DNA from: Candidatus Parcubacteria bacterium
GTDB lineage: Bacteria > Patescibacteriota > Patescibacteriia > Patescibacteriales > UBA12075
Reading direction: 5' to 3'
Assembly (NCBI GenBank): GCA_023132155.1
Contig: JAGLYP010000036.1
Coordinates: 1 to 33,976 of the forward strand
Length of the DNA: 33,976 nt
The translations under genes were made by a program, and so were the position numbers. The notes beneath the pieces are model-generated. The model saw nothing but the letters and a program-made list of their open reading frames with translations, had not been told where the DNA came from and searched no databases. Of this stretch, positions 1 to 33,976 are shown piece after piece; position 1 is the stretch's first letter; each line of letters opens with the position of its first letter.

Positions 1-24
1 CCGCGTAGCTTTAGCGAAGTGGGG
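1..24 (+). repeat. 24-bp repeat directly before tRNA-Met (copy 1)
   Basis: The first 24 bases recur exactly at 164-187, and each copy ends at or within a base or two of a tRNA 5' end (tRNA-Met, tRNA-Lys). Its halves, CCGCGTAGCT and AGCGAAGTGG, also occur in the spacer between tRNA-Ala and tRNA-Leu(TAA) at about 29284-29374. It is a tRNA-spacer repeat of unknown role, perhaps processing-related or a leftover of tRNA cluster duplication. Confidence 0.8.
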
Positions 25-96
25 CTGGGTAGCTCAGACGGTTAGAGCGCGGCACTCATAACGCCGAGGTCGAGAGTTCAATTCTCTCCTCAGCCA
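23..96 (+). tRNA. tRNA-Met (CAT), elongator type
   Basis: Cloverleaf with acceptor GGCTGGG pairing with CTCAGCC (one G-U), D-arm TAGCTCAGACGGTTAGAGC, anticodon loop CTCATAA (anticodon CAT) and T-loop TTCAATT. The anticodon stem lacks the three G-C pairs of an initiator and has an A-C mismatch next to the loop. The CACTCATAA loop context is typical of elongator Met rather than lysidine-modified tRNA-Ile, which cannot be fully excluded. The CCA end is not encoded (A96 is the discriminator, followed by CAC). Confidence 0.92.
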
Positions 97-117
97 CACT
101 ACGCCAAGGCTTCGCGT

Positions 118-163
118 GGCAAGCCACTTTTAAATATTTCTATTTAAAACAAAGTGGCTTGCC
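118..163. repeat. 13-bp inverted repeat between tRNA-Met and tRNA-Lys
   Basis: Arms GGCAAGCCACTTT (118-130) and AAAGTGGCTTGCC (151-163) are perfect complements, with an inner AT-rich TTTAAATA/TATTTAAA pair in the loop. It could act as a transcript processing or termination hairpin, but no T-run follows; the 24-bp tRNA-spacer repeat follows directly. Confidence 0.7.
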
Positions 164-187
164 CCGCGTAGCTTTAGCGAAGTGGGG
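164..187 (+). repeat. 24-bp repeat directly before tRNA-Lys (copy 2)
   Basis: Exact copy of bases 1-24, ending on the first base of tRNA-Lys. See the entry at 1-24. Confidence 0.8.
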
Positions 188-259
188 CCCCTATAGCTCA
201 GTTGGTAGAGCAGCTCCCTCTTAAGGAGATGGTCGGGGGTTCAAATCCCTCTGGGGGCA
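187..259 (+). tRNA. tRNA-Lys (CTT)
   Basis: Acceptor GCCCCTA pairs with TGGGGGC; D-arm TAGCTCAGTTGGTAGAGCA; anticodon loop CTCTTAA gives CTT; T-loop TTCAAAT. CCA is not encoded. The 3' end of this gene (from 249) is also the left arm of a 29-bp hairpin reaching to 312, so the transcript can fold its acceptor and T-arm strand into an alternative stem with downstream sequence. Confidence 0.95.
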
Positions 260-312
260 CATATTATAAAAGTCCGGTGACAACCGGGCTTTTATAATAT
301 GTGCCCCCAGAG
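249..312 (+). repeat. 29-bp hairpin whose left arm is the tRNA-Lys 3' end
   Basis: Bases 249-277 pair with 284-312 around a 6-nt loop (TGACAA), with one G-U and no mismatches. The right arm continues as an inverted, partly diverged copy of the tRNA T-arm up to about 327. No T-run follows, so this is not a standard intrinsic terminator. It has the same position and design as the hairpin at 29133-29189 after tRNA-Leu(TAA). Confidence 0.9.
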
Positions 313-442
313 TGTAATTTGAATCCCTTTGATTATGTGTGAATTTTAAATAAAATATTTAATCTTAATTATTATTAAACAAACACCACCCTTCGCGAAC
401 AATGATGGTGTAGGGCTCGCCCTTTCAAATCCCTCTGTGGCA
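260..442 (+). mobile_element. tRNA-3'-end-associated element, copy A (tRNA-Lys)
   Basis: This non-coding stretch before the lysA leader holds, in order: the right half of the tRNA-anchored hairpin, an inverted tRNA 3'-end copy (301-327), TTTGATTAT (about 328-336), an AT-rich spacer of about 60 bp, a core with CCACCCT, CGCG, CAATGA and a GGGCTCGCCC hairpin (386-423), and a direct copy of the tRNA end TTCAAATCCCTCTG (424-437) running to GGCA at 442. The same parts in the same order and spacing occur after tRNA-Leu(TAA). Flanking direct copies of a tRNA 3' end are what integration at a tRNA att site leaves, but no integrase gene is present. A structured RNA co-transcribed with the tRNA is the other reading. 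Confidence 0.6.
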
Positions 443-452
443 TCTTTTTTAT

Positions 453-479
453 TTGACTTTTAATCAAAAATAATATAAT
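453..479 (+). promoter_or_regulatory. Probable promoter of lysA
   Basis: TTGACT (453-458) and a perfect TATAAT (474-479) with a shortish 15-nt spacer. A start near 486 would place the leader hairpin at 488-512 at the very 5' end of the message. Confidence 0.5.
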
Positions 480-487
480 TTAAAACA

Positions 488-520
488 ACAACTTGGGGGA
501 TGCTCAAGTTGTTTATTTTT
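488..520 (+). terminator. Terminator-like hairpin in the lysA leader
   Basis: ACAACTTG (488-495) pairs with CAAGTTGT (505-512) over a 9-nt loop and is followed by TTATTTTTTG. It lies between the probable promoter and the lysA ribosome binding site, so it may attenuate lysA or stop read-through from the tRNA genes. The leader is too short for a lysine riboswitch. Confidence 0.5.
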
Positions 521-579
521 TGTTCATTAACATTGTATTTAATCAAGTCAATCCTAAAAAGCATATTAAGGAGGAAAAA

Positions 580-1905
580 ATGCCAATGTCAGATGATTTC
601 AAAAAAAGGTTGTTTCCGGTAATAGGAGATATTTTAGATGAATTCAGGCCAGAGTTGCCAAGCTATCAAGGTATTATTAATAATACCATTGCTGATAGCG
701 CCTTAAGTCCAGCCGCGCATATCTTGGACGAAACAGGCATTAGAGACACCATTGCTGAAATGAAAAAATTATTGTTTAGCGACTACAAAGGTAAAAATTT
801 TTTCGCGGTTAAAGCTAACCCTAATTTATGGATTTTAAAATTAATGTTGGAAATGGGGTTTGGTTTGGATTGCTCTTCTCCGACAGAACTGGTAAGAGCG
901 CTTAAGGTAGGCGCGAAACCAATGGACATAATGCTTACCAGCAATAATACGAGTCCAGAGTTACTTGAGTTAGCGCTATTGGTCGGCTGTATTTTGAATT
1001 TGGATGATATTAGTTTTTTGGAAAAAATTTCCATGATTCCTGAATTAATTTGTTTTCGCTATAATCCGGGTAATTTAAGAACAGCGGGGAGCAACAAAAT
1101 TATCGGTAATCCTCCGGAACAAAAATACGGCGTAAGAGATGATCAAATCATAGAGGCTTACAAAAGAGCTATTGATTTAGGCGCAAAAAAATTTGGCATT
1201 CATGTAATGTATTGTTCCAATCAAAGGGATTATGAAAATTTAGTCGAAACCGCAAAGATGCAGTTAAATGTTGTTCGGAGGGAGCAGGATAAGCTTGGAA
1301 TTCAATTTGAATTTATCAATATAGGAGGAGGATTGGGTATTCCTTATCATTACGACCAGCCACCGCTTAGCATTAAGTTGATGGCGCAAAGCATTAATGA
1401 AACTTTGTACGATTTTGAAAAAGAAAACGGCTATGTTCCGAATTTTTTCACTGAATCAGGAAGATATGTTACAGGACCGCATGGAGTTCTTGCCGGCAAA
1501 TGCATCAATGTAATGGAGAAGTATAAAAAATTTATTGGTGTTGATTTTTGCGATGCCGCTGATATTCTGCGAGCGGTAATTTACGAAGATTCTCATCACG
1601 AAATTAAAGTTGTCGGCAAGGAACAAATGGTAGAAGTGGTTGATATTGTCGGACCTTTGTGCGAGAATTTTAAACTGGCGGAAAATCGCTTAATGCCGGC
1701 AATTGTTGAAGGCGATATATTGGTTGTTCAGGATACGGGGGCGCATTGCAAGGCAATGACATCAAATTATAACGGCTGGGGAGCTTCGCAGGTTTTAGCT
1801 TTTCATCCTGATAATTCCGTTACCAGGGTTGAGCGAGCGCAAACCATTGAGGATCTTATTAGGACAGACATGGAATGTGATTTTAAGAAAATTAATTTTA
1901 ATTAA
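580..1905 (+). CDS. lysA: Diaminopimelate decarboxylase-like PLP enzyme
   Basis: Group IV PLP-dependent decarboxylase of 441 aa, expected to convert meso-diaminopimelate to lysine. Visible motifs in order: FFAVKAN with the PLP lysine near residue 75, an HVMYCSNQ strand, the glycine loop NIGGGLGIP, ESGRYVTGPHG (the EPGR-type motif), GPLCEN (the substrate-binding CE motif) and DTGAH, where the family usually has DAGAY. The start at 580 is chosen over an earlier in-frame start at 493 because AAGGAGG sits 5 nt upstream and conservation begins there. A remnant of a PLP aminotransferase follows. Full lysine synthesis is rare in CPR genomes, so the enzyme may work on imported diaminopimelate or a related substrate. 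Ornithine or arginine decarboxylase relatives are possible; the CE motif favours LysA. Confidence 0.82.
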   Translation: MPMSDDFKKRLFPVIGDILDEFRPELPSYQGIINNTIADSALSPAAHILDETGIRDTIAEMKKLLFSDYKGKNFFAVKANPNLWILKLMLEMGFGLDCSSPTELVRALKVGAKPMDIMLTSNNTSPELLELALLVGCILNLDDISFLEKISMIPELICFRYNPGNLRTAGSNKIIGNPPEQKYGVRDDQIIEAYKRAIDLGAKKFGIHVMYCSNQRDYENLVETAKMQLNVVRREQDKLGIQFEFINIGGGLGIPYHYDQPPLSIKLMAQSINETLYDFEKENGYVPNFFTESGRYVTGPHGVLAGKCINVMEKYKKFIGVDFCDAADILRAVIYEDSHHEIKVVGKEQMVEVVDIVGPLCENFKLAENRLMPAIVEGDILVVQDTGAHCKAMTSNYNGWGASQVLAFHPDNSVTRVERAQTIEDLIRTDMECDFKKINFN

Positions 1906-1926
1906 AATCAGAAACAAAACAGAAAC

Positions 1927-2324
1927 AGGAGGCTAAAATAACAAGAGAAACAGGAAAAAGCAGATTACCAAAACAAGGGGAAAATCTTTTTCAAAAAATT
2001 AAGAGAAAGAGCAGCGAGGCAAAAAGTCAAGGTGTAGAGCCATTAAAATTATCAATAGGACAGCCGACAGGACCGGCCTTGCTGAGCGCCCGCAAAGCAG
2101 CGGCAAAAGCTATTTTAAGCGAAGAAGAATCAATGCATGAATATCAGAATAATGGCAGTCCTGGAATACCTGGATTTGCGAAAAGATTTATTCAGGCGCA
2201 TGTGCCTAAAATAAATCTTGACATTTGCAATAATATTGATTTTCTACCTACGCCCGGCACAAAGCCAATGCTTAGCCTTATTCCAATGGCATGTGGTGAA
2301 ATAAAGGAATATCAAATATTTTAA
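1927..2324 (+). pseudogene. Truncated class I/II PLP aminotransferase (DapL-like) remnant
   Basis: A perfect AGGAGG (1927-1932) is followed 5 nt later not by ATG but by ATA (1938-1940), then an open frame that reads like the N-terminus of a fold-type I aminotransferase: TRETGKSRLPKQG, LKLSIGQPTGPALLSA, the HEYQNNGSPGIPGFA segment and FLPTPGTKPMLSL. The frame stops after about 128 codons, although the family is near 400 aa, so the PLP lysine domain is missing. The ATA start and the lost two thirds suggest a decayed gene. Its pairing with lysA suggests it was an LL-diaminopimelate aminotransferase or related enzyme (inference). A shorter protein could begin at the TTG at 2079. Confidence 0.65.
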
Positions 2325-2342
2325 TAAACAAAAAATAACACG

Positions 2343-2380
2343 GGGTTCGCGTAAATAACACGCGAGCCCTCTTTATTTCC
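2343..2380 (+). terminator. Intrinsic terminator after the lysA region
   Basis: GGGTTCGCGT (2343-2352) pairs with ACGCGAGCCC (2360-2369) over AAATAAC, followed by TCTTTATTT. Confidence 0.75.
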
Positions 2381-2482
2381 CTAAAATTAGCATTTTAGTT
2401 TGCTTTTATTTTTATTAAATGATAATATAATAATATTATCCATAATTGCGTGTTGCATATTGTATGTTGCATATTTAAAAAA

Positions 2483-5332
2483 ATGCCTCAAAAATTAAAA
2501 AAATTAATGATTATAGACGGGAATGCTTTGATTCATCGGAGTTTTCACGCGTTGCCGCCGACTATGATGACTAAAGACGGAACAGTGGTTAACGCTGTTT
2601 ACGGTTTTGCCAGTTTTTTAATTAAAGCAATACGGGAATTGAAGCCGGAATATGTGGTTTTGACTTTGGATAAAAAGGGGCCGACATTCAGACACAAGAA
2701 ATTTAAAGAATATAAAGCAAAGCGGGTGAAGGCGCCGGATGAATTATACGCGCAAATTCCAATGGTAAAAAAATTAGCCGAGGATTTTAATATTCCCGTT
2801 TTTGAAAAGGATGGTTTTGAGGCGGATGATTTAATCGGGACGATTTCGGTAGGAATCAGGAATCAGGAATCAGGAATCAGGAATTTAGAATGTGTTATTG
2901 TTACAGGGGATAAGGATACTTTGCAGTTAGTTGATAAGCATACAAAAGTTTATTCTATGAGCCGCGGGTTAAGCGATTCTGTTTTGTATGATAAAGAGCT
3001 GGTTAAAGAAAAAATGGGAGTGCGGGTTGATCAGGTGGTTGATTATAAGGCATTGAGCGGAGACGCGAGCGACAATATTCCCGGGGTGCCGGGGATTGGC
3101 GGCAAGACGGCGGTTATATTGTTAAAAGAGTTTGGTGATTTGGATAATTTGTATAAGCACGTAACTCGTAACTCACAACTCGCAACAGAGAAAATTAAGC
3201 CGCGGGTTTTGGATTTGCTTATTAAGCACAAAAAAAGCGCTTATTTATCGCGGGAGCTGGCAACGATTAAGTGTGACGTGAAAATTAAATTTGATTTGGA
3301 GGCGACTCGTTTTTTTGATTTGGATAAAGATAAAATTGTTAAAACACTAAGCAAACTTGAATTTAAGTCTTTGCTGCCGCGCATGCAAAGCTTGTTTAAT
3401 GAAGTTGGCGCGAATACAAAAGAAAAAAAACAACAAGCGGCTGAAGACAAATTTGAGCGCAATAAAAAAAAATTTAAGTATATTTTGGTTGACAATAAAA
3501 ATAAGTTTAAAAAGTTTCTGTTAGAGCTTAAAAAGCAAAGACATTTTAGCTTTGATACGGAAACTTCCGATTTTGATCCGATTACTTGTGATTTGCTGGG
3601 GATTAGTTTTTCATGGAAGAAGGGGGAGGCCTATTTTGTTAAATTACAAATTACAAATTACAAATTACAAATTAATAATAGTCAAAAATCTTTGTTTGGT
3701 GATGTGGATAAAAAAAATATTAATAAAGGGAACAAAAAATGGTTGGAGAAATTAAGGCCGGTTTTTGCTGATGAGAAAATTAAAAAAACGGCGCATAACG
3801 CTAAATTTGATATGAGGGTTTTGAAAAATAAAGGCGTGGAAGTTAAGGGTTTGGATTTTGATACCATGATTGCTTCTTATCTTTTGAATCCGGGAACGCG
3901 CGGGAATGGCTTGGACGCGCTTACTTTTACGGAGCTGGGATTTGAAAAAATATCTAAGAATGATTTATTGGGGACGGGGAAAGATAAAAAAACTTTTAGC
4001 GAACTTGAAATGGAAAAATTAAGCCTTTATTCCTGTGAAGACGCGGATTTTACCGAGCGGCTAAGGCATGTTTTAAAGCCAAAATTAAAAAAAGAAAATT
4101 TGGAAACGCTTTTTAAAACCATTGAATTGCCCTTGATTGACGCGCTCTCCCACATGGAAGACGCTGGCATAAAAATTGACGCGGAATTTTTGCTGAGGAT
4201 GAGCAAGAAAATGACAAAAAAAATTAAAGCGCTTGAGAAAAAAATTCATAATCTGGCCGGAGAAATTTTTAATATCAGGTCAACAAAACAATTAAAATAT
4301 ATTTTGTTTGAAAAAATGGAGTTGCCGACTGAAACGATTAAAAAAACCAAAACCGGTTTCTCAACCGGCGCGGATGAATTGGAAAAATTAAAAGAATATA
4401 ACCCGATAATTTCTTTAATTCAGGAACATAGGGAATTAAATAAATTAGTCAGTACATACATTGACGCTTTGCCTGAGCTTGTTAATAAAAAAACCGGACG
4501 AGTTCATACAAGCTATAATCAAACAATTACCGCCACCGGCAGATTGTCTTCTACAAATCCGAATTTGCAGAATATTCCGGTTAAAACCGATTTGGGCAAA
4601 GCAATCAGAAAAGCCTTTGTCGCGGAAGAGGGCTATAAATTATTGGCTCTGGATTATTCACAAATTGAATTAAGGCTGGCTGCCTGTATGTCCGGTGATA
4701 AAAAAATGATTAAAGCTTTTTTAAATGGCGCGGATATTCATAACGCGACCGCGGCTGAAATAAATAATGTTCCGCTGGAAGAAGTTGACGCAAAAATGCG
4801 CCAAGAAGCAAAAGCCATAAATTTCGGCATTCTTTATGGACAGGGTCCGCACGGACTTTCCCGCGCGGCAGACATTCCTTACGCGCAGGCCAAAGATTTT
4901 ATTGATAATTATTTTAATAGTTACGCGGGCATAAAAAAATATATAGATAAAAAAATTGCGTTTGCGCGCAAGCACGGCTATACGGAAACATTATATAAAA
5001 GAAAAAGATATTTGCCGGAAATTAATTCCAGTATTTTAATGGTAAAAAAAGGCGCGGAACGCATGGCGGTAAATACGCCGATACAAGGAACAGCCGCGGA
5101 TATAATTAAAATCGTCATGATTGAAATTATGGATAAAATTTGTAATAATAGCGTAAAAATGCTGATGCAGGTTCATGATGAATTGATTTTTGAAGTTAAA
5201 GATGATAAAACGCGGGAAGCGGCAAAGAAAATTAAAAAAATTATGGAAGGCGTTGTTAAATTAGACGTTCCGATAATTGTTGATGTTAAGGTTGGGGATA
5301 ATTGGGGGGAGATGGAGGCAATTTTCAATTAA
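2483..5332 (+). CDS. polA: DNA polymerase I
   Basis: A 949-aa three-domain repair and replication polymerase. Residues 1-300 form the 5'-3' exonuclease (IDGNALIHRSFHALPP, GFEADDLIGT, TGDKDTLQL, GIGGKTA). The 3'-5' proofreading domain keeps its acidic residues (FDTETSDFD, HNAKFDMRVL, YSCEDADF), so it should be active. The polymerase domain has DYSQIELR (motif A), RQEAKAINFGILYGQG (motif B) and QVHDELIFEV (motif C). Three low-complexity in-frame segments come from tandem short repeats: GIRNQESGIRN near residue 125 (2851-2885, GGAATCA units), HVTRNSQLATEK (3161-3187) and KLQITNYKLQINN (3640-3676, AAATTAC units). The start at 2483 is chosen because the 11 codons before it come from the repeat-like DNA upstream. 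No Shine-Dalgarno is visible. Confidence 0.96.
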   Translation: MPQKLKKLMIIDGNALIHRSFHALPPTMMTKDGTVVNAVYGFASFLIKAIRELKPEYVVLTLDKKGPTFRHKKFKEYKAKRVKAPDELYAQIPMVKKLAEDFNIPVFEKDGFEADDLIGTISVGIRNQESGIRNLECVIVTGDKDTLQLVDKHTKVYSMSRGLSDSVLYDKELVKEKMGVRVDQVVDYKALSGDASDNIPGVPGIGGKTAVILLKEFGDLDNLYKHVTRNSQLATEKIKPRVLDLLIKHKKSAYLSRELATIKCDVKIKFDLEATRFFDLDKDKIVKTLSKLEFKSLLPRMQSLFNEVGANTKEKKQQAAEDKFERNKKKFKYILVDNKNKFKKFLLELKKQRHFSFDTETSDFDPITCDLLGISFSWKKGEAYFVKLQITNYKLQINNSQKSLFGDVDKKNINKGNKKWLEKLRPVFADEKIKKTAHNAKFDMRVLKNKGVEVKGLDFDTMIASYLLNPGTRGNGLDALTFTELGFEKISKNDLLGTGKDKKTFSELEMEKLSLYSCEDADFTERLRHVLKPKLKKENLETLFKTIELPLIDALSHMEDAGIKIDAEFLLRMSKKMTKKIKALEKKIHNLAGEIFNIRSTKQLKYILFEKMELPTETIKKTKTGFSTGADELEKLKEYNPIISLIQEHRELNKLVSTYIDALPELVNKKTGRVHTSYNQTITATGRLSSTNPNLQNIPVKTDLGKAIRKAFVAEEGYKLLALDYSQIELRLAACMSGDKKMIKAFLNGADIHNATAAEINNVPLEEVDAKMRQEAKAINFGILYGQGPHGLSRAADIPYAQAKDFIDNYFNSYAGIKKYIDKKIAFARKHGYTETLYKRKRYLPEINSSILMVKKGAERMAVNTPIQGTAADIIKIVMIEIMDKICNNSVKMLMQVHDELIFEVKDDKTREAAKKIKKIMEGVVKLDVPIIVDVKVGDNWGEMEAIFN

Positions 5333-5347
5333 AAATTAAAAATTACG

Positions 5348-5374
5348 AATTACACCCGTCAAGCGAGTACAAGC
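5348..5374. repeat. 27-bp interspersed repeat, intergenic copy
   Basis: This stretch between polA and murD, inside tandem AATTACGA-like units, is identical on the opposite strand to 23214-23240, where it is translated inside tsaD as LHPSSEYK. One element therefore exists in both non-coding and coding contexts. Confidence 0.9.
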
Positions 5375-5396
5375 GAATTACGAATTAATATTTATT

Positions 5397-6779
5397 ATGT
5401 CAAGTCTTCAAAGAAAATACAAAAAATTACAAAACAAAAAAATCTGCATCCTTGGGTTTGGCATTGAAAATCAGGCATTGGTTGAATTTTTATTAAATAG
5501 AAAAATAGATTGTGAAATCACGATTTGCGACGCGCAAGAAAATATCGTAGGAACGCGCCGCGGCACGTTCTCGCATAATAAAAATATTGAATGGCGTTTA
5601 GGCGAAAATTATGATAAAAATTTAGATAAATTTGATATTATATTTCGCATTGCCGGCTACCCGCTATTTTCTCCTGAAATTAAAAAGGCAAAAAAATTTG
5701 GCGTTGAAATTTCCAGCCCGATAAAATTATTTTTTGAACTATGCCCGACAAAAAATATTATCGGCGTAACAGGAACAAAGGGCAAGGGCACGACCTCGTC
5801 TTTGATTTATGAAATTTTAAAATCCAGCGCAGGAACAGAGCGCTGCCCTATTCCCGCGCGGGATAATCCAAATATTTATATTGGTGGAAATATCGGAATT
5901 CCGGTATTTAATTTTTTTGAAAAAATTAAAAAAGACGATTATGTTATTTTAGAACTTTCCAGTTTTCAGCTTGAAGATTTGCAGATTAATCCAAAGGTGG
6001 CGGTTATTACGAATTTTTCCCGCGAACATTTAAAACCGGCTGATCCGCATAACCCGAATTACCATAAAACCCTTGAAAATTATTGGCAGGCGAAATTTAA
6101 TATTATCCGCTCCCAGACAAAAAATAATTTCGCGATTATTAATAAAGATTTAAAGCTGAAAGTTGAAAATAGTTTTAAGAATATTCTTAGCGTCAATGGT
6201 AAAAAAATTTATTTTTATAAATCCAATTTAAATTCACAATTAATCGGCGAACATAATAAAAAAAATATCGCGGCGGCTTTTGAGGCGGCTAAAGTTTTAA
6301 AAATTAATAAAAAATATATTGTTAAGGCAATTGCGAATTTTAAAGGCCTTGAATACCGTTTGGAATTTATAGCAAAAAAGAATTCAATGGATTTTTATAA
6401 TGATAGTTTCGCGACCACTCCCGAATCAACGATTACAGCCTTAAAATCATTTGATTGCCCGATAATTTTGATTGCCGGCGGCGCTGACAAGGGTAATGAT
6501 TTTAAGGAAATGGCAAAAGCTATAAAACAAAAAGTTAAATTTTTAATTTTGTTTGCAGGAAAAGGTTCTATAAGGCTAAAAAATCGTTTACACAAAATAT
6601 CATTTTCTGATAATAAAATTTGTATGGCAAATAATATGAGCGAGGCGATAAAGACGGCTTTGGCAAAAGCCGATTCAGGCGATGTTGTTTTACTCTCTCC
6701 CGGCTGCGCGAGTTTTGGAGTATTTAAAAATTACAAAGAGCGGGGACGATCGTTTAAGGATGCGGTTGGGCGGATGTGA
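5397..6779 (+). CDS. murD: UDP-N-acetylmuramoyl-L-alanine:D-glutamate ligase
   Basis: Cytoplasmic peptidoglycan ligase of 460 aa that adds D-glutamate to UDP-MurNAc-Ala. It shows the N-terminal Rossmann start ICILGFGIENQALVEFLL, the ATP loop GVTGTKGKGTT (about residues 123-133), ELSSFQLEDL, the NFSREHL metal-site region, EYRLEFI, and the C-terminal LLSPGCASFGVFKNYKERG. Two segments interrupt otherwise normal alignment blocks: about residues 50-61 (VGTRRGTFSH) and 144-159 (SAGTERCPIPARD). Both are encoded by near-palindromic GC-rich DNA (5551-5570 and 5832-5854) and look like in-frame repeat insertions. murI follows about 200 bp downstream and supplies D-glutamate. Confidence 0.93.
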   Translation: MSSLQRKYKKLQNKKICILGFGIENQALVEFLLNRKIDCEITICDAQENIVGTRRGTFSHNKNIEWRLGENYDKNLDKFDIIFRIAGYPLFSPEIKKAKKFGVEISSPIKLFFELCPTKNIIGVTGTKGKGTTSSLIYEILKSSAGTERCPIPARDNPNIYIGGNIGIPVFNFFEKIKKDDYVILELSSFQLEDLQINPKVAVITNFSREHLKPADPHNPNYHKTLENYWQAKFNIIRSQTKNNFAIINKDLKLKVENSFKNILSVNGKKIYFYKSNLNSQLIGEHNKKNIAAAFEAAKVLKINKKYIVKAIANFKGLEYRLEFIAKKNSMDFYNDSFATTPESTITALKSFDCPIILIAGGADKGNDFKEMAKAIKQKVKFLILFAGKGSIRLKNRLHKISFSDNKICMANNMSEAIKTALAKADSGDVVLLSPGCASFGVFKNYKERGRSFKDAVGRM

Positions 6780-6800
6780 GATTTTTGGGAATTATTAAAT

Positions 6801-6908
6801 GTCATTGCGAGCGCCAGCGAAGCAATCCCGTGGTATTTGCATCGTCCGTTGTAAATTCGCATATGGTGTCCTATGGCACGGGATTGCTTCGCTGGCGCTC
6901 GCAATGAC
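6801..6908. repeat. Large inverted repeat with 32-bp perfect arms
   Basis: Arms 6801-6832 and 6877-6908 are exact complements starting GTCATTGCGAGCG, with a 44-nt loop. It lies between murD and murI. A fragment of the same family (GTCATTGCGAGCGGAGCGGA and the GGCAATCCCGT end) lies inside tsaD at 23678-23716. It resembles the REP/palindromic element families scattered in many genomes; no transposase is nearby. Confidence 0.92.
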
Positions 6909-6982
6909 AAATCACGTTCTGATAAAAAATTATCTCAAAAATCCTAACAATCCCAATAATCTTAAATATCCCAATAAAAAAC

Positions 6983-7789
6983 ATGATCGGAATTTTTGAT
7001 TCCGGACTTGGCGGATTAACTGTTTTAAAGAATTTTTTAAAAGCCTTGCCGGATTACAATTACATATATCTTGGCGACAGCGCTCGCGCGCCTTACGGCG
7101 GGCGCTCGCAAGACACAATATATTGCTATACAAAAGAAGCGGTTGATTTTTTGTTCGCGCGAGGGTGCGAATTAATTATTATTGCCTGCAATTCCGCGTC
7201 CTCGCAGGCTTTGAGAAAAATTCAGCAAGAATATTTGCCTCAAAAATATCCCGGCAAAAATGTGCTTGGGGTAATCAGGCCATTGGTTGAAAAGGTTGCC
7301 GAAGATAAAAATATCAAGCGTGTCGGCATAATTGGCACGCGAGCAACCATTGAATCAAATGCCTATAAAACAGAATTAAAAAAGTTAAATCCTGACTTGG
7401 AAATTTTTCAAAAAAGCGCGCCTTTGCTTGTACCTTTAATTGAAGAGGGGTGGAATAGGCGGCCGGAGACAAAAAGTATTCTTAAAAAATATTTGCGGCC
7501 GCTTAAATCTAAACAAATAGAAATTTTGATTTTGGCTTGCACGCACTATCCGATTCTTTTTAAAGAAATTAAAAAAATTATGACAAAACGCTGCCGGGTT
7601 TTGGATAGCGGTGAAATTATCGCGCGCGGCTTAAAAAATTATTTAGCGCGGCATCCGGAATATAGAGTTAGCCCCGCCCAAAACACCTGCGTGAACTTTT
7701 TTACCACTGATGACGCGGAGCGATTTCGGGTAATGGCGAAAAAATTTTTAAATATTGATGTTGAAAAAATTACAAAGGTTTGTTTGTAA
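6983..7789 (+). CDS. murI: Glutamate racemase
   Basis: Interconverts L- and D-glutamate for peptidoglycan; 268 aa, normal length. Motifs are IGIFDSGLGGLTVL at the N-terminus, LGDSARAPYGGRS, and the two catalytic cysteines in IIACNSAS (Cys69) and LACTHYP (Cys186). It follows murD, whose reaction consumes D-glutamate. The upstream 40 bp consist of ATCCCAATAA-like degenerate repeats that recur, inverted, after ppsA (about 19764-19800). No Shine-Dalgarno is visible. Confidence 0.95.
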   Translation: MIGIFDSGLGGLTVLKNFLKALPDYNYIYLGDSARAPYGGRSQDTIYCYTKEAVDFLFARGCELIIIACNSASSQALRKIQQEYLPQKYPGKNVLGVIRPLVEKVAEDKNIKRVGIIGTRATIESNAYKTELKKLNPDLEIFQKSAPLLVPLIEEGWNRRPETKSILKKYLRPLKSKQIEILILACTHYPILFKEIKKIMTKRCRVLDSGEIIARGLKNYLARHPEYRVSPAQNTCVNFFTTDDAERFRVMAKKFLNIDVEKITKVCL

Positions 7790-7810
7790 ATTTTATTGTT
7801 ATAAAGAGCC

Positions 7811-7838
7811 TTGAAATTTATTAAAATTAATATATAAT
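7811..7838 (+). promoter_or_regulatory. Promoter of holA, predicted leaderless
   Basis: TTGAAA (7811-7816), 16-nt spacer, TATAAT (7833-7838). Only 6 nt separate the -10 box from the ATG, so transcription should begin at the start codon. Confidence 0.7.
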
Positions 7839-7844
7839 AAAGCC

Positions 7845-8819
7845 ATGATTATATTTCTTTACGGCGAAGATACTTATCGCAGCCGGCAAAAATTAAATGA
7901 ATTAAAGCTTAAATTTATTAAAGATATTGATAAAAGAGGCGATAATATAAAATTGATAAATACTGAATCCGCCGGCTTAGATGAAATTAACGAAGCTTTT
8001 TCCGCGTCGTCTTTGTTTGTTTCCAAACAAATGGTGATTATTGAAAATATTTTAAAAAGTAAAAAAATGCAAAAGCCTTTGCTGGAAATACTTGAAAAAA
8101 AAGAAACAAATAATATTATTATTTTTTATGATGAGCACAGCGGAGAAAAATTGGGCGCGAATAAGTTTTTTAAATTTTTATCCAAGCAAAAATTTGTTCA
8201 GCAATTCAAAAAGTTGTCCAATACGGAGACGGCTAATTGGATTAAAAAAACAACGGAAAAGCGCGGCGGAAAAATTTCTTTGCGCGCCTCAGGAACTTTA
8301 GCGGGTTTGGTCGGCAGTGATTTGTGGCAAATTTCCAATGAAATTGATAAATTAATCAGTTATAAAAAAGCGCAAGCGCCCGAGCTGATTGAGAACGCCG
8401 GGCAGGCAGAGATTAATGATAAAGATATTACGGAGATGGTAAGGGGAAAATTTGATGAGAATATTTTTGCCTTGACAGACGCGATTAGCCAAAAAAATAA
8501 AGCCTTATCCTTGAATTTATTAGAAAAAGAATTGGAAAACGGTTTAGCAGAACCCTATCTTATGCATATGCTGATTAGGCAATTTAGAATTTTATTGCAA
8601 GTTAGAGCGGCTATGGATTTGGGGCATACATCGCGCAAGGCGGCAAGCGAATTAAAACTTCATCCCTTTGTGGCGCAAAAAAGTTTTACGCAAGCAAAAA
8701 ATTTTTCTATAGAATCTTTAAAAATAATTTTTTCGCGTTTAATCAAAATGGACAGACAGCTAAAAACCGGCCAAGGCGATTTTAAAACTGATTTAGCGCT
8801 CATGATCGCGAGTATTTGA
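7845..8819 (+). CDS. holA: DNA polymerase III delta subunit
   Basis: Clamp-loader subunit of 324 aa that opens the beta clamp. The N-terminus IIFLYGEDTYRSRQKLNEL is the typical HolA opening, followed by the AAA+-like fold without a functional P-loop (IIIFYDEHSG, FKKLSNTETANWIKKT) and the C-terminal collar helices (ENIFALTDAISQKNKALSLN, MLIRQFRILLQVRA). It has its own promoter with no 5' leader and ends in a terminator shared with the convergent minus-strand gene. Confidence 0.9.
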   Translation: MIIFLYGEDTYRSRQKLNELKLKFIKDIDKRGDNIKLINTESAGLDEINEAFSASSLFVSKQMVIIENILKSKKMQKPLLEILEKKETNNIIIFYDEHSGEKLGANKFFKFLSKQKFVQQFKKLSNTETANWIKKTTEKRGGKISLRASGTLAGLVGSDLWQISNEIDKLISYKKAQAPELIENAGQAEINDKDITEMVRGKFDENIFALTDAISQKNKALSLNLLEKELENGLAEPYLMHMLIRQFRILLQVRAAMDLGHTSRKAASELKLHPFVAQKSFTQAKNFSIESLKIIFSRLIKMDRQLKTGQGDFKTDLALMIASI

Positions 8820-8837
8820 TTTTTTTTGAATAAAAAT

Positions 8838-8865
8838 AGGACGTTGGCTGTTAAATCAACGTCCT
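8838..8865. terminator. Bidirectional terminator between holA and the minus-strand genes
   Basis: AGGACGTTG (8838-8846) pairs with CAACGTCCT (8857-8865); A/T-rich tracts flank both sides. Confidence 0.75.
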
Positions 8866-8882
8866 AAATTGAGAATTTTTAT

Positions 8883-9134
8883 TTATTCTCCGTAAATTTC
8901 GCTTCTAAGTTTTTCCAATCTGATCTTTGCTCCATATCTCGCTATTCCCGCAAATACTATCATACATATTGATGTAATTAAACAAGATAACGGCCATTTA
9001 CAGAAAAACCCTATTATGATTATCACAATAGCGCTAGCGAAGATACCACAGCTAATGCCGACCCAAGAATTTAAATATTCTAAATTGTCTATCTTCTCCA
9101 AAAAACCAAAATCTTCCAAATACTTTTTTTTCAT
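8883..9134 (-). CDS. Small two-helix membrane protein
   Basis: An 83-aa protein of unknown function. A charged N-terminal stretch (KKKYLEDFGFLEKIDNLEYLN) is followed by two hydrophobic helices (GIFASAIVIIIIGFF and LITSICMIVFAGIA) and a basic tail. AGGAGG lies 8 nt before the ATG at 9134; a GTG one codon earlier (9137) is an alternative start. It is downstream of rpsT on the same strand and could be co-transcribed with it. Confidence 0.7.
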   Translation of the reverse strand: MKKKYLEDFGFLEKIDNLEYLNSWVGISCGIFASAIVIIIIGFFCKWPLSCLITSICMIVFAGIARYGAKIRLEKLRSEIYGE

Positions 9135-9168
9135 CACTTGCGCCTCCTCTGTCTGTAAAAAAATTATT

Positions 9169-9435
9169 CTAAGCCTTTTGTGAACTATTTGACTTATGCT
9201 GCAACCGCGATTTTTTGCGGTCGCGGGTATTTTTTTTAATTATACCTTTTTGCGCGGCTTTGTCTAAAGCCTTTAAAGTTTTTCCGACTAATTCACCCGC
9301 TTGTTTATCCTTAGACTCAATGGCCTTTTTGCTTTTCTTTAAAAGATTTTTTAAATTATCTTTTATTTTGGTGTTATGAATTTTGCGCTTCGCGCTTTTT
9401 CGCAATTCTTTTTCTGCTGATTTTTTATTTGGCAT
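9169..9435 (-). CDS. rpsT: 30S ribosomal protein S20
   Basis: Primary 16S rRNA-binding protein of 88 aa, with 25% or more Lys/Arg and the family features MPNKKSAEKELRKSAKR, the DNLKNLLKK helix, LVGKTLKALDKAAQKGIIKKNTRDRKKSRL. Its 5' region overlaps the left arm of the 63-bp inverted repeat that ends only 10 bp upstream of the ATG, so its promoter must lie in or beyond this arm. No Shine-Dalgarno is visible. Confidence 0.95.
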   Translation of the reverse strand: MPNKKSAEKELRKSAKRKIHNTKIKDNLKNLLKKSKKAIESKDKQAGELVGKTLKALDKAAQKGIIKKNTRDRKKSRLQHKSNSSQKA

Positions 9436-9445
9436 ATTTATAAAT

Positions 9446-9508
9446 CAAGTTATGCCCAAAGGGCACTAACAGTAGTCGGGAATATTCAAATTCCTTGACT
9501 ATAAATTA
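9446..9508. repeat. 63-bp inverted repeat, left arm
   Basis: A perfect reverse complement of 11275-11337. Each arm can fold as two stem-loops, one around GCCCAAAGGGC and one pairing TAGTC and GGAAT with ATTCC and GACTA. Together the arms bracket 1.77 kb holding lgt, a membrane protein gene and an acyl carrier protein gene. Confidence 0.95.
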
Positions 9509-9555
9509 ATTTTTAAAATTTGGCGTGAGAGTTACCAAAATATAGTAGCATAAGT

Positions 9556-10380
9556 TTAAATTTTTTTCAAGGGGAAGTACTTTCTTCTGTTTTTTATCAA
9601 GTAAACGCTAACTGCCGTTAAAATTAATAAACTGATGATTTGCGGGAGACGCAAATTTAGCATTTCCGGAGTTTTGTCAATTCTGACAAATTCCAGACTA
9701 AATCTTAAAATTGAATATAAGCCTAAATAAAGCAAAACGATTATTTCGTAAAATTTATAATCTTTTTTTATAAAAAAGCGATGAGCGAAAATTAATAAAA
9801 TGAATATTAACAGATTGCCAAGGCTTTCGTATAAAAAAGTCGGATGATAATAGTTGGCGCCATAATATTCAAGTATGCGATTAACGGGCTCAATCGGAAT
9901 TCCCCATGGAAGATTGGTCGGCAGTCCGAAAAGCTCCTGATTAAAATAATTTCCCCAGCGGCCGATTGCTTGGCCGATTGCCGCTCCGGGAGCGTAAATC
10001 GCCAAAAGCTGCCAAAAATTCATTTTATATTTTTTCGCGAAAAAATAAACTATGATTATGCCTGCGAAAATCGCGCCATGAATAGCCATTCCGCCCTGCC
10101 AAATTTTAATTATTTCTATCGGGTTATTTAAATAATAAGGAAACTCCAAAAAAACATGATAGGCGCGCGCGCCGATAATGCCGCTGATAAGCAAATAAAA
10201 AACAGAATCAATTATAGTTTCTTTTGAAATTTTATATTTTTCAGCCAGCTTTAAAATAACAATCATTGCTACTAAAATTCCCGTAACGATAAACAGCCCG
10301 TACCAATAAATTTTTATTTGGCCGATATTTATCAAAACTGAATCGGGGATGTTTGTGTGGAGGAAGTTGAACATAATCAT
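9556..10380 (-). CDS. lgt: Prolipoprotein diacylglyceryl transferase
   Basis: Integral membrane enzyme of 274 aa that moves diacylglycerol from phosphatidylglycerol to the lipobox cysteine of prelipoproteins. It has seven or so hydrophobic helices and the signature residues: GARAYHV, MAIHGAIFAG (His101), the GRWGNYFNQELFG Lgt signature (Arg141 region), HPTFLYES, and a LEFVR near the C-terminus. Two starts are possible (10380 or 10374); neither has a clear ribosome site. It is alone between an AT-rich gap and the repeat arm, inside the 63-bp inverted-repeat bracket. Confidence 0.93.
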   Translation of the reverse strand: MIMFNFLHTNIPDSVLINIGQIKIYWYGLFIVTGILVAMIVILKLAEKYKISKETIIDSVFYLLISGIIGARAYHVFLEFPYYLNNPIEIIKIWQGGMAIHGAIFAGIIIVYFFAKKYKMNFWQLLAIYAPGAAIGQAIGRWGNYFNQELFGLPTNLPWGIPIEPVNRILEYYGANYYHPTFLYESLGNLLIFILLIFAHRFFIKKDYKFYEIIVLLYLGLYSILRFSLEFVRIDKTPEMLNLRLPQIISLLILTAVSVYLIKNRRKYFPLKKI

Positions 10381-10524
10381 TACAAATGTACCAATATAAT
10401 CACGAATTCACAAATATTTTAAATAATAAATTTTGTCTTTTCCTTATTTCCCTTTAAGCCCTATTTAGCCCTTTAAATCCTATTACTACTATATTGCTAT
10501 AAAATTTGCTTAAAGTCAATTAAA

Positions 10525-10561
10525 AAAGGCGCTCTGCTCCGAAAACGGAATGAGCGCCTTT
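10525..10561 (-). terminator. Terminator of the acyl carrier protein/membrane protein operon
   Basis: AAAGGCGCTC (10525-10534) pairs with GAGCGCCTTT (10552-10561), with an inner CTCCG/CGGAA pair. On the minus strand it ends in a T-run. Confidence 0.8.
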
Positions 10562-10575
10562 GATGTTTTTGAATT

Positions 10576-10950
10576 TTACGGAAATGGTTTTCCGTAGCTT
10601 CTGCCTTTTATGAAAGAAATTATAGCCAATGTTAAACAAATAACTGGCCAATAATTAATTTCCCCCAATTCTTCTCCGCCGACGTTAACAAGCGTAAAAA
10701 TAAAGAACATTATTGCCAAAAAATGAAAAAAAATCATTTTTAATATTCTTCTAGCCTCCATCTGCCGGGGACCTTTGTTCTCTTTAGGGCTGTGGCTATT
10801 CTCATTTTTGATAGTCATTGAAAAAAGACCAAAGAAAAAAAGAAAAGCCGCTATTAGTAATAATATAGGCTCGGTAAAGCCTGTATATGCATAATATCCC
10901 AAAGGACAAATGCTAATAATTACTAAAAAAATGCCTATTTTTCTTATCAT
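10576..10950 (-). CDS. Four-helix membrane protein, unknown function
   Basis: A 124-aa protein with hydrophobic segments at about residues 5-24, 27-46, 70-90 and 95-113 and a basic cytoplasmic loop (SHSPKENKGPRQMEARR). No family was recognised. GGAGG lies about 9-10 nt before the ATG, and the acyl carrier protein gene ends 20 bp upstream on the same strand, so the two form an operon ending at the 10525-10561 terminator. The link with an acyl carrier protein hints at a membrane-lipid or acyl-transfer role, but nothing in the sequence shows it. Confidence 0.72.
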   Translation of the reverse strand: MIRKIGIFLVIISICPLGYYAYTGFTEPILLLIAAFLFFFGLFSMTIKNENSHSPKENKGPRQMEARRILKMIFFHFLAIMFFIFTLVNVGGEELGEINYWPVICLTLAIISFIKGRSYGKPFP

Positions 10951-10970
10951 TTTTTAACCTCCCCTCCGTT

Positions 10971-11225
10971 TCAACAATGCGCTTCAATTTGTTTAACTAA
11001 ATCGCCAACGCTTAAGTTGTTGATAACAGGAATTTCTAGATCAAATTGATCCTCAATTTTTGCCAAAATTTCCGTAAAAATCAGCGAATCAACTGGCAAG
11101 TCATTCTTAAAATCATGTTTATCGCTGATTTTTTTCACCTCTATCTCATGATAAGGTCTAATGCAACTTTCGTTGCATGTTTCGGCAATAATTTTTTTCA
11201 CAAAATACTTAATTCCGTTTTTCAT
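10971..11225 (-). CDS. Acyl carrier protein-like protein
   Basis: An 84-aa phosphopantetheine-carrier fold: helix 1 (MKNGIKYFVKKIIAE), then LPVDSLIFTEILAKIEDQF with the DSL motif (Ser47 is the expected 4'-phosphopantetheine site), then LEIPVINNLSVGDLVKQIEAH. The start at 11225 is chosen over 11288 because AGGGGG lies about 6 nt upstream and the longer form adds a hydrophobic stretch foreign to the family. No fatty acid synthase genes are seen nearby, and CPR bacteria generally lack that pathway, so its acyl or aminoacyl cargo is unknown. Confidence 0.8.
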   Translation of the reverse strand: MKNGIKYFVKKIIAETCNESCIRPYHEIEVKKISDKHDFKNDLPVDSLIFTEILAKIEDQFDLEIPVINNLSVGDLVKQIEAHC

Positions 11226-11274
11226 AAATCCCCCTTTTTTTATAAACAAAGTTAAAATAAAATGAACATAAAAA

Positions 11275-11337
11275 TAATTTATAGTCAAGGAATTTGAATA
11301 TTCCCGACTACTGTTAGTGCCCTTTGGGCATAACTTG
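11275..11337. repeat. 63-bp inverted repeat, right arm
   Basis: Perfect reverse complement of 9446-9508. The minus-strand promoter at 11346-11374 would start transcription at the outer edge of this arm, so the arm becomes the structured 5' leader of the acyl carrier protein operon. Confidence 0.95.
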
Positions 11338-11345
11338 TGTTTGAT

Positions 11346-11374
11346 ACACTAGCATAAATATTAATTTATGTCAA
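11346..11374 (-). promoter_or_regulatory. Promoter of the acyl carrier protein operon
   Basis: On the minus strand: consensus TTGACA (11374-11369), 17-nt spacer ending TGC, then TAGTGT (11351-11346). It lies just outside the right repeat arm. The spacer is part of a CATAAAT/ATTTATG dyad. Confidence 0.65.
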
Positions 11375-11434
11375 CTTGTTAATAATTTTTTTCACTAATA
11401 TTTAATGAATTGTTAAAAAAATGTTAATAAACTG

Positions 11435-11463
11435 TTGATTTTTTGTGGAAAATGTGCTATTAT
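11435..11463 (+). promoter_or_regulatory. Promoter of the small ORF at 11514
   Basis: TTGATT (11435-11440), exactly 17-nt spacer, TATTAT (11458-11463). Confidence 0.65.
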
Positions 11464-11513
11464 TTAAATATAAATTAATCGCTCATTATTTTAAAAAGAG
11501 AGGAGAAAATAAA

Positions 11514-11663
11514 GTGATGTGGGATCTTTTTAAAAATATTAAAGTAGAAAAAGAGGATTTCATCGATAGCTATAATGACTCAGAGTCAGAAGTTAGGCAA
11601 AAACGTTGTCTTGACTCAGAGTCATCTAAGGCTATTATTGAATTTTTAGCTAATCAGGCTTAA
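11514..11663 (+). CDS. Small acidic protein of about 49 aa, unknown
   Basis: A small gene with its own promoter, an AGGAG site (11501-11505) 8 nt before a GTG start (ATG at 11517 is the alternative), and its own terminator. The product reads MWDLFKNIKVEKEDFIDSYN then two DSES blocks and ends IIEFLANQA. Each DSES block is encoded within the odd palindrome TGACTCAGAGTCA (11576-11588 and 11612-11624), the two copies lying exactly 36 bp (12 codons) apart. No family was recognised. A regulated leader ORF or a small regulator is possible, but the transcript clearly ends before trpS. Confidence 0.6.
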   Translation: MMWDLFKNIKVEKEDFIDSYNDSESEVRQKRCLDSESSKAIIEFLANQA

Positions 11664-11687
11664 TTTTCAAAATTAAATTTTTCAGAC

Positions 11688-11715
11688 GGACATAGAGTAA
11701 ACTCTATGTCCTTTT
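11688..11715 (+). terminator. Terminator after the small ORF
   Basis: GGACATAGAGT (11688-11698) pairs with ACTCTATGTCC (11701-11711), effectively a 10-bp stem with a TAAA loop, followed by TTTTATT. A second hairpin (11725-11733 with 11750-11758, AAAAACCGC/GCGGTTTTT) follows and overlaps the trpS promoter. Confidence 0.8.
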
Positions 11716-11739
11716 ATTCTGTCCAAAAACCGCAAAAAT

Positions 11740-11767
11740 TTGCTTTTTAGCGGTTTTTTGTTACAAT
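11740..11767 (+). promoter_or_regulatory. Promoter of trpS, predicted leaderless
   Basis: TTGCTT (11740-11745), 16-nt spacer, TACAAT (11762-11767), then 6 nt to the ATG. Confidence 0.6.
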
Positions 11768-11773
11768 AACTTT

Positions 11774-12769
11774 ATGACACAAAATATTAAAAAAAGAATA
11801 TTTTCAGGCGTTCAACCTAGCGGCAATTTGCATATTGGCAATTTTTTGGGCGCGATTAAGCAATGGGTTGATTTGCAAGATGAATACGATTCCGTATTTA
11901 GCGTGGTTGATTATCACGCGATTACCGTTAAATACGATCCAAATGTTTTAAAGAAAAAAATTATTGAGATTGCTAAAATTTATATTGCCGGAGGAATTAA
12001 TTCTGAAAGAGTAATCATCTTTCAACAATCCGACGTACGGGCGCACACGGAACTTTGCTGGATTTTAAACGCCGTAAGCGCTCGTATAAGTGATTTAAAC
12101 AAAATGACGCAGTTTAAAGACAAGGCGGGCCTTGGCAATGTTAATGTCGGCGTCGGGCTTTATGATTATCCGGTTTTAATGGCGGCTGACATATTATTAT
12201 ATAACACGGATATTGTACCTGTCGGCGATGACCAGTTGCAGCACGTGGAACTGGCGCGCGATTTGGCAAAACGCTTTAACCATGATTATGAAAAAATATT
12301 TAAGATCCCGGAAGCAAAAATTATAAAACAGGGCGCGCGTATTATGGGATTGGATAATCCAGAGAAAAAGATGAGTAAAAGCGCTAAGAGCGATTTGAGC
12401 AGAATAGGGCTTCTGGATAAACCAAGGCTAGCTATGAAAAAAATCATGAAAGCAACGACCGATATTGGCGCGGAAATAAAATTCTGCCCAAAAGAAAAAC
12501 CCGGAATTTCCAATCTTTTAACTATTTATTCTTTACTGGGAAATATTGAAATTAAAAAACTGGAAAAAAAATACACCAATAAAATGTACGGTGAATTTAA
12601 AAAAGATTTGGCGGAAATAGTCGCGGAATTTTTAAATAATTTTCAAAAAAAATATAATAAAACAGACGATAAGCAAATCACGGAAATTTTAACAGCAGGC
12701 GCGAAAAAAGCAGAGCCGATTGCTGAAGAGACTTTGTTAAAAGTTAAGAGGGCGATTGGGTTGAAGTAA
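11774..12769 (+). CDS. trpS: Tryptophanyl-tRNA synthetase
   Basis: Class Ic aminoacyl-tRNA synthetase of 331 aa that charges tRNA-Trp. It has FSGVQPSGNLHIGNFLGAI with the HIGH-type motif (residues 17-23), VVDYHAIT, WILNAVS, the specificity region YPVLMAADILLY, GDDQLQHVELARD, and the KMSKS loop KKMSKSA near residue 200. Length and order of motifs are normal. The start codon is placed by the leaderless promoter. A 32-bp hairpin ends it against the convergent pyrH. Confidence 0.97.
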   Translation: MTQNIKKRIFSGVQPSGNLHIGNFLGAIKQWVDLQDEYDSVFSVVDYHAITVKYDPNVLKKKIIEIAKIYIAGGINSERVIIFQQSDVRAHTELCWILNAVSARISDLNKMTQFKDKAGLGNVNVGVGLYDYPVLMAADILLYNTDIVPVGDDQLQHVELARDLAKRFNHDYEKIFKIPEAKIIKQGARIMGLDNPEKKMSKSAKSDLSRIGLLDKPRLAMKKIMKATTDIGAEIKFCPKEKPGISNLLTIYSLLGNIEIKKLEKKYTNKMYGEFKKDLAEIVAEFLNNFQKKYNKTDDKQITEILTAGAKKAEPIAEETLLKVKRAIGLK

Positions 12770-12837
12770 AAAAAATTAGAAATTAAGAAGCTTAGCTTCG
12801 GGTATCCGAAGCTAAGCTTCTTAATTTCTAATTTTTT
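12770..12837. terminator. Perfect 32-bp hairpin terminator between trpS and pyrH
   Basis: Bases 12770-12801 pair perfectly with 12806-12837 over a 4-nt GTAT loop, with A-run and T-run at the two feet. It begins right after the trpS stop and covers the pyrH stop, serving both convergent genes. The stem is much longer than termination needs. Confidence 0.9.
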
Positions 12838-13543
12838 ATTTTATAACCGTCCCTTGAAACTTCTCTCCCTTAAATATTTTCTCCAAATTTTTAATATTCC
12901 TCCCCTCGGTGATTATTACCTTAAGTCCTTGTTCTTCGGCGTGCTTGGATGCAACCGGATCAAAGGGCGCGTTTAAGCCCGGATTCCATTTGTTGCCGAC
13001 TATTTTTCTAAAATCCGGCCAGGATATTTTTTTTATTTTTTTGGCCGTCTGATGTTTGTTCGGATCTTTGTTATAAACGTATTTTATATTTGATAAATTT
13101 ATAACTGTTTTCGCTCCCATTCTTTCCGCCAATATCGTAGCGACATAATCGGTTGACCAGCCGGGACGCCAGCCTGCCGCGACCATGATTTTTTCGCCTT
13201 TTTGAAAATGTTCGCGAATGTCCGCTTTGGTGCGCGGATTTTTATTAATGCGCGGATGCGCGTATTTTCTGAATATTGTTTTAATTAAATGCGCGTTAAG
13301 CCTGGTGGAGTGAATGCCGATCCAGTCCTTATCGTCATTGGTTAATTTTGTAACTTTGCCGGCCGCCGCCTGATAATCACGCGCGGTATTGCCGCCGCCG
13401 GCGATAATTATAAATTTTGTATTTTTTTTGATTTCCTTAACAATCAATTCCCGAAATTGTTTTAAAAATTTCCAATCAATCCCCGTTTTAGGAACGATTA
13501 ATGATCCCCCCAGTGATATTACATAATATTCGCTTTTTGGCAT
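12836..13543 (-). CDS. pyrH: UMP kinase, archaeal type
   Basis: Amino-acid-kinase-fold enzyme of 235 aa that phosphorylates UMP to UDP. Motifs: VISLGGSLIVP, FIIIAGGGNTARDYQ, DWIGIHSTRLNAHLI (typical of the archaeal-like branch, unlike the DxxGMLAT of most bacteria), GWRPGWSTDYVA, LSNIKYVYNKDP, and NPGLNAPFDPVAS. CPR bacteria often carry this form. It is a stand-alone gene with an extended -10 promoter and an untranslated leader of about 30 nt without a clear Shine-Dalgarno. Confidence 0.94.
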   Translation of the reverse strand: MPKSEYYVISLGGSLIVPKTGIDWKFLKQFRELIVKEIKKNTKFIIIAGGGNTARDYQAAAGKVTKLTNDDKDWIGIHSTRLNAHLIKTIFRKYAHPRINKNPRTKADIREHFQKGEKIMVAAGWRPGWSTDYVATILAERMGAKTVINLSNIKYVYNKDPNKHQTAKKIKKISWPDFRKIVGNKWNPGLNAPFDPVASKHAEEQGLKVIITEGRNIKNLEKIFKGEKFQGTVIK

Positions 13544-13581
13544 AGGTTATTTTTTTGTTAATTTTTAATTTTCTGATTTTA

Positions 13582-13609
13582 AGTATAGCATATACTGAAA
13601 AAGGGACAA
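13582..13609 (-). promoter_or_regulatory. Promoter of pyrH
   Basis: On the minus strand: TTGTCC (13609-13604), 16-nt spacer, TATACT (13587-13582) preceded by TGC as an extended -10. Confidence 0.6.
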
Positions 13610-13630
13610 TCTTTTTGCTGAATAAAAAAT

Positions 13631-13669
13631 AATAAGCCTTACGAAATTTTTAAATTCGCAAGGCTTATT
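13631..13669 (-). terminator. Terminator of the 13701-14438 gene
   Basis: AATAAGCCTT (13631-13640) pairs with AAGGCTTATT (13660-13669), extended by CGAA/TTCG inside one mismatch; a T-rich tract follows on the minus strand. Confidence 0.75.
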
Positions 13670-13700
13670 TCAAATTGATTTTTTATTACTTTACTTTTTT

Positions 13701-14438
13701 CTAAATAAGATAAGTTACTGTTATTTCACCCTCTATGCCATAGGCGTAACCTGGCGCTAACATTTTAATTGGCTTATTAAAAATTTCTTTCTTAACAAGA
13801 TTTTCCGCCTTTACTTGTATTGAGAAAATAATTTCATCAATACTTATTATCTTTCCGGCATTTTTAATTCTTTCAAAAGACACGGAAGAAAATTTTGCTT
13901 TTACTTTGAATTGTTGCTCATTTACTATTTCGCTGTCAAATGTTTTTCTAAAAATATAATACGTTTGAAATTCCCTCGGAAGCGAATCAAGATGATTAAG
14001 CGAAATCAGACTTATTCGCTTTTTTTTGATAGGCCTATTATTCATCGTTATAATGCCTTCAGACGAAGATGGTATTTTAATGATTGGCAAAATAATTAAA
14101 GCGCATAAAACAGTAAAAGAAATTTTATACAAAATTAAGCAAATTTTAGGAGCAGGAAGCGGATCAAACAGCGCGACTGCGTGCAAAGCGCCAGCCGCCG
14201 TTAGAAGACAAACTAACCATGGTAATAATTTAATAATAAATTTGTTATTATTTTTTTTTGTTATCAATTTTATTTTATCAGCATCCCATGTAACAAACAT
14301 CAATAAAAATGCAAAAACAATTGCAAGCGCGAAATACAGTAATGTCTGGATATCTATGTCTTTGACTTGTGTAATCACGAAAAAAGAAAATACGCAAAAC
14401 GTCAAAAATATCCATTTAATCTTCACAATAAAATTCAT
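13701..14438 (-). CDS. Membrane protein with C-terminal extracytoplasmic domain, unknown
   Basis: A 245-aa protein. Four hydrophobic segments lie at about residues 7-23, 32-48, 70-90 and 100-120, followed by a soluble domain of about 110 aa rich in beta-strand-like segments (KVKAKFSSVSFERI, EIIFSIQVKAENLV, YAYGIEGEITVTYLI). No family was recognised. AAGGAGG sits 7 nt before the ATG at 14438; the GTG at 14444 is too close to the site. It is monocistronic, with its own terminator. Confidence 0.72.
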   Translation of the reverse strand: MNFIVKIKWIFLTFCVFSFFVITQVKDIDIQTLLYFALAIVFAFLLMFVTWDADKIKLITKKNNNKFIIKLLPWLVCLLTAAGALHAVALFDPLPAPKICLILYKISFTVLCALIILPIIKIPSSSEGIITMNNRPIKKKRISLISLNHLDSLPREFQTYYIFRKTFDSEIVNEQQFKVKAKFSSVSFERIKNAGKIISIDEIIFSIQVKAENLVKKEIFNKPIKMLAPGYAYGIEGEITVTYLI

Positions 14439-14574
14439 ATTCACTCCTCCTTATATTTAAATTTTAATTGTTAAACAACGATTATTTATTATTTATTGCA
14501 TAAAAATATAAAAAAGTCAAGTGGTAAAAAAACTGCTAGAATTATTATCATATAAATATAACAAATCACCAACC

Positions 14575-14597
14575 ACGCCATACACACTGTATGACGT
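14575..14597. promoter_or_regulatory. 23-bp dyad, candidate operator of the winged-helix gene
   Basis: ACG-C-CATACA, centre CAC, TGTATG-A-CGT: nine of ten base pairs are complementary. It sits just upstream of or over the expected -35 position of the gene at 14632, where a DNA-binding product could repress its own promoter. Confidence 0.45.
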
Positions 14598-14616
14598 AGT
14601 AAATAAATCAAAAATA

Positions 14617-14625
14617 TGCTAAAAT
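14617..14625 (+). promoter_or_regulatory. Extended -10 box, predicted leaderless start
   Basis: TGCTAAAAT, with TAAAAT at 14620-14625 and 6 nt to the ATG at 14632. No good -35 box is visible, which fits an extended -10 promoter. Confidence 0.45.
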
Positions 14626-14631
14626 TAAAAC

Positions 14632-15219
14632 ATGCAAAATTATACTCCGAAAAAACCTGAAAATACGCAAATTTCTGAAAATGATTCGGATAATCTTGAT
14701 ATTCCTGTTGATACTCCGGTTGCGCAAAAACCGACAGAAAAAACAAAAAAAATATCCCATGCGGAAAACCAAGAGCTAAAAAAGCCGGCGCAAAAGGATT
14801 TGTTAGATACGGATGAGTCCTTGGAAAAATTAGATTTTGAAAAAGAAAAAGCAGAGCTGGAGATAATAAAAACCTCTCAAGAAAAAACTAAGAGTGAAGA
14901 AACGCCTCCGCGTGTAATCGTTCAAGAAAAAATAATAGAAAAAGAATTAAGCGATGAAGAAATAAAAAAGCTGTATAAGAAAATACTTTTAGAGCATTTA
15001 AAAAATGCCCGTGAAAAAAAACGGGCTATTTATGAAAACAATTTAAAATTAATAGAGCAGAAAAGCAATAACGAGAAATTTACGCCGAAAAATATTGCCA
15101 AAGATTTAAAAGTTTCTCGGCGCACGGCTTCGCGATATTTGCAAAAACTGTTTAAGCAAGGAAAAATAATGAGGTTTGGAAATGGAAAGAAGCTTTTTTA
15201 TCAGATTTACGCGCGGTAA
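14632..15219 (+). CDS. Winged-helix DNA-binding protein with long charged N-terminus
   Basis: A 195-aa protein. Residues 1-105 are low-complexity and charged (many K, E, T, P), probably disordered. Residues 106-140 look helical and possibly coiled (EEIKKLYKKILLEHLKNAREKKRAIYENN). Residues 145-195 form a winged helix-turn-helix: FTPKNIAKDLKVSRRTASRYLQKLFKQGKIMRFGNGKKLFYQI. The exact family is not identified. The 23-bp dyad at its promoter suggests autoregulation (inference). Confidence 0.72.
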   Translation: MQNYTPKKPENTQISENDSDNLDIPVDTPVAQKPTEKTKKISHAENQELKKPAQKDLLDTDESLEKLDFEKEKAELEIIKTSQEKTKSEETPPRVIVQEKIIEKELSDEEIKKLYKKILLEHLKNAREKKRAIYENNLKLIEQKSNNEKFTPKNIAKDLKVSRRTASRYLQKLFKQGKIMRFGNGKKLFYQIYAR

Positions 15220-15225
15220 AAAAAG

Positions 15226-15257
15226 GGGGTTCTAATCCTCGAAGAAATTAGAACCCC
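15226..15257. terminator. Bidirectional terminator overlapping the purD stop codon
   Basis: GGGGTTCTAAT (15226-15236) pairs with ATTAGAACCCC (15247-15257). The purD stop codon lies in this stem (its last codons GGG TTC TAA form the arm). Confidence 0.8.
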
Positions 15258-16528
15258 ATAGAAATAATTTTAGCACCAATGTCTTTTCGATACTGCATGC
15301 CTTTAAATTTGATTTGTCGTATCGCTTCGTATGCTCGATTGAGAGTTTCTTGAAGAGTTTCGCCGATTGCCGTAATTCCAAGAACGCGTCCGCCGGAAGT
15401 TTGAAGTTGATCGCTATACATTGTGCCGGCGTGAAAAATAATAACGCCCGGAATTTTCTCTGCTTCGCTAATGCCGAATATTGGGATTTTCTCTTTGTAT
15501 TTTTCCGGATACCCACCGGAAGCAAGGACGACACAAACGGCAAAACCCGAATTCCATTCAATTGTAAGTTCGGAAAGCTTGCCGTCAACACATGCGTCCA
15601 AAACATCCAGTAGATCAGTTTTGAGCAACCGCATATAACTTTGTGTTTCAGGATCACCAAGCCTTGCGTTATATTCCAACACTTTCGATCCCTCGTTCGT
15701 CATTTTGAGTCCCGGATAAAGACAACCTGTAAAAGATCGCCTCTTTTTTGTGAGAGCTCGTAAGGTTGGGCGAACGATTTGCTCATTTACATCTCGCAAA
15801 GTTTGGGCATTAATCCACGGCACAGGCGCAATTGTCCCCATACCGCCGGTATTCTTGCCTTTATCGCCATCAAAAATTGGCTTGTGGTCTTGAGCGGTTG
15901 GCAACAAAACTGAAGTTTTCCCGTCACAGAGAGCGTGAATGGAAATTTCCTGTCCATCTAAAAATTCCTCAACTATAACTTCATTGCCGGCTTGTTTGTG
16001 GGCTCGCTCAAGCATGATTTCCGCCAAAGCTTTCTCTGCTTTAGCAAGTGTTTTGCATGGGTAAGCGCCCTTGCCAAGCGCTAATCCGCTTGCCTTTACG
16101 ACAACCGGCGCGCCATGTTTGCGGACATAATTTAGCGCGTTGTTATACTTGCGAAATATGCGAAATGGCGCGGTCGGAATACCGCTGTTACGCATAAGCC
16201 GTTTGGCAAACGCTTTGGACGCTTCAATTTGCGCCGCGCCGCGAGTGGGTCCAAAAATACGCAGCCCCCTAGATTGAAAAACGTCAACCACGCCAAGGGC
16301 AAGTGGATCATCTGGACCGACCACTGTAAGAACAATTGAATTTTTTTTGGCAAAACGAGCTAGAACCTTGGCATCCGTGGCTTTAATCGCGATATTTTCA
16401 GCAATATCACGAGTGCCGCCATTTCCGGGCGCGACATATAGCCTGCCAATACGAGGTGATTGTGCGAGTTTCCACGCAAGCGCATGTTCTCTTCCGCCGC
16501 TACCAATAATCAAAATATTGTTGACCAT
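15248..16528 (-). CDS. purD: Phosphoribosylamine-glycine ligase
   Basis: ATP-grasp enzyme of 426 aa that joins phosphoribosylamine and glycine to GAR, the second step of purine synthesis. Motifs: ILIIGSGGREHALAWKLA, PGNGGT, VGPDDPLALGVVDVF, KASGLALGKGAY, EEFLDGQEISIHALCDG, DGDKGKNTGGMGTIAPVP, YPGLKMTNEG, EYNARLGDPETQ. The start at 16528 has GGGAG about 7 nt upstream; the open frame extends 66 codons further but through the tRNA-Leu gene. Its GC content and codon use (fewer AAA/TTT runs, more CGC/GCA/ACC-type codons) look richer than its neighbours', and no other purine synthesis gene is in the window, suggesting an acquired stand-alone gene. Confidence 0.95.
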   Translation of the reverse strand: MVNNILIIGSGGREHALAWKLAQSPRIGRLYVAPGNGGTRDIAENIAIKATDAKVLARFAKKNSIVLTVVGPDDPLALGVVDVFQSRGLRIFGPTRGAAQIEASKAFAKRLMRNSGIPTAPFRIFRKYNNALNYVRKHGAPVVVKASGLALGKGAYPCKTLAKAEKALAEIMLERAHKQAGNEVIVEEFLDGQEISIHALCDGKTSVLLPTAQDHKPIFDGDKGKNTGGMGTIAPVPWINAQTLRDVNEQIVRPTLRALTKKRRSFTGCLYPGLKMTNEGSKVLEYNARLGDPETQSYMRLLKTDLLDVLDACVDGKLSELTIEWNSGFAVCVVLASGGYPEKYKEKIPIFGISEAEKIPGVIIFHAGTMYSDQLQTSGGRVLGITAIGETLQETLNRAYEAIRQIKFKGMQYRKDIGAKIISMGF

Positions 16529-16647
16529 AATTTTTTCTCCCTTATTGTTAAAGTGCAATTTGTTTATATCAGCCATGTCTAGGTTATAGCTGAAAAATAA
16601 AAAATCCAAAACAGTGCCTAGAATAAAAAATAAAAGTTTTTCCTTAC

Positions 16648-16732
16648 TGGTGCGGATGGAGAGACTCGAACTCTCACGCCTTGCGGCACTTGCTCCTAAG
16701 GCAAGCGTGTATGCCAATTTCACCACATCCGC
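16648..16732 (-). tRNA. tRNA-Leu (TAG), CCA encoded
   Basis: Acceptor GCGGATG pairs with CATCCGC; long variable arm; anticodon loop CTTAGGA flanked by CTTGC/GCAAG gives TAG; T-loop TTCGAGT. The 3' end encodes discriminator A and CCA (16651-16648), unlike tRNA-Met, -Lys, -Gly and -Leu(TAA) in this window. Confidence 0.95.
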
Positions 16733-16880
16733 CCTTGCCCCCCCCTCGCGAGGGGCGGGGTACTCTTTTATTTGTATCTTATTTTGGGGGAAAAGTCAAA
16801 CACAATCACATATCACATAACACACAGCATGAAAAAATAAAACAATATAATAATTTAATCCAACAATAAAATAATTTTAA

Positions 16881-16909
16881 TTCAACTTAAATAAAAAATA
16901 TGGTATAAT
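16881..16909 (+). promoter_or_regulatory. Promoter of the 16938 gene
   Basis: TTCAAC (16881-16886), 17-nt spacer, TATAAT (16904-16909) with extended TGG. Confidence 0.6.
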
Positions 16910-16937
16910 ATATTTATAATTATTAAAGAAAAAAAAC

Positions 16938-17285
16938 ATGTCAGAAGAAAAAAAATCCTCCTCCGTCAAGACTTCGGAGGACAAGCCAAACAAAGACATT
17001 GAAGAGAATAAGGCCATAGCCGCCCTTTCTTATGTTTGGGTCTTATGCCTGATTCCGCTTCTCACCAAGAAAAAATCAAAGTTTGCCCAATTTCATGCCA
17101 AACAAGGCTTAGTCCTGTTTATTATTGAAATTATCGGCACATTTATTTTTTGGATCCCTTTTATCGGCTGGACGATTGCGGTTCTATTATTAGTAGTGGC
17201 AATTATAGGCGTTTTAAAAGCATTGAACGGAGAGTGGTGGAAAATTCCTTATGTTTATGATTGGAGCAAAAAATTTAACCTATAA
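16938..17285 (+). CDS. Small membrane protein, DUF4870/Tic20-like
   Basis: A 115-aa protein with a disordered polar N-terminus (1-25) and three hydrophobic segments: about 26-43 (AIAALSYVWVLCLIPLL), 57-76 and 79-98. The FAQFHAKQGLVLF motif between helices 1 and 2 is characteristic of DUF4870-like proteins, whose function is unclear. Codons 6-16 (SSSVKTSEDK) are encoded by CCTCCGTCAAGACTTCGGAGG-like palindromic DNA (16956-16987), related to the repeat inside nusA, so the N-terminal tail may be repeat-derived. No Shine-Dalgarno is visible. Confidence 0.75.
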   Translation: MSEEKKSSSVKTSEDKPNKDIEENKAIAALSYVWVLCLIPLLTKKKSKFAQFHAKQGLVLFIIEIIGTFIFWIPFIGWTIAVLLLVVAIIGVLKALNGEWWKIPYVYDWSKKFNL

Positions 17286-17381
17286 ATAAGACTTAATAAA
17301 ATTAAAAATTAATTGGAATACTTTTTTTGTTGCAATATTCCTAATTAACTAACCACTAATAACCTAATTAACTCAAACTTT

Positions 17382-19760
17382 ATGCCAAAATTCATTAAAT
17401 TTTTCAACGAATTAAGAATTAAAGATGTTCCGTCCGTAGGCGGCAAAAATGCCTCTTTGGGGGAGATGTACCAAAAGTTAAGCAAAGAAGGCGTGCGTGT
17501 TCCAAACGGTTTTGCCACAACGGCTTTTGCTTATGATTTTTTTATGGAAAAGGCCGGATTAAAAAAGGAAATCAAAAAAATTCTTAAAGGCCTGGATACG
17601 CATGATGTTGAAGATTTAATGAAGCGCGGGGCGCGCGTTCGGCAGACAATTATGAACGCTGAATTTCCCAAGGAATTGGAAAAAGAAATTGTTATTGCTT
17701 ATAAAAAATTGTCTAAAGAATATAAAATGGCGAATGTTGACGTAGCGGTGCGTTCTTCCGCGACTGCCGAAGATTTGCCTGATGCTTCTTTTGCCGGCCA
17801 GCAAGATACTTATTTAAATATTACCGGCGCGGAAAATGTAATTGGCGCGGTGCATCGCTGTATCGCTTCGCTTTTTACTAACCGCGCTATTTCTTATCGC
17901 GTTGACAAGGGTTTTGATCATTTTAAAATCGCCCTCTCTGCCGGCATCCAAAAAATGGCGCGCTCTGATATGGCCGCTTCCGGCGTTATGTTTTCAATTG
18001 ACACTGAATCCGGTTTTCAAAACGCGGTTTTAATTAATTCAATTTACGGGCTGGGCGAAAATATTGTCCAGGGAAAAGTTAATCCGGATGAATTTTATGT
18101 ATTTAAGCCTACGGGGGCGATTATTTCCCGCTCAATCGGCCGTAAGCGCTTGCGCATGGTTTATAATAATGATTCAGCAAAACCGGTTAAAGATATACGC
18201 GTTAATCCGGCTGATCAGAGAAAACAGTCAATTACCGACGCTCAAGTAAAGCAATTGGCCAAGTGGGCGGTGGTTATTGAAAAACATTACAAGCGGCCAA
18301 TGGATATGGAATGGGCTTTGGACGGCAAAGATAAAAAGCTTTATATAATTCAGGCTCGTCCGGAAACAGTGCAAAGCCAAAGAGATTATAATGTCGTGGA
18401 AAAATATAAACTGGAAAAGCGCGGCAAAATAATCGTTAGCGGACAAAGCGTAGGCAATAAAATCGGTTCAGGCAAGGCAAATCGCATTATGGATATTAAG
18501 GATATTAAAAAATTCAAGCCCGGCGATGTGCTTGTAACCGACATGACTGATCCGGACTGGGAGCCAATTATGAAAATCGCTTCAGCGATTATTACGGATA
18601 AAGGCGGACGCACCTGCCATGCCGCGATAATTTCCCGCGAAATGGGAGTTCCTTGCATAGTTGGCACTGAGCAGGGAAGCAAAAAAATTAAAAACGGCGT
18701 TAATGTTACCGCCAGCTGCGCCGAGGGCGAAGAAGGTTTTATATATGAAGGCTTATTGCCGTTTAAGGTTGCTAAAACAAGCATCAAAAATTTAAAGCGC
18801 CCTAAAACCAAAATTATGATGAATGTCGGCGAACCTGATCAGGCTTTTACCGACTCTTTTATTCCCAATGACGGCGTCGGGCTCGCGCGTTTGGAATTTA
18901 TTATTAATAACTATATTAAAATTCATCCGCTCGCTTTATTAAATTACGCGAAAATTAAAAACGCGAAAGTAAAAAAACAAATAGACACGATTACTTTCGG
19001 CTATAAAAGCAAGAAACAATTTTTTGTTGATAAAATGGCGGAAGGCATTGCCATGATTGCGGCCGCCTTTTATCCAAAAGACGTAATCGTCCGCTTGTCG
19101 GATTTTAAATCCAACGAATACGCGAATTTAATCGGCGGCAGAGAGTATGAGCCGATTGAGTCCAATCCGATGATCGGCTGGCGCGGAGCAAGCCGTTACT
19201 ATTCGCCGCAATTTTTGTCTGCGTTTGAACTTGAATGCCAGGCATTGAAAAAGGTACGCGATAATATGGGCTTGACCAATGTAAAAATTATGATTCCGTT
19301 CTGCCGAACCGTTGAGGAAGGCAAAAAAGTAAAACAAATTATGGCGAAGCACGGGCTTAAGCAAGGCGTAAACGGTTTGGAGATTTATGTAATGGCGGAA
19401 ATTCCGGTTAATATTATTTTGGCGCATGAATTTGCCAAAGAGTTTGACGGTTTTTCAATCGGCTCTAACGATTTAACACAGCTGACGCTCGGGATTGACC
19501 GCGACGCAGGCGGAACTTTGGAAGTTGCCGGCGTATCTAATGAAAAAAATGAATCAGTAAAAACTTTGATTAAATATTTAATCCAAGTCGGCAAAGAAAC
19601 AGGCACAAAAGTTGGCATCTGCGGCCAAGCGCCGTCTGACTTCCCCGACTTTGCCACATTTTTGGTTGAATGCGGAATTGATTCAATTTCATTGATTCCG
19701 GATACTGTAATTAAAACTACTGTTGCGGTTAATAAGAAAGAGGCGAGTTTGAAAAGATAG
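17382..19760 (+). CDS. ppsA: Phosphoenolpyruvate synthase
   Basis: Converts pyruvate, ATP and water to PEP, AMP and phosphate; in organisms with a reduced metabolism it may run toward pyruvate. 792 aa, normal length. N-terminal nucleotide-binding domain: VGGKNASLGEM, VRSSATAEDLPDASFAGQQDT, GLGENIVQGKVNPDE, DMEWALDG. Central phosphohistidine domain: TDKGGRTCHAAIISREMGVPCIVGT with catalytic His413. C-terminal PEP/pyruvate barrel: GVGLARLEFI, VRLSDFKSNEYANLIGG, IMIPFCRTVEEG, FSIGSNDLTQL, and GICGQAPSD with the catalytic Cys747. It is preceded by short AATTAACTA-type repeats and no Shine-Dalgarno. Confidence 0.96.
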   Translation: MPKFIKFFNELRIKDVPSVGGKNASLGEMYQKLSKEGVRVPNGFATTAFAYDFFMEKAGLKKEIKKILKGLDTHDVEDLMKRGARVRQTIMNAEFPKELEKEIVIAYKKLSKEYKMANVDVAVRSSATAEDLPDASFAGQQDTYLNITGAENVIGAVHRCIASLFTNRAISYRVDKGFDHFKIALSAGIQKMARSDMAASGVMFSIDTESGFQNAVLINSIYGLGENIVQGKVNPDEFYVFKPTGAIISRSIGRKRLRMVYNNDSAKPVKDIRVNPADQRKQSITDAQVKQLAKWAVVIEKHYKRPMDMEWALDGKDKKLYIIQARPETVQSQRDYNVVEKYKLEKRGKIIVSGQSVGNKIGSGKANRIMDIKDIKKFKPGDVLVTDMTDPDWEPIMKIASAIITDKGGRTCHAAIISREMGVPCIVGTEQGSKKIKNGVNVTASCAEGEEGFIYEGLLPFKVAKTSIKNLKRPKTKIMMNVGEPDQAFTDSFIPNDGVGLARLEFIINNYIKIHPLALLNYAKIKNAKVKKQIDTITFGYKSKKQFFVDKMAEGIAMIAAAFYPKDVIVRLSDFKSNEYANLIGGREYEPIESNPMIGWRGASRYYSPQFLSAFELECQALKKVRDNMGLTNVKIMIPFCRTVEEGKKVKQIMAKHGLKQGVNGLEIYVMAEIPVNIILAHEFAKEFDGFSIGSNDLTQLTLGIDRDAGGTLEVAGVSNEKNESVKTLIKYLIQVGKETGTKVGICGQAPSDFPDFATFLVECGIDSISLIPDTVIKTTVAVNKKEASLKR

Positions 19761-19849
19761 GGTTTGGGATTTTTGAGATAGTTGGGATTTTTGGGATATT
19801 TATTTAATATTATAAAATAGCAATATAACAATTTAACAATATAATTTTT

Positions 19850-21187
19850 ATGGCAAAAACAGATATTTTAATCGTCGGCGGCGGGCCGGCGGGGCTGGTG
19901 GCCGCGGTTACCGCCCGAAAAAATAATCCCGGCAAAAAAATTACATTGGTAAGAGAATTGAAAAAATGCGTTGTTCCTTGCGGACTGCCGTATATTTTTA
20001 ACCGTTTGGGCGCGGTGGAAAAGGACGCGATGCCGGACAAAGCTTACGCGACAAATAAGATTGATTTAATAATTGGCAAGGCGGTTGGGATAGATGCCGC
20101 TTCCAAGAAAGTAAATCTTGATAACCGGAAAAAAATAGGGTATGACAAGCTAATTTTAGCCACCGGTTCGCGTCCCGTGAGCATTCCCGTTAAAGGCGCG
20201 GAATTGAACGGCGTTTATCAGATCAGGAAAGATATAAAATATTTGAAAAATTTGCGAAAGGCGATTATCAAGGCTAAAAATATTGTTATCATCGGCGGAG
20301 GTTTTATCGGCGTAGAGCTGGCGGAAGAGTTAAGCGCGATGAAAGGTAAAAATATCAGCATTGTGGAAATTTTAGACCATTGTTTAATTGCTAATTTTGA
20401 CGAGGAATTCGCGCTGGCTGGCGAAGAAAAAATTAAAGAAAAAGGAGTGAAACTTTATCTTAAAACCGCGGTGGAAGAAATAATCGGAAAAGACAAAGTA
20501 AAAAAAGTAAAACTTGGCAATGGCAAAAAAATTCCAGCTGATTTGGTGATTATGGCGGTTGGCGCGCGGCCTAATGTTGAGTTAGCTGAAGAAGCGGGAA
20601 TTAAGGCGGTGAAAAAAGGAGGTCTTGAGGTAGATGAATTTATGCGGACGAATACCGCTGACATTTTTGCCGTTGGCGATTGCGCCGAGACTAAACATTT
20701 TTTTACTAAAAAATTAAATTTAATAATGCTTGCCTCAGTAGCCTGTTATGAAGCGCGAATCGCCGGCGCTAATTTATATCGCTCCTCTAAAGATTTGATA
20801 AAAAATAGAGGAACAATAGCCGCTTTTTCAACCTGCCTTGACGGGCTGGTTTTGGGTTCAGCCGGATTAAGCGAAAAAGAGGCTCAAAAAAATAAAATTA
20901 AAATAGTGTCCGGAGCGGCTGAAGCGCCAAACCATCATCCGGGAACTTTACCGAATACTCATAAAATAAAAGTAAAACTTATTTTTAATCGTAATTCTAA
21001 AATATTATTGGGCGGACAAATTGCCGCGCCTGAAAGCGCGGCTGAACTTATAAATTTAATAGCGCTTGCCATCCAGCAAAAAATGACCGCGCAAGAGTTG
21101 GCCATCTTGCAGGTGGCGACTCATCCTTTAATAACAGCTCCCCCAACGGCCTATCCGATAATTAAAGCGGCGGAGAATGTTTTGTGA
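19850..21187 (+). CDS. FAD/NAD(P) pyridine nucleotide-disulfide oxidoreductase (NADH oxidase/CoA-disulfide reductase type)
   Basis: A 445-aa flavoprotein: FAD-binding ILIVGGGPAGLVAAVTA at the N-terminus, NAD-binding IVIIGGGFIGVELAEEL at about residues 145-161, TADIFAVGDCAETKH for the second FAD contact, and a C-terminal dimerisation domain. The redox position reads KKCVVPCGLPYIF: two cysteines four residues apart before GLPY, where NADH oxidases and CoA-disulfide reductases usually have one. Substrate could be oxygen, polysulfide or CoA disulfide; this cannot be decided from sequence. It follows ppsA by 89 bp of degenerate GGGATTTTTG-type repeats, so an independent promoter is likely. Confidence 0.85.
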   Translation: MAKTDILIVGGGPAGLVAAVTARKNNPGKKITLVRELKKCVVPCGLPYIFNRLGAVEKDAMPDKAYATNKIDLIIGKAVGIDAASKKVNLDNRKKIGYDKLILATGSRPVSIPVKGAELNGVYQIRKDIKYLKNLRKAIIKAKNIVIIGGGFIGVELAEELSAMKGKNISIVEILDHCLIANFDEEFALAGEEKIKEKGVKLYLKTAVEEIIGKDKVKKVKLGNGKKIPADLVIMAVGARPNVELAEEAGIKAVKKGGLEVDEFMRTNTADIFAVGDCAETKHFFTKKLNLIMLASVACYEARIAGANLYRSSKDLIKNRGTIAAFSTCLDGLVLGSAGLSEKEAQKNKIKIVSGAAEAPNHHPGTLPNTHKIKVKLIFNRNSKILLGGQIAAPESAAELINLIALAIQQKMTAQELAILQVATHPLITAPPTAYPIIKAAENVL

Positions 21188-21233
21188 ATGAGAAAAAGAA
21201 TTAATAAGCCGTATATTTACAAAATAATAAAAT

Positions 21234-21440
21234 ATGCCAAATAAAATTCAAAAGCAAAATCAAAAAAAACCGCTCAAAACGAAAAAAATAATTTTAAGAA
21301 TAATTTTGATTTGCATTGGCATATTTTTATTTTGTTATGGATTTATTGCCATGCTGTTTAATTTTAAAATCGGCTTATTAATTGTTATTATTGGAATCGG
21401 CCTTTTATTTTCTTTGCTTTATCATTCTTATAATCCTTAA
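21234..21440 (+). CDS. Small two-helix membrane protein
   Basis: A 68-aa protein with a strongly basic N-terminus (NKIQKQNQKKPLKTKK) and two hydrophobic helices (IILICIGIFLFCYGFIAML and IGLLIVIIGIGLLFSLLY). The function is unknown. It lies 46 bp after the oxidoreductase on the same strand and just before a terminator, so it may be the last gene of that unit. The bias toward a basic inside segment supports a real membrane protein. Confidence 0.6.
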   Translation: MPNKIQKQNQKKPLKTKKIILRIILICIGIFLFCYGFIAMLFNFKIGLLIVIIGIGLLFSLLYHSYNP

Positions 21441-21476
21441 AAAATATTAGAGAATATTAATAATTTTATCAAAAAG

Positions 21477-21513
21477 AAAAGGGATATCCGAATAAAATTC
21501 AGGTATCCCTTTT
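21477..21513. terminator. Bidirectional terminator between the plus-strand unit and prs
   Basis: AAAAGGGATA (21477-21486) pairs with TATCCCTTTT (21504-21513), with CC/GG inside a one-base bulge. Confidence 0.8.
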
Positions 21514-21533
21514 AAAGTTATAGTTTTGAAAAA

Positions 21534-22514
21534 TCAGGCAAAAAGTGAAGTTACTGAGTCACCCTCAAAGTCCCTGATTATTGCCTCCCCGATTGTTCCC
21601 GCCATTGAAACAGTCTTGAATTTTTCCGGATTAGCAGCGGCTTTTTTGCATAACGGAATAGTGTCCGCGGTAATCATGGTTTTTATTTTAGACCTTAAAA
21701 TTCTATTTACGGCAGGACCCGACAAAACAGGATGAGTCGCGCACGCGTAAACCGCTTTTGCCCCATTTTTATAAAGAGCCTTACTAGCTTTCACCAGAGT
21801 TCCTCCGGTATCCGTCATGTCATCATAAAGTATGGCAATTTTTCCTTCTACGTCTCCAATTACTCCCATTACCTTAGCCTTATTGGGAACTGGCCGCCGC
21901 TTATCAATCACAACAAGCTTAAGATTAAGCCGTTTTGCAAATGCCCTTGCTCTTTCAGCGCCTCCGGCGTCAGGGGAAACAATTACCGAATTGTTATTTG
22001 GAATAATGTTATCTGTAACATACTCTAATAACACTGGCATCGCGGACAAATTGTCTACAGGTATATCAAAAAAACCCTGAATTTGCCCAGCATGCAAATC
22101 CATTGTTATTACTTTGCTGGCGCCGGCAACCTGCAACATGTCTGCGACAAATTTTGCGCTAATGGGAACATGCGGTTTTACCTTTTTGTCTTGTCTGGCA
22201 TATCCAAAATATGGCATTACCGCAGTTATCTTATTTGCAGACGCTCTTTTTAAGGCATCAATCATTAAAGCAAGCTCCATCAAATTGTCATTTACAGGAC
22301 GGCTTGTTGACTGTACGACGTAGCAGATTTTGTTTCTTACATTTTCTTCTATTTCAATACGAATTTCTCCGTCGCTAAATGTGCCCACTTTAGCCTTTCC
22401 CAGCGACATCTCTAAATATTCCGATATTTTCCTGGCTAGCATGGGATTGGAATTTCCCGTGAAAATCCAAAATGGCGGCCGATTGTCTTCAACTGTGTTC
22501 TTAAAATTTTTCAA
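21534..22514 (-). CDS. prs: Ribose-phosphate pyrophosphokinase (PRPP synthase)
   Basis: Makes PRPP from ribose 5-phosphate and ATP for nucleotide salvage. 326 aa: FTGNSNPMLARKI, FSDGEIRIEIEENVR, MPYFGYARQDKK (ATP site), MDLHAGQIQGFFDIPVDNL (family signature), VSPDAGGAERARAFAKRL, and the PRPP loop YDDMTDTGGTL. The start codon is TTG at 22514, with a strong AAGGAGG 7 nt upstream; the next ATG would remove the N-terminal nucleotide strand. It is followed by a terminator shared with the opposite strand. Confidence 0.96.
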   Translation of the reverse strand: MKNFKNTVEDNRPPFWIFTGNSNPMLARKISEYLEMSLGKAKVGTFSDGEIRIEIEENVRNKICYVVQSTSRPVNDNLMELALMIDALKRASANKITAVMPYFGYARQDKKVKPHVPISAKFVADMLQVAGASKVITMDLHAGQIQGFFDIPVDNLSAMPVLLEYVTDNIIPNNNSVIVSPDAGGAERARAFAKRLNLKLVVIDKRRPVPNKAKVMGVIGDVEGKIAILYDDMTDTGGTLVKASKALYKNGAKAVYACATHPVLSGPAVNRILRSKIKTMITADTIPLCKKAAANPEKFKTVSMAGTIGEAIIRDFEGDSVTSLFA

Positions 22515-22755
22515 AGTTTTTCCTCCTTATTTAAAATTGTTGATTTTAAAAAAACCAAGCTATTAAACTGAAAAGGTCAAAAAATACAAAAATTTGCATA
22601 TTCTACTCGTAGAGTAGCAAAAAATAAAATTTATGGCAAGCATTATTTTTTTATCATAAAACCTTGACTTTTTTATTTTTTTTGTATATAAACTTCTCAA
22701 ATAATAATCATCTTTAGCTAACCGCGTTGCGTGCTGCGTGATGCGCGCCCTGCGC

Positions 22756-23973
22756 CTAAAATTCCAAATTACAATCCACCCGCAAATCTTGCCAAGGCGT
22801 AAATTCTTTCCGCAAAGCCTTAAAATATCCGGCAGTGGCAATCATCGCCGCGTTGTCAGTGGTATATTTCAAATCAGGCAAACTGAATTTAAAATTATTT
22901 TTCAAAACTTGTTTTTCCAGTTGTTTTCGCAGTTCCTTATTGGCAGATACTCCGCCCGCGAGCATTATTGTTTTGACATTAAATTTATTCCCCGCCTTAA
23001 TTGTTTTTTTAATCAAAACATCAATTATCGCCTGCTGAAACTCAGCGCAATATTCAGGAATCCTGTCTTTCCAATTTTTATCCTCTTCCAGCGCGTAGCG
23101 AATCGCCGTCTTTAATCCTGAAAAAGAAAAATCAAAATCAGGCGAGTCAATCATCGGACGAGGCAAGGATATTTTTGATTTATGATTTATGATTTTAGAT
23201 TTATTTATAATTTGCTTGTACTCGCTTGACGGGTGTAATTTAGAAATTAGAAATTTTTCAGCCTCAGCTGAAATTACCGGTCCCCCCGGATACCCAATCC
23301 CCATCATCTTAGCCGCCTTGTCAAAAGCCTCGCCAGCCGCGTCATCCCGAGTCTCCCCAATGGTTTTAAACCTGCCATGCCCATTCATCAACACCAACAT
23401 AGTATGCCCCCCTGATACCGTTAAAATAATAGCCGGAAATTCAAACTTTTTGTTGTATGTTGCGTGTTGCGTGTTACATGTTATGCGTTGCATGTTGCAT
23501 GTTGTGTGTTGCGTATTGCGTGATTCAATAAAATTCGCGTATATATGCCCCTCAATATGATTCACCCCGATAAGCGGAATATTCCACGCGTAAGCCAAAG
23601 ATTTAGCCGTTTCAATTCCCGTGATCAGCGAGGTAATCAAGCCCGGCCCCACGGTAACGGCAATCGCGTCAATGTCTGTCATTGCGAGCGGAGCGGAGCG
23701 GAGCGTGGCAATCCCGTCGTTATTTTTTGGTCTCTGTTTTTTTTTCTCAATTTTTTTGTTTAATCCCGCCGTTTCCAAGGCCTCATTTATTACCGGCAAA
23801 ATATTTAAAACATGCTCCCGCGCGGCCACCTCAGGCACGACACCGCCGTATTTTTTATGTATTTCAATTTGCGATGAAACTATGTTTGATAAAACTCGCG
23901 CGCGTTCTCCGTTGCCAGCGACAACAGCCGCCGCTGTTTCATCACAGCTTGTTTCTATTCCCAGTATTTTCAT
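22756..23973 (-). CDS. tsaD: tRNA N6-adenosine threonylcarbamoyltransferase with three repeat-derived inserts
   Basis: Transfers threonylcarbamoyl to A37 of ANN-decoding tRNAs. 405 aa against a usual 330-350. Core motifs are intact: ILGIETSCDETAAAVV, HKKYGGVVPEVAAREH, VTVGPGLITSLITG, metal ligands NHIEGH (His139, His143), LTVSGGHTMLVL, GEAFDKAAKMMGIGYPGG, FDFSFSGLKTA and LAGGVSANKELR. Three in-frame inserts break conserved blocks: residues about 76-99 (DGIATLRSAPLAMTD, from the GTCATTGCGAGCG repeat at 23678-23716), 151-175 (RNTQHTTCNMQ..., from TTGCGTG-type 7-bp repeats at 23452-23523) and 245-268 (KLHPSSEYKQ..., containing the 27-bp repeat at 23214-23240). The last codons (CNLEF) also read as AAATTACA-type repeat. 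All three inserts fall in surface-loop-like positions between core motifs. Confidence 0.95.
   Translation of the reverse strand: MKILGIETSCDETAAAVVAGNGERARVLSNIVSSQIEIHKKYGGVVPEVAAREHVLNILPVINEALETAGLNKKIEKKKQRPKNNDGIATLRSAPLAMTDIDAIAVTVGPGLITSLITGIETAKSLAYAWNIPLIGVNHIEGHIYANFIESRNTQHTTCNMQRITCNTQHATYNKKFEFPAIILTVSGGHTMLVLMNGHGRFKTIGETRDDAAGEAFDKAAKMMGIGYPGGPVISAEAEKFLISKLHPSSEYKQIINKSKIINHKSKISLPRPMIDSPDFDFSFSGLKTAIRYALEEDKNWKDRIPEYCAEFQQAIIDVLIKKTIKAGNKFNVKTIMLAGGVSANKELRKQLEKQVLKNNFKFSLPDLKYTTDNAAMIATAGYFKALRKEFTPWQDLRVDCNLEF
23214..23240 (-). repeat. 27-bp interspersed repeat, copy inside tsaD
   Basis: Identical to 5348-5374 on the opposite strand. Here it is translated in frame as part of KLHPSSEYKQ. 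Confidence 0.9.
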
Positions 23974-24120
23974 AGTTAATATTTTAGTTAACTTATAGTT
24001 TACAAATATATTTAACCATTAAATAGTAAAAAAGTAAAATAAAAAAATATATTTGAAAAGCGGACATTTTCAAATATGCAGATTATAAGGGCTATATATT
24101 TATTATATGGCCGCAAAAAT

Positions 24121-24150
24121 TTGACAAACCCCGAAAACTTGTGATATATT
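24121..24150 (+). promoter_or_regulatory. Promoter of nusA
   Basis: Consensus TTGACA (24121-24126), 18-nt spacer, TATATT (24145-24150) with the extended TGA before it. Confidence 0.75.
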
Positions 24151-24162
24151 TAATTTATTAAG

Positions 24163-24197
24163 GCTAGTTATCTGATAAGATAAACTAGCTTTTTTTA
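24163..24197 (+). terminator. Intrinsic terminator inside the nusA leader (candidate attenuator)
   Basis: GCTAGTT plus ATCT (24163-24173) pairs with AGAT and AACTAGC (24178-24189, one bulged A) over GATA, followed directly by a run of seven or more T. It lies after the promoter and before nusA, so it can abort nusA transcription. Confidence 0.75.
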
Positions 24198-24262
24198 TAC
24201 TAGGTTTATTTATTAATATACATATGTCGCTTGATATGCGATATATGTCGCATAAAAATTAT

Positions 24263-25747
24263 ATGTCAGATTTATCAAGCGCTATTAAGCATGTTTGCGA
24301 TGAAAAAGGATTGGATATGAACGCGGTAATATCCACGATTGAATACGCGTTAGCCGCCGCTTATCGCAAGGATTTCGGGCAAAAAAATCAAAATATTGTA
24401 GTTGAATTTGATTCGGAAAAAGGAACTTCTAAAGTTTATGATGTTAAAACCGTAGTTGAGGATATGCCCCCCTGCGCTGAAGCTTCGGAGGACGAGTCCG
24501 CCGACGCTGAAGCTATGGCGGGCAAGCCCGCTGAGGTTGAAGTTATTAAGGACAGCGAAGAGGAGGAAAAAGTTAAAAATAAGAAGACGGAAAAAGGCGA
24601 ATCTTCTGATGTTAAAAAAGCGGATAGTGAAAAAAGCGAAAAATTGGAAGAAAAAGAAAATGAAGAAGAGGAGGGCGAGTCCGCCGACGCTGAAGCTTCC
24701 TCCTCCGCTAAAGCTACGGCGGATAAAATAGCGGGCGAGGAAAGAAAATTTAATCCGAAAACGGAAATTCAAATCAGTGACGCCAAATTGCTTAGAAAAA
24801 CCGCAAAAATCGGCAATGAAATCAAAACCAAGCTTGAAGTGCCGGATGCTTACGGGCGCATGGCCGCGCAAACCGCCAAGCAAGTAATTATCCAAAGGTT
24901 AAGAGAGGCGGAACGGGAAATGATTTTTAATGATTTTAAAGAGAAAGAGCATGAAGTTATCAGCGGCGTTATTCAAAGGCGCGAAGGAAGAATTATTTTG
25001 GTTGATTTGGGAAAATCAGTTGGTATTATTCCTCCGGATGAACAGATTATGGGCGAAAAATATAATACCGGCGATAGAGTTAAAGTTTATGTTAAAGAAG
25101 TCGCTTTAAAGCCCAGGGGGCCTGAAATTATTCTTTCCCGCGTCTCGGAAGAAATTTTGAAGAAAATTTTTTATTTGGAAATTCCGGAAATTTCCAATGG
25201 ACTGATTGAACTGAAAAGCGTAGCGCGCGAGGCCGGATCAAGATCAAAAGTGGCGGTTTGGACGGATTCTGAAAATGTTGATCCAATCGGTTCCTGCGTC
25301 GGCCAGCGCGGCTCCCGCATCCAAACTATCATCAATGAATTGGGCGGAGAAAAAGTGGATATTATTGAATATGACGAAGATACGGTTAAATACATTTCCA
25401 ACGCTTTGTCTCCCGCGAAAATCGGCAAAATTGATATGAATGAAGAAGGGAAAAAAGCTACAGTTACCGTCCCCAATGATCAATTGTCCCTGGCAATCGG
25501 CAAAGGCGGACAAAACGCGCGCTTGGCAGCCAAATTAACCGGCTGGAAAATTGATATTGTTGAAGATAAAACGAATCAGGAATCAGGAGTTAAGAATGAA
25601 AAATCGGAAATTAAGAATGAAGAATTAAGAATTAAGAATGAGGAATCAGAAATTAAGAATCAAGAAGAAGCTCCGGGGGCTATGGAAGATACTAAAAACG
25701 TTGATAGCGATGAAAACGCCAAAGAGGAAAATAGTGAGAAAAAGTAA
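24263..25747 (+). CDS. nusA: Transcription termination/antitermination factor NusA with repeat-rich insert
   Basis: RNA polymerase-binding elongation factor, 494 aa from the chosen start (in-frame ATGs at 24224 and 24245 are alternatives; the extra 13 residues look repeat-derived). The N-terminal domain is split: residues 1-68 and from 161, with about 90 acidic low-complexity residues between. Parts of this insert, SEDESADAEAMAGKPAE (24471-24533) and ESADAEASSSAKATADK (24674-24728), come from a GC-rich repeat (GACGCTGAAGCTATGGCGG type) also found before tRNA-Gly. Then come the S1 domain (VISGVIQRREGRIILVDLG), KH1 and KH2 (IGSCVGQRGSRIQTI, LAIGKGGQNARLAAKL). The acidic tail from about residue 450 is largely translated AATTAAGAATGAGG-type 7-bp repeats. 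The leader terminator suggests self-controlled expression. Confidence 0.95.
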   Translation: MSDLSSAIKHVCDEKGLDMNAVISTIEYALAAAYRKDFGQKNQNIVVEFDSEKGTSKVYDVKTVVEDMPPCAEASEDESADAEAMAGKPAEVEVIKDSEEEEKVKNKKTEKGESSDVKKADSEKSEKLEEKENEEEEGESADAEASSSAKATADKIAGEERKFNPKTEIQISDAKLLRKTAKIGNEIKTKLEVPDAYGRMAAQTAKQVIIQRLREAEREMIFNDFKEKEHEVISGVIQRREGRIILVDLGKSVGIIPPDEQIMGEKYNTGDRVKVYVKEVALKPRGPEIILSRVSEEILKKIFYLEIPEISNGLIELKSVAREAGSRSKVAVWTDSENVDPIGSCVGQRGSRIQTIINELGGEKVDIIEYDEDTVKYISNALSPAKIGKIDMNEEGKKATVTVPNDQLSLAIGKGGQNARLAAKLTGWKIDIVEDKTNQESGVKNEKSEIKNEELRIKNEESEIKNQEEAPGAMEDTKNVDSDENAKEENSEKK

Positions 25748-25831
25748 GATATAAAATTTATTATTTTGCATGTTATGTGCTATGTGTTGCGTGTTGCGTG
25801 ATACGTGTCGCGTGATATGTGTTACAAAAAT

Positions 25832-26773
25832 ATGCCTCAAAAAATTTATATTATCGGCCATAAATCGCCGGATTTAGATTCGGTCGCGGCGGCGATTAGC
25901 TATGCTAATTTTAAAAATAAGCAAAAAAATGCCAGTACGTACATACCCGCAATAGCCGGAGATATTAATCAGGTAACAAAATTTGTTTTAAATAAATTTA
26001 ATTTGGAAGCGCCGGAAATCCTTAAAGACGCAAGCGGTAAAAAAATTATTTTAGTTGACCATAATGAACTCAGCCAGGCCTTAGAGGGAATTGGCGAGGC
26101 GGAAATTGTGGAAATTTTAGATCATCATAAATTAAATTTTAAATATGATTTGCCGATCGCGGTTAATATTAAGCCTTGGGGTTCAAGCTGTTCAATACTT
26201 ACGCAAATGTATTTGGACAATAATATTGAAATTAACAAAAATTTAGCAGGCTTAATGATGTCGGCTATTCTTGATGACACTGTAATTACCAAATCCCCAA
26301 CCTGTATAGATAAGGATAAGGAGTTGATTAAAAAACTAGCAGTTCTTTCAGGCATAAGCGATTGGAAAGAATACGGCCTTGAGATGTTTAAGATAAAATC
26401 CAGCGTTAAAGATTTTACTGATATGGAAATAATTAAAAATGATTTTAAGGATTTTGAGTTTAAAGCCGGAAAATTCGGCATCGGCCAGGTGGAAACGGTT
26501 GATTTAAGCGAATTTGACGCGCGCGAAAAAGCTTTATCGGAAACAATGAAAAAAATGCGCGCGAAAGAAAAGTATCATAGCGTTATTTTGGTTTTTACGG
26601 ACATTATTAACGAGGATTCGCGGTTTTTGATTGTTTCAGATGATAAGGAAAAAATCGCCAAAGCTTTAGGCGGAGAATTGAAAAATAGCGAAGCTTACAC
26701 TTCGCGTATTCCGGGAATAATGTCTAGAAAAAAACAAGTTGTTCCTTTAATTTCCAAGATTTTTGATAAATAA
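25832..26773 (+). CDS. ppaC: Manganese-dependent inorganic pyrophosphatase (family II, DHH)
   Basis: Hydrolyses pyrophosphate in the cytoplasm. 313 aa, normal for the family. Metal ligands are visible: GHKSPDLDS (His10, Asp14, Asp16), LVDHNE, EILDHHKL (the DHH motif) and the SAILDDTV aspartate; the DHHA2 C-terminal domain ends with SRKKQVVP. The start at 25832 is chosen because the 9 codons before it come from TTGCGTG-type repeats (25770-25820). The gene following, tig, starts 16 bp after its stop. Confidence 0.95.
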   Translation: MPQKIYIIGHKSPDLDSVAAAISYANFKNKQKNASTYIPAIAGDINQVTKFVLNKFNLEAPEILKDASGKKIILVDHNELSQALEGIGEAEIVEILDHHKLNFKYDLPIAVNIKPWGSSCSILTQMYLDNNIEINKNLAGLMMSAILDDTVITKSPTCIDKDKELIKKLAVLSGISDWKEYGLEMFKIKSSVKDFTDMEIIKNDFKDFEFKAGKFGIGQVETVDLSEFDAREKALSETMKKMRAKEKYHSVILVFTDIINEDSRFLIVSDDKEKIAKALGGELKNSEAYTSRIPGIMSRKKQVVPLISKIFDK

Positions 26774-26789
26774 TTTAATACATATTTTT

Positions 26790-28097
26790 ATGAAAGTTGA
26801 AAAAAAGAATTTAGAAAAATCACAAATAGAGTTAAGCGTAGAGCTTTCTTTGGATGAATTCAAGCCTTTTATCAATAAGGCCGCGAAGCGAATTTCAAAG
26901 GAAGTAAAAATTGACGGTTTTCGTTCCGGCAATATTCCATACGCGATTTTAAAGCAAAAAATCGGCGAGATGACAATTATGGAAGAGGCGGGAAAAATCG
27001 CGATTAGTTCAAAGTTGGAAGAATTAATCAAAGATCACGTTGACGGCGATCCTGTCGGCCAGCCAAAAGTTGATATTACCAAACTTGCTCCGGAAAATCC
27101 TTTAGAATTTAAAGTGGTTTTAGCTTTATTGCCGGAAGTAGCTTTGGGCGAATATAAAAATTTAAAAATTAAAATGCCAAAAGCGGATGTGCAAGATGAG
27201 GATGTAAAAAGAGCATTGGATGAAATATTGGAAACGCGCGTAAAAGAAGTTTTGGTTGAGCGCGAAGCCAAAGAAGGAGATAAGGTTTTGGCTGATCTGC
27301 AAATGTTTTTGGATAACGTGCCGATTGAAGGCGGACAAAACAAAGATACAGTTGTTATTATCGGTAAAAATTATATTGTTCCCGGTTTTGACAAAAACCT
27401 TTTAGGCGTTAAAAAAAACGATGTTAAAGAGTTTAGACTGCCTTACCCGAAAGATTATCATATGAAAAATGTAGCCGGCAAAATGGTGGATTTTAAAATA
27501 ACCGTAAAAGATGTTTATGAAAGAATCAAGCCGGAGTTAAATGATGATTTGGCCAAGGGTTTTGGATTGAATAGCGCTGATGAATTAAAAGAAAATATTA
27601 AGAAGAGCTTAGCGGATCAAAAGAAAAGAGACGCTAACACGCGCGCGGAAAAAGAAATGCTTGAAAAAATAGTCCTTAAAACCAAATTCAGCGATATTGC
27701 CGAAATGCTGGTTAAACACGAAGGCGATAAGATGATGGCTGAACTGGAACAAACAATCGCGCGGCAAGGCGGAAAATTTGAAGATTATTTGCAAAGCATC
27801 GGCAAAAGCCAAGAACAGCTTACTTTGGATTTGCTTCCTGACGCGGTTAAGCGCGTTAAGACATCAATGATGATTAGGGAGGTTGCGAAACGCGAAAAAA
27901 TAAAAGTTGGCGATAAAGAAATAAATAAGCAAATTGAGGATATGAAAAAATATTATAAAGGCGCGGGCAGCGGTTCTCCTGACGCAAAGCAGGCTGTTGC
28001 TCAAGCCGATACTCCTGAGTACAGATCTTATATTTATAATATTCTAAACAGCAGGAAAGTGGTAGACAAGTTAAAAGAATGGAATATAGCCGCTTAA
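26790..28097 (+). CDS. tig: Trigger factor
   Basis: Ribosome-associated chaperone and peptidyl-prolyl isomerase, 435 aa. The ribosome-binding N-terminal domain contains the GFRSGNIPY signature (residues about 49-57), the PPIase domain spans about 150-240 (EGDKVLADLQMFLDN, GFDKNLLGVKKNDVKEF) and the C-terminal helical arms follow. A Gly/Ser/Ala-rich segment near residue 395-410 (GAGSGSPDAKQAVAQAD) is unusual. The start at 26790 gives the typical MKVEKKNLEKSQIEL opening. No clear Shine-Dalgarno is visible; co-transcription with ppaC is likely, with the NYN protein gene 11 bp after its stop. Confidence 0.93.
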   Translation: MKVEKKNLEKSQIELSVELSLDEFKPFINKAAKRISKEVKIDGFRSGNIPYAILKQKIGEMTIMEEAGKIAISSKLEELIKDHVDGDPVGQPKVDITKLAPENPLEFKVVLALLPEVALGEYKNLKIKMPKADVQDEDVKRALDEILETRVKEVLVEREAKEGDKVLADLQMFLDNVPIEGGQNKDTVVIIGKNYIVPGFDKNLLGVKKNDVKEFRLPYPKDYHMKNVAGKMVDFKITVKDVYERIKPELNDDLAKGFGLNSADELKENIKKSLADQKKRDANTRAEKEMLEKIVLKTKFSDIAEMLVKHEGDKMMAELEQTIARQGGKFEDYLQSIGKSQEQLTLDLLPDAVKRVKTSMMIREVAKREKIKVGDKEINKQIEDMKKYYKGAGSGSPDAKQAVAQADTPEYRSYIYNILNSRKVVDKLKEWNIAA

Positions 28098-28108
28098 TCC
28101 ATAGTGGT

Positions 28109-28579
28109 ATGCTCTACATAATTGACGCCAATAATTTAGCCGGCAAGCTGGGAATTTTATTTGAAGATAATTTTGATAAAAAGCTGATAGATATAATCAA
28201 GAATTGGTCAAAAAGGAAAAATCAAATTTATTTGATTTTTGACGGAGTTGATTTTATGGGAGATAAATATACGGAAGATAATATCACAATTATTCATACG
28301 CCAAAAGATTTTTATTACGCTTCAGCTGATGATAAAGTGGTGGAGATAGCGAAAAAGTTATTAGCCAGCCGAAAAGAAGAAATACGCGTGGTTACGGATG
28401 ATTTGGGAATAATAAAAAAAATGGAAAATATTATTGATAATAAATTAAAAATAACCAAGGCCACGGAGTTTGCGAAAAAAATAAGCAGCAGGGTTAATGA
28501 TAGCACGGAACCGAAGAGCGAAGTAAATGAAGAAGAGGCTGATAAAATCAACCGGGAGTTATTGGAAATTTGGAAATAA
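28109..28579 (+). CDS. NYN-domain (YacP/Rae1-like) putative endoribonuclease
   Basis: A 156-aa PIN-like protein: IIDANNLAGKLG carries the first acidic residue, LIFDGVDF the second, and VVTDDLGII the third, the pattern of NYN/DUF901 proteins such as Bacillus Rae1 that cleave mRNA on the ribosome. It starts 11 bp after tig, a ribosome-bound chaperone, suggesting a shared transcript. The C-terminus is a charged tail (EPKSEVNEEEADKINRELLEIWK). The start at 28109 removes 10 codons that overlap tig. Confidence 0.75.
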   Translation: MLYIIDANNLAGKLGILFEDNFDKKLIDIIKNWSKRKNQIYLIFDGVDFMGDKYTEDNITIIHTPKDFYYASADDKVVEIAKKLLASRKEEIRVVTDDLGIIKKMENIIDNKLKITKATEFAKKISSRVNDSTEPKSEVNEEEADKINRELLEIWK

Positions 28580-28595
28580 TAATTTAAAATAAAGC

Positions 28596-28635
28596 GCCCC
28601 TGATCGCGTTTACGCGCGGTCAGGGGCATTTTTTT
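28596..28635. terminator. Terminator after the ppaC-tig-NYN unit
   Basis: GCCCCTGA (28596-28603) pairs with TCAGGGGC (28620-28627), with a further CGCG/CGCG inner stem, then a run of seven T. Confidence 0.85.
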
Positions 28636-28642
28636 ATTTTTT

Positions 28643-28888
28643 TTATTGCAACAGATTGGAATTAAAATTAAAGTCCGGAATATCATTTTGCGGCACCGGC
28701 GCTGAAATGATAATAATTTTTCCCGGAGCCGTCGTTACAACGTAGCCTAGTTTTTTTAAACCGGCTTTGATTTCATAATCCTCAAAACCTTTTGTTCGCA
28801 GCTCTGAAATAATATCATCGCCACTGTAGTTTTTGTTTTCCAGCTCAGTGCTCAAATCCATAACCGTTTGCGTTCTGTGGTCTGCCAT
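28643..28888 (-). CDS. Small hypothetical protein
   Basis: An 81-aa soluble protein of unknown function. The first half is predicted helical (TVMDLSTELENKNYSGDDIISELRTKGFEDYEIKAGLKKLGY), with the look of a small helical-bundle or UBA/SHOCT-like recognition module; the second half (VVTTAPGKIIIISAPVPQ) is strand-like. GGAGG lies about 7 nt before the ATG at 28888, which decides this start over the upstream ATG at 28900. Confidence 0.65.
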   Translation of the reverse strand: MADHRTQTVMDLSTELENKNYSGDDIISELRTKGFEDYEIKAGLKKLGYVVTTAPGKIIIISAPVPQNDIPDFNFNSNLLQ

Positions 28889-29000
28889 TTTTACCTCCAA
28901 TTGTTTGGTTTATGTATTTATAATAAACAACAGTTAATAATAGCAATTTAAAAATATTTGTCAATTGAATTAAAATAAAATATATTTATATTTTTTCTTG

Positions 29001-29180
29001 TGTGCCCGAGGCCGGACTCGAAGGGCTGAAGCCCACGCCCTCATTGGACGCGTAGGGTGGATATTTTATTGTTTTTTAAATTTAGTTATTTTTTTATTTT
29101 ATAACCTATAATCAAACCGGTTCAAGCCTCGCCCTCGGGCACAAGACAAAAGACTTCCTTTCAGGAAGGCTTTTGTCTTG
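29001..29180 (-). mobile_element. tRNA-3'-end-associated element, copy B (tRNA-Leu TAA)
   Basis: Reading away from the tRNA on the minus strand: the rest of the tRNA-anchored hairpin, an inverted copy of the tRNA T-arm and acceptor end (29117-29141), TTTGATTAT, an AT-rich spacer of about 50 bp, the core (29021-29060: CCACCCT, CGCG, CAATGA, GGGCTTCAGCCC) and a direct copy of the tRNA 3' end (29001-29022, 22 nt identical to 29179-29200). Order, spacing and core match the element at 260-442. The core folds as CCAC-CCT with AGGG-C-GTGG here and as ACACCA with TGGTGT in copy A, which looks like compensatory change. Confidence 0.6.
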
Positions 29181-29189
29181 TGCCCGAGG
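29133..29189. repeat. 27-bp hairpin whose right arm is the tRNA-Leu(TAA) 3' end
   Basis: 29133-29159 pairs with 29163-29189 with a single A-G mismatch and a 3-nt loop. The right arm contains the terminal bases of tRNA-Leu(TAA) (29181-29189). It is the counterpart of 249-312. Confidence 0.9.
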
Positions 29190-29264
29190 CCGGACTCGAA
29201 CCGGCACGGTGTTGCCACCAAGAGATTTTAAGTCTCTCGCGTATACCAATTTCGCCACTCGGGC
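29181..29264 (-). tRNA. tRNA-Leu (TAA)
   Basis: Acceptor GCCCGAG pairs with CTCGGGC; anticodon loop CTTAAAA within AGAGA/TCTCT gives TAA; long variable arm; T-loop TTCGAGT. CCA is not encoded: A29181 is followed by CAAG on the minus strand. It is followed by element copy B. Confidence 0.95.
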
Positions 29265-29371
29265 CAATAAATAAACTTACGCATACCCCACTTCGCTTTA
29301 ACGATTAATTATTTTATAAAATTAGTGCGTGCGCCGCGTAGCTCTTAAGCGGCAAAGCCGCAAGAGCGAAG

Positions 29372-29448
29372 TGGTGGACCGTAAGGGATTCGAACCCTTG
29401 ACCCCCTGCGTGCAAGGCAGGTACTCTAGCCAGCTGAGCTAACGGCCC
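29372..29448 (-). tRNA. tRNA-Ala (TGC), CCA encoded
   Basis: Acceptor GGGCCGT pairs with ACGGTCC (one G-U); anticodon loop CTTGCAC within CCTGC/GCAGG gives TGC; T-loop TTCGAAT; discriminator A followed by encoded CCA (29374-29372). Downstream on the minus strand are the CCACTTCGCT and AGCTACGCGG tRNA-spacer motifs. Confidence 0.95.
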
Positions 29449-29602
29449 AAACAACAAAAAACAATTAACCTTTAACTAGCATTAGTTAATTGCTGTCTGT
29501 TTTTATAATATTTAGATATTACATTATTTTTAAAAATTTTGCAAGGGAACGGCCAATAAAGAGATTTACTAAATACTGCCTTTTGATAAATAAAAACCAA
29601 AA

Positions 29603-29866
29603 TTATGTTAACTTTGTTTTGTTTGGATGTCCGAATTTTATTAAATTAATTTTTTTCTGTTTTAACCAACCTTTGATTTGTTTTTCACGCTGTATAGCCT
29701 TTTTCTTGGTTTGATATTTTTCATAATAAACAAGTTTTATTGGAAGTAAATTAGATGTATATTTAACCTCTGCTCTTTGGTGTTGTTGTAATCTAATTTT
29801 TAATTTATTGGTAAAACCGGTATAAAATAAATTGTTATTGCAAAATAAAATATAGGTGTAATACAT
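29603..29866 (-). CDS. GIY-YIG nuclease superfamily protein (UPF0213-like)
   Basis: An 87-aa single-domain protein: TYILFCNNNLFYTGFTNKLKIRLQQH carries the two tyrosine motifs and the conserved Arg, and AIQREKQIKGW carries the catalytic Glu. Stand-alone domains of this size are common in CPR and other bacteria, and their substrates are unknown. It is placed among tRNA genes and tandem repeats next to ssrA, a context of genome rearrangement. Whether it is mobile is unclear. Confidence 0.85.
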   Translation of the reverse strand: MYYTYILFCNNNLFYTGFTNKLKIRLQQHQRAEVKYTSNLLPIKLVYYEKYQTKKKAIQREKQIKGWLKQKKINLIKFGHPNKTKLT

Positions 29867-29881
29867 GTAGATTTTATTTAG

Positions 29882-30101
29882 TACTGCCCTTCGGCAAGCT
29901 CAGGGCCACTTCGACTTATGTATTAAATAGTTAGTGCCTGCACTGAGCAAGGTGGATATTTAAGCGTAAGCTAAATATCCACCGATAAATTTTATTGATA
30001 CTGCCCTTCGGCAAGCTCAGGGCCACTTCGACTTATGTATTAAATAGTTAGTGCCTGCACTGAGCAAGGTGGATATTTAAGCGTAAGCTAAATATCCACC
30101 G
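29882..30101. repeat. Tandem duplication: two 103-bp copies with a 117-bp period
   Basis: 29882-29984 and 29999-30101 appear identical and are separated by a 14-bp AT-rich linker. Each copy contains GCCCTTCGGCAAGCTCAGGGC (a GCCCT/AGGGC hairpin of a widespread REP-like type), CCACTTCGAC, and a GGTGGATATTTA/TAAATATCCACC hairpin. The array ends next to the tmRNA 3' end and may terminate its transcript. Confidence 0.92.
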
Positions 30102-30109
30102 GGTCGAAG

Positions 30110-30498
30110 TGGAGATGGCGGGAGTTGAACCCGCGTGTAGCAAGTTACCAAGAGTAATTTTACGAAAATAGCTTGGTTTGTTGTTTCTCTGTTATGTGAA
30201 AAACCAGGCAAAAGCATAACAGAAAAGTTCTTTTAAGCTTTAGTGAAAATCCAAGAACATGAAATTCACCTAGCCCAAGATTATGACACCCGCGAACGAA
30301 TTATTGGGCCGTCATTCGCGCGGATGGTCGCGGCCGTTTAGGCGGCAACTGGCACAAAGACAGGCATGCTAAAAGCAGCTTTAGTCTTTGCTAGTACATT
30401 TTTTGCACTTATATTTTCCGAATGGATTAGCGCGGCATACGGAAGTGCGCGTTTCGAATACAATCAGAAAAGCTTACTATCGAAAGCCCTTCATCCCC
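30110..30498 (-). ncRNA. ssrA: Transfer-messenger RNA (tmRNA)
   Basis: One-piece tmRNA of about 389 nt. The 5' end GGGGATG pairs with the 3' end CATCTCC; the T-arm GCGGGTTCAACTCCCGC is complete; CCA is not encoded. The tag reading frame runs from a GCA resume codon at 30406 to TAA at 30338: it starts AKNVLAK and ends FVPVAA, 22 residues with the small nonpolar end that proteases recognise. smpB lies about 140 bp upstream on the same strand, the usual partner of tmRNA in ribosome rescue. Confidence 0.93.
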
Positions 30499-30638
30499 AG
30501 ATTTTGCCAAAGGCAAGAAAATTACAAATTATAAATTCCAAATAACAAGCAAAAATTAAATTTTAAATTACAAACATTATTTTTTTTGGTCATTTGAATT
30601 TGAAATTTATTTATAATTTAGATATTGTTATTTGCAAT

Positions 30639-31097
30639 TTAACAATGTTTTATCAAAGTACGCATCTGCCTATCAACATCTCGTTTTTTAATTGCTTCAC
30701 GCTTGTCGTGTTTTTTCTTTCCGCGTCCGATACCGAATTCCAGTTTTATTAAATTATGTTTAGTATATATTTTAATCGGTACTAAAGTCAAGCCTTGTTC
30801 TTGTTTTTTTCCGATTAGATGCGTAATTTGTTTTTTCTTTAATAATAATTTTCGCGGCCTTTCCGGGTCATAATTTTTAATTGTACTGGCTTTTTTATAA
30901 AGCGGGATGAAAGCGTTAGTTAAATATACTTCCGGCTGCTTGTTATTGGTTTTAACGGTTACATAAGATCCTTTAAGGCTGATATGCCCGGTTTTAATTG
31001 ATTTTACTTCATAACCAAACAAAACAATCCCGGCTTCATAAATATTGCTGATTTCATAATCATATCGCGCTCGTTTGTTTATTGCTAGTATTGGCAT
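30639..31097 (-). CDS. smpB: SsrA-binding protein
   Basis: Binds tmRNA and brings it to stalled ribosomes. 152 aa: NKRARYDYEISNIYEAGIVLFGYEVKSIKTGHISLKGSYV is the typical N-terminal oligonucleotide-binding fold, followed by NAFIPLY, DPERPRKLLLKKKQI, GLTLVPIKIYTKHNLIKLEFGIGRGKKKHDKRE and a basic tail. It is just upstream of ssrA. The 140-bp gap between them holds AAATTACAAATT-type repeats in both orientations. Confidence 0.97.
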   Translation of the reverse strand: MPILAINKRARYDYEISNIYEAGIVLFGYEVKSIKTGHISLKGSYVTVKTNNKQPEVYLTNAFIPLYKKASTIKNYDPERPRKLLLKKKQITHLIGKKQEQGLTLVPIKIYTKHNLIKLEFGIGRGKKKHDKREAIKKRDVDRQMRTLIKHC

Positions 31098-31122
31098 AAT
31101 TATTATTTTAATTAACTAATAT

Positions 31123-31151
31123 ACTATAACATAATTTTTTATTTTACGCAA
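31123..31151 (-). promoter_or_regulatory. Promoter of smpB
   Basis: On the minus strand: TTGCGT (31151-31146), 17-nt spacer, TATAGT (31128-31123) with extended TGT. Confidence 0.6.
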
Positions 31152-31311
31152 GGTCTTGCAAAATTTCAAAACATAGCTTATAATAAATTTTAGTTATAAA
31201 AAAGCAAAAATTCAGCGAACATGTCCACAGAGGCTTCAATCATAAGCGGGCATGCCCGCCGAAGTCGCATAGAAGCATTAATTACAAATTAAATATTTTT
31301 ATATTCACGCA

Positions 31312-31340
31312 GTCCGCCTCCGCTGAAGCTATGGCGGACG
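31312..31340 (+). repeat. GC-rich interspersed repeat before tRNA-Gly
   Basis: The stretch TCCGCCTCCGCTGAAGCT and following ATGGCGGAC is the intergenic form of the repeat translated in nusA (24471-24533, 24674-24728). Its arms TCCGCC and GGCGGA make a hairpin. It ends 3 bp before the tRNA-Gly gene. Confidence 0.8.
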
Positions 31341-31343
31341 AAG

Positions 31344-31415
31344 GCGGGTATGGTATAGTGGCTATTATATTACCTTGCCAAGGTAGAGAGACGGGTTCAA
31401 TTCCCGTTACCCGCT
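31344..31415 (+). tRNA. tRNA-Gly (GCC)
   Basis: Acceptor GCGGGTA pairs with TACCCGC; anticodon loop TTGCCAA gives GCC; T-loop TTCAATT; discriminator T31415; CCA not encoded. Confidence 0.95.
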
Positions 31416-31422
31416 CAAAATA

Positions 31423-31450
31423 AAGCCGCCCCGATCTAGGGGCGGTTTTT
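31423..31450 (+). terminator. Terminator after tRNA-Gly
   Basis: CCGCCCC (31426-31432) pairs with GGGGCGG (31439-31445), flanked by AAAG and TTTTTG. Confidence 0.85.
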
Positions 31451-31525
31451 GTTGCAAAAACCAAAAAAATTGCCTTAAATAGGGTCTGCTGATTTAATCC
31501 AAAATCCGCGATCTAAAATCCAAAA

Positions 31526-32332
31526 TCAAAGCTCCTCTTCCCCGTTCGGATTATATCCTGCTTTTACTTCTTCGCCGTCCAAATAGCCATCACCGTCTGT
31601 GTCAGGATTGTTGGGATCAGCAAAATATTCGCTTATCTCCTCTAAATCATGCAGGCCGTCGGAATCAGAATCAGCTTCAAACGGATTTGTTCCATAAGAT
31701 CTTTCTTCACTATCAAGCAAACCGTCATTATCACTGTCTTTCGGCTTGTTAGCGATTATTTTTTTGCAATCAGCGCTTAAAGCGCTATTTTTAATGCTGT
31801 CGCATAATTTAATGTCATTTTTTTTATAGGCTGCTTTTTTATTTATAATATCCTCGCAGTCTGATTTTCCCGCGCCTTCAAAATTAGCGCACTTGCCTAT
31901 GTCGTCCCATTGCCAAAAAAAGTTAGATAGACACTGTTTATTAAATTTATTGATTGTTAAAGACTGGCAATTGCTAACATCCACTCCTGAAATAATCTCC
32001 TGATACGCAAACGATTCATAACATTCTTTTTTTATATCTTCATTTTGAATTTTTCCGCACAATTCTTTGTCATTATTATAACTTGCCACAACATATATAC
32101 ATTCATCAGGATCATTTGATTCTAATTTATGGCAATATTTTATATTATTTTCTTTTCGCGCTTTTTTACCAAGATGATAATCATCAAGCTGTTCTTCCCC
32201 CGCCTGCTGAATCTCTGCCTGTGGCACGCCTGTTTGTTTCAAATCTTTTTTGTAAAACACGAAAACAGCTATTACTGAAAGCAGTAATAAAAATATAACA
32301 ATAAAAATTATAATTTTTGTCTTTTTCTGCAT
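31526..32332 (-). CDS. Membrane-anchored protein with TSP3-type calcium-binding repeats
   Basis: A 268-aa protein. An N-terminal hydrophobic anchor (about 6-27, IIIFIVIFLLLLSVIAVFVF) without a lipobox cysteine is followed by a cysteine-rich middle region (ten or so Cys in short CxxL/ECY-type helical units, about 66-195) and three C-terminal TSP3-like repeats: DSDNDGLLDSEE, DSDSDGLHDLEE and DTDGDGYLDGEE (about 200-260), which bind calcium. Such proteins are common on CPR cell surfaces. It starts 5 bp after the stop of the upstream propeller-protein gene, so they are likely co-transcribed. The tail after the stop is AAAATCC-type repeats. Confidence 0.82.
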   Translation of the reverse strand: MQKKTKIIIFIVIFLLLLSVIAVFVFYKKDLKQTGVPQAEIQQAGEEQLDDYHLGKKARKENNIKYCHKLESNDPDECIYVVASYNNDKELCGKIQNEDIKKECYESFAYQEIISGVDVSNCQSLTINKFNKQCLSNFFWQWDDIGKCANFEGAGKSDCEDIINKKAAYKKNDIKLCDSIKNSALSADCKKIIANKPKDSDNDGLLDSEERSYGTNPFEADSDSDGLHDLEEISEYFADPNNPDTDGDGYLDGEEVKAGYNPNGEEEL

Positions 32333-32337
32333 AATAA

Positions 32338-33976
32338 TTAATCACAAGTAAATCTTAAATTCCATAAAACAGGCGTTATTCCTCTCTGCCTTGAACGCAT
32401 CTTAATTTTTATCTGCGCGTATCTGCCTTGTCTCAAATCATTGTCATAATCAAGGCTATTCCAATCTTCTGCCGCCATCCAACTAACGCCGTTAAAATCA
32501 CCGTCATCGCTTGCCCTGACAAATATTTCAATGCTTTGTTTCGCGGAAGTGATAATTGATTCCCAGCTAACACCGCCCCAGTGCTGGTTATTATAACCGC
32601 TATCAAAAATATCTTGCCATGTTCCGGATCTTAAAAGCAACGCCCTGTTTAAGCCGGTCATATCGCTATAAGTATAAGTATTAGGAGGTCCTGCGTAAAA
32701 TACCGGCAATCCGTCAATTCCGTTAATAGAATGGATGTTGCTTAGAATATTGCCGTTAGAATCAAACACTCTTGCTGTTCCTGAATTATTATTTACAACC
32801 CAAACATTGCCTTTAGAATCTCCGCACGCGCCGTGCGCGTCAGAGCCGCCGCTGTTTCTGCGGAATAAATAATCTTGGGCAGGCGGATGATTGCCTGGAG
32901 AAATTTTTAATATCCCATTATTTGTATAAGTTCCAACCCATATATCATTATTCAGATCAATGGTAAGCCCCAACCCAGAATAACCTGCTCCAAAATAATC
33001 AACAGCGCTTGTTGACGGATTTATCCGTATAGCCGCATAACCGCCGCCATGGCCGCCAAGCCAAACATTATCATCTAAATCAACTGTGATCCCATACCCG
33101 CCAGTTGTTGGATAATGAGTGACGTTAAAACTGCTATTCACATCTATCTTATACGCTCCACCGGGGCCTTTGGACCAAATATTTCCATCACTGTCAATAG
33201 CTAACCCGTAAGGAGCTGGCACAGCAACTATTTCTAAAATACTGCAATTATTATCATCCCCTGAAATTTTAACAACTGTGCCCCCGCCATTATTCCCTAT
33301 CCAGACATCCCCATTTTCTTCAATAGCAACACCCCTAGGACCTGTCCCTGTGTTACATGTTTTTAAATGAGCGCCATTAATATCAAGCTTTGTCACATTT
33401 TCTGAATCTCTGTTAGCTATCCATATATCGCCTGTTTCCACATTAACCGCTGTTCTTGAGGGATTAGCGCCGACATTATAAGTTCCAATTAATTGCCCCA
33501 TCTCTTCCCATGTTCCATCAACCCACCAGCAATCCACTTCTCCGTCTACGTTTCTTTCACAATTTCTTTTTTTGCCATCGTAAATCCTTAATTTGGAAAC
33601 TTTGCCAACACTGGAGTTAGCTATCCAAATATACGGAGTAGGCATTACATTTAATAACTTAAAATATTCTCCATTTTTTTCTTCAGCAGAATTAAAATCA
33701 GAATTATTATCATAAGCAATTCCATCGCCCGTGCCCTCATTAAAATTCACATCCATTGCCTTGCAAGTCCATTGACAAAATCTGTCGCATGTATCTTCAT
33801 CGTCAGTGTTGCCGTCTTCGCAAATTTCAATCCCGTTAATATCTCCGTCTCCGCAAAACGGTCCTTGAACTGTATGAAAATCGCAAGAATTGTCGCAGTA
33901 ATCACAGCTTTTATCATAGGCGGCGATACATGGAGTATTTGTATTGGCGTATTTATCGTCGCATTCTTCATAGCCA
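32338..33976 (-). CDS. Secreted beta-propeller protein with Cys-rich DUF4215-like region (5' end outside window)
   Basis: An open frame that runs past the ATG at 33756 to the window edge, 546 codons visible. The N-terminal part (from 33975) is cysteine-rich: CDYCDNSCDF, then CGDGDINGIEICEDGNTDDEDTC, the pattern of DUF4215-type disulfide repeats. Then at least six propeller blades of NHL/Vgb type follow, each with a GxAxxxxGxxWIxN core (GDIWIANRDSENVTKLD, GDVWIGNNGGGTVVKI, GNIWSKGPGGAYKID, DNVWLGGHGG, NDIWVGTYTNNGILKI, GNVWVVNNNSGTARVFD). A C-terminal jelly-roll-like domain of about 110 aa (IFDSGYNNQHWGGVSWES, QIKIKMRSRQRG) follows. It is probably exported; the signal peptide would be outside the window. 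Ligand unknown. Confidence 0.8.
   Translation of the reverse strand, partial: GYEECDDKYANTNTPCIAAYDKSCDYCDNSCDFHTVQGPFCGDGDINGIEICEDGNTDDEDTCDRFCQWTCKAMDVNFNEGTGDGIAYDNNSDFNSAEEKNGEYFKLLNVMPTPYIWIANSSVGKVSKLRIYDGKKRNCERNVDGEVDCWWVDGTWEEMGQLIGTYNVGANPSRTAVNVETGDIWIANRDSENVTKLDINGAHLKTCNTGTGPRGVAIEENGDVWIGNNGGGTVVKISGDDNNCSILEIVAVPAPYGLAIDSDGNIWSKGPGGAYKIDVNSSFNVTHYPTTGGYGITVDLDDNVWLGGHGGGYAAIRINPSTSAVDYFGAGYSGLGLTIDLNNDIWVGTYTNNGILKISPGNHPPAQDYLFRRNSGGSDAHGACGDSKGNVWVVNNNSGTARVFDSNGNILSNIHSINGIDGLPVFYAGPPNTYTYSDMTGLNRALLLRSGTWQDIFDSGYNNQHWGGVSWESIITSAKQSIEIFVRASDDGDFNGVSWMAAEDWNSLDYDNDLRQGRYAQIKIKMRSRQRGITPVLWNLRFTCD

Follow-up and report, generated by a model that had tools for sequence, protein, structure and literature searches.

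tRNA-linked repeats and related systems

Short repeats carrying a copy of the 3′ end of a neighbouring tRNA gene have been described in Escherichia coli (Egan and Landy, 1978; Rudd, 1999; both as cited in PMC8144298), and are referred to as a class, tRNA-linked repeats (TLRs), by Stenum et al. (2021), with 22 genes at ten loci and no known function (PMC8144298). Each E. coli TLR has 18–19 bp in common with the upstream tRNA or rRNA (PMC8144298). Members of the RtT family also occur in Pasteurellaceae (PMC4986893); in the literature covered here, TLRs are otherwise an enterobacterial matter (PMC8144298, PMC4986893). The repeats at tyrT consist of a tandem 178-bp unit, annotated as the RtT sRNA (rtT RNA, Rfam RF00391); they contain the tRNA-Tyr 3′ end in three direct copies, along with an inverted copy of the T-arm that includes GAGAA. 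The inverted copy reads GGAUGAGAA.. in tyrT/V and GAUUCGAACCUGC in lysV/Q. At lysV and lysQ the whole layout is seen, in the order tRNA, first terminator (term1), inverted copy (I), core, direct copy (D2) and second terminator (term2), with term2 repeating term1; the argQZV and lysTWYZ repeats are short forms.

The RrA, RrB and RrF sRNAs of the E. coli rrn operons are comparable in lying between dual terminators after the 5S gene and ending in a copy of its 3′ end, but they are rRNA-linked, bind Hfq and CsrA in vitro, and show no inverted tRNA arm. The widely used E. coli rrnB T1–T2 terminator region (positions 301–485 of locus L241) was itself observed to be a TLR, in which the two terminators enclose a copy of the 5S rRNA 3′ end. 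tRNA-integrating elements with T-loop attachment sites likewise produce a direct repeat from the T-loop to the tRNA 3′ end, and have precise empty sites.

Two elements in the window

The window, meaning the whole stretch of 33,976 nt analysed here, contains two elements of this kind. The plus-strand element follows tRNA-Lys(CTT) (187–260; ARAGORN, Rfam), whose positions 54–73 constitute the first copy of the 3′ end, D1 (240–259). A terminator-like hairpin, term1, comes next (262–299; sequence and fold), with arms reaching into the tRNA end. I (300–327; pairing alignment) is an inverted copy of tRNA positions 49–73 plus CA, mismatched beside the T-stem. It is followed by TTTGATTAT (328–336) and an AT-rich spacer, together 328–385 and matched by R1, a covariance model built from four copies. 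The core (386–423) ends in a hairpin at 412–423 (AGGG-CUCG-CCCU) and is identified by covariation and by a match at 393–432 to R2, a core-only covariance model. D2 (424–443), a direct copy of the tRNA-Lys 3′ end from position 54, closes the element.

The minus-strand element has the same parts. tRNA-Leu(TAA) lies at 29180–29264 (ARAGORN), with D1 at 29200–29181, followed by the term1 hairpin (29144–29178; sequence and fold) and by I (29117–29143; pairing alignment), again an inverted copy of positions 49–73 plus CA. TTTGATTAT (29116–29108) and the AT-rich spacer occupy 29061–29116 (sequence; R1 match), and the core, with its terminal hairpin at 29034–29023 (GGGC-UUCA-GCCC), occupies 29023–29060 (sequence, covariation and R2 match). 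D2 lies at 29001–29022 and also starts from position 54. The T-loop-to-T-loop distance is 184 for Lys and 178 for Leu, and both stretches fold far better than their shuffled counterparts (z of −8.6 for Lys and −10.9 for Leu).

Both elements sit where the initial annotation put them, with the architecture that it described (sequence, ARAGORN). One correction concerns the outer copies: the Leu D2 is perfect, but the Lys D2 is decayed, with three mismatches and an indel. Rfam identified no RNAs in the window other than tRNAs and tmRNA. The pattern TTTGATTAT..CCACCCT occurs at only two places in the 1.23-Mb genome, the Lys and Leu elements; this, together with ten tRNA-linked core copies genome-wide, excludes chance. 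Another palindromic repeat (CCGCGTAGCTTTAGCGAAGTGGGG / CCACTTCGC..), which does not belong to the tRNA-linked element, flanks tRNA genes of this genome at 98–186 and 29300–29372, and also at locus L100.

Copies in the source genome

Scanning of the genome containing the window (G000) with R1 and a core pattern revealed ten copies, no two of them following the same tRNA gene: Lys-CTT, Leu-TAA, Ser-TGA, Glu-CTC, Thr-GGT, Thr-TGT, Arg-GCG, Ile-TAT, Ala-GGC and Ala-CGC. The general order is tRNA (its 3′ part being D1), term1 hairpin, I, TTGATTAT with the AT-rich spacer, core with a terminal GC hairpin, D2, and usually a second terminator. I spans tRNA positions 73 to 49 inverted, and D2 is direct, starting exactly at position 54 and running through N73-CA. 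Unit length falls into two classes among 48 measured elements from this and related genomes, 104–114 bp (7 copies) and 162–196 bp (41 copies). A short form without spacer, in which GGTGTGGGGCTTCCGCCCC and D2 come nearly directly after I, was found at Lys, Arg and Ala genes of genome G048. Units are in tandem at G048 Leu-CAA and G647 Ser-TGA, and D2 is followed by another copy of the same terminator at G000 Thr-GGT, G057 Tyr and G048 Leu.

Two of the ten G000 copies lie at contig breaks (C22/C13 and C41/C40). Inside the palindrome loop, each broken end is the exact reverse complement of its partner, indicating that the assembler stopped at the hairpin, and we infer that rejoining these contigs reunites each element with the tRNA that it matches. 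Because contigs of G000 break at tRNA-adjacent palindromes, element counts in draft genomes are probably underestimates. Two further contig ends were observed in or close to palindromes immediately 3′ of tRNAs, the end of C16 (Lys-TTT) and the start of C42 (Cys-GCA).

Distribution among relatives

R2 was used for the family, order and phylum searches. Matches were found in 8 of 12 genomes of the family, in 26 of 109 genomes of the order, and, in a less sensitive search of a phylum-wide sample, in one genome outside the class. Weak matches that were inspected (E around 0.001–0.008) proved to be full elements with a perfect D2 wherever the contig held a tRNA. All 48 measured elements lie directly 3′ of a tRNA (ARAGORN). 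The tRNA linkage foreseen from the two window copies is thus borne out by covariance-model matches across the order, essentially all of which adjoin tRNA genes. The cores of G000 sit at ten tRNA genes, and those of other genera mostly at different ones.

Matches to TTTGATTAT..CCACCCT in the order, outside the source genome, were judged to be mostly chance; one of them, at G057 Asp, is a degraded element. Core-pattern matches in viral and genome contigs were set aside as chance, since they had no tRNA context. Two loci of G057, L196 and L055, carry elements with no intact tRNA directly upstream, and D1 appears lost or decayed there; D2 resembles tRNA-His in L196 and tRNA-Trp in L055, and both tRNAs are encoded elsewhere. 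The same genome contains a second type of tRNA 3′-end duplication, at L151 (Phe-GAA), L154/L092 (Met-CAT) and L150 (Ser-CGA), with a G+C-rich core and, like E. coli TLRs, a D2 whose start is near position 58.

The end copies and the core

Over tRNA positions 54–72 (19 nt), D2 is identical to its own tRNA in 41 of 48 elements and has one mismatch in 5 more, in a set of related, not independent, copies collected with at most 4 mismatches to D2, so that badly decayed copies are under-counted; discovery of the family itself rested on the core model, not on D2. Compared with tRNAs other than its own, D2 has a median of 8 mismatches over 19 nt. Even the rare T-loop TCC is carried into D2 at G056 Lys-TTT and G057 Gly-GCC. 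That the end copies track the adjacent tRNA, as first proposed from the Lys and Leu copies, therefore applies across genomes. D2 is decayed or interrupted at G000 Lys and at G057 Gly and Asp, indicating that it is not always needed. G+C-rich palindromes of about 35–45 bp were observed inside D2, near the T-stem, with D1 intact, at L160 (G057 Gly), L152 (G057 Asp), L221 (G002 Val), L210 (G007 Pro) and L238 (G017 Lys). These palindromes suggest that D2 is dispensable and a hot spot for another repeat.

Constraint at the RNA level was seen in the core hairpin, where 18 sequences contain 13 double-sided changes, 4 of 5 pairs covary, and 98.9% of cells are paired. None of 500 shuffles reached its covariation score. 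Comparison of I with the tRNA acceptor strand (positions 66–73) gave 243 Watson–Crick, 55 G–U, 7 A–C and 31 other oppositions, I having been located by identity only for this count. Under neutral transitions, G–U and A–C would be about equally frequent; the excess of G–U (55 versus 7) has a p-value of about 2e-10 before allowing for relatedness, a value tempered by the related copies and by a possible C-to-T bias on a transcribed locus. The excess points to a forward-strand RNA helix between I and the tRNA 3′ end. The candidate TATAATCA, considered as a reverse-strand promoter for I, was rejected, since the forward-strand G–U excess argues that the forward RNA matters.

Other features of I were observed. 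In the orthologous Ala-GGC elements of G000 and G052, I differs by pairing-preserving changes. The complement of positions 49–53 is kept in I although these positions are present only in D1, and in three cases of disagreement between D1 and D2 (G000 Lys, G000 Ala-CGC and G052 Ala-GGC), I fits D1. As tendencies only, I has GAGAA opposite G57 T-loops (18 of 27) and more often the Watson–Crick UUGAA opposite A57 T-loops. In predicted folds, I-core-D2 alone forms a closed stem, and in the Lys and Leu RNAs the D1:I fold is favoured by 16–20 kcal/mol over an intact tRNA with a free 3′ part. Across the sequences compared, I has stayed complementary to the tRNA 3′ end, partly through G–U pairs, and D2 has stayed identical to it.

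Element-free sites and age

No R2 match was found in the congener G053, and its Arg-GCG, Ala-GGC and Glu-CTC genes are element-free, each tRNA being followed at once by the sequence that flanks D2 in G000. Such empty sites in a related genome, which the initial annotation had proposed to look for, are thus present at three loci. At Arg-GCG, the native terminator of G053 is the same as that after the G000 D2. At Ala-GGC, CCA is encoded in both the G053 tRNA and the G000 D2, and the G000 D1 has CA. The match of the G053 3′ end and flank to D2 and flank of G000 identifies D1-term1-I-core as the extra unit. By sequence, these sites would be explained equally by gain or by precise loss. The Ile-TAT element is found in G000, G057 and G058 with common peculiarities in I (GTGTTCAG), which indicate that it is old.

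What is the element?

The initial annotation knew of no named element with this layout, but E. coli TLRs have it, including the inverted T-arm copy and the dual terminators. In both, the unit lies 3′ of a tRNA gene and carries a direct copy of the tRNA 3′ end, 18–19 bp in E. coli; all 48 elements are downstream of a tRNA, 41 of the 48 have a 3′ copy identical to the tRNA over 19 nt, the main size class of 162–196 bp compares with about 178 bp, and tandem cases occur. The two differ in the start of D2, at about position 58 in E. coli and at 54 here, and in spread, with 22 TLRs at 10 loci in E. coli (PMC8144298) and many tRNA species across an order here. The present family gave no match to Rfam RtT (RF00391) at E≤1, whereas E. 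coli copies score 121–134 bits; R2, run unfiltered on the E. coli TLR loci, gave no match at the TLR cores; and Rfam searches at gathering and permissive thresholds returned only tRNA/tmRNA and low-score hairpin matches. On these comparisons, the family is a lineage-wide TLR-type layout with an unrelated core, and is not RtT.

The element is probably a TLR-type second structured RNA module, expressed 3′ of the tRNA gene through terminator readthrough. Transcription would read through term1, and most copies would end at the second terminator. I would pair with D2 to form an acceptor/T-stem minihelix with the core placed in the T-loop, and tRNA 3′-processing enzymes may trim this minihelix and release a small RNA. 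Alternatively, I would pair with D1 and lock the 3′ half of the tRNA itself into an extended hairpin; competition between D1 and D2 for I is likewise predicted. At the DNA level, D1-term1-I-core comes and goes exactly at tRNA position 53/54, and D2 or the equivalent tRNA end is what remains. The tRNA linkage, D2 tracking, core covariation, G–U excess, orthologous elements, element-free sites, E. coli layout and predicted I-core-D2 stem all argue for this reading. Against it, the core is homologous neither to those of E. coli TLRs nor to Rfam RtT, D2 is decayed in some copies, C-to-T bias could inflate the G–U excess, and the favoured D1:I fold would, as modelled, be harmful to the tRNA if termination or processing were inefficient.

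A tentative alternative is a non-autonomous mobile element that targets the tRNA T-loop and takes the sequence of its ends from the target. On insertion, the unit would supply a replacement 3′ end (D1) together with I and displace the original 3′ end (D2), with RNA structure as a by-product or mobility signal. The occurrence of related cores at different tRNA genes within and between genera fits such spread, as do the precise element-free sites, where the Ala-GGC D2 keeps the CCA of the G053 tRNA, the tandem pair in G048, and the perfect acceptor match of I at Lys, Leu, Thr-GGT, Ser and Ala-CGC of G000, as recent insertions would show. However, some copies, such as Ile-TAT with its common quirks in I, are old and vertical, and the empty sites are accounted for just as well by precise loss through D1 × D2 recombination. 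Unlike known tRNA-integrating elements, the units measure only about 0.1–0.2 kb, lack an integrase, have many tRNA targets, have ends that track the target, and carry an extra inverted copy. Somewhat doubtful is a transposable RNA-forming unit that inserts at any tRNA T-loop and rebuilds its inverted and direct ends from the target, perhaps through a copying enzyme for which the tRNA terminator hairpin serves as its own primer; if true, E. coli TLRs would descend from such units or have arisen in parallel with them. The two readings offered initially, a tRNA-linked structured RNA and a unit with host-matching ends, both find support, and re-templating on insertion is only plausible.

Tandem duplication of the tRNA 3′ end and terminator as a neutral replication by-product, with template switching at the hairpin perfecting the palindrome, would fit the copy of the same terminator after some D2 copies and the smooth passage of palindrome arms from terminator into tRNA. 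It is improbable, as it gives no account of a common core at dozens of unrelated tRNA genes, boundaries fixed at 49 and 54, the two separate size classes, the covariation or the G–U excess. The exact 53/54 boundary, a D2 that completes the tRNA, and an I that pairs across the junction like a guide would suit an intron-like T-loop insertion, spliced from position 53 to D2 to restore the tRNA; yet a good tRNA is already complete with D1, several copies have a broken D2 beside an intact D1, and no group I or II core was found by Rfam, which makes splicing very unlikely. Hardly credible is a T-box-like attenuator sensing tRNA to control a downstream gene. tRNA-related alternative pairing is seen here too, in mutually exclusive predicted folds, but the element comes after the tRNA gene, pairs in cis, ends in most copies at its own second terminator, and has no Rfam T-box match.

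The elements show that copies of a tRNA 3′ end, direct or inverted, can stay in step with the gene over long periods. A TLR layout with an unrelated core, spread across an order and dozens of tRNA genes, together with its covariation, close pairs of orthologues and empty sites, provides comparative material on whether such repeats are functional RNAs, self-spreading units, or both.
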